NCBI GenBank assembly: GCA_021464415.1
Contig: CM038470.1
Span: forward strand, 12,660,394-12,724,393
Origin: Lonicera japonica
Lineage: Eukaryota; Streptophyta; Magnoliopsida; Dipsacales; Caprifoliaceae
DNA length: 64,000 nucleotides
Direction: 5' to 3'
Numbering within the stretch: position 1 is the first letter of the stretch; each line of letters starts with the position of its first letter. The position numbers and the translations under genes are program-made. Under the pieces are notes generated by a model. That model worked only from the letters and a program-made list of their open reading frames with translations, was not told the origin of the DNA and made no database searches. Below are positions 1-64,000 of the stretch, in pieces.

Positions 1-138
1 TACTTTGGGGATATTCCAATCTCCAAAATCTTGATTAATATTCTCATAAGAATGTTCTTCCTGATTAATTATATCTGGAACTGAGGATATTTCTGACCTC
101 GAGCTAACTGATGAACTAGATCTAAACAATCTACTCAT
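1..138 (-). pseudogene. Pararetrovirus-like polyprotein N-terminus, partial (runs off window edge)
   Basis: Reading leftward from an ATG at 138-136, 46 codons stay open to the edge of the window. The peptide begins MSRLFRSSSS, is Ser/Arg-rich, and then becomes acidic with a DWNIP motif near the edge. About 245 bases upstream on the same strand lies a sequence resembling the tRNA-Met primer site used by plant pararetroviruses and many LTR elements. A basic Ser-rich start after a leader with a primer site is the layout of endogenous caulimovirid polyproteins. Assignment to that family is inference, because the diagnostic movement, protease and RT domains would lie outside the window. An unrelated retroelement ORF is the main alternative. 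Confidence 0.35.
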
Positions 139-382
139 TTTATTAATTTTTCTTCTAATTACTAACCCCTAAACTTAAGTGGACCATCATTGCACTTATC
201 CTAATAAACCTTTTAGCACTCTTCTGCTCCCACTTGGAGACTTACACTGGCTATGTAGTTATGTTTTAAGATGGCAAATAGATACACTAACGAAGAAGAG
301 TTAAATAATCAGAATAGAAATTAATAATCAAAGAAAGATTGATTAGAAGCAAAGTTAACCAATAGCTGGAAAATCAGAATTA

Positions 383-396
383 CCCTTTGATACCAA
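383..396 (-). promoter_or_regulatory. Candidate primer binding site (TTGGTATCAAAG)
   Basis: The minus strand reads TTGGTATCAAAGGG, which shares TGGTATCA with the initiator-tRNA-Met primer site. It precedes the minus-strand ORF starting at 138, so the two may belong to one reverse-transcribing element. The match is short and diverges after eight bases. Confidence 0.35.
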
Positions 397-500
397 TGAG
401 AGCGTAACAGAAGAATAAGAGTAGTATAAGCAATAAGAGTAGCGCGGAATAGTAAATGATTAGTATAAACAATTTTCTGATGTGAGAGATCCTCAATTAG

Positions 501-3500
501 AGGCAGTCACAGAGCATACTTAAAATAAATAAAATTCAAACTAATTTTAATAATAATAATAAATTGTCGAAAGCCACAGTGTTCTCTTGCTATCACTGTG
601 GAAACCCTGGTCACTCCAGGTTCATGGATTTATTTTATAATTACCATGATTATATGGAAGCATGGATGAAGATCCTATGCTATCAAAATGAAACCTTTAA
701 TCACTCCTGGTTCATACAATTTGACCAGCACTTTAAGCCTTCTTTCCCTAATTGGTTTGTCCGATGGTGGGACCAGTTTGGACCTCACTCCACAGTGTTC
801 TCTTGCTATCACTGTGGAAAGCCTGGTCATATGGCAAGAAATTGTCAAAACAAACGCCGAATTCCTCAGGCGAATGTTACTGAAGACGAGCCCTTAGTGG
901 CTATGATAATATAAATTAATCTGGTATCGGGTTCTGAAGGCTGGTGGGTAGATACTGGCACCTCTCGTCATGTCTGCCATGATCGTGCTCTATTTAAGAC
1001 CTATTCTGATGCCGTTGATAAGAAAGTGTTGTTGGGTGATTCTCACACCATTAATGTTGCTGGGACGGGTAATGTCGAGTTGAAATTCACTTCTGGAAAG
1101 ACTGTCATCCTTAAGGATGTTCTGCATACTCCAGAAATTAAGAAGAATCTTATTTCGGGTTATAACCTTAATAAAGCTGGATTTGTTCAAACTATTGAGG
1201 CAGATTTGTTTACTCTTACTAAGAATGGTGTATTTGTGGGGAAGGGTTATGCTTGTGATGGGATGTTTAAGTTGAATGTTGATGCTAATAAAGTTGTTTC
1301 TAATTCTGCTTATATGATTTGTTCATTTAATGTGTGGCATGCTAGACTCTGTCATGTTAATAAGCGCCTTATTAAGAACATGAGTAAACTGGATATTATT
1401 TCCCTCTTATCATTAAATGATTTCGAAAAATGTGAATTCTGTAGCCAAGCAAAGATTACTAAAACACCTCACAAATATGTTTTAAGAGAAACTGAACCTT
1501 TTGAATTAATTCATTCGGATATTTGTGAATTTGATGGTGTTTTAACGAGAAATGGAAAAAGGTATTTTATTACTTTTATTGATGATAATTCGGATTTTTC
1601 CTATATTTACCTTATGAAAAATAAAAGTGAAGCAATAGATATGTTTAAAATATTTTCTACAGAAATTGAAAATCAGTTTAATAAGAAAAAAAAAAGATTT
1701 CGGAGTGACAGAGGAACCGAATATGATTCAACTGATTTTAAAAATCTCTATACTTCACTTAGTATTATTCATGAGACGACTGCTCCATATTCACCTGAAA
1801 TGAATGGAAAAGCCGAAAGGAAAAATAGAACTTTTGTCGAATTAATTGTTGCTACGTTACTAAACTCAGGGGCTGCCTCACATTGGTGGGGAGAGATTTT
1901 ATTAACCGTTTGTCACATTCTTAATAGGGTGCCTAAGATTAAATCTAATTTATCCCCCTATGAGATTTTAAATAATAAAAGGCCTAATATTTCTTATTTA
2001 CGTGTTTGGGGGTGCCTTTCTTTCGTTCGTATTCCTGATCCTAAAAGATCTAAGCTTGCTAGTAAAGCTTATGAATGTGTTTTTATCGGATATGCAATTA
2101 ATAGTAAGGCCTATAGATTTTATGATTTGAAAAATCATGTTATTATTGAATCTATTGATGTAAACTTTTTTGAAGATAAATTCCCTTTTAAGTTGAAGAA
2201 TAGTGGGGGTAGCTCACTACCTTCTAGCTCTACTTTACCTGCTAGTACTGTGCACCATGATACATCAATTTAACCTAGAAAAAGTAAAAGAGTTAGAACC
2301 ACTAAAGACTTTGGGCCTGATTTTTATACATACACTTTAGAAGATGATCCATCCACTATTCAAGAAGCGTTATTTTCTTTAGATGCTGACCTTTGGCAAG
2401 AAGCCATTAACGATGAAATGGATTCCTTAGAATCAAATAGAACGTGGCATCTAGTAGACCTTCCTCCTGATTGTAAAACCATAGGTTGTAAGTGGATACT
2501 TAAAAAGAAATTAAAACCTGATGGCACTGTTGACAAATACAAATCACGTTTAGTTGTCAAGGGTTATAGACAACGTGAAAATGTTGATTTCTTTTATACT
2601 TATTCTCCCGTTACTAGAATAACATCTATACGTGTTTTGATTGCCATGGCTTCCTTGCATGATCTTGTTGTGTATTAAATGGATGTTAAAACCGCTTTCC
2701 TTAATGGAGAATTAGAAGAAGAAATTTACATGGAACAACCTGAAAGATTCATTATTACAGGCCAATAACATAAAGTATGCAAATTAAATAAATCCCTTTA
2801 TGGTTTGAAACAGGCTCCTAAGCAATGGCATGAGAAATTTGATGAATTGATTATTGCAAATGGATTTAGAATTAATGAAAGTGATAAATGCATTTATTAT
2901 AAGACTGAGAATAATGCTTGCACTATTATATGTTTATATATTGATGACTTGCTTATTTTTGGTTCTAATATCCATGTAGTTAATAATGTGAAATCCATGC
3001 TATGTGAAAATTTTGATATGAAGGATTTGAGAGAAGCCAATGTAATTTTAGGGATTAAAATTACTAGGACGGAAAATGGACTTTCTTTGGATCAATCTCA
3101 CTACATTGAGAAGATTCTAAAGAAATATAAATACTCAGATTGTAAACCAGCATGTACTCCATATGATCCTAGTGTGAAGTTGTTCAAGAACACTGGAGAC
3201 AGTGTTAGACAAACTGAGTATGCGAGCATCATTGGTAGCCTTCGATACGCTACTGATTGCACTAGTCCCGATATTGCTTATGCAGTGGGGGTACTATGTA
3301 GGTTTACTAGCAGTCCTAGTATGGAGCATTGGCATGCAGTTGAGAGGGTCATGCGTTATCTAAAAAGAACCATGGACCTAAAGTTACACTATCAAAAGTT
3401 TCCTGCTGTCCTAGAAGGATATATTGATGCTGACTGGAATACCTTGTCAGAAGATTCCAAGACCACAAGTGGATATATTTTCAGCATTGCTGGAGGTGCA

Positions 3501-3890
3501 GTTTCTTGGAAATATAAGAAACAGACCATTTTAGCCCAGTCTACGATGGAGTCTGAGATGATAGTACTAGCTGCTGCTAGTGAAGAAGCAAGCTGGCTGA
3601 GAAACTTTCTTGCATATACCCCTCTATGGGAGAGACCGATCCCAGCTGTCCTTATCCACTGCGATAGTACCGCGACTATTGCAAAAGTTCAGAACCGTTA
3701 CTATAACGGTAAGAAACGACAAATTCGTCGTAAACACAGCACGGTTAGAGAGTTACTTTCCAAAGGTGCTGTAAGAGTGGATTATGTGCGGTCTGAGAAA
3801 AATTTGGCTGATCCTTTGACGAAAGGACTAACGAGAGAGAAGGTGCTTAACACCTCGAAAGGGATGGGGTTAACGCCCAACGAGATTTGA
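501..3890 (+). pseudogene. copia gag(partial)-pol, one frame broken by four TAA stops
   Basis: All coding segments share one reading frame from about 501 to the TGA at 3888-3890. It is interrupted only by TAA at 912-914, 2271-2273, 2676-2678 and 2766-2768, and I see no frameshift. Domains in order: a CCHC knuckle (CYHCGKPGHMARNC, near 805-850); a protease active-site DTG near 950; an integrase HHCC finger near 1340-1450 and catalytic core Asp-Asp-Glu with 35 residues between the last two (Asp near 1520, Asp near 1708, Glu near 1815); RT with VKTAFLNGEL near 2685 and the YIDDLL catalytic box near 2938; and RNase H with DADW near 3430. All pol domains remain easy to read, so decay looks recent or limited to point changes. 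Confidence 0.92.
574..829 (+). other. Duplicated zinc-knuckle segment flanking a pararetrovirus-like insert in copia gag
   Basis: A 40-bp stretch at 574-613 recurs at 790-829 with one mismatch. The 216-bp offset keeps the frame. The first knuckle copy is truncated (CYHCGNPGH, lacking the last Cys) and the second is complete. Between them sits a Trp/Phe-rich peptide containing HSWFIQFDQHF and FPNWFVRWWDQFG. I associate this pattern with polyproteins of endogenous plant caulimovirids, not with copia gag. The heptamer TCACTCC occurs near both junctions and once inside, which suggests template switching at short homology. The family assignment is from memory of the motif pattern and needs a search. 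Confidence 0.5.
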
Positions 3891-4400
3891 GTCACTGTAA
3901 TGGTAACCCAACCTATGGACTGGAGATACCAAGAAATAGGTTCAAAGGGTAAACAACAAGTTACAAGTGATAGTTTAGAAATCATGTAGTATTATCTCAT
4001 CCCTATAGAGCATGATATCTTGAAGCGGCGATAAGGTTGAGCATTTGCTCTTAATAAGTTCTATAGCTCTATGTGGAGTGGGGTACCGATGCTACAAGAG
4101 TACTCTTGATAGACTCACCTATGTGAATGTGGAAGAGAGGTCGCTTCCTATGGAATTTTGGACAAATTCTCTAGAGCATTCACTAACCGGGATATAAGCA
4201 CATGGCCATAACGTGCTGGCTTTTGGACTACACTCTTGGGGGTAGTGTGTGTTGTGATTGTCAGAGATAGAGTTCAAAACTACGAGTTACTCTAGTATAG
4301 TTTGAAACACAAACACTACGTAAAGGTTCAAATTAAAAAATACCTTTACTTATGCACTGTCCTATGGGATATGCTCGATGAAAAAGTTTTTCCTAAAATA

Positions 4401-4411
4401 CAAGTGGGGGA
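4401..4411 (+). other. Polypurine tract of the copia element
   Basis: The run AAGTGGGGGA lies directly before the TGTTGGA start of the 3' LTR. This is where plus-strand DNA synthesis is primed in LTR elements. Confidence 0.75.
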
Positions 4412-4412
4412 T

Positions 4413-5208
4413 TGTTGGAGTTTATGTGTATTTAAAGAAAAATAAAATCAAGACAATGTGATTTAATGAAATGTGATGTTATCCCAAGTCCCACATAAGA
4501 GAGATATAAAACCTTTCATGGGTTTTTATATGGAAGAATTTGCTTAAGGGCTTGAGCCCTTTGGGCATTATACTTTTGTGCTATTGGGTGAGGACTTGGA
4601 TGAATGTGGTTCTCCACGTGCATCGATCGACCGACCCGGTCCGGGCTCGGGCTTTGGGCTTGTCTTGCGTAGTGTATTATCTTTTTATACAAAATACATT
4701 TAAAGAATTTTATTTATTAAATAAAAATTAAAGGGGGACAAGGCTCCCTCAGTTTCCTCCGCGATTTCCTCCAACACGCTCCATTATTCCCTCCGTGTTT
4801 TCTTGCGGATTTTCCGGAAAGCTGTTTTTTGGTCTCCACACTTTCTCCTTTAAACGGATCAAAATAGCTTTCAAAAATACATTATCACAGAACCAAAAAA
4901 CCGACAAAAAGATTAACCTAAAAAGGATTTTCCGGCAGAAAAATTTTTAGCCTCCGGTAGTAGAAAATTTTCCGATCCCGAGCAATTAAAAGAGTGTTAT
5001 TGTCGAGCGATCGAAAACATGCATATCGATCGTATAGAGAGTTTCTGGGCTGTTTCATCCTGGGGACGGCGTGGCATATTCAGAACTGCTAGCACAATTC
5101 CGGGCAGAGCCGTGAAACGTCTTAAAGAGAGCGACTTAGTCCGCGACTCAACCCAGTGTACTCTCTACCTTATCTATTCTTGATTATGCAGTTCATATTT
5201 TTCCAACA
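4413..5208 (+). repeat. 3' LTR of the copia element
   Basis: The LTR is 796 bp and is bounded by a perfect 7-bp inverted repeat, TGTTGGA at 4413 and TCCAACA at 5202-5208. A TATA-like GATATAAAA near 4500-4510 could be its promoter. The 5-bp target duplication cannot be checked because the left LTR is absent. The right flank begins ATCTC. Confidence 0.9.
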
Positions 5209-6101
5209 ATCTCTGACCCATGGCGAATGAACTCTGAGGAATGGTCGGCTGAGTGACTGTTTGATATGATTCTTGATGTTTCTATTTTGTTTAGGATCTT
5301 TGTAGGTGAGGGATCGAGATTATTTCTGTAGTGTGTATAGGCCCTGCTTTGAGTCTCGAACTTGAAATTTGATTAAAATGGAGATTGCAGAGCGAGAGTT
5401 TTTGGTAAGCGCCAGCAGAGAATTCATAGAAATCTGGTATTGTAAGTATGTCCATTAACTTCAACCAACTGAAAAAGAACAACAAAATAGAGGTAGAAGA
5501 ATAAAAAATATAGGTAGAGGAATGTGGAATTAACTATACGAAGACAAAGAGTAGGTGTAATACATTCATTGATTCGTTGGATACATTGTATACACAGAGA
5601 TTTTTGATTATTTATTGATCGAGTTGAATTTGAGTTCCAATTTAAAGGAGGATTGTGATCATTTTAATATTATATACTAGATGGAAGATAAATAGAAAGT
5701 ATGGGTGGAATTTGGATTCCAACTCGGGCAAGAATTTAATAGTACGTTCTGGCATCGCCATAGAAAGACGGGTTGGCCCGATCCATGTAAGACCCTCCCA
5801 AGTACAGCCCGCATATAGTTCATCATCAGCTCACCACAAATCTGTTTTCATTTATACATTGATTGTGTTTGAGAAAAATAAAGTGTGAATTGCAGACGAT
5901 CGGGAAAAAAAAAGACTGAAACTTAAAATTTAGATTAAGGTGGTATATATTTTCTGTTACCATAATTAAGAGTACAAAATAGTGTGGTCAAGAATGAAAT
6001 TGATAATTATTATGAAATTTAGTACATTGATATGTCTTAAAGAAAAAATAAAAATTGGACTTATACTTTTGGGCTTCTTAACTAAAAATATTGGACTCTT
6101 A
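5209..6101. other. Intergenic, no recognised gene
   Basis: Unique-looking sequence right of the LTR, moderately GC-balanced near 5209-5560 and then AT-rich. Short open frames here (5291-5485 minus, 5655-5888 plus) have no recognisable domain and end without splice context. I assign nothing. Confidence 0.6.
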
Positions 6102-6400
6102 GGCTCCGATTGATAATAAGATGAAAAATAGTAAGAAAAACAAGTATTTTTTTGAGAAGTTAAAAAATAAATTGAGGAATGTAATGAGATTTACTCTTAC
6201 TATCTTGGAAAAAATTTCTTTGGATGGTAATGAAGAAATTTTTTCCAACAAACATAAAAGGAGGATGACGGACATATACTCATTTTAAAAATGAGTATGA
6301 GATAGAGAATATTTCATCACCTTTTTTAACTTATTTTTCATATTTTTACTTAAATTAGTTATTTTGTTTATTATTTTTTATGTTTTTATTAAACAAAGCC
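6102..6400. mobile_element. Tourist-like (PIF/Harbinger) MITE
   Basis: The stretch begins GGCTCCGATTGATAA and ends in AAACAAAGCC, an imperfect terminal inverted repeat of the GGC...TTTG Tourist type. It is flanked by TTA on both sides (6099-6101 and 6401-6403), the trinucleotide duplication made by PIF/Harbinger transposases. It is 299 bp, AT-rich and non-coding. Confidence 0.6.
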
Positions 6401-8716
6401 TTAATTTAAAAATGAGGTAGTACTGACTTGGACCTTGGCTCAATTCCGGCCTAACGTTTCTATCAAAGTTGAAGGCCAATAAGAAGCCCATTCATTGGGT
6501 TGGGATTTCATATATATAGGACATAGCAAGTACGGAAGAATCAGGGCAATTGTGCTCTTTTAATTTTTAGTTACAGAATTACAAAATAGATCTACATTAA
6601 CTATTTTTTCTTGCTTTAATTTGGGAAAATAAGTACTATTAGTACTCATGTTTAAAGTTTTATATGTTTTATTATTGACTAGGTATTACTCGTGGTATTC
6701 GATATTTGTGAGACAAATAAAATATTGACATTTAATGTTTGAAAAAAAAACCTCATGCTTGAGTAATTTCCCAAAATATATATTTGCAAAACTGCAATGC
6801 ATGAATGAAAAATCATACTGCAAAAGATGATTTTTTTATACTCATCTAAATTTGAAACCGGATGAATTTAGTCAAATTGTGAGTTATCTAATTTATTTAT
6901 TTATTGGTGACGGAGATATCTCATTTATGTGTGTGTATTTTACACATAAGTTAGTCACTTGTTCGCTTTGTTATTCAATTATTCCCTTTCAAATATTTAT
7001 AACATTTTCAAATCATCAATGATGTACAAATTCATAAAATACATTTTTAAATGTAAATTTTAATTTAAATTCTTTTATATGTACAGTTTTGTGTTCACAA
7101 TAAAACTTATTTTATAGATATAAATGAGTAGGTTTCAAAAATATTAAAATTTTAATTTGTGACCCTTAATTTTATTTTATTTTAAAGATTGATAAGAGAG
7201 AAAGTGGTTCAATTTTTGTGAGTGGGAATGATATTAATTTGATATTTCAATGTTGGAGAAAAGACATTTAAAAGCAGATTAGTATACCAATTAGATGCAC
7301 GTGTGCCTTTAAATTAAAGAGTGTTTTTTTTTAAAAAAAAAAAACCAAACAAATAGTTGGTCAAAGCTATATTTTATAATATAGATGGTGCTTGACGTGT
7401 TATTTTCACGAGATTGATTTTTATTGTGTAACTTGATTTAGTCTTATCTTCTTATTTTGAATTTAATTCAAAAATTATTTGTTATTAGTTTTATTTTTCA
7501 TAAACAAAAAAAATCATTTAATTCAATACTTTGTAATATATGTCAATCAAATACATCTATACTCCGATTCGGATTAGTAGTTGAATCAAAGTTTTTATAT
7601 TCCAACTTATCAATCAAACTTTTGTATTGAGTTGGGTATTCTAACTTCTCACCTTAAAAAATAAAAACTAAACAATTTGTTCCGTTATAGTTTTGTATAG
7701 CCGCTTTTATTCAAACACCGTATGATTATGATCCAGATGCATCATATATAGGGGGCATGCATTTTTTTGTTATATCTGACGTTTACAATAATTCTCCACT
7801 TTTGAATTTTTGACTAAGAGCAATAAGCCAATAATATATCTTACGTACTTTGACCAGTGTAATCAAGATTTTAATTTAATGAAAGCTTGATTATCATTAA
7901 ATGTTAATAAATAAATAACAATAACACGACATATATATATATATATATATATACACTAGCATATAGATACACTCTATGTATATACAATAAAATACTTAGT
8001 AATTTGATAGATGCATTTGGTTTGCTTGCTTTTTTTAACATAAATAAACTCAATTTTAACATTTATGTAACATTAAAAAATAATTTTTTAAATACTCTTA
8101 GTAACTAATTACTCGCCGCCAGCAAACGTATTTCAATTATATATGATTGTGCTAGTTGACTGTGAATTCCACTAGTACATGCATGGTGTTGATCTCTTTT
8201 ATTTGATGAATCTTAAATTTCATGAACAATGTACCTGTGATTGGTTGGCAGTATTTGTCTAGCTAGCTAGTTTGTATTTGCGTGTGTGAATCATTACTAT
8301 TGCATTCATACGGGTAATCGATTATACTTGAGAAATTTTTTTATCTCTGATAAATGTTATATAATTTTAAAAATATCTTAAAAATGATAATTTAAATAAA
8401 TTTTAAACCATACATTTATATTTAAATTAATCTCGGAGATAGATCGAAATTGGTGCATGAGTGGTTAAAAGATATTTTCTGTTTTTTGACTTACGTTTAT
8501 AATTTTCGTTATAAAAAAATAATTACGTAGCATTACTAGTCGACAAAACTACTATTGATTGTTTGCAGCATGCGTACGTGTATCAATCTTTTAACTTGTT
8601 ACTGCTTTTGAGATTTTGGCAGAATATATTATGATATGCATATCTCTAGGTAGCTATATGCCTATTAGTTATTAGACAATACCAAGTGTTCCTTGGGGCT
8701 TGGTTGGTTTTTTTTT

Positions 8717-8747
<31 letters not shown>

Positions 8748-10031
8748 GGGGGGTTGAGGATAAGGACGAGAAAACTAAACGAGAGATCTCTTTCTTATTG
8801 ACAATTTTTTTTTATCACTTAAAATTATAAATCACGTGTTTTAATATTTTTTTGTAGTAGGCGAGACCTCTTTAATTTTTACAATCTAGAGTTGCGCTAT
8901 TTATTATTTACTTTAAGTATGGTCACGTGGAATCATATATCCATAAATCCATCCACGATAATATGTCTTACTATAAATCATTTTATGTATAAAGTTAAGT
9001 GCTCTATCCATCCCAACTTAATGAAAATGCTTGAGCTAATTTTTTTCCACTGTTAGGGTGCAACTTAATGAATACAATTTTCTCCATTTTTAGTGGTATT
9101 TCAATGCATAATTTCAATATTTTCGTGTAACTTGGCTTAGCCTGAGTAATAATGCATTAAGATTTAGCTTTGACGTTCGTGCTCGTAGGTGCGGACGCAC
9201 ACAAGTCAGTGATTTTCAATCCGTGATTTGCACCTCTACAAGCGTGAGAGAGTGACTTGTTTTTCTTAGAAGCTTACTAAACTTGTAATGGCAATCCCTT
9301 ATAAACCCATAATATTTTCCACAAAGTTTCAATTATTAACATTCTATTTTCCATTTCAAGTAGTTCACTTAAGTGATAATTTTTCATTCTTTTGAGCAAA
9401 TAATATACGATCTTATTGTATTCACGAAAAAAAATACAAATTCGTAATAACCTTTTGAAATTGAGTGTAAGGTTTTAATTAAAATTTTCTCCAAATGGTC
9501 AAAAATATTCATTTTTCCAACACCATTTTCCCGATTATTTTATTACTTTGTAATTAAATGCACGCTTGATTAATTTAAGGAGGAAGGTATAATAATCGTA
9601 CAACGCAACAACACAACAAATCCATTTTGCATATGGGTCCAGCTTTATCTATCTTTTTGTTCGCTAGAAAAGATCGGTTCTTTGTGTTTGGGCTAATGGA
9701 CACCCGCCAAAAAGGATGATTTTGATGGTGTAAGTAGACTAAGAGTGACTAAGCCTACCATTTTCCAATTCTTTATTATCTTATCTCTTACCACACTAGA
9801 AAAAGTTGGACAAGAGCAGAGTATTCATGTCACTTATGTCGTAATGCGGAACACCCCCACAAAACTTTATTTATTGTTTATTGAGTACGAAATATTATTT
9901 TTAAATAATTGTAACGGACATTTTTTATTGTTATTTTGTTTGTGTCTATGTAAATAAGTGGAAGCATGAATATTAAGGTTTCGAAGGTAGATCAACAATA
10001 GCTAAACATCGTATTTATATAATGATATCTA
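6401..10031. other. AT-rich intergenic region
   Basis: No gene seen. It holds a (TA)n run near 7931-7952 and the poly(T)/poly(G) junction at 8708-8753. The open frame at 9745-9957 has no recognisable domain. Short A and T runs are common. Confidence 0.6.
8708..8753 (+). repeat. Adjacent poly(T)19 and poly(G)27 tracts
   Basis: Nineteen T residues (8708-8726) are followed without interruption by 27 G residues (8727-8753). G-runs of this length are rare in AT-rich plant intergenic DNA. They can form quadruplexes and are prone to length error in sequencing. Confidence 0.9.
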
Positions 10032-10039
10032 GAAATAAC

Positions 10040-10727
10040 TAGTGGCGGAGCCAGCAAATTTTTTCAGGTAGGGCCAAAAAAAAAATTTCAAGAATTTTTT
10101 AAGCCAATATTAAATTAACCACAATAATCAAAAAATAAACATATTAATCTCAATATTAACTTATCAAATAACAATCTAATAAGCAAATCAACCTCAATAA
10201 CAAAAAATATTATCACTATTAAAAAATTTAATAAACAAATCAACATTAATAAATAATAACTAACAAAAAAATATATTAATAAACACCTAAAAGCAAATAT
10301 CAACATTAATATTAATATTTAACAATCTAAATAACAAATTAATATTAATAAATAATAATCAACAAGCAAATATATTAATTACATCATGAGGCCCCCTACT
10401 CTATAAAACACTTAAAATCTTAATATTAAAAATTTTAAAACAAAAAATATAAAATTGGTTATAAGATTATAACAATAGCCCCCTACTCTATAACCACTAA
10501 TTACGCGCCCTCGCTCCGAAGTTATAGAGCTTCTTGCACAAAGGTCCCCCAGCACTCACTCACTGTTTTCATTTTATTAATTACATCATGAGGCCCCAAA
10601 CTTTCTCTGCCATCTCGAATTAACCCCTGTACTCAATAAAAATTTCAAAATAGTCCAGGTGGGGCCATGGCCCCACCTCGCCTCGCCTCGCCTCGCCCCA
10701 CCTCGCCTCTGCATGGCTCCGCCCCTG
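10040..10727. mobile_element. Non-autonomous hAT element, 8-bp TSD GAAATAAC
   Basis: Left end TAGTGGCGGAGCCAGC and right end CATGGCTCCGCCCCTG form an imperfect inverted repeat around GGCGGAGCCA. The flanks carry a perfect 8-bp duplication GAAATAAC (10032-10039 and 10728-10735), diagnostic of hAT transposition. The 688-bp body is AT-rich with internal near-repeats, plus a tandem CCTCG pentamer run near 10676-10708. No transposase is encoded, so it would depend on an autonomous relative. Confidence 0.87.
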
Positions 10728-11774
10728 GAAATAACATAGTATGTTTGAGTGCTAAAAATACACTTATTCGAATTTAACAATCTTAAGTTAAAGTCTCACT
10801 AGCTATATGTGTAGCAATTTTCAAATTTGCTTGACAAGTGTTGCCTGTGGATTGAGATTTGTTGGTAAAAGTTTAAGATAAAGTTCGGCTAATTTTTTTA
10901 TCTAGTTGGCTAAAAATTATGAGATCTTTTGCGGAGAAGTATTATTTTGGGGTTGGGCTGAATTTGTATAGTAAAACAATGAGAAAGTATTTGTAGCCAA
11001 ATTATTTACCGTATATTCATAACAGAATAAAGTTTTTATAATATTACCAAAAATTCTATAATATTTTGAAAAAATATTAGCGGCATTCATTAAACCGAGA
11101 ATTATTAGTCGGTTAAATTTATTTTGATGGCGTCATAATTAAAAAGAATATGTACGTAGGTATACATTTTTATTAAATAACTACAATTATTTTGTATTTT
11201 GTATTTTTTTTTCCCTTCAATTTTGGTGGAATCAGCTGATCCAGTACAAATTAGTAAATAGTTTCTTGTTTTAATTTTTCTATTGAGTATTAGACATTTT
11301 TATTGTATCAGGATTTGTCTTTCAGGTTTTTTTTTGTCTACTTATGCGATGTCTAGACCAGTTTACACTTGAACTAATTTTCACTCGCAGTTTATAATTG
11401 ACGCTAGTCAAATATTATTTTAATGACTTCAAAAATCGACTTAGAAAGCAAGCACAATCAATCTCAAAACTATCCCAATAATAAACTTATACTGATTATG
11501 ATCCTCACAATCGCTCTCTAGCATGACTTTCTCATTTAAGTACTACTGCAGACCTGGTAGTCATTCAACCACTCAATTTCTCACAGTTCACACTCCTCGT
11601 CAGACAAATGCTAGAACCCTGCATTTGTGCAACACGAGAATTTTTCTTTTTCTTTTCTTTCATAAAAAAAATTAGTATACAAAATACATTAATCTGTTAA
11701 GAACTGATGAGAACATCACATAATAAGTAGTTGAATCACTTAATTTTGAACGAATACATATATATAGATATATA
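10728..11774. other. Intergenic, includes one dispersed-repeat copy
   Basis: AT-rich and without a gene. The only recognisable content is the dispersed repeat at about 11325-11640, listed separately. Confidence 0.55.
11325..11640 (+). repeat. Dispersed repeat family, copy 1
   Basis: After a T-run, the segment reads through ACTAATTTTCACTCGCAG and then AAATATTATTTTAATGACTTC. Clearly related sequence follows T-runs at 42280-42450 and 43965-44150. The common core includes ACTAATTTTCACT, TATTATTTTAA and a GACTTxGAAA segment. I do not recognise the family. A SINE or 3' LINE fragment is possible. Confidence 0.55.
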
Positions 11775-12185
11775 TGGGCGTGGTTTCAATTATTACATTA
11801 TCTTTCTACCCATGGATGATTACTATAATATTAACTATTGTAAGTTGGCTAACATAATTAATGCACATTGAAGAAATACAAAATATTAAATGAAAAGTTA
11901 AGTGAGTAACTTGTTATTACCCGATGACATGATATTTTTTTTTATTTAATTTTAAAGAATCATAAATTAGATATTTATTCAATGATTTTATAATTCAAAT
12001 ACATGATATCTTTATTCCTTACCCTGATAAAATGAGTGATTTTATTTCTATCAATGATATCCTACAGTTAATCTACATTGTTAAGTTAATTAATATTGCA
12101 TGTTAAATTAATTCGTGAGTGAGAATAAACTGACAAAAAAATATTATTGATTTAATTTTTTAAATATTATTTTATTAATGATTTA

Positions 12186-12470
12186 CTCCATTTGTCCCAA
12201 TTTAATTGTCCACTATTCCATTTTCGGATGTCCCAAAATAATTGTCCACTTTCTATATTTAGCAAGTTATTAATTACAGTACTTTTTATTATTTCCAATA
12301 TTACCCTTTAAACTCCCACTACTTTCTTTATTTTGGGTCTCGCCACCTTTTTTTATTTGGAGAAAAGTAAAGCGCATTTATGGAAATATGTATTTTCTCT
12401 TGAATTAATTATTATATCTCCTTAATTTTTAGTTTTTCAAAGTTTGACAATTAAATTGGGACAAAGGGAG
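12186..12470. mobile_element. Stowaway (Tc1/mariner) MITE
   Basis: Ends CTCCATTTGTCCCAATTTAA and AATTGGGACAAAGGGAG form the CTCCxTTxGTCCCA terminal repeat typical of Stowaway, with TA on each side (12184-12185, 12471-12472). It is 285 bp and non-coding. The matching place in copy B (about 27730) reads straight through as an empty TA site, so this insertion came after A and B separated. Confidence 0.88.
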
Positions 12471-13370
12471 TAATATTTAAAAATAAATTAGATTAATAGA
12501 CACATCTACTTTAATTAAATAAATAAAAATATGGGGCTTTTTTTAAAAGGAAAAAATCTATTTCTAGCAAAGGACATTTTATTTTTAAGATTAGTTTCAA
12601 GAACAACTTTTTAATCGATGACAAAATAAATTTTAATTTATTAAAAATAAAATATAGTCACTTCCAAAACTACCCCTTATTAAAGATAACAACAATTGCT
12701 AAAATTAAAATAACAAAAAAATATAAATAACAAAAACTCAAATTCAAACTAAACATCTCAAACAAAGATTTCAAATTTGAACAACATTTAATCGAAATAT
12801 TATCACAAAGGTCAACCAAGAACATAAGTATTAAATATATATATTTTATTAATTCCGAAAACTCTAAATTTCAAATCAATTATCAAATGGTAAGATGTTA
12901 CATTTTTAAAAAGAAAAAAAAAGTTTATGTACAGCAAAAAAGAAAAATAAAAATACTTGAGAATGATGATCATTTCAAAAAAAATTAAAATTTTGATGAG
13001 TTTTTTTAGAATTGTTTGTAGGCTCATTTATTTCACATAATTTCATAAAAAATATTTTTTTAAGTACAAAATAAATCTCAAAGATTTATGGTATGTTGTT
13101 TGCATAATTATTATCTCATAAACCATTTCAGTGAAAGAAAATACTATTCGTATTATAAATTAGAGTACCAAATGTCGTGCTAACTAACTATTTACATAAT
13201 CATGAATACTTTATATGACTATATATTAAAAATTTGATAAACATGAAATAGGTTTACTGTGCTTGTCAACATAAAAGAACCGAAAGGGGAACAGATGCTG
13301 TATTTATCAGCAGGTCGAGATGAATACTCTATGGTAGCTGCTGGTAATTTGTATACTTGATTCTTAAATC

Positions 13371-13371
<1 letters not shown>

Positions 13372-13407
<36 letters not shown>
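13372..13407 (+). repeat. (ATT)n microsatellite inside copy A
   Basis: About 12 ATT units. The same locus in copy B (28561-28639) holds about 26 units, so the repeat is polymorphic between copies. Confidence 0.9.
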
Positions 13408-13487
13408 GGTGAAAGAAACGGGTGGAAGTATTAATAATATAGTTAATTGAACATATTTTTTAATAAAACCCTTTAAAAATTCTTTAA

Positions 13488-14569
13488 GGGTGTGTTTGGA
13501 ATGTGGATTTGAGAGAAAATTTGAACATGAGATTTGGATTTGAAATATTAAATCTAAGGCCCTATTTGGTGGGGGTATATTTTTTAAAATTTTAAAAACT
13601 CAACTTAAAATCAATTTTACTTTTACACTTCCCAAAATTTATTTCACTTTATTTTCTCTCTCTAAAAAAAACTTTTAAAATACCATAACTTTAAATTCAA
13701 AAATCAAAATTAGATAAAAAATATATATATATTTGAAACCTACTCGTCGAGTTCTATAAAATAAGATCCATTGTGACTATATTTTATATTTTTTTTATGA
13801 AATTTTTTAGTTGGTTGAAAAAGACTCAAACAAAAACCAAATTCACTTTTCAACATACTTCCAAATTCTACCAAATACCAAATTTTAAAAACTTAACTTA
13901 AAAACTCAACTAAAAAAATCAACCAAACATCACCTAAATATTTTTTTTGGTGTGAAATTATGATTTGAGATTTATAAATATATTCAAATAATGAGATTTG
14001 ATACTTTCAAATCTTAAAGGTAGGGTTATTCCTTCTAGATCACAAACTTGCGAATTTGAAAAAAATAATAATTAATTTTTAAACAAATTATTATTTGTTA
14101 TTATTATAACTATACTTGTAATATTAATTATAATAATAATACTAGGGATGACAAAGGGTTGTGTGTTGTCCAAACCCGAACCCAACACGCTTACAAACAC
14201 ATCCCAACCTAGTGCAGTTTTTTTTTTAAATCTAAATCCATCTCGAATAGAGTATGCATAAACCTACTTCCGCCCCGAGTTAATTACGTTATATTATAAG
14301 GAATAAAATACTATAATAAAGGCGAGTCGAGTCAAATAAGTTAATTTTATGCAAACCAGACTTCCGCTACGGTGTCAAAAATAAAAGTAGCATACTAATC
14401 AACTAAATATAAATTTTAGCGGAATAATATTTGGATTTAGAAATCAATTTCATTGTATTTGTTAAGCAAACACAAAATTTTAAACTCTTGTATTTTTAAA
14501 TATGTAACTTTTGAATCTTAGATTTATGAATTTTAAGGCTAAATTCAATTCTATAATCCGAATACACCC
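13488..14569. mobile_element. PIF/Harbinger-like element nested in copy A
   Basis: The left end GGGTGTGTTTGGA and right end TCCGAATACACCC are inverted repeats flanked by TAA (13485-13487, 14570-14572). The corresponding block 28708-29427 is present in copy B, so this insertion is older than the A/B split. The size in A includes the younger Tourist at 13558-13934. Confidence 0.55.
13558..13934. mobile_element. Tourist MITE in copy A
   Basis: It begins GGCCCTATTTGGT and ends ACCAAACATCACC, flanked by TAA on both sides (13555-13557, 13935-13937). The 377-bp body is AT-rich. Copy B has the uninterrupted empty site near 28770. A related element in the opposite orientation lies at 32066-32377. Confidence 0.77.
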
Positions 14570-15498
14570 TAAAAAAATAAGAAATAAATTAAAATGGAAG
14601 TAGATTTCGATTAGGAATCTAAATTAAAATGTAATCTAAATTAATAAAATTATAAATTAATTTTAATTGGTGGATATACTTCTCAATTTTAAAAAGGGTA
14701 ATATTATTAAAATTTGTTCAAAATTTTCATAAATTAAGGGTGGATTAACTAAAAGATATCGCGGATAGAAACAAAATCACATTTATAAAATATAATCATC
14801 TCAAAATTTATTTATCAAACACAACACATTGATTATTGAACCAAATAATTAATTATTTAATACTATACGAGACGTATTTTTAGCGTTATTTAGGAAGTCG
14901 TTCGCATACCATATATGATCACATTTTTAAAAGGTGAGTTTGTTTGGAATACCTTAAATTAAAAAAATACGTTTTTTTAATATTATTTTATTTTGTTGTG
15001 TTGAAATTATTATTTAGTTGAACAGTGACTAATCAAACCAGTAGCACATGCTATATGAGATATTTCAAATTAATTTTTGGGTTTTTATTATGATATAATT
15101 TGTCACGAATGATAATTAAATGACTAAATTAAAAGTGTTATCGAAAGAGTTGAGTTGTATGTAATTTGTAAACCTAAAATATAGAGATGAAAATTCAAAG
15201 TCAAATATGTTTTGAAAGTGTTATTTCCCATAAACTTATGTTATTAATTAATTATAAAACTGAAATGTCAAAAACACCTATAAACACTTATCATGATCCA
15301 GAATTGGGTTATCCTAAGTCTATTTGGCAAATAAAATCTTTAAGGAATCTTAAAGTTTAATTAAAAAAATAAAAATACAACATGTCGCCTTAACCCGTTA
15401 TAACAAGTTAAAGGATTTGCCACCTCACCAATATGCATTAAGTATTGTCAGTACCCATCGATAGGTAGAGACAGAAAGTAACCATTGAAAACTCTACC

Positions 15499-15500
<2 letters not shown>

Positions 15501-15585
<85 letters not shown>
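15501..15585 (+). repeat. (AAT)n microsatellite
   Basis: About 27 AAT/ATA units abut the right end of copy A and stop just before the target duplication of the hAT element at 15603. Confidence 0.9.
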
Positions 15586-15602
15586 TGTCACATTATTTTA
15601 TG

Positions 15603-16126
15603 TAGGGGTGTGCAGAAAACCAAAAAAACCATGCCGAACCGGCCCGAACTGAGCAGTTTTTCATGTTTTGCGGTTCGGTCCGGTTATTGGTTTTTTGGTG
15701 TATAAAACCAACAAAAATCGAATCGAACCAACTAGTACACTTATTACATTTCTATTGGTTTGGTGTATTTAATTAATGAGCTATTTTCTTTAAAATAATA
15801 TAGGTTAAATAATTAAAAAGAAATTCCAATAATAATAAATATTTAAGAAGAGAAAATGCGCAAATAATCAACAAGAAAATAAGGCCCAAGAGATAGAAAA
15901 ACATATAAAAAAATTTCAAATAGTATAAACCCATGGCCCAAAACACTAATTTAAGCCCATGGTCCAAACCGACCTCCCGAACCAACCGAAACCGAACCGC
16001 GCGACCCCAGTCGATTTTAGCCATTCTGACGGTTCGGTTAGATTGAACTTAGGCGTAAAAATGAAAAGTTGGTTCGGTTGACGGTTTAACCGCTCAGTTC
16101 AGTTAACCGAATCGTGCACACTCCTA
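15603..16126. mobile_element. Non-autonomous hAT element, 8-bp TSD ATTTTATG
   Basis: Terminal inverted repeat TAGGGGTGTGCA at the left and TGCACACTCCTA at the right, with a perfect 8-bp duplication ATTTTATG at 15595-15602 and 16127-16134. The 524-bp interior has GGTTCGGT-type repeats in opposite orientation near the two ends, so the element can fold back. The minus-strand open frame inside (15773-16024) shows no transposase similarity. Confidence 0.9.
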
Positions 16127-16219
16127 ATTTTATGTACCTATTGTATTTATTTATCATGATTGTATTATGTACTCCTCTCTCCCAAAACATGAAGAAGAAA
16201 CAACATCAACAACATGACT

Positions 16220-16628
16220 CCTCTCCCTTATTCTTTTCAATCCAATTTTGTCTAATGGAATATAATTGAAGAGTTAAATGGATTATTTTTTATTTTTTGT
16301 TAAAAAAAATGGATGATTTTTTTCCCATAAAACTAGGTGAAGATGATCTCTATAATGAATTGTTAATTTTTACAAAATTTCATCAAAAAAATTCAAACCG
16401 AAAGTAAGTGTAGTAAAAATTTGATATATATGTTAATTTTCAATTATTAAATTTTAGATAATGATTTGACTCACTTCTAAATTGGATCTTCTGATAAAAT
16501 TTTGTAGAGATAATCTATTCATTATAAGGATCTCACCCTGTCAAATTTCATAAGAAAATTCATCCGTTTAACTTTTGAACTAAATTATATTAGACAAAAA
16601 TGGATCGAACGATAACGGAAAGGGGACC
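16220..16628. mobile_element. Palindromic MITE
   Basis: The outer 60-70 bases at each end are imperfect inverted copies: the left has TTTTGTCTAATGGAATATAA and the right has the complement of TTTTGTCTAATATAATTTAG. The flanks share ATGACT (16213-16218 and 16633-16638), compatible with a longer imperfect target duplication, so a Mutator-type MITE is likely. Superfamily uncertain. Confidence 0.5.
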
Positions 16629-19219
16629 AAATATGACTTGCTACATATCACCAAATTTATTTAATCTAAATATTTACTTTTGGTTTCTAATGTACTGAAA
16701 ATTGTTGTAAACCTAATTATGAGTCAACGTGGGACAATTAATAGAGAATCTCATGTTTCATTGTATGTTGAAGGCCATCCATGATTTATAATTGTAAAAC
16801 CCATATGTCAGCTTCCTAATCCAAAGAAAAAAAAGAAGCGAACCCACCTACTTATTATTGTTAATGTGCCCAATTTTTGCCCTAATTAACTACCCATACC
16901 CTTTGTTCAAAAAAAAAAAAAACTGCCCATACCTTCTGCAACCAACCGAATAATTCTCTTTGTTCAGGACATTAACTGTAAACATGCTAAAATAAAAAAG
17001 CTTATGTAGTATTGTGACTTGATATTTGTTTGGTTGCATTGCATTTGATTTATATCTTACATGGACTTTTTTTTTCTTGAAAAAAATAATAATTATATCA
17101 CCGGTAATTTTTAAATGCAGTATATTTTATGAAAAAAATGGGCTACTCGAGTTTTAGTTTTTCCTGCTCCAAGTGCAGCGTTCTTCGTCCCTCAATGTAA
17201 TAATCACTTTCCCCAAGCTGATTCTAAGCAAGTTGCCATATTTTGACGATGTGTTATGTTTCTTATACATCTTACATTCTCTAATGCGACGAGGCATTTG
17301 TACTGAAGTCATATATATTTATGTAAAATTCTCTATTATATATATGCCTGCGACATTTTTTCTCCTTAAAATGAATTAAGACTAGTATTGTATAAATAAT
17401 TGATTCGAACACTAGCTTGCTGGTGACAAAGATTGAATCGTTCTTCACAATTGAACCAGTACTTTTCATTTTACTTTTAAGTCATCATACTCAGGTCCGC
17501 ATTCGTATCACATAGACATTAAATTAAAATCAAGGAGTACGCTGATGTGATCAGGCAATTCAATTAAAGAGCTAAAAAAGGCTAGGTACTTTGCATGATA
17601 TATTGGTGGAGCTAGATGGTATATATAATTGACTAAAAATAATTAACCTCATGAAAAGATTGAATTGAAAGATTAAAGAATCATATAGCAAGGGTATTAT
17701 GGTAATGAACCTAGGGCTGATTCCGGCATATATAGGTATAGCTAGTCATGATCATGGTAGGGTTCGTCGGGCTGATCGAGAGAATGGCCGGCGCCTACTA
17801 GCTGGTTTAGACTAATAAGGAAACTAGAAAAAAATAGTAAATTATCTTATTTAAATACTTACAAATAAAAAGGGATTACTGAATGAACAACAAATTCTCT
17901 CAATATATATGTACTTACAAAAATATTTTTAATGCAATTTTTTTCTTTTCTCAATGGATGAACAAAAAATAACAAAGCACCAACTCAACAAAGTTTTAAT
18001 TAAAGTTCGGATGTCCAAGAATATATACACCCTATTAAATACAATTAATGTGAGATTAAGAACTTGACGTGCAAATAGAATAGATATTTAGAGAGAGTGG
18101 AAGGAGAGAGAGAGTGGAAGGAGAGAGAATTGACGAATTCACATACGTTAGTAGAGAGAAATTAATAATAGAAATTACTTTGGATGCCAAAGAAAAATAA
18201 TTATCCTAAATAAATGAGCATCAAATGACCCATATATTATACACACACTACTCTCTAAGTTAATTCCAAATTAAACAAATATTGTTTTTTAGAACATTAT
18301 AAATTAAGAATTTTCTTTAAAACTTGTATGCGAAAACTAGACTAAATTCTTTATTTGAAATGGATTGTAGTAATATGAATTAAGTTCCTAGTAATAGTCT
18401 CCACAATTTGACTCATTAATTATACATACTAGTATATATATAGTAGTGAACCAAAAACAGTAATATTGGAACTGAAGTAAGCTGTCAGCACATTCTTAGT
18501 AGTACCATGAATGTGTGTACATATATACCAAAAATACCTTTTTTGGGGCGCGGGGGGAGGGGGAATACCATGCCAATCACTTAAACGATGGAAAAATACA
18601 AATAAAAAACCTTAAGACCATGTTTGGTGGGAGAATAATTTAGTGGATAACCAACTTCTGAATTTGGACAAGCAATGAATGAGGGGATAAACTGTTGGAA
18701 ACTCTGAGTTGGGCTTTATCCAACGTCGCATGCAGTAGGTGTATGTGTGATGAAATTAAACTATACAGTAGTTGGAATATATTAGTGTTAGCACCTTTAT
18801 GAGGCTCTCCTTTAAATTGATTATCTTTATAATAACTAACTTATACCAACAAATAAAAATCCAAAAACATAGTTAAAATAAAATAGAAATTATGAGTACA
18901 GAGTCTCCTTGCTTGATCTATGTTCAATATTTTCATATTTAAAAAATATACTAACCTTTTCATATATTTATTGCACTTAATTGAATTGCGACATAGCTAT
19001 GATGCTAATAAAAATGGAGGGCATTGTCGAAACCTCTTTTTAAACAAGACTTCTATTTCATAAAATGCTCTTGTTGGAAATGCATGCATGCTCTTTTGTC
19101 TTTAATTCATGTACAAGTGTAGTGCATTAGATCAATGATAAAAAAAAAAGGGTAGATTAAAATTAGTTTTAAGTAGTTCCAACTATATATGTATAGCAAA
19201 TTATATATGATCAATTCTT
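16629..19219. other. AT-rich intergenic region
   Basis: No gene recognised. Short frames at 17173-17379 (plus) and 17281-17469 (minus) overlap each other and lack domains. The only structure noted is a short GAGAGTGGAAG tandem repeat near 18090-18125. Confidence 0.55.
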
Positions 19220-20606
19220 GAGTTTTTGGTCAAAATAGGGTATTTTTAAAACTTATTTCGTAAAATAGGGTACTTTTGAGCTTATTTGAAAAAATGGGGT
19301 TGACATAAAAACGTGAAACTTTCTCACGTTTTTAACTATAAAAATGTGATACCAAATGCCTATTTTACAAAAAAAAAAAAAATCAATTCGTAAAAGTGTG
19401 AGATGGTCTCACGTTTTTACCTATAAAAACGTTATTTGTTCTCACGTTTTTATGGGTAAAAACGTGAGAGCTTCTCACACTTTTATGCTAAGTAAATTTT
19501 TTCCTCTCCGTTAATTCCCGCCCCTCCATATATGCTCTTATATTTTTTGCTTATATCATTTAATGTCTTATTTATTTCAAATAATTTTTTTTAATTCATT
19601 CTCACATTTTCCCTTTTTTTTAATCACATGAGATTTATGAACTCATGTTTTTTTGCTCTTATTTTTTTTCTATATTATTTGTTTTTGTCTTTATTTAATG
19701 AATAAATTATTTTTGATTCACTCTCACATTTTTTTTTCTTTTTTAATCACATGAGATTGATGAAGCCATGTTTTTATGATTTTTTTTCTATATCATTTGT
19801 TTTCGTTTATATGTAATGTTTTATCGTAAGTCCACTTTTCTTCATGTATCTTTTTAAATAATTTTGTTAAATAAAATTAGTAGTTATCTTTATTGTGTCT
19901 AAATAATTAAATTAATAGTAATAGTAGATAGGAAAATATAATTCATATTTTAATAAAAATCGAGCAATCAAAGTAAGATAAGTCCTAAGATTAAAATAAA
20001 AAATAAAAAAATAATTAAGAAAAAATAATTGTTTCCATGAAATAAAGACGAAAACAAATGATATAGAAAAAAAAATCATAAAAACATGGCTCCATCAATC
20101 TCATGTGATTAAAAAAGAAAAAAAATGTGAGAGTGAATCAAAAATAATTTATTCATTAAATAAAGAAAAATACAAATGATATAGAAAAAAAATAAGAGCA
20201 TAAAAACGTGACTTCATAAATCTCATGTGATTAAAAAAAAGGAAAAAAAATGTGAGAATGAATTAAAAAAAAAATTATTTGAAATAAAGAAGACATTAAA
20301 TGATATAAGAAAAAAATATAAGAGCATATATGGAGGGGGGGGGGGAATTAGCGAAAAAAATTACTTAGTATAAAAGTGTGAGAAGCTCTCACGTTTTTAC
20401 CCATAAAAACGTGAGAACAAATCACGTTTTTATAGGTAAAAATGTGAGACCATTTCACACTTTTACGAATTGATTTTTTTTTTTTTTTTTGTAAAATAAG
20501 CATTTGGTATCACGTTTTTATGTCAACCCCATTTTCTTAAATAATTTCAAAAATACCCTATTTTACAAAATAAGTTTTAAAAGTGTCCTATTTTAACCGA
20601 AAACTC
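19220..20606. mobile_element. 1.4-kb foldback element with 9-bp TSD TCAATTCTT
   Basis: The two halves are near-perfect reverse complements: about 590 bases from 19220 pair with about 570 bases ending at 20606, leaving a loop of roughly 200 bases around 19830-20030. The ends read GAGTTTTTGGTCAAAATAGG and the complement of GAGTTTTCGGTTAAAATAGG. A perfect 9-bp duplication TCAATTCTT flanks the element (19211-19219, 20607-20615), as for Mutator-like foldbacks. Each arm also holds smaller hairpins built on CACGTTTTTA and a repeated TCACATGAGATT motif. No protein is encoded. A transcript across it would form long double-stranded RNA. Confidence 0.87.
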
Positions 20607-20615
20607 TCAATTCTT

Positions 20616-22328
20616 TAACAAGGACATTATTTATTTTATATAAAATAGTAAAAACACTGACATATTCAGTGGCAGATGTTGGAGACTTGGAGGACAAAGA
20701 TGGGCCTCAATCCCCCTAAATAACTGGGAGCCCTTTGTAAAATTATTTACATGCTGATTGTCTCCTTTAAAAGTTTTACAAGTAATAATATGACTATTCC
20801 TGAGTCATTGTAGAAAAACACAAGGCAGCCTCTTTTTTTTTTAACCCCATAAGCTCAAAATATTATTACTTGATCTTTTTGGCCCCCTAAACTCAAAATG
20901 CTGGATCTCTCACTAGACATGTCAATTTGGCAATTCCTCAGAGGTCAAAATAGATTTTTATAAGGATAAATTCGATGTGGGGTTTTTAGGTCATAATATA
21001 TTTCAAGAATAAATTTTGTATGGAACATCTAACCAATACATATTAACTACATTACACATTATCTGTTTTTATGTCAAAATGATATATATATATATATATA
21101 AGATTATTGATATATTTATAGGTATTTTCTATCTAGTGACTTTTAGGACAACGACATGCTCATTATGCCATCACCAAATAATATTTGATAAATTTAGTAT
21201 ATATTATATATATGTGTTTAACAAACATAATAAAAATATATCGTCCGCCAATTGATGAATTGATGACTCGTGAATATGAGATAAAAAGTCAAATATGGAT
21301 TGTATGCTTTCTAATTTTACACCAACTTATGACATGCAATATATGATGGGCATCGATCGGTGGTCAGTAGGACCAGGCTTGCTATTACATATGCTCTCAA
21401 TCTTTGCAATGTGGGGAACTGGAGTGTTAATATATCCAATTGAAATCGCGGTCAATTAAGCTGATTGAAAAAGAGGAAGAATTGGACGACAACCACCCGG
21501 ATCGGATAGAGTACGTACTTGCTGGTAGTTTATGATTGCAGCAAGTTCATTAGAGATATGCATGATTGAGATGAACATTGTCGTTATTTATCTGCTTAAT
21601 TACTAATTAGAGAGGCCAATAAATGTGCTGATAAATTAAACTGGCTAAAATCAATGTGATCCGAGTGTTGGTTTCCTGTGAAGATCGATATTAGTGGATA
21701 TCCAAAGAATCGCACTTTCGAAAAGGAAATGTTGTTTTGATTTTCTGTTTTATTTATTTCAAAAATAAAATAAAATAAAATTGTAATAACTTCTTAATTT
21801 GTATATCTTTACGTGCCATAACATAACAAATAAAAACGAAAAGATATTTATGGACAATACTTTAAAGATAATTTAAGCATTACGTACATGCATGGTTACT
21901 ATACATGTAAATTATTGAATTTCCAAATTAAGATGAATTTTAGAAAAGAAAATGTCATATATATATATGATTATAGAAAAATTGTAGCTTTCTTCAAATG
22001 ATTAATCCGTCCAACGTGCACTATTATAATCCAATATATGTATGCTCTCGATCTCTTACAAAATTTTCATTTCATTTATATATAAAGGAACAGAGGAGAG
22101 AAATGGACCTACGAAGTCAAACGATTAATTAAGACACATAAATACATGGGTACTTAATTATAACTATATTCTAGCTAGTGCGTACTTCATATTTTATATA
22201 TTTCTTTCATGTTTTTTTCATTAAACAATTTAACATATGTCGACAAATCAGAAATCGGCGGATTTGCATGTTATTTTGGCATTTAATTAACCGACCTTTT
22301 TTTTCATAAGACGGTCTCAAACGTAAGC

Positions 22329-22363
<35 letters not shown>

Positions 22364-24453
22364 GTTAAGGAAAACGTCAAGTAGCCGTAATTAATTTCTC
22401 GCGAGACGACAGTTCATATGTAGCGGAAAAATGAGATTCCACAAGAGATTCGAGACCGACTTCTCTCGGGATCCGTGGAATGACAGCCAAACATTACAGA
22501 ACGTAAATAGTCGGCGCGATTTATTTCATTATTTGCAAATCTCGCGATATACGAATTTAGTTGTCAATAAAACGTGTCAGAAATACTCTGAACAATTAAC
22601 ATCATGCTGCCAAACAACTGACATAATTTACATTTACTCTTTTTTTTTTTTTTTTTATAGCAACATTTACTTTTGCTCTAATTATGAGTTATATTTCATT
22701 TTCGGAATATAATTATTTCGCACAAGCTTTAATTTTGGAAAGATTTAAAGAAAATATTAACTTTTACGCGGGAAATGATGGACTCAATCATTGGACTATT
22801 GAATATATGAAAATAAAAATGTACAAAAAAATAATATTTCTTAATCATTAGAATTAATTTAGTGCCTAAAATTCACTTCTAACTAACAAAAGATTTTGAA
22901 TTTGAGTCACCCCTTTCCTTATCAATATGCTTAAAAAAATATTTATTAACAATAGTAATAGTGACTAAAATTAGTTGATGAATTTTTTTTTATGTTGAGA
23001 TACTTTTTTATATTTATTTTAATCAATATATATATAAATTATAACTTACAACATTATCGCGACTAGATGAACTATTTGATACATAAGATTCGTTTTATAA
23101 TAACATTGAAAATAACCGAAAAGGCAATTCATTTGTATGAGAAATTTTAAAATAAGTTGAGGCATATGGTTAGAGATTATGTATCTAATAATTATTTTTG
23201 TGAGTATATGTCTTCTATCATTATTTATATTTATATTTTTGAGAAAAAAAATTTTTATCACCCCATAAAGAAAAACTTTTCATAGAAAAGTAGAAGGTAA
23301 TCTAACCGCATGACTCAATTTATTTTTCATTTTTTTTTCCACAAATCAATTGTTTTTCTTTCTACTTTTATTGTTTCTATCAAATAGAATACAAGAATAA
23401 TAATATTTCAGACTTTTTCAAAATCAGATGCGTGTAAAAGAAAAAATTGCACAATTAATCACATGTCCGCAATATCTACTTATCTAGAAATAATGGCAAA
23501 CGAATAAGCATGTAAAACTGACAAGAAATTTTATGCAGTCCCAATGTATCATATCTAAACCGAACCTTTGCACGAAAGTGTTAAGGGTAAAAAATGCTAT
23601 AATGATGAGTGATGCTTATATTCTAAATCTTGATTTTCAAATCATATGTGCTGCTACCACTAATAACAAAAAATTGATAAGATCGCATATAAGTTTTAAA
23701 ACTCAAAACCTCGTTTTTTGTGAAGACAAAGAGTAAATCATACTTATTATTATTATATATATTAATAATTTTATAGAATAAAATATTTTATTTTATTTTA
23801 TTTCAAAATTTGTAGTCTAAATATATTAGACCACACATCTACATTCTATATTTCTATTTCAAAAAGAGAGAATATTGATGAATCATAAAAATTAGTTGAA
23901 GATTACCTTTAAAATATGCTTTGAGATTAATGATGGGAATTTACTATATATTATCAGAGCAAATCACATATTTTTTTGTTGTTTTTGAATTAACATAAAA
24001 TTGTGTGGGTACAAAGAGATCATCGGTCGTGTAGGATTAAACGCTCACTGGCCATCAAAAATTTTTGCAACTACTGAAAATTGAGTTAAAGAATTTTTAA
24101 TCGAACTGATTCCAATAAAACTATCCATTGAACCATTTTTAACGGTAGAAATTAATTCACGTTTATCAATCAAAAAATTCCAATTTGGTTGAAAGCAATC
24201 CACGTTCACCTATCAAAAGATTTCAAAGCTCCCAAAAATAGTAATGTGCCGGAGACTGAACGCGTCCATATAGCCAGCACTATAGATTACCAGTGAAATA
24301 TAATTCAGTCAACTCTATTAAAAACGGAACCTAGCTTACCAACTTACATCACGTACCCAAAAATAATTATGATAAACATTTTAAAAACAAAAACACCAAG
24401 TTCATGAACCAGGCCAACTCGATCGATCCCGTAAAATCCAAAAACCCAACCAC
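20616..24453. other. Intergenic region upstream of the BAHD gene
   Basis: AT-rich, with (AT)n near 22328-22358. A less AT-biased patch at 22380-22620 carries a 93-codon open frame starting at 22431 with no recognised domain. Its last third is encoded by a T-run, so I do not call it a gene. Confidence 0.55.
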
Positions 24454-24460
24454 TATATAA
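24454..24460 (+). promoter_or_regulatory. TATA box of the BAHD gene (TATATAA)
   Basis: TATATAA lies 106-112 bases before the ATG at 24566. It is followed by a C-rich leader with CTCTCTCACTC, a usual plant core promoter and 5' UTR layout. Confidence 0.7.
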
Positions 24461-24565
24461 ACCCTCATTGCCCCGCCCAACTCTCTCACTCTTCACTCAC
24501 AACTTACCCCCCGCCCTACGTACCCTAGACTAGATATATAGAGCGCGAATTGAAAACAATTAAAC

Positions 24566-26286
24566 ATGCCTTTCGAAAACATGTTTTCGCAATCTCTCTA
24601 TGTGATCTCCGAATCCACCATTATTCCCCACCGCAAATCCACCACTGAAAACCTCAAGCTCTCCGTCTCTGATCTCCCTATGCTTTCTTGTCACTACATC
24701 CAAAAAGGCCTTCTCTTCACTCGCCCTAACATCGCTACTACTGACTTAATTTCACTACTCAAACGCGGCCTCTCCGACACTCTATCATACTTTCCCCCTC
24801 TTGCAGGCCGATTAGTCACTGATTCCGATGGATACGTGTATATCGCCTGTAATGATGCTGGTGCTGATTTCATTCACGCCGAGGCTGCTCATGTTTTTGT
24901 TACAGACATTCTATCCGCCACTGACGTTCTCGATTCTGTTAAGGACTTTTTCAAATTTGACAAGACTGTCAGTTATGATGGACATTTTAGTCCCATTTTG
25001 GCAATTCAAGTGACGGAACTTGCTGACGGGATCTTCATCGGCTGTTCCGTTAACCACGCCGTTGTTGACGGAACCTCGCTTTGGAACTTCTTCAATTCGT
25101 TTGCCGAGGTTTGCAGAGGCGTAAGTAAGATCTCGAGTACCCCGGATTTCAGCCGGAACTCCGTTTTGATCTCTCCGGCTGTGCTTAATGTTCCCGCCGG
25201 TGGCCCCAAGGTCACCTTCAACGTTGACGCACCGGTGCGTGAGAGAATATTTAGTTTCAGCAGAGAGGCGATTAGGAAATTGAAAGCGAGAGTGAATATT
25301 CGGAAATGGAGCGGTGACGAAGTAATTAACGTAGTTGAATTGATGGGGAAGCAAAGTAACGATTGCTTTAGATACGCAGACGGTAGGTTAACGGTGGAAA
25401 TCTCGTCGTTTCAGTCACTCTCTGCTCTACTATGGAGAGCGGTGACACGTGCGAGGAATCTGCCATCCTCCAAAACAACGACGTTCCGAATGGCGGTTAA
25501 TTGCAGGTAGGTGTTAAACTTCGTGGTTCTGGGACATAACCACGTACACAACTACGCATACAAGTTATAACAGAAATAAAACTAATATATATATTATATA
25601 TATTTTAATTTACAAACCATAAAACTCCATTAACACATAAGACATGATTTAATACAACATAATCTTAATTTTATTTCAAAATTTAAACACAATATTATAT
25701 TGTTTTAAACATTTTAGACACCAACACAATATTAAATTTTAAAATTAATTTTATAAATTATCGTGTTGTTTTTAAGATTGTCAATTCTGATTGTAGTTTT
25801 TAAAAATTGTCACCTCTAATTTCTAGGCACCGGCTCGAGCCGAAGTTGGAGCCATGCTATTTTGGCAACGCAATTCAAAGCATTCCAACATACGCATCAG
25901 CCGGGGAAGTGTTGGCTCGGGATCTGAGCTGGTGCGCCGAGCAGCTGCATAAGAATGTGATGATGCACGATGACGCTACAGTGCGCCGCTACGTGGCGGA
26001 TTGGGAGAGGGACCCAAAGTGTTTCCCTTTGGGGAACTTTGACGGGGCGATGATTGCGATGGGAAGTTCACCCCGGTTCCCTATGTATGATAATGATTTC
26101 GGATGGGGCAAACCGGTGGCAATTCGGAGTGGGAAGGCCAATAAGTTTGATGGGAAGATTTCGGCGTTTCCGGGTCGAGATGGGGGTGGCAGTGTGGATC
26201 TAGAGGTGGTGTTGGACCCCAAAACGATGAGTGGTGTGGAGTCGGATCCGGAGTTTATGGAATACGTTTTGGGTTCTAGTTATTGA
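24566..26286 (+). CDS. BAHD (HxxxD-type) acyltransferase, two exons
   Basis: Exons 24566-25506 and 25827-26286, with a 320-bp intron (donor AG|GTAGGT, acceptor TTCTAG|G), encode 466 residues, normal for the family. BAHD enzymes are cytosolic and move an acyl group from an acyl-CoA to an alcohol or amine of a specialised metabolite. Visible signatures are the catalytic HAVVDG (HxxxD) at about residue 167 in exon 1 and the structural DFGWG near residue 405 in exon 2. The SDLPMLSCHYIQKGLLF segment near residue 38 resembles the Arabidopsis At3g50280/EPS1-like group. Members of that group have varied functions, including salicylate biosynthesis, so the substrate is not assignable. No defect seen. 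A T25 run follows in the 3' region. Confidence 0.95.
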
Positions 26287-26923
26287 ATTGGGTGGTTTGA
26301 CTGCGGTTTGAGTTTGGTATTGTGTACTGTTTTTTTTTTTTTTTTTTTTTTTTTATAATCATATAAAATCCTACTCCTAATTTCTACAGTTAAATAATGG
26401 GTTTTTTTAAGTTTTCTAAGGTAATTAATGTAAGTTTTGTTGTGAAGTATTAAGTTGACTTTCTAACATTTTAAATCATTCTCTTATATTACATGTCATA
26501 TTGAATGATTTTTAGGTGAATGCGCAACTATGTATTTTAATTATTATTTTTTATTTTTCATGTTTGTACAAGTGAATGATAAGTTGAGTACGTTCAGCAA
26601 ATTTCATTAATGTAGAAATGAAAAATAGTGTGATGAAAACATTAAACCAACTACGGTCATTTTTTTTATATATTGTTGAGCCAAAAAAAAAAAAATGGTT
26701 GTGAGAAGAACAAATAAAAGAAGTTGGTATCTCCTCTTAGAATGCCGCGGACCTCAAGACTTGGACATTAGCGAAAACATATTCATCAATCATCTTCTAC
26801 CAACATAATAGTTAACATTTATATTCAACTCTACAACTAACTCAAGCTAAATCTCAATAATTAATCACTATTCTTTTGGTCATTCGCTTAACTTATGAAG
26901 CAAACTTCAATTAGAAAAAGAAA
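26287..26923. other. 3' flank of the BAHD gene
   Basis: A T-run at 26330-26354 follows the stop codon by about 45 bases. The remainder is AT-rich without a recognisable feature. Confidence 0.6.
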
Positions 26924-28559
26924 GGGAAAAAGACAAATTACAACCTAAAGTTTAGGTCTAAATTTAATTATTTGTTTGATATTTAGTAGTTCAATCTATC
27001 CTCCGGCTCTAACTATCCATAATTTTATCGAAATGTGTGATACTTAACCTCCTAAATCTTTAAAAGTGATACTTAAACCATTTAATTTATATTTTCTTAA
27101 TACTTAACCCCATTTTTGTTACCATTGCCACTGCCATCCATCCATCCAACCTTCCCCATACCACTGCCATCCATCCCCTTTTTGCCAAAATCCACCATTG
27201 ATATACATACATAAACACAACTAAATCAAAAGTGAAGTTGTATTTTAATGTGTACATACACACACACACACACATATATATAGCATATATAGTATATATG
27301 GGTGAGGTTTCAATGGTTACCGCTCTTTTTACCCATGAATGGTTATTGTAATATTAACCATTAGATGAAAAATCAATGGTTGAGATCAAATGTGTTGGCT
27401 AACATAATTAATACACATTGGAGAAATACAAAGTATTAAATGCAAAGTTAAGTGGGTAATTTGTTGATACCTGATGACATGGCATTCTTTTTCTATTTAA
27501 TGTTAAGGAAACATAAATTAGATATTCATTACATGATTTTGTAATTCCAATACAGGATATCCCTATTCTTTACCCCTATAAAATAGGTGATTTTATTTAT
27601 ATTGATATCTTGTAGTTAATCTACATTGTTAAGTTAATTAGTATTGTTTCCTATATTAATCCTTAAGTGTGGACAAACTAACAAAAAAATATTATTGATT
27701 TAATTTTATAAATATTATTTTATTAATGATTTAATATAAAAAAATAAATTAGATTAATAGGTACATCTGTGTTAATTAAATAAATAAAAATATGGGGCTT
27801 CTTTTTAAAGTACAAATCAATTACTCTCATTCTAATAAAGGACATTCTATTTTTAGGATTAGTTTCAAAGATAACTTTTTAATCGATGGCAAAATAAATT
27901 TTAATTTATTAAAAATAAAATATAGTTATTTTCAAAACTGCCCCTTAATAAAGATAACAACTATTAAAAAATATAAATAATAAAAAAATATAAATAACAA
28001 AAGCTCAAATTCAAACTAAATATCTCAAACAAAGATTTCAAATTTGAACATGTAATCGAAATCTTATAACAAAGGTCAACCAAAAACATAAGTATTAAAT
28101 ATATAGATTTTTTATTTATTCTGAAAACTCTAAATTTTAAATTAATTATCAAATGATAAGATGATACAATTTTAAAAAGAAAAAAAATATGTACAGCAAA
28201 AAAAAAAATACTTGAGAATGGTGATCCTTTCAAAAAAAATTAAAATTTTGATGATTTTTTTTAGAATTGTTTGTAGGCTCATTTATTTCACATAAATTCA
28301 TAAAAAATATTTTTTTTGAAGTACAAAATAAATCTCAAAAGTTTATGATATGTTGTTTACATAATTATCCTCTCACAAACTATTCTAGTAAAAGAAAATA
28401 TTATTCGTATTATAAATTACAGTACCAAATGCCATACTAACTAATTAATTACATGATCATGAATACTTTATATGATTATATATTAAAAATTTGATAAACA
28501 TGAAATAGGTCTATTGTGATTGTCAGCATAGAAGAATATGTATACTTGATTCTTAAATC

Positions 28560-28560
<1 letters not shown>

Positions 28561-28639
<79 letters not shown>
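28561..28639 (+). repeat. (ATT)n microsatellite inside copy B
   Basis: About 26 units, twice the length at the orthologous place in copy A. It gives a spurious poly-Asn reading frame on the minus strand. Confidence 0.92.
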
Positions 28640-28707
28640 GGGGTGGAAGTATTAATAACATAGTTAATTGAAAATATCTTTTAATAAAACTTTTTAAAAT
28701 TCTTTAA

Positions 28708-29427
28708 GGGTGTGTTTGGAATGTGGATTTGAGAGAAAATTTTAACATGAGATTTGGAATCTCAAATCTAAATATTTTTGTTTGCTGTGAAATTATGATT
28801 TAAGATTTATAAATATATTCAAATAATGAGATTTGATACTTATCTTAAAGTTAACTTTCAAATTTTAGAGATAGAGTTGTTCCTTAGAGATCCTAAACTT
28901 GCGAATTTGAAAAAAAATATTAATTAATTTTTAAACAAACTATTATTTTTTGTTATTATAAATATACTTGTAATATTAATTATAATAATAATAATATGAA
29001 TGATGACAAAGGATCGTGTGCTGTCCAAACCCAAACCCAACAAGCTTATAAACACATCCCAACCCGGTGCAGGTTTTATTTTTTAAAATCTAAATCCGTC
29101 TCAAATAGTATATGCATAAACTCACTCCCGTCCCATGGTAATTATGCTATATTATAAGAAATAAAATACTATAATAGGGGCAGGTCGAGTCAAATGGGTT
29201 AATTCTGTGTAAGCATGAGTTCTACCACAATGTTAAAAAATAAAAATAGCTTACTAATCAACTAAATATAAATTTTAGAGGAATAATATTTGGATTTAGA
29301 AATCAATTTCCTTGTATTTGTTAAGCAAACACAAAATTTTAAGCTCTTGTATTTCAAATACGTAATTTTTGAATCTTAGATTTATGAATTTTAAAGCTAA
29401 ATTTAATTATATAATTCAAATGCACCT
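28708..29427. mobile_element. PIF/Harbinger-like element nested in copy B
   Basis: Same block as 13488-14569 in copy A, beginning GGGTGTGTTTGGA after TAA and ending in GCACCTTAA. Shared presence shows it was already part of the progenitor of both copies. Confidence 0.5.
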
Positions 29428-29460
29428 TAAAAGAAAATAGAAAATAAATTAAAATGAAAG

Positions 29461-30161
29461 TAGAGCTGGCAATTTGGGTTCGCGTGTCGTGTTCGGGTCG
29501 TGTCAATAACAAGTATTACAGTATTAGTGTCAACCCGAACACGACCCGTTTAATTAATCGTGTCATTTATATTAAGTCGAACACGACTTGTTTATTTTAC
29601 AAGTTACACAACACGATCCGACTAACCCATTTAATAAATAGGTCGTGTTAAACCTGCAACTCGACACGACACGACACGATTAATCTTTTAAGATTATAAT
29701 GATAGTTAAGTCTCATGTGAAAAAAAATAACTTGTTTTATATTAGTTTTAAATTTTTAATAAGTAATAATAAGTATCACTCAATACCAAAATTCAATATT
29801 AATAATCTAGAGTCAATATATATAACATTTCATCACCGAAGCGTAAACATAAAAAATCAGTAGTTTACCGATCATAAAAAACATAATAACTATCATGTAC
29901 TACCGATACTCAAAATAAGAATATAATTGTTCAAGCAAGATGGAAAAATAAAATATATATATATAGCTGTAAAAAAATAAATAATAATAATCGTGTTAAT
30001 TGCGGGTCAATTTCGAGTTAGGGAGTTAACCCGAACATGACCCATTTAGTTTGTGGGTTAAGCGTGTCTGACCCGAAATTGGCCCGAACCGGTTTATGCT
30101 TGTCCCAAACCCGTTAACTGCGTGTCGAGTTAGCGTGTCGTGTCAAATATTGCCAGCCCTA
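29461..30161. mobile_element. Non-autonomous hAT element, 8-bp TSD AATGAAAG
   Basis: Ends TAGAGCTGGCAAT and ATTGCCAGCCCTA form the classic hAT terminal repeat. AATGAAAG flanks both sides exactly (29453-29460, 30162-30169). Copy A has the uninterrupted site near 14600, so the empty allele of this 701-bp insertion is visible in the same window. The interior is rich in GTCGTGT/ACACGAC motifs in both orientations near the ends. Confidence 0.93.
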
Positions 30162-30373
30162 AATGAAAGTAGATTTCGATTAAGAATCTAAATGAAAATG
30201 TAATCTAAATTAGTATAATTATAAATTAATTTTAATTAGTGGATATACTTCTCAATTTTGAAAATGGTTCAAAATTTGTTTGTCAAACACAATACATTGA
30301 TCATTGAACCAAATAATTAATTATTTAATACTAAATAAGATATATTTTAAGTGTTATTTAGGAAGTCCTGCGT

Positions 30374-31608
30374 TGATAAGTGTCTCAAATTGCTATTTAA
30401 ACCTGCAAATAATATTTTTTTAGAATATAATTAATGCCTAAATTATGGAGGAATAATATTTATTTTGTCTTTTTGTAGGAAAGAAGTAAATTGTGATAAA
30501 AAGGTGGAAGAAGTCTATTAAAGATCAAAAAGGAAGATAAAGAATAAAGAATATTCCAATTCAATATTCTCTCATAATTAAAATACAACTCCTTATTATT
30601 TCTTAATTAATTGAACTCGTATTTGTTATTTCTTCTATAATTATAGTTTTTTAAACCTTTTAAACTTGTATCTCTTATTACTAAATATAGACCTATTCTC
30701 TACACCTAAAATCATAGAAAAAAATAGATAGAATATATATATTATTAGAGAGTTATAAAGAGATAAAATCCTCCATATACTAGTTGCCGTGTGGCCGAAG
30801 TATTGAAGGTGAATAAGTAGACAGCGTAAAGCCATACAGTACACGCTAGTTCGAGTATTATAAACAGGGACGCTTACTAGCTTTTTAATTATCTATAACT
30901 TGTATTCAAGTACTTTAATTTTAAATTTTAATGATGAATTATTATTTTGTTTTAATGTATTATTTATTTAATATGCTTGGCTAAATTATCTCCCAAAAGG
31001 GAAGGATGAACCGCCATGGATGTAATGGGCTTATTTTAATTCTAATTAATTTTTAATTATTCGTCCTGAATTAAAATAGATTTTGAAATTACCATTATTA
31101 TAACGTGTTTTCTTTCTAGTACTTTAATTGTTTTTAAAATAAATGATGGATCTCTTATGATCACCATAAATGAGGATACTGGCGATGCCTATTTTCATTT
31201 ACATTAATTTTAAAGAAAGAATGATGGTGATTTTGAATTTGTTTATATAGTAAGGATGAATATTAAAAATATAATTAAATACTTTTTTGTTTATATCCAT
31301 GGTGGTGGATTCTCTTTCCTTGAGATTTTTTATTATTGATTATGTACTTGCTAGATTTAATTTAATTGGTTTTGTTTCTTAGTTAAAATAATTTTAAAAA
31401 TCAAAATTTAAAAACTGTTGTAATCTAAATTCCTAAAATATTGGATTTCGACAAACTTTCCTACTTTTAAAATATTAACTTGAATTTGTATCGACTCCTA
31501 CTTATTCGCTATACTAATTTAATTATTTTACATAAAAGTAGGGTTTTATTGTATTTAAGTGCGGAATTAAGTAACGACAAATTATTTATAAAATTTTTCC
31601 TTAAATCA
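30374..31608 (+). mobile_element. Solo LTR, about 1.2 kb
   Basis: The segment starts TGATAAGTGTC and ends TTAAATCA, an imperfect short inverted repeat with TG...CA termini. TGCGT precedes and TGCGC follows it, a 5-bp target duplication with one change. Copy A lacks the 1235-bp block. No coding sequence, primer site or polypurine tract lies inside, so this is a lone LTR left by recombination. Layout and length resemble LTRs of Ty3/gypsy Tat elements, which is an impression only. Confidence 0.68.
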
Positions 31609-32065
31609 TGCGCATACTTCTGTATCTTATCAAATTATTAAAAGTTGAGTTTGTTTGAAATACTTTAAATTAAGAAAATAAGTTTCTTTTAATATTATTT
31701 TATGTTATTGTGTTAAAATTATTATTTAGTTGAACAGTGACTAATAAAACCACTAGCACATGCTATATGAGACGCTTCAAATTAATTTTTGAGTTTTTAT
31801 TGTGATATGATTTGTCACGAATAATAATAAAATAATTAAATTGAAAGTGTTATTGAAATAGTACTTTAGTTGTATTTAATTTGTATACCTATTGTATAGA
31901 GATGAAAATTCAAAGTCAAATATATTTTAAAAGTGTTATTTTCAATAAACTTATGTTATTAATCAACTATAAAACTGAAAAGACGAAAACACCCATAAAC
32001 ACTTATCCTAATTTGGAATTAGGTTATCCTAGATTTAGTTGGCAAATAAAACATTTAAGGAATCT

Positions 32066-32377
32066 TGTTTGGTTGAGATTGTAAAACATGTTTTGAAAAG
32101 TGAATTTAATTTTTGTTAAAGTTTTTTTCAACCAATTCAAAAAAACTTGTAAAAAAATTTAAAAAAATAGTCACAATGGATCTTGTTTTGTAGATCTCGA
32201 TAATTATGTTTCAAATATATATTTTTTTTATCTAATTCCAATTTTTGAATTTAAAGTTATGGTGTTTTAAAAAAAATATGAGAGAGAAAGTAAAGTAATT
32301 TGGGAAGCGTGAAATAAAATTGATTTTTTGGTAAAAATTTTAAAAACTTGATTTTAAAATCTCAACCAAACACCACC
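32066..32377. mobile_element. Tourist-type MITE in copy B, left end eroded
   Basis: The right end reads CAACCAAACACCACC followed by TAA. The left starts TGTTTGGTTGAG, missing the first bases and the left TAA. Copy A has the empty site near 15350. The body is related to 13558-13934 in reverse orientation. Confidence 0.62.
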
Positions 32378-33644
32378 TAAAGTTTAATTAAAAAAATAAA
32401 AATAGAATAGGTCATATTAACCTGCTATAATAGGTTAAATGATTTGACACCTCATCAATGTGCATTAATTATTATCGGTACCCATCAATTAGTAGAAAGA
32501 AAAAGTAACCATTGAAAACTCATCCTAGTATATATATATACATATCTACTAGATACACACATAATACATATATCTATTATATGTATCTCTACATATACAT
32601 AGATCAAATAATTATTAAATTTAGTATACATACACACATTATATAAAAGCAAGTATACTCCATTCTCAATTAGAATTGTAGTCATTTATTAGCTTATTAT
32701 TAAATCTATAATGGAAAACATAGCCAACAGTGAACTACATCATATTCATGAAACTTTTCAACAAGTCTCCAGATCATTTGCATCCCTTCATACCAACTCT
32801 CAGCAGTCGACGATCTACAAATTTTGTAGCGTTTTCTGCGTTTTTTTCTATTTTGTTTTTTGTGGGTTGGGGAGCAACGCTCACACAAGAAGCAGCAGAG
32901 TAAATAAGCTACCACAAATTCAATCTTGTTCCATACCAAAACAGAACAAGTATCTTCAATTTAATAAGTCTCCACCTATCTCATAAAACTGCAGCCTTAT
33001 TTTTGTGAGTGTTTGAAACACTTGCAATTAAAATTTTACATATGTTATAAAATCACGATTATGGTGTAGTGATTATGTTGTTATAATTCTGAATGAAAAA
33101 CAACTTGCTAGAGTGTTTGTTTTTGGGATTGGTTGGGGGAAGGGAGGGAGGGGAGAGAGAGAATGAGATGGGGGGGGTTAAGCGTTAACAAAATATAAAT
33201 TAAAAGGGTTTAGTATTATTTGTAAAAGTTTAGGAAATTAAGTGTCAAAGATTTAAATGAAATTATTAACGAGTTAGAGGTAAGAGAAAGATTCAAACAC
33301 TATGCAATTTTGAGAAAGATATATATTGACGATTTTACAATATTAAAGAAAGAATTAAACCTAGGTCCAAACATCTAGATTTAATTTGCCTTTTTCCCGA
33401 ACAAAGAGTTTATCATCAACAGAGTATAAAATCAAACAAAAACCTGATTTGGGAAAAAATAGGAAAGAATAAAACAACATTTTGCCGTATCAATGAGATC
33501 CAGCCCAGGAGCTCTGGAATACGGGTGTGTAGTTTCAGGCCCAATTTTTTTCCCCATGATCTAAAATAATTTTTTAAATATACAGTCAAGGTGGAGAAAG
33601 GCCTAAAAAGGCCCAACTGCCTCCTTTTACAAAAAAATTGTATT

Positions 33645-33850
33645 TTAGAATTATTCTTCTTTTCCTTTATTCCCTCCTCCATGTTTCCCTCCTTGTCTCC
33701 TCCTTTCTTCCTCATTTTAGGCTTCTTGTTTCCTTCTTTACTTGTATATATATTCATGTCAATTCCATTGTAAATGTATGAAAAGATTGTAACAATGTAA
33801 TCCATTATGGAATTCTTGCTCATTATAATTTCTCTATTTCTTGTGTTGTA
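33645..33850 (+). repeat. Inverted copy of the LTR body
   Basis: These 206 bases are the near-identical reverse complement of 37363-37568 inside the 5' LTR. They are in the opposite orientation to the element's other parts, so they are not a normal 3' LTR. Confidence 0.9.
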
Positions 33851-34035
33851 TCACGTGTCCGCCAGTCAGCGCCACGTGGCATCCAGTCAGTGCCACGTGG
33901 CATCCAGTCAGCGCCACGTGGCATCCAGTCAGTGCCACGTGGCATCCAGTCAGCGCCACGTGTCCGCCACGTGACATCCAGTCAGCGCCACGTGTCAGTC
34001 ACGTGTCAGCCACGTCAGCGGTTAACGCCGTTTGC
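33851..34035 (-). repeat. G-box array, short inverted copy
   Basis: A tandem array of a roughly 21-base unit such as GCCACGTGGCATCCAGTCAG, with about nine CACGTG cores by hand count. It is the inverted counterpart of 36651-37037, including the unique GCAAACGGCGTTAACC border. Confidence 0.92.
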
Positions 34036-34101
34036 TAATTACAAATAATAATGCTAATTTATGTTGGAGAATATCATCATTCAATATCATCATTTCTAAC
34101 A
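34036..34101 (-). repeat. LTR 5' terminal 66 bp, second copy
   Basis: Direct repeat of 37576-37641, beginning TGTTAGAAATGATG on the minus strand and preceded there by a purine tract GAAGGGGGG. This is what the start of a 3' LTR should look like, but homology stops after 66 bases at the array. Confidence 0.88.
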
Positions 34102-34370
34102 CCCCCCTTCAAACTCAAGGTGGCAAATGGGCGGTCAGCTTGAGTTTGGAAAGCAAATCCTGAAAGCGTCCTTTTACTACATGAGATGATCTCCAACAAA
34201 TTGGAAAACTAGATCTAGAACATAATGATTATAATTACATAATTAAAGAAATTAAAGAACAAAACATAATGAATACGGAAGCAGTGGAGCATGGAAGCAG
34301 GAACATGGAGGCATGTGTGCAGGAGCATGGAGGCATGTGCTTAGATCTACTTTAACACCCCCCCTCAAGC
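34102..34370 (-). other. Two successive polypurine-tract/LTR-start junctions
   Basis: On the minus strand, GCTTGAGGGGGGG runs into TGTTAAAG at 34357. Some 255 bases later, TTTGAAGGGGGG runs into TGTTAGAAAT at 34101. Each looks like the boundary between interior and 3' LTR. The doubled boundary suggests that two related elements recombined. Confidence 0.6.
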
Positions 34371-34426
34371 TGAAGGAGGCTCTTAGGGATCCGAAGCTTG
34401 GATACGAGAAAATGGAATTTGGTTTT

Positions 34427-34428
<2 letters not shown>

Positions 34429-34463
<35 letters not shown>
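34429..34463 (-). repeat. A-tract (35 A on the minus strand)
   Basis: A run of 35 T on the plus strand, downstream of the LBD reading frame. With the tract at 34688-34714 it is a candidate remnant of mRNA tails. Confidence 0.9.
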
Positions 34464-34464
<1 letters not shown>

Positions 34465-34687
34465 ACATGTTCGATGATTGACCGGCAGACGGAACGGCGG
34501 TAACGGCGATGACGGGAGCCGACGGAACGGCGAGGTCCGGTGTAGAATTTTCGGAGGAAAAAACTTGATCTGAATACACGAGCAGTACGTATAACAGTAA
34601 CAAGAAATTGAATCAGAATACTTGGAGGTGCAGCGAAAGGCGACCCGCCGGAAATATTAAATTGAAGAGATTGAATATATATAGATA

Positions 34688-34714
34688 TTTTTTTTTTTTT
34701 TTTTTTTTTTTTTT
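34688..34714 (-). repeat. A-tract (27 A on the minus strand) 146 bases after the LBD stop
   Basis: The minus strand has 27 consecutive A residues shortly after the end of the LBD reading frame, at the distance expected of a poly(A) tail after a short 3' UTR. Confidence 0.85.
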
Positions 34715-34859
34715 AGAGAGGTGGAAGAGTAGCAGTGGTGCTAGTAGTCAATGATGGCCCTTTCTTTGGTTTTGGTTTTAGAGAGATAAACTGAAGTTTC
34801 GATATGAGAGGCGAGAGGTTTCCGAGGGTGTTGGTGGTGCGGAAGGAAGGGAACACACA

Positions 34860-36176
34860 TTATTGAGATAAAAAAGAGAAAGGCGATGGATTCTGAGAAT
34901 CATCAGCACCAAAATTCAAGATATCAGTGAAGTTAGAAGCAGAGAGCGAATTGTATCCTATATCTCCTAAGGTAGTCCAATCCGGAGTCATTAATCCGGC
35001 AACCTCCGCAACAGAACTAATTTGAGGAGACCCCTTTGAGAAACCATCCAAAGCAACTTGGTAATCTGACAGAGTCGGATATGCCGGCATATCCACTGCT
35101 GTCAGAGGATCCCCGTGTTCTGAAAGATTCACGGTCGGTAGATGGATATCAGGGGTTGATGAAAGGAGCTTTAAAAAACTTTTGTAGTGAGGATGCTCCA
35201 ACAAATCTTCCTGGGTCGGAAGAACCCCAGGTTCTAGAGGATTCTCTGAGGGGCCAGATGGAGAAGCGAAGGAGCCTGGTGGGTGAGCAAGGGAGTCGGA
35301 TGGATTGGCCCTTGAGGAACTTGCAGGAGGGTTAAAGGAGCCAGGTGGAGAGGCAAAGGAGCCGGATGGGTGAGTAAAGGAGCCGGATGGAGAAGCGAAT
35401 GAGCCTGGTGGGTGAGCAAGGGAGTCAGATGGATTGGCCCTTGAGGAACTTGCAGGAGGGTTAAAGGAGCCAGGTGGAGAGGCAAAGGAGCCGGATGGGT
35501 GAGTAAAGAAGCCGGATGGAGAAGCGAAGGAGCCTGGTGGGTGAGCAAGGGAGTCGGATGGATTGGCCCTTGAGGAACTTGCAGGAGGGTTAAAGGCGCC
35601 AGGTGGAGAGGCAAAGGAGCCGGATGGGTGAGTAAAGGAGCCGGATGGGTAGGCAAATGACCTGGAGGCTGGAGATTTCTCCGGCAGTTTTCCGGTCGAA
35701 CGGTGGCGGCGTCGACCAGAGCCGGATGGAGAAGCGAAGGAGCCTGGTGGGTGAGCAAGAGAGTCGGATGGATTGGCCCTTGAGGAACTTGCAGGAGGGA
35801 CAAAGGAAAATGACGGATTAACCCTGGGAGACTCGCTGTCCAGTCGAGCCTCCAACGCCGTCATTCGTGACTACAGAGCCTCAAGCTTTTGATCAAGAGA
35901 GGTAAGGAGGGCAGCGCATCCACCAGCAGGATTTAGGATTCTTGCCTTAGCTTCAAAGAGAAACGAATCGAGAGTTTCACGATGTTTGTGATCCGGTACG
36001 TGTTGTAAAAAGAATTCAACACTTTTTACCCCGAAAACGGAAAAGATTGTGTGATAATCTCGACGATGATACGCATTTGGAAAGATTTTAACTGATTCAC
36101 AAGAAGGAGGACAAGCTCTGCGGCGAAAAGAGCAGGCAGGACATGGAGTACCTCGCTGGCGGATGCTGATCGACAT
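34860..36176 (-). pseudogene. LOB-domain (LBD) protein with internal TAG and a Pro/Ser repeat domain
   Basis: From the ATG at 36176, or an earlier in-frame ATG at 36353, the frame encodes the LOB Cys motif CPACSFRRRACPPSC (C-x2-C-x6-C-x3-C, residues 12-26). A GAS-like block FGVKSVEFFLQHVP follows, then a coiled-coil segment LLTSLDQKLEAL. A TAG stop at 35873-35871 follows that Leu. The same frame continues from SRMTALEARLD for more than 330 codons. The downstream part holds about 3.5 repeats of 43 residues rich in Pro, Ser and Gly, then an acidic, Ser-rich tail ending FSFLSQ. LBD proteins are plant-specific DNA-binding factors. No intron interrupts the LOB region, where most LBD genes have one. 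The TAG falls inside the leucine-rich coiled coil, so either the gene is broken or two products are possible by read-through. Confidence 0.8.
35240..35812 (-). repeat. 129-bp in-frame tandem repeats in the LBD reading frame
   Basis: Units containing PPASSSRANPSDSLAHPPG and GSFASPSG recur every 129 bases, about three and a half times, almost identical at DNA level. The first unit is split by a basic insert RRRHRSTGKLPEK. High similarity between units indicates recent expansion or gene conversion. Confidence 0.9.
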
Positions 36177-36650
36177 GGCTGTTTGTATTGGATTTGAATG
36201 GGAGATTTGCAGTGAGGATGGTGCTATTGGGTGATTTGCAGTGAGGATGGTGTGTTTTGATTTTAATGGCAGGAAGCTGGTGAAAGGGTTAAAGGCGCCG
36301 ATCTCGAAATTTGAATTTCGAATTTCGAGGTCGGAGCAAAAAGATGCCGGCATTTGATGATGGCGAGGGTCTGGAGTTTACGGAATTTGCGGGTTGTCGG
36401 TTATGGTATGGATTAGGGGTTGTCGGTTATGGTATGACTGAGGAAATGGACGGTGTTGCTTGGGATTGACGGAGGAGAGAATCGGGAAGTTGAACGAGTG
36501 GATGAGTGGTGCAATGAGATCAACGGCTCTTGATGTTAGAATAGGAAAATAAGAAGGTTTAGGGGCTAGAATAGAAATATCAGAAAGTACAGGGGTGAAA
36601 TTGTAAATATATCTGACGGTGTCTGGAATATTCCGTCAATTCTGACGGCA

Positions 36651-37037
36651 AGCAAACGGCGTTAACCGCTGACGTGGCTGACACGTGACTGACACGTGGC
36701 GCTGACTGGATGTCACGTGGCGGACACGTGGCGCTGACTGGATGCCACGTGGTGCTGACTGGCGGACACGTGGCGCTGACTGGATGCCACGTGGCACTGA
36801 CTGGATGCCACGTGGCGCTGACTGGCGGACACGTGGCGCTGACTGGATGCCACGTGGTGCTGACTGGATGTCACGTGGCACTGACTGGATGCCACGCGGT
36901 GCTGACTGGATGTCACGTGGCGGACACGTGGCGCTGACTGGATGTCACGTGGCGGACACGTGGCGCTGACTGTATGCCACGTGGCACTGACTGGATGTCA
37001 TGTGCGCTGGCGTGGCTGACACGTGGCGCTTGTGTGT
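36651..37037 (+). promoter_or_regulatory. G-box (CACGTG) tandem array, long copy
   Basis: By hand count about 17 palindromic CACGTG cores sit in alternating units such as GCCACGTGGCGCTGACTGGAT and GGCGGACACGTGG. CACGTG is the G-box bound by plant bHLH and bZIP factors. The array lies some 475 bases upstream of the LBD ATG, between the 5' LTR and the gene, where it could act as an enhancer. A GCAAACGGCGTTAACCGC border and the hairpin CCGTCAATTCTGACGG (36633-36648) mark its gene-proximal side. Confidence 0.9.
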
Positions 37038-37084
37038 CAATGATGTGGCAGTTGCAGTTTGTAAGGAAATAGAGGAAAAATAAA

Positions 37085-37160
37085 ATGCTATTAGTAGGAA
37101 TCGAACCTTGCACTAAGCTGTGGTTACCTGATGGTCTTGCCAGCCAGGCTGAATGCTTCA
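37085..37160 (-). other. tRNA-like sequence (SINE head or captured tRNA)
   Basis: On the minus strand an A-box-like CCTGGCTGGCAAGACC is followed about 30 bases later by GGTTCGATTCC, a perfect Pol III B-box/T-arm consensus. Stems are incomplete, so it is not a clear functional tRNA. A tRNA-derived SINE head in the leader of the retroelement is the likeliest explanation. Confidence 0.4.
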
Positions 37161-37339
37161 ATAATAATTATTTGGACGTGGTTTTATTTGAACAGGTTTG
37201 CTGCGTAAAGTCTGATTCGAGTAGTGTTTGGAGGCGTATTTGATTTGTTTGATAATGGTGATAGGTGTGGTGGCTTGGTGGCGAGGTTGTGTGGTGGCTG
37301 GTGGTTGGTGGCGAGGTCGTGGTGGCTAGTGGCGAGGTT

Positions 37340-37352
37340 GCCTCTGATACCA
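37340..37352 (-). other. Primer binding site TGGTATCAGAGGC
   Basis: It sits immediately inside the TTTAACA end of the LTR on the minus strand and matches the initiator tRNA-Met complement TGGTATCAGAG used by plant copia elements. Confidence 0.85.
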
Positions 37353-37641
37353 TGTTAAATTATACAACACAAGAAATAGAGAAATTATAATGAGCAAGAA
37401 TTCCATAATGGATTACATTGTTACAATCTTTTCATACATTTACAATGGAATTGACATGAATATATATACAAGTAAAGAAGGAAACAAGAAGCCTAAAATG
37501 AGGAAGAAAGGAGGAGACAAGGAGGGAAACATGGAGGAGGGAATAAAGGAAAAGAAGAATAATTCTAAGCTTTAATAATTACAAATAATAATGCTAATTT
37601 ATGTTGGAGAATATCATCATTCAATATCATCATTTCTAACA
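37353..37641 (-). repeat. 5' LTR of the LBD-carrying retroelement
   Basis: 289 bp, beginning TGTTAGAAATG and ending ATTTAACA on the minus strand, directly followed by the primer site. The right flank outside begins AATAT. Confidence 0.82.
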
Positions 37642-40333
37642 AATATTAAATTACTTTTAAAAATATTGAAAGAAAATATTCTTATATTAGCTTTTTTGCC
37701 TCTTAAATTTGGGGGAAAAAAAAACGTTACTCGAGGTAGATCTTTCATTCTAGAACAGGACATGCATGTATAGTTAGATATATTCTTTTTTGAGGTAAAT
37801 ATATTGATTGATCCGAAGAGAGGTTACCACTTTTTATCCATAAAGCATTATTAATTAAGCAGATTTTGTATAGTTGGATTTCTACTTCGCCAATTTTTAA
37901 AGGGAAAAGAAAGAGGAAAAAAAAATAAAAGTAGCAATAACTTCACACATCTCCATTAAATAAATAAAATATTGTGTTGGTGTGAAAATTTAGAACAAAT
38001 CTATTTCTAACCACACAGTTAAGTGATTGGGTAATGATTGGAATACGTGGTGCATGGCACAATAGTGATAAATGGACAAAGAGAATGAGGCAACAATATA
38101 TAGAGGAGGTTCACCTTTTATGAGTATAAGAATTAATCATCCTCTTGTGAATAGAGTTTGTAACTCGGGGCTGCCTTGTATTATAACAAACGAGTTTCAA
38201 TTACAAATAAATTCTTTTCTCAAACTACTTTACCCTCACAATATAATTCTCGGGGGAGTTATATATTTTTCAAGGTCATAATGCCTTAGGCCTAGTAGCT
38301 TTGTGTTGGGCCTTAGACCTCTATCTCTTTTTTACTTTTACTCTATTTTCTTGCCTTGTAACTCTCGTTGAAGCTTGGTCGTTAAGGGAAGTAAATGTTT
38401 CCTTATATATGTACCAGAGAATAAGACGTCCAGTAGGTACATGGTAGTTGGCTTTCCACCACACTCTCATCATTACATCATGCTTAATTAATCACTTTAC
38501 TTATCTTCTTAATTCGGAGCATTAAATGCAATTGAGGGAGTTTTTGCGCTTCCTACAGGGTTGGTGGCAGTCATTCATGCCTTATTCAACCACTCTATCG
38601 GATTGTTTAGGCACTGTTGGCTTCAACTCGGTGCAGGGGCTTTGGAAGTTGAGCCCTGGAAGTCTATGGCTTCAAATGTAGATTAGTCACTGCTATAACA
38701 TTTCCATGAGTTCAATTGGACACGTGGTCCTAGGATTCAGACCTTTAGGCCATACCTTCATATGTCAATGGAAACAACATGTGTCCTCCTGTGATTGGTC
38801 TAGAGGTAAAATGACCATTTTACCCCCATCATATTACATAGGGGTGTTTTCGATTTCGATCGGGACTGGTAAGAATTTAGGAACCGAAACCAAACGTGAA
38901 AATTCGGTTTCAGTTTTTAAAAGTTGCCAACCTAAATCCTGACCAAACTTTTTGATTTCGGTTCAGCTTTATACTTTTCTTAAAATAAAATAATGCTTAT
39001 ATAAGGAAACACTTGAACAAGTTTGAGTGAATAAAATTAAGTCATCACATTAATAAATGAACGTATTCAAGAACGTATGCACTATATCGATGGAATACTA
39101 ATTTGTGTATAGTATTAATTATAATCTATAGCACTATATTATTTTCAAGGTTCTTTGTGTCATTAAATTATATTAGTAGAATGTAAAGATTAAAAATGTG
39201 TACTAAAACTTTGTTATAGAAATTCATTTGTTTTATTGTCACTATATTTAGCTTAGAAAAGAAATATTTTAGAGTTTTATTTTGTGTTATAATAAGAGAT
39301 TGCTACCTATCTCCAGCTCATTTATAAGTCAAATTTATCTGTTTAATTCTCGAACTAGACATTGAATCTAATATATTTACATACCTATCTCCGGCTCATT
39401 TATAAGTCAAAATTGCAACTCTTATAATTTTATTTTATTTGAAAAGATACCAATTTAATTTTTTTGTTTGGTTCACAATAATATTTTTTATAATTGTAAT
39501 TACTTTCAATGTTATGTGTTTGATCAAGATTTATAAGGAATAATGTTGATCATCGAGAAAATAAAATTCATATATTCATTTTTTTGGGCCTTGAATAAAT
39601 CTATAATATATACATATTTTCCATGAAATTAAATTTCCTAGTGTAAATGATTTAGTTTAACCTTTTAATTTCTCATGAAATTCAAAACTCTTCGGCACCT
39701 AAAGAAATTTTTCGTAAAAAAGTTGTCATGTCAAACAACTGTCAAAAATTAACAGTTACATGTTAACCAATTAAACGTGCCTAGAAAATTACTAAGTGCC
39801 TTCAATGTAATGTGAAGTTTTATGAGTGTGTTCTTTTTTTCTTTTTTTTGTTCTGTTTTATGAGTGTATTCAAAGTGTTGTATTAATACACAAATACAGT
39901 ACTACTTTCTTTCTTTTAAATTAACAGTGCTGCCTTTTCTTTACTTTTCTTTTCTTTCTTATAATTTAAGAGTCCTGTTTTTGAAGGCATGATCAATGTT
40001 CCAAATCAAACTATATATACCAAATAAGTTTTAGTCTCCATTATGAATTTGTTTTTAAATAATTACTATATCATTTAAATAACACTCAAGTTAAACTGGA
40101 GTCTTAATTTTAAAGATAAAATTAATATTATTAATTTAGCATGCAGAGGGGAATGTCGAACATTTATCTAAAGCTACGTGCATTGTCATTAATTACCATA
40201 AAAACTTCTGCCAAAAACACATTAATATCCATCATCTCCTTTTCTTTTCTTTTTTCCCATGCAAAAAACCCTAAAACTCCTCGAATAAGAAAAACTTTGA
40301 AATTCGAAGTCCTTTTTTTCTCCCCTACGACAT
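37642..40333. other. Intergenic region
   Basis: No gene recognised. It has a short direct repeat ACCTATCTCC(A/G)GCTCATTTATAAGT near 39307 and 39385, and a CTTTTC-rich stretch near 39900-39960. The segment 40141-40333 is 3' flank of the WOX5-like gene; an open plus-strand frame there and across its last exon is a shadow. Confidence 0.55.
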
Positions 40334-40872
40334 TTACAAGAAACTTAAACGAAGATCCAATGGCGGATGATCTATCTCAGACCCAAACGCGTAGTTCTCC
40401 TTACATTCACGAGCAAACAATCTCATCTTGTCCGAATCCAGTCCGTTGAATGAGTTTAATGGAAAGAGTTGTAATGTCTCTATCACTCTTTCTGGCTCCA
40501 AAACTTGATTTGCCTCTGCAAAATCTAATTTCAACAAAAAGGGAAAAGGCGGAGAAAAGGTCAATAAAATAATTAAATATCTTTTATACTCAACTAATAA
40601 TATGTTAAAAACAAAAAAACTAATAATTATTTTTCTGTTTTTGTTTTTGTTTTTGTTTTATCGATCTTTGCTTGTCACTATAACGAGTTATACATGGTAA
40701 GCTCGATCGACAGACAAAAATTATCATAATATATTAATATAGTTTGATAGGATATGTAATACTAAAACAATTAAGTTTGATCCGGGTTAATATAACTTGT
40801 TTAGTTACTGAAGTGAATACATATCCCATCAAACTAGAGAAAATTAAATGGGCTCAACCCAACTATATATTT

Positions 40873-40908
<36 letters not shown>

Positions 40909-41372
40909 TCTAACAAATTAATTAAATTTAAACAAGAAAAACACGGATGAGAGATTAATAATAATAATAATAATTATACATATATATATATGTGGTACTT
41001 ACGTTTTGCTGAAGAAACCATGAACCGATCATGGCGATGAATCAAATCATGATGATGGTTCGATTCATCGTTAACATCATCAACATCGACGAAGACTCTG
41101 CGGCGTTTCTGTCTCTCTCTAGCTTTATGGTTTTGGAACCAATAAAACACATTCTTGCTTTCAATCTTGCCATAAAAGCTAAGTTCTTTCGAAATCTTTT
41201 GTATCTGTTCGGTACTCGGTGTTCTCAGCCCCGACCGGAAAAGTTCCGTCAGTACTTTTACTTGTTCGCTCGTCGGATTCCACCGCCCACACTTATTTCC
41301 ACCTCCACCTCCACCTCCACCTCCGCCGGTGGTGCGGGGTTTCATGCAAAAGCCTGACATTCCCTCTTCCAT
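40334..41372 (-). CDS. WOX5: WUSCHEL-related homeobox transcription factor, WOX5-like
   Basis: Exons 41372-41003 and 40515-40334 (donor C|GTAAGT, acceptor TTTGCAG|AG; intron 487 bp) encode 183 residues, matching the size of WOX5. After a Gly run (about ten residues near 16-25) comes the atypical WOX homeodomain, from [16 protein letters not shown] through to [16 protein letters not shown]. The second exon holds the WUS-box TLQLFPLN and a C-terminal EAR-like LDLRLSFL, both used for transcriptional repression through TOPLESS-type corepressors. The KCGRWNPT start and the STEQIQKIS and [12 protein letters not shown] helices favour WOX5/WOX7 over WOX4 or WUS. WOX5 maintains the root quiescent centre. 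That role is inferred by family. Confidence 0.9.
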
Positions 41373-41477
41373 TATTGGATCACAATATTTTTTCTGATTA
41401 AAAAAAAAAAAAACTGAGTTCTGATCTGATCTGATCTCTTTTGTTCTGAACTCAAAAGAAACAAGTACGTGTGGGGG

Positions 41478-41486
41478 TATATATAA
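41478..41486 (-). promoter_or_regulatory. TATA box of the WOX5-like gene
   Basis: The minus strand reads TATATATAC about 106 bases before the ATG, the normal distance for a plant TATA box plus a short leader. Confidence 0.55.
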
Positions 41487-42279
41487 TACAAATGTGACGA
41501 TGAGTGGGTTTGTGCTTTTGTTTGTGTGACAATTGTTTAGTGCTTAATTGGCTTGTGTGTGGGAATACAATTGGTGGACTCAAAAACACTTTTTATTATT
41601 AGAGTAATTATCGCGGACTCAAAAAATTGATTCAGGCGATTTAAATTGAAGGTGCAAATCTTATATATATATATACTTCCTCCAAAATTATAATCGTGAC
41701 AATAATGATAATATATACTAGTGAAAGTGTGAAGAAGTTGGTACGTTAAATTATATGTTAATTAGTACTGAATTGAACGGTCATTAAAATGATTTTAACT
41801 ACGTTCACATATAGATTTCAGTTTCAATCAAACATATATATTTTGAAAGACTATTTTGTATAGAAAATGACTAAACGATGTGATACACAGCCAGTTACTC
41901 CAAAAATATATATTAGATATATTGATGAGTAACAATAAGACACCGACCAGTGCTATAATAGAGTAATCTAAAAAAATTGACCAAATTTAAGGTGTATTAA
42001 TCATAACACTCAAATTTAAAATGTGTTGATCATAACAATAAGACACGAAAAAATAACTTTGACCACAAATACAATTAGCACAACATACATGATTATTACT
42101 TTTATGTCTTAATGATCGAGATAAGAAAAGTAAATTTATTACTAGATTCACACAATAAAAAATTTAGACACAAAAAATATCGTGTCAAAAATTGTAGACG
42201 CAAATAATATATCTTATATTTATTGTACCAATTTTGTTTCTTACCCTAATATATATCGTGATGAATATATTTGGTACGT

Positions 42280-42450
42280 GTATTTTTTTTTTTTATGGAG
42301 CGTGTAGACTAGTTTTCGTGCATCTCAACTAATTTTCACTAGCGATTTGTAGTTGTCACTGGCCAAGCATTATTTTAACAATACCAAAGTTTGACATTGA
42401 AAATTTCAAATCAACTTAAGTTACTCCCGTGGTAGTTTTATACTACTGAA
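42280..42450 (+). repeat. Dispersed repeat family, copy 2
   Basis: Follows a T13 run and contains CAACTAATTTTCACTAGCG and GCATTATTTTAACAATACC, aligning with the copies at 11325 and 43965. Confidence 0.55.
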
Positions 42451-43964
42451 TCAAAAAGTTTAGTTATTTAATGTGTATTAATATTATATTTTAGACACTT
42501 ATTTGTTTGTTTACGTGAGGAAGTGCTTTGATTTTAGGGGATGTAGGATGGGACTTTGAGGAATTGGTAAATATTGTTTTTCTTGTCTTGGTTTTTTGTG
42601 CGAAACAGAGGGAGAATACAGATAGACATGCACAAAAGCTGCCACCATTCAAAGTTTCGGCAAATGAGCCAACGAAGTAGTAAATCTTCTCACTCCAATC
42701 TTTTTATACAAAAACAATATAATATAAAAAAGGATATAGTTGTTGATTAAAAAACCAAAAATAGTTATTAAAGGTAACAACTCCTAGAATGCGTATTTTT
42801 GTATTCTAAAAAGCTTTAGCGGCATGCGGCATGTTATACTATAACTACGGATTAATTGAATTGCACAAAAGATAATTTAAACGCTTTATAACATAAATTA
42901 AAAAAAGGTGAAAAAAATAAAAAAATACTCTTTATATATACATTACAGTAGTCATTTAAATAGCATTTTTCATTATTTAATTATATATACAAGACAAAAT
43001 TAATGATGTGATCGTTATATCGAAGATACTATATATTTTAACATTAGTAATAACATTTTTCATTAACGGATTATAATATATATATATATATATATATGTG
43101 CGCGCGATGAATATTGAGTAATTAATTTGAATCTACACAATCAAATTCTAAAATAGCATATATATAATATTGATTTGTTTGAGGTGATGTCCACTAATAT
43201 ATATAATTGATAGATGTGCATTTCTTGTTATGATTAGATAATGTGATTTAACTTTTGTATACTTCTATTTTCTAGTGCTTCTAATATTAATTTTAGTAAT
43301 TAAAGTATAAGATTAATTAATCTGAATATCAGTCCAAACCCTCAATGACATATGAGTAGTCCAAAGTTTTGTTCATAAATTAGTAGATGTCTGTTAAAGT
43401 AGAAAAAAAAAAGCCATAGGAAATGGTAAGTGGGAAAGAAGATTGATGATCGTAAAAGTCAAAGTTAATTCAGATTGTCTAATTTTTGGTTTGCATGGGA
43501 TGATAATGATCACATGCATTTAAGTTACTATACTGACAATGGGCTCTGAATTTAGTTGACTATTTGTGATGGTTCAGTCAAAGACACGTTTGGCTCCTTA
43601 AGAAATTAAACCTTCTTTTGAGGAAATGTGAAAGACAGAAACTAAAGGACAATAAAACCCACCAAACTCAACTTGAGAGCAGACAACTCATGAGATCAAC
43701 ACTAAAAGGGCATCAATTTTGTTTTGTTAATGTCCTTTGGCTCCTGTCTTAATTACCCAACTACAATCTTTTTGAAAAAAATTAATAATTTTTTTCAAAA
43801 AAATTAGGTTAAAGTGTCGCAATATATTAGTGCCATTTTACCTTGGTCATGTAGTTTAGTTCATACAAAATTTTAGTTTTTAAAGTTCTCAAAATTTGAA
43901 CTTTGACCTATATTTTCTAAACTGTTTTCCATCCCCAATTGTTTAATTAATGATGAAGTCTATC

Positions 43965-44150
43965 TTTTTTTTTTGGTTTCTCACAAAGTGTCCAAATCAG
44001 CTTTCATGCACTTCGACTAATCTCCGTTCGTTGTGTGTGGCTACTATTAATTAAATATTATTTTAATAACACCAAGAGTCGACTTTGAAAACTCCAAATC
44101 AACTTTAAAATTATCTTAATAACAACATTATACTACTGAGTTAAGATTCC
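43965..44150 (+). repeat. Dispersed repeat family, copy 3
   Basis: After a T-run it reads CGACTAATCTCCGTTCG and AAATATTATTTTAATAACACC, then GAGTCGACTTTGAAAACTCC. The order of blocks is the same as in the other two copies. Confidence 0.55.
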
Positions 44151-44199
44151 ATAAAGTCTATCTACAACAATAAAAACGTCTTTTGTTTAAGGTTTTGAA

Positions 44200-44310
44200 A
44201 GAAAACCGATGACTCAATGGTCATACCTTTCTAACCGTTGGTCTCCTTGTAGCTAGGAACTCAAAAGTTTGAGTAGGGCAATTTAGCAACTGAGGTGATT
44301 TTTTGATTGA
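44200..44310 (+). mobile_element. SINE-like tRNA-derived sequence
   Basis: GATGACTCAATGGTCA resembles a Pol III A-box region. TAGCTAGGAACTCAAAAGTTTGAGTAGG, about 45 bases on (positions near 44250-44277), resembles a diverged B-box. The order and spacing recall plant Au-type SINEs. There is no clear tail or target duplication. Confidence 0.3.
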
Positions 44311-47300
44311 TTGATTTGACGGTTTTTGTAAAAGTGGGATTAAGTTTCAATTTTCGAAGATTTTGGAGCCAAAGTTGGCTTCAGCATAAATTTTGGGGCC
44401 AAATGCCATTTTGAACCACAGAGGACTTTTAATAAAAACAATAACTCACGAACAATTCACTTACACTGTTAACTTGGTTGTTGTTTAAATTTTTTTTCAC
44501 GCATTTACAATATTGGTGAGGCATTTCCTATGCTTAATCTCTCCCTCCCGATAAGAAATGAGCTTGTGGGCCAGAAATTGCATTTGTGCATTAAAATTAA
44601 TAGCGAGCTCAAGATTCTTTGATTAAGTGGATTGTATCATAAGAACTGATATAAAATTATTATTTAACAACAATCACACATGTACATAAAATTAATTTTA
44701 GTTGAATTAGTATTTTTTTGACTGTGTTATTTTGTTTACTAAAAATTAAGTTGAGATTGGATTGGTAGTACCAAATTACACTGAGTTATAATTCAACTAA
44801 AATTAAACACTCGTGTTGTGTTAGTTTAATTTGAATTTTTATTCGTTTTAAGAACTTCACTTCACCTAGAAAATTTAAGTTGCAGTTAGTATAATGCAAC
44901 AATTGAATAGGCCATTTTTACCCTATTTTGGGAAAGCTGTTCCGTTCACGCCACTTGTATGTATATGTCCTTAATAAGTAGTCGGAACAGGTTTTAATAT
45001 CTTCCATTCAAAATCTTTTGGTCGGAACAGTACAAATGTACTACTTTAATAATAAGTCTTACGTTCGAGAAAGAGCACGGTCAATTTGCTGTGCGTGCCC
45101 TTTTTTTTTTTCCACAATTCCCAATAATGTTCGATCTCTCTACATTAAATATATTTACATATGGTGCTAATTTGTCCGTTTGCATTTGGCACTAAATTTG
45201 GCTGCCCTCTAACTCCTAGGTATTCCAATTGTTTTCCCTTTCTGCACTCATCTCCACATTCATTTTGTATAGTACTAACCTTTTCTTTTTCCAAAATATA
45301 TATATATATATATATATACATATATTGCACTAGTATAATATTGTTATTAAAATTATAATTATTATCAAAGTAATGTATAATATCAGAAGTACATATAATT
45401 TTTTCTCAAAGCACTTATTATATTATGACAAAAACATAATTATTTTGGCAAGAAAAATACCCTATATAATTACTCTAATTAACTTTTCTTGCTTTGGGCA
45501 TACGTTGACATTTTCTTAATAAATATTAAGGTCTAAGTTTAAGGATCGTGCATGTTAACATGTGCCCTTAAAGTTCCTATTTATAGAAAGTATAAAATTT
45601 CAACAAGCATTAAAGGAGGAAAGAATTTTGATGTAGAGACTTATTATTTGTATTCATTATTATACTTAGTGCGTGCCCTTAAGTTACAAGTTAGTATTAT
45701 TTTTTTAAGTTAAAATGCAGTTAGAACCCGTACCTCCCTCGATGCATGTGATATTATATTTAATAATTTCTTATTGCATATGAGCCTTTATACGTACTTG
45801 AAATCTGTATTTATTGTAGTATTTGCTCAAGTGTTTACCCTATATGTTCTTTATTGCATAGCGAGTTGCTTCTTAGGAAGAGAAGAGAAAGGAGGTTCTG
45901 AGTTTGATTAATTCCTTGTGGACGATCTATATGATCTATTTGTTTCACAGTGACTGCAGTCTAAGAAATATATTTGTACTTGAGGCCTCATTTTATCTAT
46001 ACTGACTTTCTTCCCTCTCTGTTATCAAAAATTTTTTTTTTATTTTATTAGGTTTTAATAATAATTCTTTTGAGTTGAAAAAAAATAGTAATTCTTTTTA
46101 AAATTAGTAGAAGATGCATTATAAATCTATTAGTGTTATTTTTTGTTGGACGGTATCAATCAATTTAGTGTTAGCTTATATTAACATATGAAGCTTAATA
46201 CATGCAACAAAAATACAAATCACTATTAAGCTCGTAGGTTAATTAAAAACTGAAATTCCTAAGAATGCGTTATAAAAATTGAAATTCATTGGACCATATC
46301 ATATTTAATTTAAAATGAATGAAAATATCAATCGTTGTCGTCGAAAATATAATATATATATATAACAAAAAAAAAACCTACTAAGACCTAAAGTGCCATA
46401 ACACACTTTAATTGACGTCAAAGCACTTACTATTATTTATTCGCACTTATATTCTTAATTAGCCGTACTTATTTATAATTGCGTTAATTAGCATTTTCTT
46501 TTGAGAATGTTCCAAATTGATAATTTTATTTTTTTATTAGAATATAGTCAATACAATAAAATCTTAAAAAAGTAAGTTGTATTATAAACTATAATTAAAA
46601 TTTTAAATTAATGTAACTTATAAAAAATATCACAATTAAAGTAAAATTGTTAATTTAAAACGAAGACAATATCATTAATTAGTCTTGTGAACTCTCAATT
46701 GATCAACAAGAGTAAGACCATCTTGGTATTTGAGATGTTCAATATCGATTTAAGATTTAAGGAGGAATATAAATAAGTATAATTATTTATATAAGAAAAA
46801 TAGTAATTAAGATTTAAAGGGAGACTTATTAAAAAGAATGTAAATATTCTAATGGACTGTGCAAATAAGAACAATCCTCCTCTATTAGTCACCTCTCACC
46901 ACTAGCTTTTGCCTCTAAGGAACATTTCAACCGGTTTGAGGTTGTCTCACATTTTCGACTACAAATTTACATATTTTTTCGTGAAAATGAGAGGAGAGAC
47001 AGATGGAAAGTTAACAGATTTTAAATCTTTTGGCAATTAGATGAAATAAATTGAAATTGTATATAATTATTGTACCATTCATTATTTTTAAATATTTAAG
47101 AAAAAATGGCACGTCGTGCACACATAATGAAAATCTTGAAAACTAATTTTGAATTTACTACTCAAGATTTAATCAATAATCAAAATTTTATAACACTAGT
47201 TTAAAGTAATTTTTGTCTCTTTACAAAAAATGGATATATATGGAAAGAGGAGGGGGATAAGTTCAAGATTTCAATATTTAGAGTATCGAGTTCCGACATT

Positions 47301-49388
47301 CACAAACAAGGGAAATGTTTTTCAGTGAGAATCGAGAAGTCCACTACTCAAATCTTGAAAAGTGAAAGTAGAAATTTTAAGAAAAAAAAATAAATAAATA
47401 ACGGATATGTATAAATGTGGAGTGACAGTAGGGGCACGCGTGAATTCTAGGCCGCCCTTATTTCCGTCATTTTTTTTCTTGTCTCCACTATCTTTGTCTC
47501 TCCCACATTTTGCTACTTCCACTTACGCGACAAACCAATCAAAGCTAACCCTAAAATTTTAAAATATATTAAAAAAAAAATTAAAGTACATAAACAAAGT
47601 CTCACTTCAAAAAGTATTTAAACACCTATATAACTGATCGTGTATTATAATAAGAACGTGTTTAAATTTCTTTTTGAAATTTTTGTCAATTAGGACAAAA
47701 ATTAGGTAGAAATAAGAAACACACTCTATCGATACTATTAGCTATTCTTTTTGCCACGAGTCACAACATTCGAGGGTATGTCGGATAACAATTCCAACAG
47801 TTGGAATTTATACGTATAATCACGAGTAAATACATAGGAATAAATACGTGTAAATACATAGGAATTTAATCTTGTGTGTACATATATATATATATATATT
47901 AGCTTGCTTAGATTATAGGAATTGACAACAAATCGTTCTCTGATTACGAGATGTCTGATGTGCCATAGTCACAATACATGTGTGGTAAACAAGAACAAAA
48001 TTAAGTAGCAATTGTACTGTATAGGCCATTGCAATGGACTAAAAATTTTTAGTCCAATAAAGTTTAGTAGTTAAGAAAGACTCATCGTTATGAATTATAC
48101 TTTTAGTCTAATAAAGTTAGTGGTTATAAAGCTAACATAAGATATATAAGAGAATCATGTCGCAATACATTATAACACATTACGTATGATACTTTCTCCG
48201 TATGAGATACATAAGATTTGTTACCACTCTTAAATTCCGGATCAGATTTAATTCATCACTGTTAGTTAAGTTGAAATTATTGTGTTCTTAAAAACGTTAT
48301 ACTTAAAAACGTTATAAAAGTTAATTTCGAACAGACGAAGTATCTTTTATTTATTTCGTTTCTTCTATTACCGGCGTTATTTTTATACTATTCGAAATGG
48401 TTACAAATACCGTTTCAGGCCAGGAGAAAAACATTGAGAATATTTGATGTTTAATTGGTTCTTCTTTATTGGAAATTTTCAATGTATAATTTAAAATTTA
48501 TTCGTAGGTTGAGTTCTTTAAACCGTTTTTTAATTCCATTTGTGTTTGGTAAACTATTTTTAAAATTAAAAAATATAATAATATATATTACTTTAAGTTT
48601 TTCTAGAACACAAATGAAAAAATAAACAAAAAAGTTTCTTCTTTACTTGAATGAAGTTTTTAAAATGACTGAACCAAACATGATTTTTTTTTTTTTAAAA
48701 ACAAAAAAACCCCTCAATAACGTTTTTTAGAAGCCCAACCAAACACCGTATTTCTATTATACATAGTTATGCTTGTCTAAAATATCCTTCAATCTGATTT
48801 AAGAAGATATTTTTAAACACTGCAGGCAACCACACTGACACCCTAGAACCTCCGGCTGAAGTGGCCTATACCGCTGCCGATAGCAGTGGTCGGTGAGACC
48901 TTAACAACCTCGTAAATATGGGAAGAAAAACGATATCAAGGATATAAGAAACCATTCGAGGACAAATTTAGTGTCATATGAATGGTAAACGGTTCCGAGG
49001 GTCCTAATGCATGTTGTCAAGGGAGTCATGGGAGGATACACACGTCCTTATGGTGGAGTATCTCTAACAATAACAATGAAAAGACTACATTTGTGCTAAT
49101 GGTAAAAAAAAAATCAACAATTAATTGGACTCGGGTAGAGTTCTCAAAAACAAAAGATTGAAGATGGTGTTTTTGACCGATAAAATACAGAGAGTATATT
49201 GCGTAAACGCCAAGCTATTTCAGTTTCAGCACAACAAAAAAATAGAAATAAACCTATTACTACGGAATCTATTTTAAAATCTTTCCTCGGAAAACAATTC
49301 CTTTCTCTCAAAATTCCACCATCCATCATAACAATCGTTGAACAAAACCTGGGAGAGAAACTGCCCCTGGCTGTGGAGGCTTTAACAC

Positions 49389-52300
49389 TTACAGAATTTG
49401 AGCAGCAGTGTTCAACTTCTCTGCTAAGCTGAGCTGAGTTCTTGTGATGCTTGATAAATATAGTAATAGCAATTGGTCCTACAAAAAACCAAGTACAGAA
49501 GAAACAAATGCGAACATATGGTCAAACAAAAGGCCCTTCTACACTAAAGTACCAAGTTTATTAAACTAATAACTTGCATACAAAGGTGCGGAAAGAAATT
49601 TAACCAACAACTTCTTTTTCCCTTTTTTTGCACAACTTGATGAAAATTCATAAATTATGATCAATCCAAACAGCGAGTTTGGGCATGGGCATGGGCATGT
49701 GCATGTATGAGCAAATGTGTACAACAAATGGCATATATGAACTTTTTTTCTCCAGTGACAAGTGCATGAGAGCAGCAAAGTTAAAAAAAATTAAGGCTGC
49801 AAGTTAACACCGAAAAATTAATGCAACCAAACACGATGAAAGATGAAACGCAATCCCAAGACCACAAGTAAAACAACTGTTCAAGCTCATAGTTTTTCCT
49901 TACCCCACAAAATTAAGAGACCAGAGATCACACAAGAACTAAGAGTACCTCTGAACCTAGTTTTGCATTTTTAATTTATAATAAAAGGCAGCAAGTTTCA
50001 TTGCTTGAAGTAAAGTACACAAGGCCCACCTGTATACTATCGTTGACAAGCTTATCAAAAGCTGGGGGAGATAATTTTGGAATGGAGGCCACGCTATCAG
50101 ATAAAAATCTTCCAATGTTATTGTCCGGTGCAACACGCCCTTCCTGCAAAGAATTAGATTTAAAGGTCACATAAAAAACAAATAATTAATTTAAGGACGA
50201 TCAAATTGGAAGAACAGAGCGCAAGTTCCCTTACAACAACATCATCGACATATTTGTAGACATCGTCAATTAGGGTTAGTAACCGTTCCATTGAAGCTTC
50301 CATTCCTTCCAAATCATTCGGGAGCTTGTCGACCGCTGTTGTCTTGAGAATGTCGACTACAAACACGAATACACTTCTCAATTTAACTGTAAATCGAATC
50401 TAGTACGGCTTTCTCAGAAGGCTGTTAATATAAATTTTTGTGCATAAGATATCAATGAACCAGATGAGCAGCGAGAAAAACTGGCTAAAAAACAAGATTA
50501 TATAATTATTACCAATAAAAACGGTAAATTAGAATAAACCCCCAGAAGTACCACAGTTTGGCGGTTCACTCTTAAACTATTACATGTTGTATACAGTAAA
50601 CACCAATATGCTAAGACGAGAACAGGGATGGGGAGGAAACCACATATGGGGTAGGGTGGGGTGGGGTGGGGATGAGATGAGATGAGGGTTTGTTCGGTGC
50701 TACGATAGTTAGTAGGATTAAGATTCTTTGGTAGGGAATGTTTTTGACTTATCTCGATAAACGTATATACCTTAATTTATAAAATATGAAACTGCAATTT
50801 TGTCAATATATCAAAAATGTCTAATTTGCCTAAAAAGGGTTTTATGCAACATGACTTTATTCTTTAGTGCTGGTTTCCGTCAATTTTTGTGGTCCCCCTT
50901 AAAAAAAATTAAGTATAAGGAATCATGATTTAGCTCTAGAGTTTGAATAGAAGTTACCAATTCCTTTGCTCAAGCTTAAATTCTGTACTTGAAATTACAA
51001 ATTTCTAATCCAAAAAATAAAACTGAACTTGAAACAAACGTGCACTTTATGTAATCCACAGCCAAACAGAAATTATGTTTAAATTATTAAATATCATGGG
51101 ATGTGATAAATTGATTTTCAAAATATCATCAAACGTTGTAATACTTATTAGAAAACATTGCGCTAAAAAGATTTGAGGTTAAAAAAGGATGGAGCTTGGT
51201 GCACTGGTGCTTCATGAACTGGATTGGAGGTCATAACTCCTCAATGAAAACTTACTCACAGTCTATGTGCCATAAGTTGCACAAACTTCTCCAAGAAAAC
51301 TACAACATACAAAAACATTGATGGGAAAGTTTATGTAGAATTTGAATTTATTAGTTCTCAATGATCAAGATATTGCACTTTGCAAGAACTTAAACTAAAA
51401 CTAATGAAACCGAAGCTGCTTCTTTACCCACTAACACGAAGTTCAGTTCTTTATAAATGCCAGTCTATGCAAGTATGTGTATGAGATATATATATATAGA
51501 GAGAGAGAGAGAGAGCATGAGAGCATGATATCCAAGAAGAGGAGGTTATAAGTTATAAATACATACACCCAACCCGCTCGGCTTCAACCATGCGTAGATC
51601 CAATGGAATTTCTTGAAATTGGGCAGCAAGTTGTTGATCTCCTAGAGATAAGCTAACAGAAACAAAAGCTTTAATGGTGGCCTCCCCATTAGTGAATCCC
51701 GTGTCTACAATCAGATGAACAGGATTTGGAGCTTCTCTAGAATAAAATTCATGAATCAGAGCACTACCGCCAGTGACTCCAGATCCAGTTGAAAACCTAC
51801 ACAATTTGAAATGGCATGGTTCATTTTCAGAAATTTGGTATGCCATCTAATAGGAAAAAAAAAAGATGTTTCTGTCGCTCAACAGTTTTCTTTTCATCCT
51901 GAGATTGAATTGTATCGTGAGTTTGCATTTATGACCAGAGAATAGTTTATATCAGATAGTAACCATGGCACATTGAATGCATGTGTGATATTACACCTAT
52001 GATTCTTCAATACTAGGTAGCTGATTAAATCAATTAAGAGACACATAATTGAGTTTGCATGAGTGTTGACACATTCTTCCCTTATTCAAGAGATCACTGG
52101 TCCAAGTCTACTCCCCTCCATTTCAATCAATCAGCTATTGAAATAATTAAGGGCATTTGTACTTTCTATGTGCACAACAAAGAGTAACCAACAACACTTG
52201 CTCTCAATTACACATGTTAGTGTAGGTTTAGGATTGGATTCACTCTGACACCCCAATGAATCTGGGTAAGACTAGGTTGTCGATGGTGCCATAATGTTCT

Positions 52301-54552
52301 AGATGATATCTTAAGCAATATCTTTGAGCAACCGGTCATATTATGAATCTGGGTAAACCTAGAATGAATCCAAATAACCACACGACAGCAGGTGCCTAAC
52401 CGTGGTTCATGTTACCGGCCAAAACCAGATAGATATGCTGTAGGTGCTTGCTAGACCACATCCATGATTCAATATCTATATAACTGGACATGTTCATATC
52501 ACTCTGTCTCGGACGAAATCTTAGTCTTATCAAGCGATCCATCAATTCATCAAGGTGGTATCAAATGGATTGGTCAAAATCTCATATTTGTCATTGAATA
52601 CGATATAGCTTTGCACTACACATGTACCAAATGGTCAGAATATAATTCACACGTCAAAACATCCACTTTCGTACCCATTCTATTCTTGGTGATTTGTCAG
52701 CCAAATTTGGTCTTTCTTTTCTCTCTTTCTAAGCCTTATACTACATTCTTTATCTATCCTTCCAAAATCTTAGTCAAAACAATTGCGTTTGTCAGTCACT
52801 TCTTTGGGTAATCTTGAGGAAAAGGATCCTATACCATAAACACCGTCCTAAAGTCACGTCAAAATGGTAATTTGAGCGAGGCATAAGGTGTATTACTTTT
52901 ATTTTGATCCATATACATCAAAATCCAGATATGGCAGAAGAGCCAAACCATAGAAATAATTAACATCAACTTCAGCTTGTCCTACTTACAGCTTTAATCA
53001 ATTTTAGAATTTTCAGTTAACCTCAACTGAGTTTCAGAATTTCAAATTCTTCAATCATCAAGATTGCAATTTCAGACTTGCAAATTCTTCAGTCATCAGG
53101 AGTGCCATTTCAATACTTAAATGTTCCTGTAATTGAATTTTAGTTTCCCCAATAGCACCTAGATCTCCTAGAAAACAAAACTAGTGCATCATAAAATCAG
53201 ATTAATCACTGAACCAGTCCTTGTCACTAATCCCATGCATTGGCATGATTCCGCTATACTTTCACCGACTCTTGGAGAAATATAATTCTTCATTAACAAT
53301 TGTCAAATTGAGGGGGCCAAAGTTTTCTCTCTTTGATAATAAAATATAGTCTAACTTGGAAAAATAAACATGCAGGCATCATATAATGCTATTACTCAAA
53401 ATACCAAATTCGCACAACAAATGGGAATGTACACAAAACCACATAAAACAAAAAGATTGCAGATATCATAACCTTTTTCTAGTAAAACTTTTGATCATTG
53501 TAACTTTGCAAGGATAAATTCATACGAATAAAACATAAAGACAGATAAATTACTGAGATAAGAATTTACCATCCAACAATAACTTCCTTTGGGTTCACTT
53601 TCTGGTGGGATGCTAGCATATTGTGATGGTAATCAATATCCAATGCAACCTAAAACCATTAGGAATGCCGAAAATGAAAAGAGGATCGTCACTGTATTGT
53701 TTATTAAGCATAAAATTTGAAACACACGCACACAACTGTCCAGCTAATCAACAAATAAATTCTAAAATATAATGAAGCACCATATGATGATCACATGCTC
53801 GGTGCCTAGCTGAGTAGCTAAAATAGTTAATCCAAACAACTCAACAATTAAAGCAATACTTTGCAGCCATCCATTATTTGTAACAACCTACTACTTGTAA
53901 GTTGCAACCATATAGGAGTTGAACTGTAACTATAAATCAACAATCCTAGGCAACAAATAAGGGCAAACAATGTACACGCTATACACTCGCTTCCTACATT
54001 CTAATTTCAATAGCAACATCTTTAAAAAGATGATGAGAAAACCGCCTTCAAAATACTGTGGCCTTGTAATTATTTTATTTATTTCATTCAATTTTATAGG
54101 GTAATTTCGTAACCTTACATCACTGTTCAAAGTACCACTTTGGGTAAACATTAGTACTAGTTTTCTCGCACAACCTAATAAAACTCCACTGATCCGTTAA
54201 ATTAATTTAAAGGGAAAACAATGCTAAAAATCATATTTTTCATCACCTATAGTAACATCTCTCTGTGACTTTTCTAGCAAATCAAACTGAGCCTAATCTA
54301 AAATTAAAAGCAGCAAAACAAAACCCTAACCTGATCAGAAGACTCGTTGTGTGGAACGGCATATGAGTTACGAATATCGACAGTACCATCAGGCAAAACA
54401 GAGCCGAGGAGAGTACCGATGACTCTCTCGGCTTGGTCCGGCCGCCTCACGAAGCAATCGCATATATTGAATATGACAAGGGGGTGAACCTTCGCCGTCA
54501 CACTCGCCGGAGAAGGGAAGAATTGCAAGACTGTCTGGTCTGTGGACGCCAT
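49389..54552 (-). CDS. EIF3F: Eukaryotic translation initiation factor 3 subunit f (eIF3f), six exons
   Basis: Exons 54552-54331, 53649-53570, 51796-51567, 50356-50235, 50143-50030 and 49478-49389 splice in phase to 285 residues ending NTAAQIL, the usual plant eIF3f length. eIF3f is an MPN-domain subunit of eIF3, the cytosolic scaffold that loads the 40S subunit and mRNA. The MPN core spans about residues 22-155 (KVHPLVIFNICDCFVRR through VDTGFTNGEATIKAFVSV). The metalloprotease JAMM histidines are absent: GWFSTGSGV stands where active enzymes have the HxH motif, so the protein is structural. The C-terminal helices include LSPPAFDKLVNDS and TRTQLSLAEKLN. Introns 2 (1773 bp) and 3 (1210 bp) are long, without a recognised mobile element. 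A 115-codon plus-strand frame in intron 2 is not supported. Confidence 0.96.
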
Positions 54553-54633
54553 TATCTCTCCGATGTGCTGGTATCGTCGAGATTCAACAGAGATTGGGGA
54601 GAAAAGGGGGACGAGAGCTAAACACACAGAATT

Positions 54634-54724
54634 TAGGGTTTAGGCCTTTGTGAATGTGGAGAGAACAGATAAAAAGAGAAAGAGTGGACAAAGTTTGCAC
54701 GGCCCATCTTTTTAATTTGGCCCA
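54634..54724 (-). promoter_or_regulatory. Telo-box plus two site II motifs upstream of eIF3f
   Basis: On the minus strand, AAACCCTA (54641-54634) is a telo-box, and TGGGCC occurs at 54724-54719 and 54706-54701, some 80-170 bases before the ATG. This pair of motifs is established in promoters of plant ribosomal-protein and translation-factor genes, where TCP-type factors bind site II, and suits co-regulation with growth. No clear TATA box was seen. Confidence 0.75.
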
Positions 54725-56594
54725 ACTTAAAATAAAACTAGCCTTATCCCAAATTAATTCCTCCTCTATCAGAGTCCAGTTCAAATAATATACTTTCAAC
54801 CTCAACAACAAAACATTTTATATTGTAAATCACTTGATTATTTCTTTATAAAAGAAGTTAAAACTTTTGGAACACCCAAATATTAAAATGAACAGAAGAC
54901 GAAAGGAATAAGTTACTTTTTCAATTTTGATATTTTAAATTATGAGTTTAGTAGTGACTTTTTTTACTATAACTTTTTTAAAAGTAATATTAAATTATAT
55001 TTTTATTTTTAATGTTTCAAATTAAGAGGTCAGTTTCTTTTTCATAACATGATTTTTTGAAACAAAAAGGTTTAATCCTTTTTTATTATAACTACAAGTG
55101 AAAGATTGGGAGGAAATAGAATCCACAATCTCTCAAGTGGAATAGGAGCTAATGCCACTTGAACTTAGTTTTTGGATTTATAAGTTTATTTTATTTGTTT
55201 TTCTTTTTATACAAGTGATAGATAAATTCAAGTGGTACGATATGGGGGAATAGTGGGATTCGCTCATGGACATCCTGCGTGCATGCTCACCATTTCAAAC
55301 ACTTGAACGTCTAAGATTTGTATGATGGGTAAAATAGTTTAATTGGTAGTTTCTAAAATACCAATTTGTGAAACCTAGCAAGTATGTTTTTACCTTCCCT
55401 CCCCTTGTGAAGTTGTAACCTTCTTTTTGGTAAGATAGATTTGTGTTCGAAGGTGACAAAGCTAGAGTGAATCAAACTTTGCTCTTTATATGTGGGATTT
55501 CTTTCATTGTTAACAATTGGACCAATTAAGTAGATCTAAACGCAACTTTTTGAATCATATATGTTTATAATATACTATACCATATTAAAATGGAACTTTA
55601 AGTTGTGTATATTTCATTATGTATATTGTGCATAGTTTCTGTAAAGAACCCATAATGAAAATTGCTTGGTAAGGGCTATATAAGGGAACAAGAAAGGGGT
55701 TTAAAATTCGCCTAGAATCTAAATGATTTCTCGTATTTTCTTAATATATTGATTATTTTCTCAGAAATTGAACCCCCTCCCCCCACATGCACAAAAAAAA
55801 ATCAATCCAAAACAATGCTTTTGCCATAGCACAAGTTTCTTTTAATTATCTATCTAGTACAGAGTCAAAGGGAGGATAGTGATTACTGCGCCAAATTTTG
55901 AATTTCTTATATTTTCCTACTATCACAAGAATATTTATTTTTATTTTGTTTTTTTGTTTTTGGTTCAACAATCCAAGGTGTTTCGAGTCAATTTGTGAAT
56001 ACCTCGGACTAATCCACTCCCAATCTAATAAAAGACAGACTATTCACAACAATATTAGGGAATTCATGAGAGATTGATCGCATCCTAACTCCCAAAGAAT
56101 TATTTACCAAAAATTTAATTAAATGACTTATTATTTCATAAGCCATCAAGTCTCAAGCCTTGCTACTGGTCAACCCCTCTGAATTCTTACCATCACAAAT
56201 AGAAATGGTGATAGAAATTATCTGTGTGACTCAACTTCTACCTCACATAAAAATGGTTATAGAAAACCACATTGGAGCATATTTTTTATATTTTTCTTTT
56301 TTATTATAGAAATTTGTATGGATAGAAATAACCATTAGAGATGGCATTAAAACTTAAAAGTATGGGCTCGCATAAAAGCCATTCGCATCACACGAGAAAT
56401 TTGCTAATTCCGGAGGTGTTACTATTGCACTTTTTTTAGACCGCTCAATAAAACAAGTATTCACTTTGTTACATCTTTTCCATTTATCCCTCACTCAAAA
56501 GGGTATCATTATGAAAAGTTGAAAATTTCAACTGTCTTTAAGAGCGACTTTGTAAAAGTGAGTATAATCTAAACAAATCTTTTAAAACCCCCAA
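54725..56594. other. Intergenic region upstream of eIF3f
   Basis: AT-rich, without a recognisable gene. It ends at the left target duplication of the LINE. Confidence 0.55.
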
Positions 56595-56611
56595 GGCTCT
56601 ATTTGCTATTA

Positions 56612-57512
56612 CTTTGAATCAATTTTGGGTGTTCTAAGTGCAGGTAACCTGCTTTCTTTGAAGCTTAGTAGTTGGTAGTTGTTTAAGGCAAAATATCCTC
56701 GTATTAAGGAAATTCTTTCTTTCATCTGTATTAGTATTTGTTTGGAATTATGGAAACATCGTAACCAATGTTGCTTTGAAGGTTTAAAGGCAGAGAGTCG
56801 AGTTATTATCAATAATGTTCTCAGCTCTATTATAAGTGTTTTTTCTGTTCTAATGTGTTAAAGAAAGCTGGTTTGGGGGATGTTTCTATACTTAAACAGT
56901 TGGGTTTGCACAGGTATCAATGTATAGATATAAACTTTATTATTACCTTATGGCAATGCTCGCCAGAAGTCGTTTCAAGTTAAATTCTGATGATTGTTCT
57001 AATGGAAATCCTAATTAGAGTGGTGGTAGTAGTGTGCTTCGAGATGACTGCGGGGAAATTGTGTGGGCTCAAATGGATGGGTTTGGTTTTCAATCCAATA
57101 TGGTGGGCGAGGTTCCTGATCTTATGTAAGGTATGAAGAGATGTATTCACGAAGGGTATTTATACGTTGATTTTGAAATGGATTATATGGTTTTATTTCA
57201 AATTTTAAATAAGGAAATTAATGTTCCTTGCTGTGTTGTGTACGAGGTTAGGACCATGATGGCATATTTGGAACAATTTAATTTTTGCTTATCTCTTGTC
57301 TACATAAAGAGCAACCAGACTACTAATTTTCTTGCTAATCGGGGGTGAAGTGCTCAAAGGAAAATTGTATTTAGAGATTTTGGAGAGATGCCTTTGGCAT
57401 TGAGAGGTTATGTTAATAATGATATGATTGGTATTCTCAATTTGCATTCTATGAAATAGTCGAACTGCATTTTCCTTTATTAATAAAAGTTACTTGAGTT
57501 AAAAAAAAAAAG
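56612..57512 (+). mobile_element. 5'-truncated L1-type LINE, RNase H end, 17-bp TSD
   Basis: GGCTCTATTTGCTATTA is perfectly duplicated at 56595-56611 and 57513-57529, and the insert ends in an A-run after CTTGAGTT. This is the signature of target-primed reverse transcription. The interior encodes, with two in-frame stops (after NPN near 57015 and DLM near 57127), the C-terminal part of a plant LINE ORF2. A linker ICLELWKHRNQCCFEGLKA is followed by an RNase H-like domain with SGGSSVLRDDCGEIVWAQMD and VYIKSNQTTNFLANRG. The RT and endonuclease are missing through 5' truncation. It is dead. Confidence 0.92.
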
Positions 57513-57529
57513 GGCTCTATTTGCTATTA

Positions 57530-58121
57530 ATATGATAATAATACACAAAAAAAAAAATTAATTTATATGAGAAGTTGAAAAATAAGTCAAGCCATGTGAT
57601 AATACTTTCCATCTTAGGCATACATTCTCAATCATTCTTTATTTTGTGTACAAAAAATTTCTTCCTCACCCACAAAGAAATTTTTTTATGAAAAAATCTA
57701 GAATTTCACATCATACCTTAATTTATTTTTCAACTTTTTACACAAATTAATTATTTTTTTTACCATTTCCTATATTACTATAAAAAGACTAAATATCAAT
57801 CATGGATGATCCTAATTCTCAATTAGAGAGAGGGGGACAAAGGAGGAAGAGAGGGAGGAGATGCAAAGTGAGGTTGAAATTCAGGACAATAACAATAAAA
57901 AGAGATGGTTTTGTCTGGAGAAATATTATTAAGATAAATTCATATTACATAAAGCCACAAACACAAAAGGCATACAATACAACTGATACAGAAGGCCAAC
58001 CAACTTTAATTGCGCCCATCATTTTCATCATCTATTGGACTTGTATAAACATCCACTTTTTAACACACATACCCTTTTAATTAACCTAAGTACAAAAGAG
58101 AAATAAGGCATTACACAGAAA
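57530..58121. other. Spacer and 3' flank of PIP1
   Basis: Contains the putative 3' UTR of PIP1 on the minus strand. The 92-codon plus-strand frame starting at 57802 lies in a purine-rich stretch and has no domain, so I do not call it. Confidence 0.6.
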
Positions 58122-60934
58122 TCACTTTGATTTGAATGGGATGGCCCTGATCACAACAACATGATAGAGTGCGGCTAGTGCTGCACCAATGAATGGTCCC
58201 ACCCAGAATATCCACTGCAAAATTAAACATCCCCAAAAATAACTTCTTTAGTTCATTGAAATTGCACGAATCATAAAATAGAAAAAGTTAAGGCTCCGAT
58301 TGCAGTTAAAAAAAAATTCACTGTAAAAGAGTTTTTCATGAACAAATGAATTTTTCTTGCTTGTCTGGTTAGTCCCATAAATAATGAAAACTAACAGCAG
58401 TATTTTTGGCACATAATTGGTTGCATTAAAATATAAAAAACAGTGTAAAAATAAATTATAGTTTTTTATTTACAACGCCTGTCACATTGTTAGATTTCAG
58501 GTCCTTACATGGTCATCCCAAGCATGGTCCTTGTTGTAGATGATTGCAGCCCCAAGACTACGAGCTGGGTTGATGCCGGTACCAGTAATAGGGATGGTGG
58601 CCAAGTGCACCAAGAAAACCGCGAACCCAATAGGCAATGGTGCCAATATCTGATCACACAATTCTCAAACAACTTATCATCCAGAATTCCCAGCAAAATA
58701 TATCGGATGCACACAAAGATAATAAACCCAATTAACAAGACTAGCAATTTTGTTAGGGCAAAGATTGAAACGAAATAGTTCAGATCTTATCTCTGAATCA
58801 CGTGTGCACGAAAAACTAGTATTTTTTTTCTTTTTAACGTGGCACCAAAAACTAGTATACATTAGAAAAATGAGAGTTAATGCTTACAGGGACGTGAGAG
58901 TCTCTGGCGCTACGCTTGGCGTCAGTAGCAGAGAAGACAGTGTAAACGAGCACAAAGGTACCAATGATCTCAGCACCAAGACCAGATCCCTTGGTGTAAC
59001 CGTGATTGACGGAGTTGGCCCCACCGCCAAGAACATTATATTGGCTCCCCTCAAAGCCCTTCACTACACCAGCACCGCAAATTGCACCCAAACACTGCAT
59101 CACCATGTAGTACAATGCCCTTGTCAAAGACAATTTCCTCGCCAAAAATAAGCCAAATGTCACTGCCGGGTTAATATGTCCTCCTGCACCAACCCCATAA
59201 TCACAATATTAGTCACAGTGACACACACATATAGTTCGTAGTGTAAAGATTTAAGCTATAGACATAAAATACGCGCAACTAAATTTCTATGCAAAATGAC
59301 TTGTTAATGTGTGTGATTCGTCAAGTAAATAGGAAGCCGCATATACATGCGAGTTCTATTGTAGACGATCACATATGTAATGCAGTCTGCTGTGCACTAT
59401 ATTTTGTTTTCATATGTGGCAATGTTCTTTTAATTTAAGCAATCCAGAAGCTCCCTTTAAACGGGGTACATGATTATTATGTTTTGCCTTCAAAAATTTT
59501 GATGAAATTTATCTAGGCATATAAGATGATCTTCGTGGTATTGGGATGATTTACATGAAATTTTCAAAAGAAAAGGGTACCCTGCCAAAATAGTTATTAA
59601 GTTATTATTGCATAATATTACCATAAAAAATTGTACTGTATGTGTTTTCACATTTATAAATTAATCTAGCCATAAAGCCATCCAAGAAAAAACTAGCGAA
59701 GTAACGTGATCATTAAAAATACACATATACACCGATTTTGAATTTGATCCAAAATTTGATCCAATTCTAAATTGAACATTTACAAAATTTAAAAGAAATG
59801 CTATTGTTCTCAAATAGTGAATTATTTATCCTTCCAAAGGGGAAGAGGTCCCCCATATTGAATTATTTATTACTTATCCTTTAAAAGGAGAAAAGGTTAA
59901 TAACTTTTCTAAGAGCCCTGTTATTTGTACCTTTCAAACGTGTCACAAAAATCAACTTTTCAAATTTAACTAAAAACACATCTCAGCACCATTTTATTTA
60001 TTACAAACACTAACACACTCAGCACTTCATTACAAAATATTAGGCGAATACTTAGTAACACACTGTTCCCATTTAGACTAAATTTATGTGAGTGCACTCA
60101 CTCAACGCTCTATTGCCTAATGTTAGATGAGTTTTACCAACAAACTCTCTCTAAATGAGCCGAACATATATGATTGCACTCACCTCTTCTTACGCTAGCC
60201 TTATTTTAACAAAGGTGAGTTAGTGATAATAAATTTAGATATATTTGTAAACATGGTGTTTAGGACAAATATAGAATATAAATATCACCCCCCTTTTTAA
60301 AGGTTAATAGCTTTTCTAAACAAAATGAGCCTGGTAGATTTCAGTATAGAGAGTAACAATCATAGGGTTAGTTATAAATTCAACCAGTAGATTCTATTAA
60401 AGTCTCTCGGTTTTTTATTATAAATAAATTAATTAACCAACAGATTCTACGCGATCCTCGTGACATCTTTTTGGACGTACTCAATCTTTTTTTTAAAAAA
60501 AATAAAAATAAAAAATTAACACCTAATACAGTTACACAAGCATTATATACAACTTCAAAAAGCATGCATCAAATGAAGAGGAGGTGGAGGTGGAGAGATT
60601 GACCTGAAATGCCAGCAGTACAGTAGACGAGAGCGAAGATCATACCCCCAAAAGCCCAAGCTATACCTTGTATCCCAACCGTCGAACACTTGGTGGGCGA
60701 TTTAGACACCCCCATCACCGTCAAAACGGTGATGTACAAAAATAGAAAAGTGGCCACAAACTCGGCGATTCCCGCCCGATAAAACGACCATGAAGTCAGC
60801 TCCGACGGCTCGAAGAGCGGTGCCGGTGGTGGCTCATTGTAGTCCTTGTCTTGGGTCTGAGCCGCCGTCCCGAGCGGCTGCCTCTCATTGAACTTGTTCG
60901 CTCCCAATCTCACGTCCTCTTCCTTTCCCTCCAT
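58122..60934 (-). CDS. PIP1: Plasma-membrane aquaporin PIP1, four exons
   Basis: Exons 60934-60604, 59183-58888, 58649-58509 and 58214-58122 join in phase to 286 residues, the standard PIP1 length and the conserved PIP four-exon structure. PIP1 proteins are six-helix channels of the plasma membrane that pass water and in some cases CO2 or other small solutes, often as heterotetramers with PIP2. Visible features: the PIP1 N-terminus [20 protein letters not shown], two NPA motifs in half-helices ([10 protein letters not shown] across the exon 1/2 junction and [11 protein letters not shown] in exon 3), loop D with [10 protein letters not shown] bearing the gating Ser and pH-sensing His, the Arg after the second NPA, and the short PIP1 tail AIPFKSK. 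A GAAA-repeat leader lies directly before the ATG. No defect seen. Confidence 0.97.
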
Positions 60935-61026
60935 CTCTCTCCTCTTTCTTTCTTTCTTTCTCTAAAATAAAATGGTAAAGCGGTACTAGTTTTTAGTGAT
61001 GATGGTGAGTGAGGATGAGTGGTGGT

Positions 61027-61034
61027 TATAAATA
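61027..61034 (-). promoter_or_regulatory. TATA box of PIP1 (TATTTATA)
   Basis: The minus strand reads TATTTATA 93-100 bases before the ATG. An ACGTG core (GACGTGT on the plus strand, 61054-61060), of the ABRE type, lies just upstream and could give abscisic-acid response. That part is weak. Confidence 0.55.
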
Positions 61035-64000
61035 GCAATTAATAGGGTCCAGTGACGTGTACGGTTGGGTTTTATTTTGTGTTATCACGCGGCCAACCAC
61101 TCTTAACAATTATAGGTGTTTCGAAAGGACGGAAATGCCCTTAGTTTTGTCATGAAAACGACGTTGGTTGGTCGGTTGGGCTTTTTTCTATGTAGAAAAT
61201 TCGGGGGTGGCACCGTTTTCCCTTTTTTATGTTTTGTATTTGGGACATTATCATGATATCATTTTCGTTTGATGTATCTATTTTATTTTTATAAGTGCAA
61301 ATGAGGTCATTCTTTTTATTTTATTATCTTTTGATATGATGGTCATTTTTTAATCTATAAATTATAATTGTGTTGTTTTATTCAAAATTATTTTTTTTTC
61401 TTACTTTTGTATATGTGAAGAGTGTATTCATCTTTTGCATTTTTAATAAAGATTAAATTCAATTTATCACTTTTAGAATTAAATATCTTTGATCATTATC
61501 TTCTCTCACTTAAATTAATCACCCAAACTCATATGATTCTTGGACAAAAAAAATAATTTTTTTAATAAGAGTATTGTTGACCATGTAGGTACACACGTGT
61601 CAAATCCTCGTGTGACGATGTTGATTGTCCAGCACACCCCCCACCCCACTATGGAAGTGGGAAAAATAGTGATATGTTTTGGTTGGGTTATTTGGTAATT
61701 TTGGGAGCTGAAGTAGCAATTGATGAAAAATTTGGGTACGAGTGAGATGAATTAAGGCGTTGTTTTGGCTCGTGCTTCAATTAGGCAAACGTGGCTGTCC
61801 TTGAACCAATAGCTAAAAACCGACGAGTCCAGTCCTTTGCGTAATAAAGGCAAGTGAAACAAACAAGTGCAGCTTTTTTTGAATTTCTTGGTTTAGTCGG
61901 TTGTGTAGTGTATTAGGGGTACTTGGGCCAAAGCATTAATCACGTGTAGTATTAGACACACACATTTTATTTTTTTTAAGTATTTGTCCCTCACTACTTT
62001 TTGGGTATGAATATAAAATCTTTTATTTTATTTTAAAAAAGTGATGATATGACTAATTCTTCTCTTTTTTTTTTATAAGAAATGAAAAAGGACAATTAAA
62101 TATAAGAGTTTATTTTAATAATAACATAACTATAAAAGATACTTATAAATTAATTGTGTAAATTAAGAACACTATACCAAAAATATATTAATATCCATTC
62201 CTTATAACATATCACGTCTCATTAGAATTGGTATTAAATCTGTTTTAGCACCATTTCTTATAACATCTCGTGTCTTACCAGAATTAGTGTTAAATCTATT
62301 TTAGCACTAATAGAAAACAAAGAATAACAAAACTTATGGTGTTAAAATAGATTTAACACTCATCTAATACTACACATCAATGTGATTTTAGCACCAAAAT
62401 CACGAACGGTGCTAAAATCATTTTTGCACAAATACAAAACAGAGAACAACATAATTGATGAAATCATCATATACTAAAATTATTTATATGTATATATATA
62501 TATATATGGATTAATGCAAGGTTTGTCAAAAAAAAAAAAGAGTTACGATCAGATTATTTTTTTTAAATCCCGCTGGGCTGTCGAAATTTGTCGGTTTCGA
62601 TAGCAAAATGACCTATGATCGTCTTGATTTTTTGCGTAATTATAGTAACTTTGTCTTCCTAAACAACATATCAAAAAATTAGTCAAATTCAACGGTTCGA
62701 TCGAAATTTATATCTGTTTTACGATTGCACCTACAAAAAAAAGATGATGAGAAGAACGACGCTTCTATCTGCGATACGATAGGAGAGTCGGGTGGTGGTG
62801 GTGGTGGTGGTGGTGGTGGTAGTGATGAAAGAGGTGCAATCGTTGCTGAGGATGTAGTAAATAAATAATGTTGTTATGACGTATGTATAGATGTTAATGT
62901 GGTGGTGGTGGTGATGCAGCGGTGGTATGTTGGGAGGCAGGGAAAGCAGTGAAAGTAAAAGAAATACAAGCAGATACCTAAAAGCAGCGGAAGTGAGGTT
63001 TAAGATACTTTTTGCTAGCCTTTGCCACATTAATCTCCTTTGCTGCAAGGGCTTTTCAATTGTACATATTACATGCTTAAAGGATTATATCAGAGATATT
63101 TTTGTCCAGCAACATTTATTCTTTTTTTAAAAATAAATTAATATGATGAAAAGTATCCTTATTGTAAAATCAAATTATGAAATTAGTACTATTTACCTTT
63201 ATTAAACATGAGTTCGTCCTTAGAGTTATAAAACATTACGGAGCGATACCATATAACCCATTATCTCAAATGAAAATAGGTTTTGCTACTTGATTATATA
63301 TGGTTTGAGTTAATATACCCTTTGTCATAACAAAACTTGCTAGTATACATAATTTTGAATAATGAAGTAGTTATTATTTGAATTTGTATAAGTAGACCCG
63401 TTACAAAATTACGTGTAAATATATTTTTACTATTGGGTGGATATGGACAAAAATTCAAATAGTTTATTTGTTATAAATATGCATAAATGCTAGTTAATAT
63501 AATATCCATGTTCCTTCTTTTGTTTTGTACAAATATAATCTCCATGTTTGAAGCGAGAATATTGCATTGAAAAATGAAAATTAATGTCAAACTTTATTTT
63601 TTTGATTCAATCAATAATACTACACACTACAACTTTCTATATACAAGTCATGCGTTTGCAACCACTATAATAATAAGTGGATACACAACTACTTCTATGA
63701 TAAGAATAAACACTCGATATTACATTTTTGTAAATAAAATTCAAAATTTCTTTGTTATGAAGATAAGAAAAAAAGATACAAATCAAAAGGCAAGATAAAT
63801 AACAATTAAGATCACACTTATAATTTGTAAAATTCGGACACCCTCAAGCTTGTTTGGTCCGTGCTTTTTTTTCCCTCCAAATTTTAAAAAGAAAAATGAT
63901 TATCTAAAAGACTGTAAGTTTTATTAAAACTTACAGTCAAATAGTAGCCATGTATTTAGTTAAGGATAAATATTACTAAATTTTAATCTATCTTTATCAT
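61035..64000. other. Intergenic region to the window end
   Basis: No gene recognised. Contents are a block with repeated TTAGCAC/GTGCTAAAAT motifs (about 62170-62440), a (TA)n run near 62490, a (GGT)n run at 62790-62820 that creates a spurious poly-Thr frame on the minus strand, and a perfect 13-bp hairpin at 63910-63938. Confidence 0.55.

Follow-up and report, generated by a model that had tools for sequence, protein, structure and literature searches.

A small, high-copy LTR retroelement of Lonicera japonica carries a LOB-domain reading frame and a G-box array

In the genome of Lonicera japonica, well over a hundred retrotransposon copies of three or more kinds each bear a LOB-domain (LBD) transcription factor frame in a version of their own. 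The window studied here, a stretch of 64,000 nucleotides of contig CM038470.1, holds one damaged copy of the smallest of these kinds. This copy is rearranged and broken, and it probably represents a high-copy, non-autonomous LTR element of young age, in which the sole long reading frame is the LBD, a gene that would have resided in such elements for a long time.

Structure of the element

The initial annotation described an LTR element enclosing an LBD and a G-box array, and this was confirmed. A small LTR element lies on the minus strand of the window, from 37641 to 34036, and consists of a 289-bp LTR, a primer site, a G-box array, an LBD frame, two A-runs, a purine tract and the start of a 3' LTR, in that order. 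The following parts were distinguished.

37353..37641, minus strand: 5' LTR, 289 bp, TGTTAG...AACA
37342..37352, minus strand: primer-binding site TGGTATCAGAG, tRNA-Met type, read from the sequence; most copies have the motif after the 5' LTR
37031..37352, minus strand: non-coding leader, 98.8-99.7% in L009-L026, where L018 and L021 have it in pieces or incomplete
36650..37030, minus strand: G-box array with a 21-bp unit and 17 CACGTG
36177..36649, minus strand: stretch preceding the LBD start codon
34860..36176, minus strand: LBD reading frame, 438 codons in intact copies; in-frame stop at 35871-35873 in the window
35871..36176, minus strand: LOB domain, CX2CX6CX3C; the window copy reads 101 residues plus the stop
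35249..35648, minus strand: 129-bp (43-aa) tandem repeat within the LBD frame
34715..34859, minus strand: stretch after the LBD frame, read as the 3' untranslated part
34688..34714, minus strand: A-run 1, 27 A in the element sense
34464..34687, minus strand: segment between the A-runs, missing in L018, L024 and L025; a possible gag N-terminal remnant
34429..34463, minus strand: A-run 2, 35 A
34113..34428, minus strand: segment leading up to the purine tract, a further purine-tract-like copy lying within it at 34353-34380; a possible pol C-terminal remnant
34102..34115, minus strand: polypurine tract AGTTTGAAGGGGGG, its end at 34102 abutting the 3' LTR, which starts at 34101
34036..34101, minus strand: 3' LTR, reduced to positions 1-66, which do not differ from those of the 5' LTR
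33852..34036, plus strand: inverted second G-box array block, 180/185 identical to the element's own array
33645..33851, plus strand: inverted LTR positions 74-280, 100% identical

The element is classed as non-autonomous, lacking a complete gag-pol of its own in the pieces scanned. No gag-pol Pfam match was obtained in the two LBD-frame pieces or the two remnant-like pieces, in agreement with the initial annotation, and the two remnant-like segments gave no copia Pfam match. The 5-bp target duplications and the tRNA-Met-type primer are compatible with copia without defining it, as there is no gag-pol by which to place the element; tRNA-Met is described as the usual copia primer (PMC6317226). 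A tRNA-like string in the leader had no tRNA or Rfam match, and a comparison with viral contigs gave no relative.

The interval 36650-37030 has 17 CACGTG motifs, but when its mononucleotides were shuffled 2000 times it had 0.13 on average and never more than 2. Of the 35 CACGTG in the window, 26 fall within the two array blocks. The array has an RNA fold z of -7.4.

Copies across the genome

Copies were taken from the same 886-Mb genome, and 26 loci were fetched. Two-LTR elements with the LBD were found at 23 of these, the remainder being two solo LTRs and one rearranged pair. The LTRs of 23 of the 26 loci start with TG, end with CA and flank the unit; L026 and L034 have a truncated 5' LTR. 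Perfect 5-bp target duplications flank 19 of the 23 two-LTR elements and both solo LTRs, and they differ between insertions. The family is multicopy, makes 5-bp duplications on insertion, and unites the G-box array and the LBD with LTRs, a primer site that follows the first LTR and a purine tract that precedes the second. The internal region measures just 2.8-3.4 kb in the 23 elements, most of it filled by the array and LBD unit, with 6-21 CACGTG and a first A-run of 16-45 nt per copy. The A-run may be the trace of a poly(A) tail.

The best 40 of 991 candidate genome matches to the LTR are all at a rounded 100%, and the best 150 of 1649 candidate matches to the LOB are all at least 99%, the window being included in both. 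None of these 150 LOB matches has a stop inside the match and 118 lie in frames of at least 450 aa; many family copies thus keep the LBD frame open. The frame lengths peak at 505, 462 and 591 aa, in steps of 43. Among 17 window-family copies with a recognised start, nine have the intact 438-codon frame and eight are broken.

The cargo had been suggested to mark a family and not a one-off, recognisable by insertions that share it and have distinct 5-bp duplications; this holds, and the family is larger than was proposed. The outcome named as speaking against it, a single copy at an ordinary LBD locus, is excluded by the many two-LTR insertions with the same cargo. The proposed pairing of LBD and array stood in part: the two occur jointly in the window family, but the pairing is not obligatory, because the LBD-bearing unit L028b has no CACGTG and three other LTR carriers, L043-L045, match the window element at nucleotide level in the LBD coding part alone.

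The LBD frame and its predicted protein

The window LBD matches Pfam PF03195 (E 1.1e-19, 71.2 bits against a cut-off of 24.2), as does that of L012 (72.8 bits, same cut-off), and it matches the Ramosa2 LOB domain, PDB 5ly0, with E 9.9e-15. The LOB part of an intact copy was modelled with a pLDDT of 90 and a TM of 0.78 to the 5ly0 crystal structure; a single-sequence structure prediction was poor (pLDDT 52.7) and was set aside. The four cysteines of CX2CX6CX3C are invariant in 19 of 19 aligned LOBs. Of the class I features, a helix with regular leucines is there, and the exact LX6LX3LX6L spacing and the GAS and FX2(V/A)H residues are not kept. With other residues at these conserved GAS and FX2(V/A)H positions, the element LBDs may differ in their predicted DNA binding or have lost it.

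Related LBDs in other LTR retrotransposons

Homologues of the LBD, in antisense orientation, occur in a gag-bearing Ty1/copia family and next to a Tat-type Ty3/gypsy pol. All four fetched 259-frame loci have a copia context in common, and all four fetched 214/234-frame loci a gypsy context. The domain order in L045 is RT_RNaseH, RVT_3, Integrase_H2C2 and rve, and L044 has the identical order over two frames; we take RVT_3 to be the aRH. An aRH between RH and INT, the Ogre/Retand order, is given as the criterion for the Tat clade (PMC6317226), and by their domain order the carriers in L044 and L045 belong to the Tat clade of Ty3/gypsy.

In a tree, the seven LOBs of element type group together with support 100/100, separate from 17 genomic LBD genes that were taken as ordinary from their Pfam score, and the window LOB nests within the element clade on a long branch with support 92/85. 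The LOBs of the other carriers are 49-58% identical to those of the window family, with the four cysteines, the leucine-rich last helix and the C-terminal motif kept. The initial annotation saw the window element as having newly captured a host LBD. This was not borne out: the LBD is probably no fresh host capture, because it groups with the LBDs of two other LTR-element families and apart from the 17 presumed ordinary genes. Intronlessness was dropped as proof of RNA capture; it is weak evidence because many presumed ordinary genes, too, give LOB matches in one piece.

An alternative, unlikely in our view, is that the same fast-evolving host LBD gene was acquired separately by two or three LTR families. 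The lack of a host donor among the LOB matches listed is in keeping with such separate captures, and a closer donor could exist, as LBD genes with an intron-split LOB may rank below the best 150 matches. The window family also has only the coding part in common with L043-L045, no nucleotide match having been found outside it. Against this, L043 3142-3771 and L044 3155-3796 match at 82%, including about 270 bp upstream of the LBD start. Such an upstream stretch common to copia and gypsy carriers fits one cassette passed between elements. The 17 presumed ordinary LBD genes are, moreover, merely 21-40% identical to the element LOBs.

Selection on the LBD

Our main sample for selection was 20 rows of copia copies chosen by gag similarity alone, with L043 included as reference. 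P values are based on the nonsynonymous share expected from site counts, 78.6% in the LOB part and 76.6% in the rest. Among variants present in at least two copies, 12 of 24 in the LOB were nonsynonymous (P 0.0019), as were 18 of 25 in the rest of the frame (P 0.37); the LOB and the rest did not differ significantly for these common variants (Fisher P 0.15). Counting all LOB variants, 31 of 47 were nonsynonymous (P 0.03). The frame is broken in four of the 18 copies with a start, one copy lacks the 5' part and one of the 20 lacks the LBD. Within-family dN/dS was 0.05-0.085 in Pfam-ranked copies, with one pair showing a single silent change (pooled P 7.5e-10), and was not taken as main evidence because the Pfam-ranked list is biased to conserved copies. 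In the window family, pN/pS over the whole frame was 0.56 (P 0.008).

The LBD might nevertheless be passive cargo, a hitch-hiker in a successful non-autonomous element to which its product is of no use, with frames open through youth. We judge this improbable, although several observations fit it. LTR pairs are almost identical, with 14 mismatches in 6329 compared sites over 22 pairs in a sample biased to young copies. The frame is broken in 8 of 17 copies and in the window copy. Downstream of the frame the sequence varies as little as in the LOB part (pi 0.0017 and 0.0016). Recent LOB variants of the window family show no excess of silent changes: the LOB codons have four nonsynonymous changes, one being the window stop, and two synonymous, so that recent copies look nearly neutral there. 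What speaks against passive cargo is that pN/pS is below 1 in two families, that LOB dN/dS between carriers is 0.20-0.31 and that the LOBs keep cysteines, last helix and C-terminal motif at 49-58% identity.

Damage to the window copy

The in-frame stop at 35871-35873 is codon 102 and lies within the predicted last helix of the LOB part. The LTRs are not a simple pair either: the 3' LTR has positions 1-66 where they belong, and its positions 74-280 share an inversion with the second array block, which gives an inverted LTR/array block at the far end (33645-34036). The left arm at 33645 had been called an LTR, and it does have the sequence of the same LTR, but it is an inverted piece and does not complete a simple LTR pair. 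Because the 3' LTR is split and partly inverted, the target duplication of this copy is unreadable. AATAT at 33577-33581 was considered as a duplication and is uninformative because its surroundings are AT-rich. An inversion of about 390 bp explains the adjoining breakpoints at LTR 66/74 better than autointegration through LTR ends, which was rejected as no junction occurs at any LTR terminus. An origin of the inverted array block in another copy was also rejected; the element's own array is the best match among 25 compared (180/185).

The left 390 bp are possibly an assembly artefact. That the whole arrangement is one, or is an LTR fragment beside an ordinary LBD gene, is suggested by this inverted left end with its unreadable duplication, but is hardly credible given LTR-array-LBD-purine tract-LTR units with target duplications on many contigs.

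Discussion

Taking the window copy as a broken member of a young non-autonomous family with an old resident LBD, we suggest the following course of events. The LBD would have entered LTR elements long ago and become a resident gene. An LBD transcript, probably from another element, may have been polyadenylated, as the A-run after its 3' end suggests, and may have become part of a small copia-like element when reverse transcription switched templates. This element could now be mobile by means of gag-pol from a partner. From its LTR a leader-plus-LBD mRNA might be produced, the protein of which would dimerise via the last helix and contact DNA through the LOB domain. By altering what is transcribed, be it from element promoters or in cells that divide or belong to a meristem, the protein might favour new insertions, and the G-box array in the leader may act as a docking stretch for bHLH/bZIP proteins or as a structured RNA signal.

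It is conceivable, though we hold it with some doubt, that the LBD is a standing LTR-retrotransposon gene: a clade whose DNA-binding domain is under selection, which moved between Ty3/gypsy and Ty1/copia lineages and later became the sole gene of a small, very active element with a G-box array in its leader. If so, the elements would code for a regulator and carry it, along with binding sites, to new places, a form of developmental control that propagates itself. If several LTR lineages of one genome have retained a recognisable regulator of development, it would become directly testable whether retrotransposons employ host-type transcription factors to steer their own expression or host cell fate. 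LBD family counts in such genomes may also include many element genes.

No report of LBD cargo in LTR elements was found in the openly licensed PMC literature, judged by titles and the starts of abstracts. We take barley HvRA2 to be an LBD gene. It is described as lying between two BARE elements (PMC5333098).

Gene capture and extra frames in plant LTR elements are already known, the examples in the sources cited here being gene segments or mostly unrecognised proteins. Maize Bs1 is described as an LTR element with segments of three metabolic or membrane genes and no full-length frames (PMC13317346). It is like the present element in bearing host-derived coding sequence, whereas here the cargo is a complete transcription-factor frame that is present at least 150 times and has homologues in two further LTR families. 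Many plant LTR elements are described as having genes beyond gag-pol, in one orientation or the other, the eORFs named being plant mobile domain, Transposase_28 and Athila ORF-1; a word search of the main text of that source did not return 'LOB' (PMC6317226). In contrast to the eORFs of SIRE, Ogre/Retand and Athila, the eORF here is an LBD, and in a small element it is the only long frame as well.

Non-autonomous elements of the TRIM/LARD type are short, have LTRs, a primer site and a purine tract, and are moved in trans. The window element is likewise short and has these same parts, but its family bears a long reading frame that is open in many copies. Finally, the element LBDs resemble class I LBDs in CX2CX6CX3C, the LOB fold and the leucine-rich last helix, and differ from them in forming a separate clade with changed GAS and FX2(V/A)H positions.

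Structure of the window copy

The initial annotation described an LTR, a primer site and purine tracts around an LBD (a LOB-domain plant transcription-factor gene) and a G-box (CACGTG) array at 33645..37641, and all of these parts could be located on the minus strand. The element itself runs from 37641 to 34036; the remainder of the described span, 33645–34036, is an inverted block of array and LTR sequence. The parts are:

37641 to 34036, minus strand: LTR element
37353–37641, minus strand: LTR, 289 bp, TGTTAG at its start and AACA at its end
directly after the LTR, minus strand: primer site of tRNA-Met type, TGGTATCAGAG
36650–37030, minus strand: G-box array, 21-bp unit, 17 CACGTG
immediately before the second LTR start at 34101, minus strand: purine tract, AGTTTGAAGGGGGG
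34101–34036, minus strand: 3' LTR, positions 1–66 in place
33852–34036: inverted array block, 180/185 identical to the element's own array
33645–33851: inverted LTR positions 74–280, 100% identity

Internally, the minus strand holds a leader, the G-box array and the LOB-domain frame, followed by two A-runs (27 and 35 A) that enclose a 224-bp segment, and by a last segment, which precedes the 3' LTR and contains a second purine tract. The 17 CACGTG compare with a mean of 0.13 and a maximum of 2 in 2000 mononucleotide shuffles of the array stretch. The string GGTTCGATTCC in the leader (37095–37105, minus strand), which we take to be tRNA B-box-like, gave no match in tRNA and Rfam searches. With the breaks in the LTR lying at positions 66 and 74, the simplest reading of the far end is an inversion of ~390 bp. 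No target duplication could be read for this copy.

Elsewhere the window holds a second, unrelated Ty1/copia element (564–3890, plus strand; integrase and RVT_2 domains, frame in separate pieces), coding pieces of the Transferase family (24566–26286, plus strand; found in a domain scan of the first half of the stretch) and the aquaporin-like MIP family (60569–60934, minus strand), and a homeodomain coding piece, WOX-like by eye (40974–41372, minus strand).

Copies of the element across the genome

The genome search proposed in the initial annotation revealed many copies at separate places rather than a single one, bearing out the suggestion of a family. In the 886-Mb assembly of 967 contigs, the best 40 of 991 LTR candidates all matched at a rounded 100%, the window's own among them, and many were paired at a spacing of 3.1–3.7 kb. 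The 26 fetched loci comprised 23 two-LTR elements, two solo LTRs (L027, L033) and one rearranged pair of LBD units (L028). The LBD was present in all 23 two-LTR elements and in L028, and perfect 5-bp duplications flanked 19 of the 23 (all except L011, L015, L026 and L034) and both solo LTRs. LTR pairs differed at 14 of 6329 compared sites (22 pairs, excluding L011, L028 and the window), in a sample biased towards young copies because it was picked by LTR identity.

The two-LTR copies contain 6–21 CACGTG (n = 23). Eight further leader pieces all carry 3–20 CACGTG; their LTRs match the window LTR at 87–99% (partial in L038) and their LOB domains at at least 99%, thus the LTRs vary more than the cargo. 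The leader piece L035 had no match to the window LTR. L018, L024 and L025 lack the sequence that separates the A-runs, as though it had been deleted from between them; L031 likewise has one A-run only. Locus L011 (1–889) is a three-LTR tandem, where the purine tract of the upstream unit also precedes the element's 5' LTR. The two LBD units of locus L028 (1749–9075) have opposite orientations; one of them, L028b, has a diverged LTR (84% for the 3' piece, and 87%), a different leader and no CACGTG.

The LBD frame and its predicted fold

The window LBD matches PF03195 at 71.2 bits (E 1.1e-19, cut-off 24.2). Its frame starts at 36176 and would span 438 codons, ending at 34860 (minus strand), with an in-frame stop at codon 102 (35871–35873) that is unique to the window among 23 aligned frames. 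Of 17 other copies in which a start was recognised, nine have a frame intact to codon 438 and eight a broken one. When the genome was searched with the window's LOB protein, the best 150 of 1649 candidates, the window among them, were all at least 99% identical and had no stop inside the LOB match, and 118 of them had open frames of at least 450 aa. Their length peaks (505, 462 and 591) are steps of a 43-aa repeat, at 35249–35648 (minus strand) in the window, whose copy number changes in whole codons.

The sole solved relative found by sequence search was the Ramosa2 LOB domain 5ly0 (E 9.9e-15). Residues 1–112 of the intact copy L012, modelled with 19 aligned LOB sequences, are predicted to adopt a LOB fold (mean pLDDT 90.1; TM 0.78 to 5ly0 across 103 columns). 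The window stop lies within the last helix (86–111) of this model.

Homologous LBDs in copia and gypsy elements

In a PF03195 profile search of the genome, 24 of the best 150 of 1605 candidates scored 110–148 bits and are presumed ordinary LBD genes. The other 126 scored 80–87 bits, with recurring frames of 259, 234 and 214 aa; at least one of these, whose match is confined to profile positions 1–69, may instead represent an ordinary gene's exon. All eight of the 126 that were fetched with flanks lie inside LTR-element sequence.

The copia carrier L043 encodes a gag (Retrotran_gag_2, E 3.7e-27) and Pol_BBD and has direct repeats (at least 687 bp, 99.3%); its LBD is antisense to gag, and it shares 2.7–3.4 kb at 90–94% with each of L066–L068. 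In L044 and L045 the LBD lies downstream of a Ty3/gypsy pol and on the opposite strand; the pol domains are in the order RNase H, aRH (Pfam RVT_3), integrase, which is the Ogre/Retand order (PMC6317226). L069 is 95% identical to L044 over 3.8 kb, and L070 is 98–99% identical to L045 over 2.4 and 1.1 kb, in both cases across the LBD up to its pol side. L045 also has a frame (6676–7257, minus strand) which we take by eye to be plant mobile domain protein-like. Similarity among the element LBDs covers the LOB domain and extends to a C-terminal motif, SPDWT...LNFDADD, altered in the window family. Furthermore, L043 3142–3771 and L044 3155–3796 are 82% identical, including ~270 bp upstream of the LBD start.

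In a tree with 17 of the 24 presumed ordinary genes, seven element-type LOBs (window family, L043–L045 and L063–L065, the last three fetched as LOB pieces only) form one clade (support 100/100). The window family is placed beside L045 (92/85) on a long branch; its identity is 49–58% with the remaining element LOBs and 21–33% with the 17 presumed ordinary genes.

Selection on the LBD

Between carriers, LOB dN/dS is 0.20–0.31; lower values within families are biased, as the copies came from a Pfam-ranked list. Because of this bias, 20 copia copies were selected on gag similarity alone (rows 2–21 of the best 40 of 1468 candidates). The LBD was present in 19/20, and of 18 with a start, 14 showed no stop before the frame or the piece ended, and four had an early stop. 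With L043 as reference and 78.6% nonsynonymous changes expected from sites (LOB part), LOB variants in at least two rows were nonsynonymous in 12/24 cases (P 0.0019) and those in the rest of the frame in 18/25 (P 0.37); for all variants the figures were 31/47 (P 0.03) and 54/72 (P 0.42). For variants in at least two rows, the difference between LOB and the rest was not significant (Fisher P 0.15). As the copies are related, these P values are guides only. For the window family, an alignment of 23 frames including the window's own gave 50 nonsynonymous and 31 synonymous changes over the whole frame (pN/pS 0.56, P 0.008); the LOB codons alone gave 4 and 2, too few to tell.

Possible origin and role of the cargo

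The element's structure, its copy number, the way it inserts, the open frames and the LBD clade are observed here, and the fold is a prediction. Most likely, template switching introduced a copy of an LBD transcript into a small copia-like element, and the A-run after the LBD may be a poly(A) trace. The window family would be mobilised in trans, and the product of intact copies would be a nuclear DNA-binding dimer.

G-boxes are bound by bHLH proteins. LOB binds GCGGCG, and bHLH048 reduces its affinity (PMC5698300). It is therefore conceivable that the LBD and the array are linked. As L028b and both the copia and gypsy carriers demonstrate, an LBD-bearing element can exist without the array. 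An alternative putative role is an RNA function, e.g. packaging or dimerisation, since the fold of the window array RNA is more stable than that of shuffled sequences (z -7.4).

Judged on titles and the starts of abstracts, no published report of LBD cargo was found. A survey describes extra reading frames, among them a few named domains, as common in SIRE and Tat elements, and its main text does not contain the term 'LOB' (PMC6317226). Gene-capture cases listed in a 2026 review include Bs1, Rider and TRIM (PMC13317346). LTR elements that carry host-type genes are already known as a kind; what appears to be a new variant is the residence of an LBD in three LTR families of a single genome, in one of which it stands alone.
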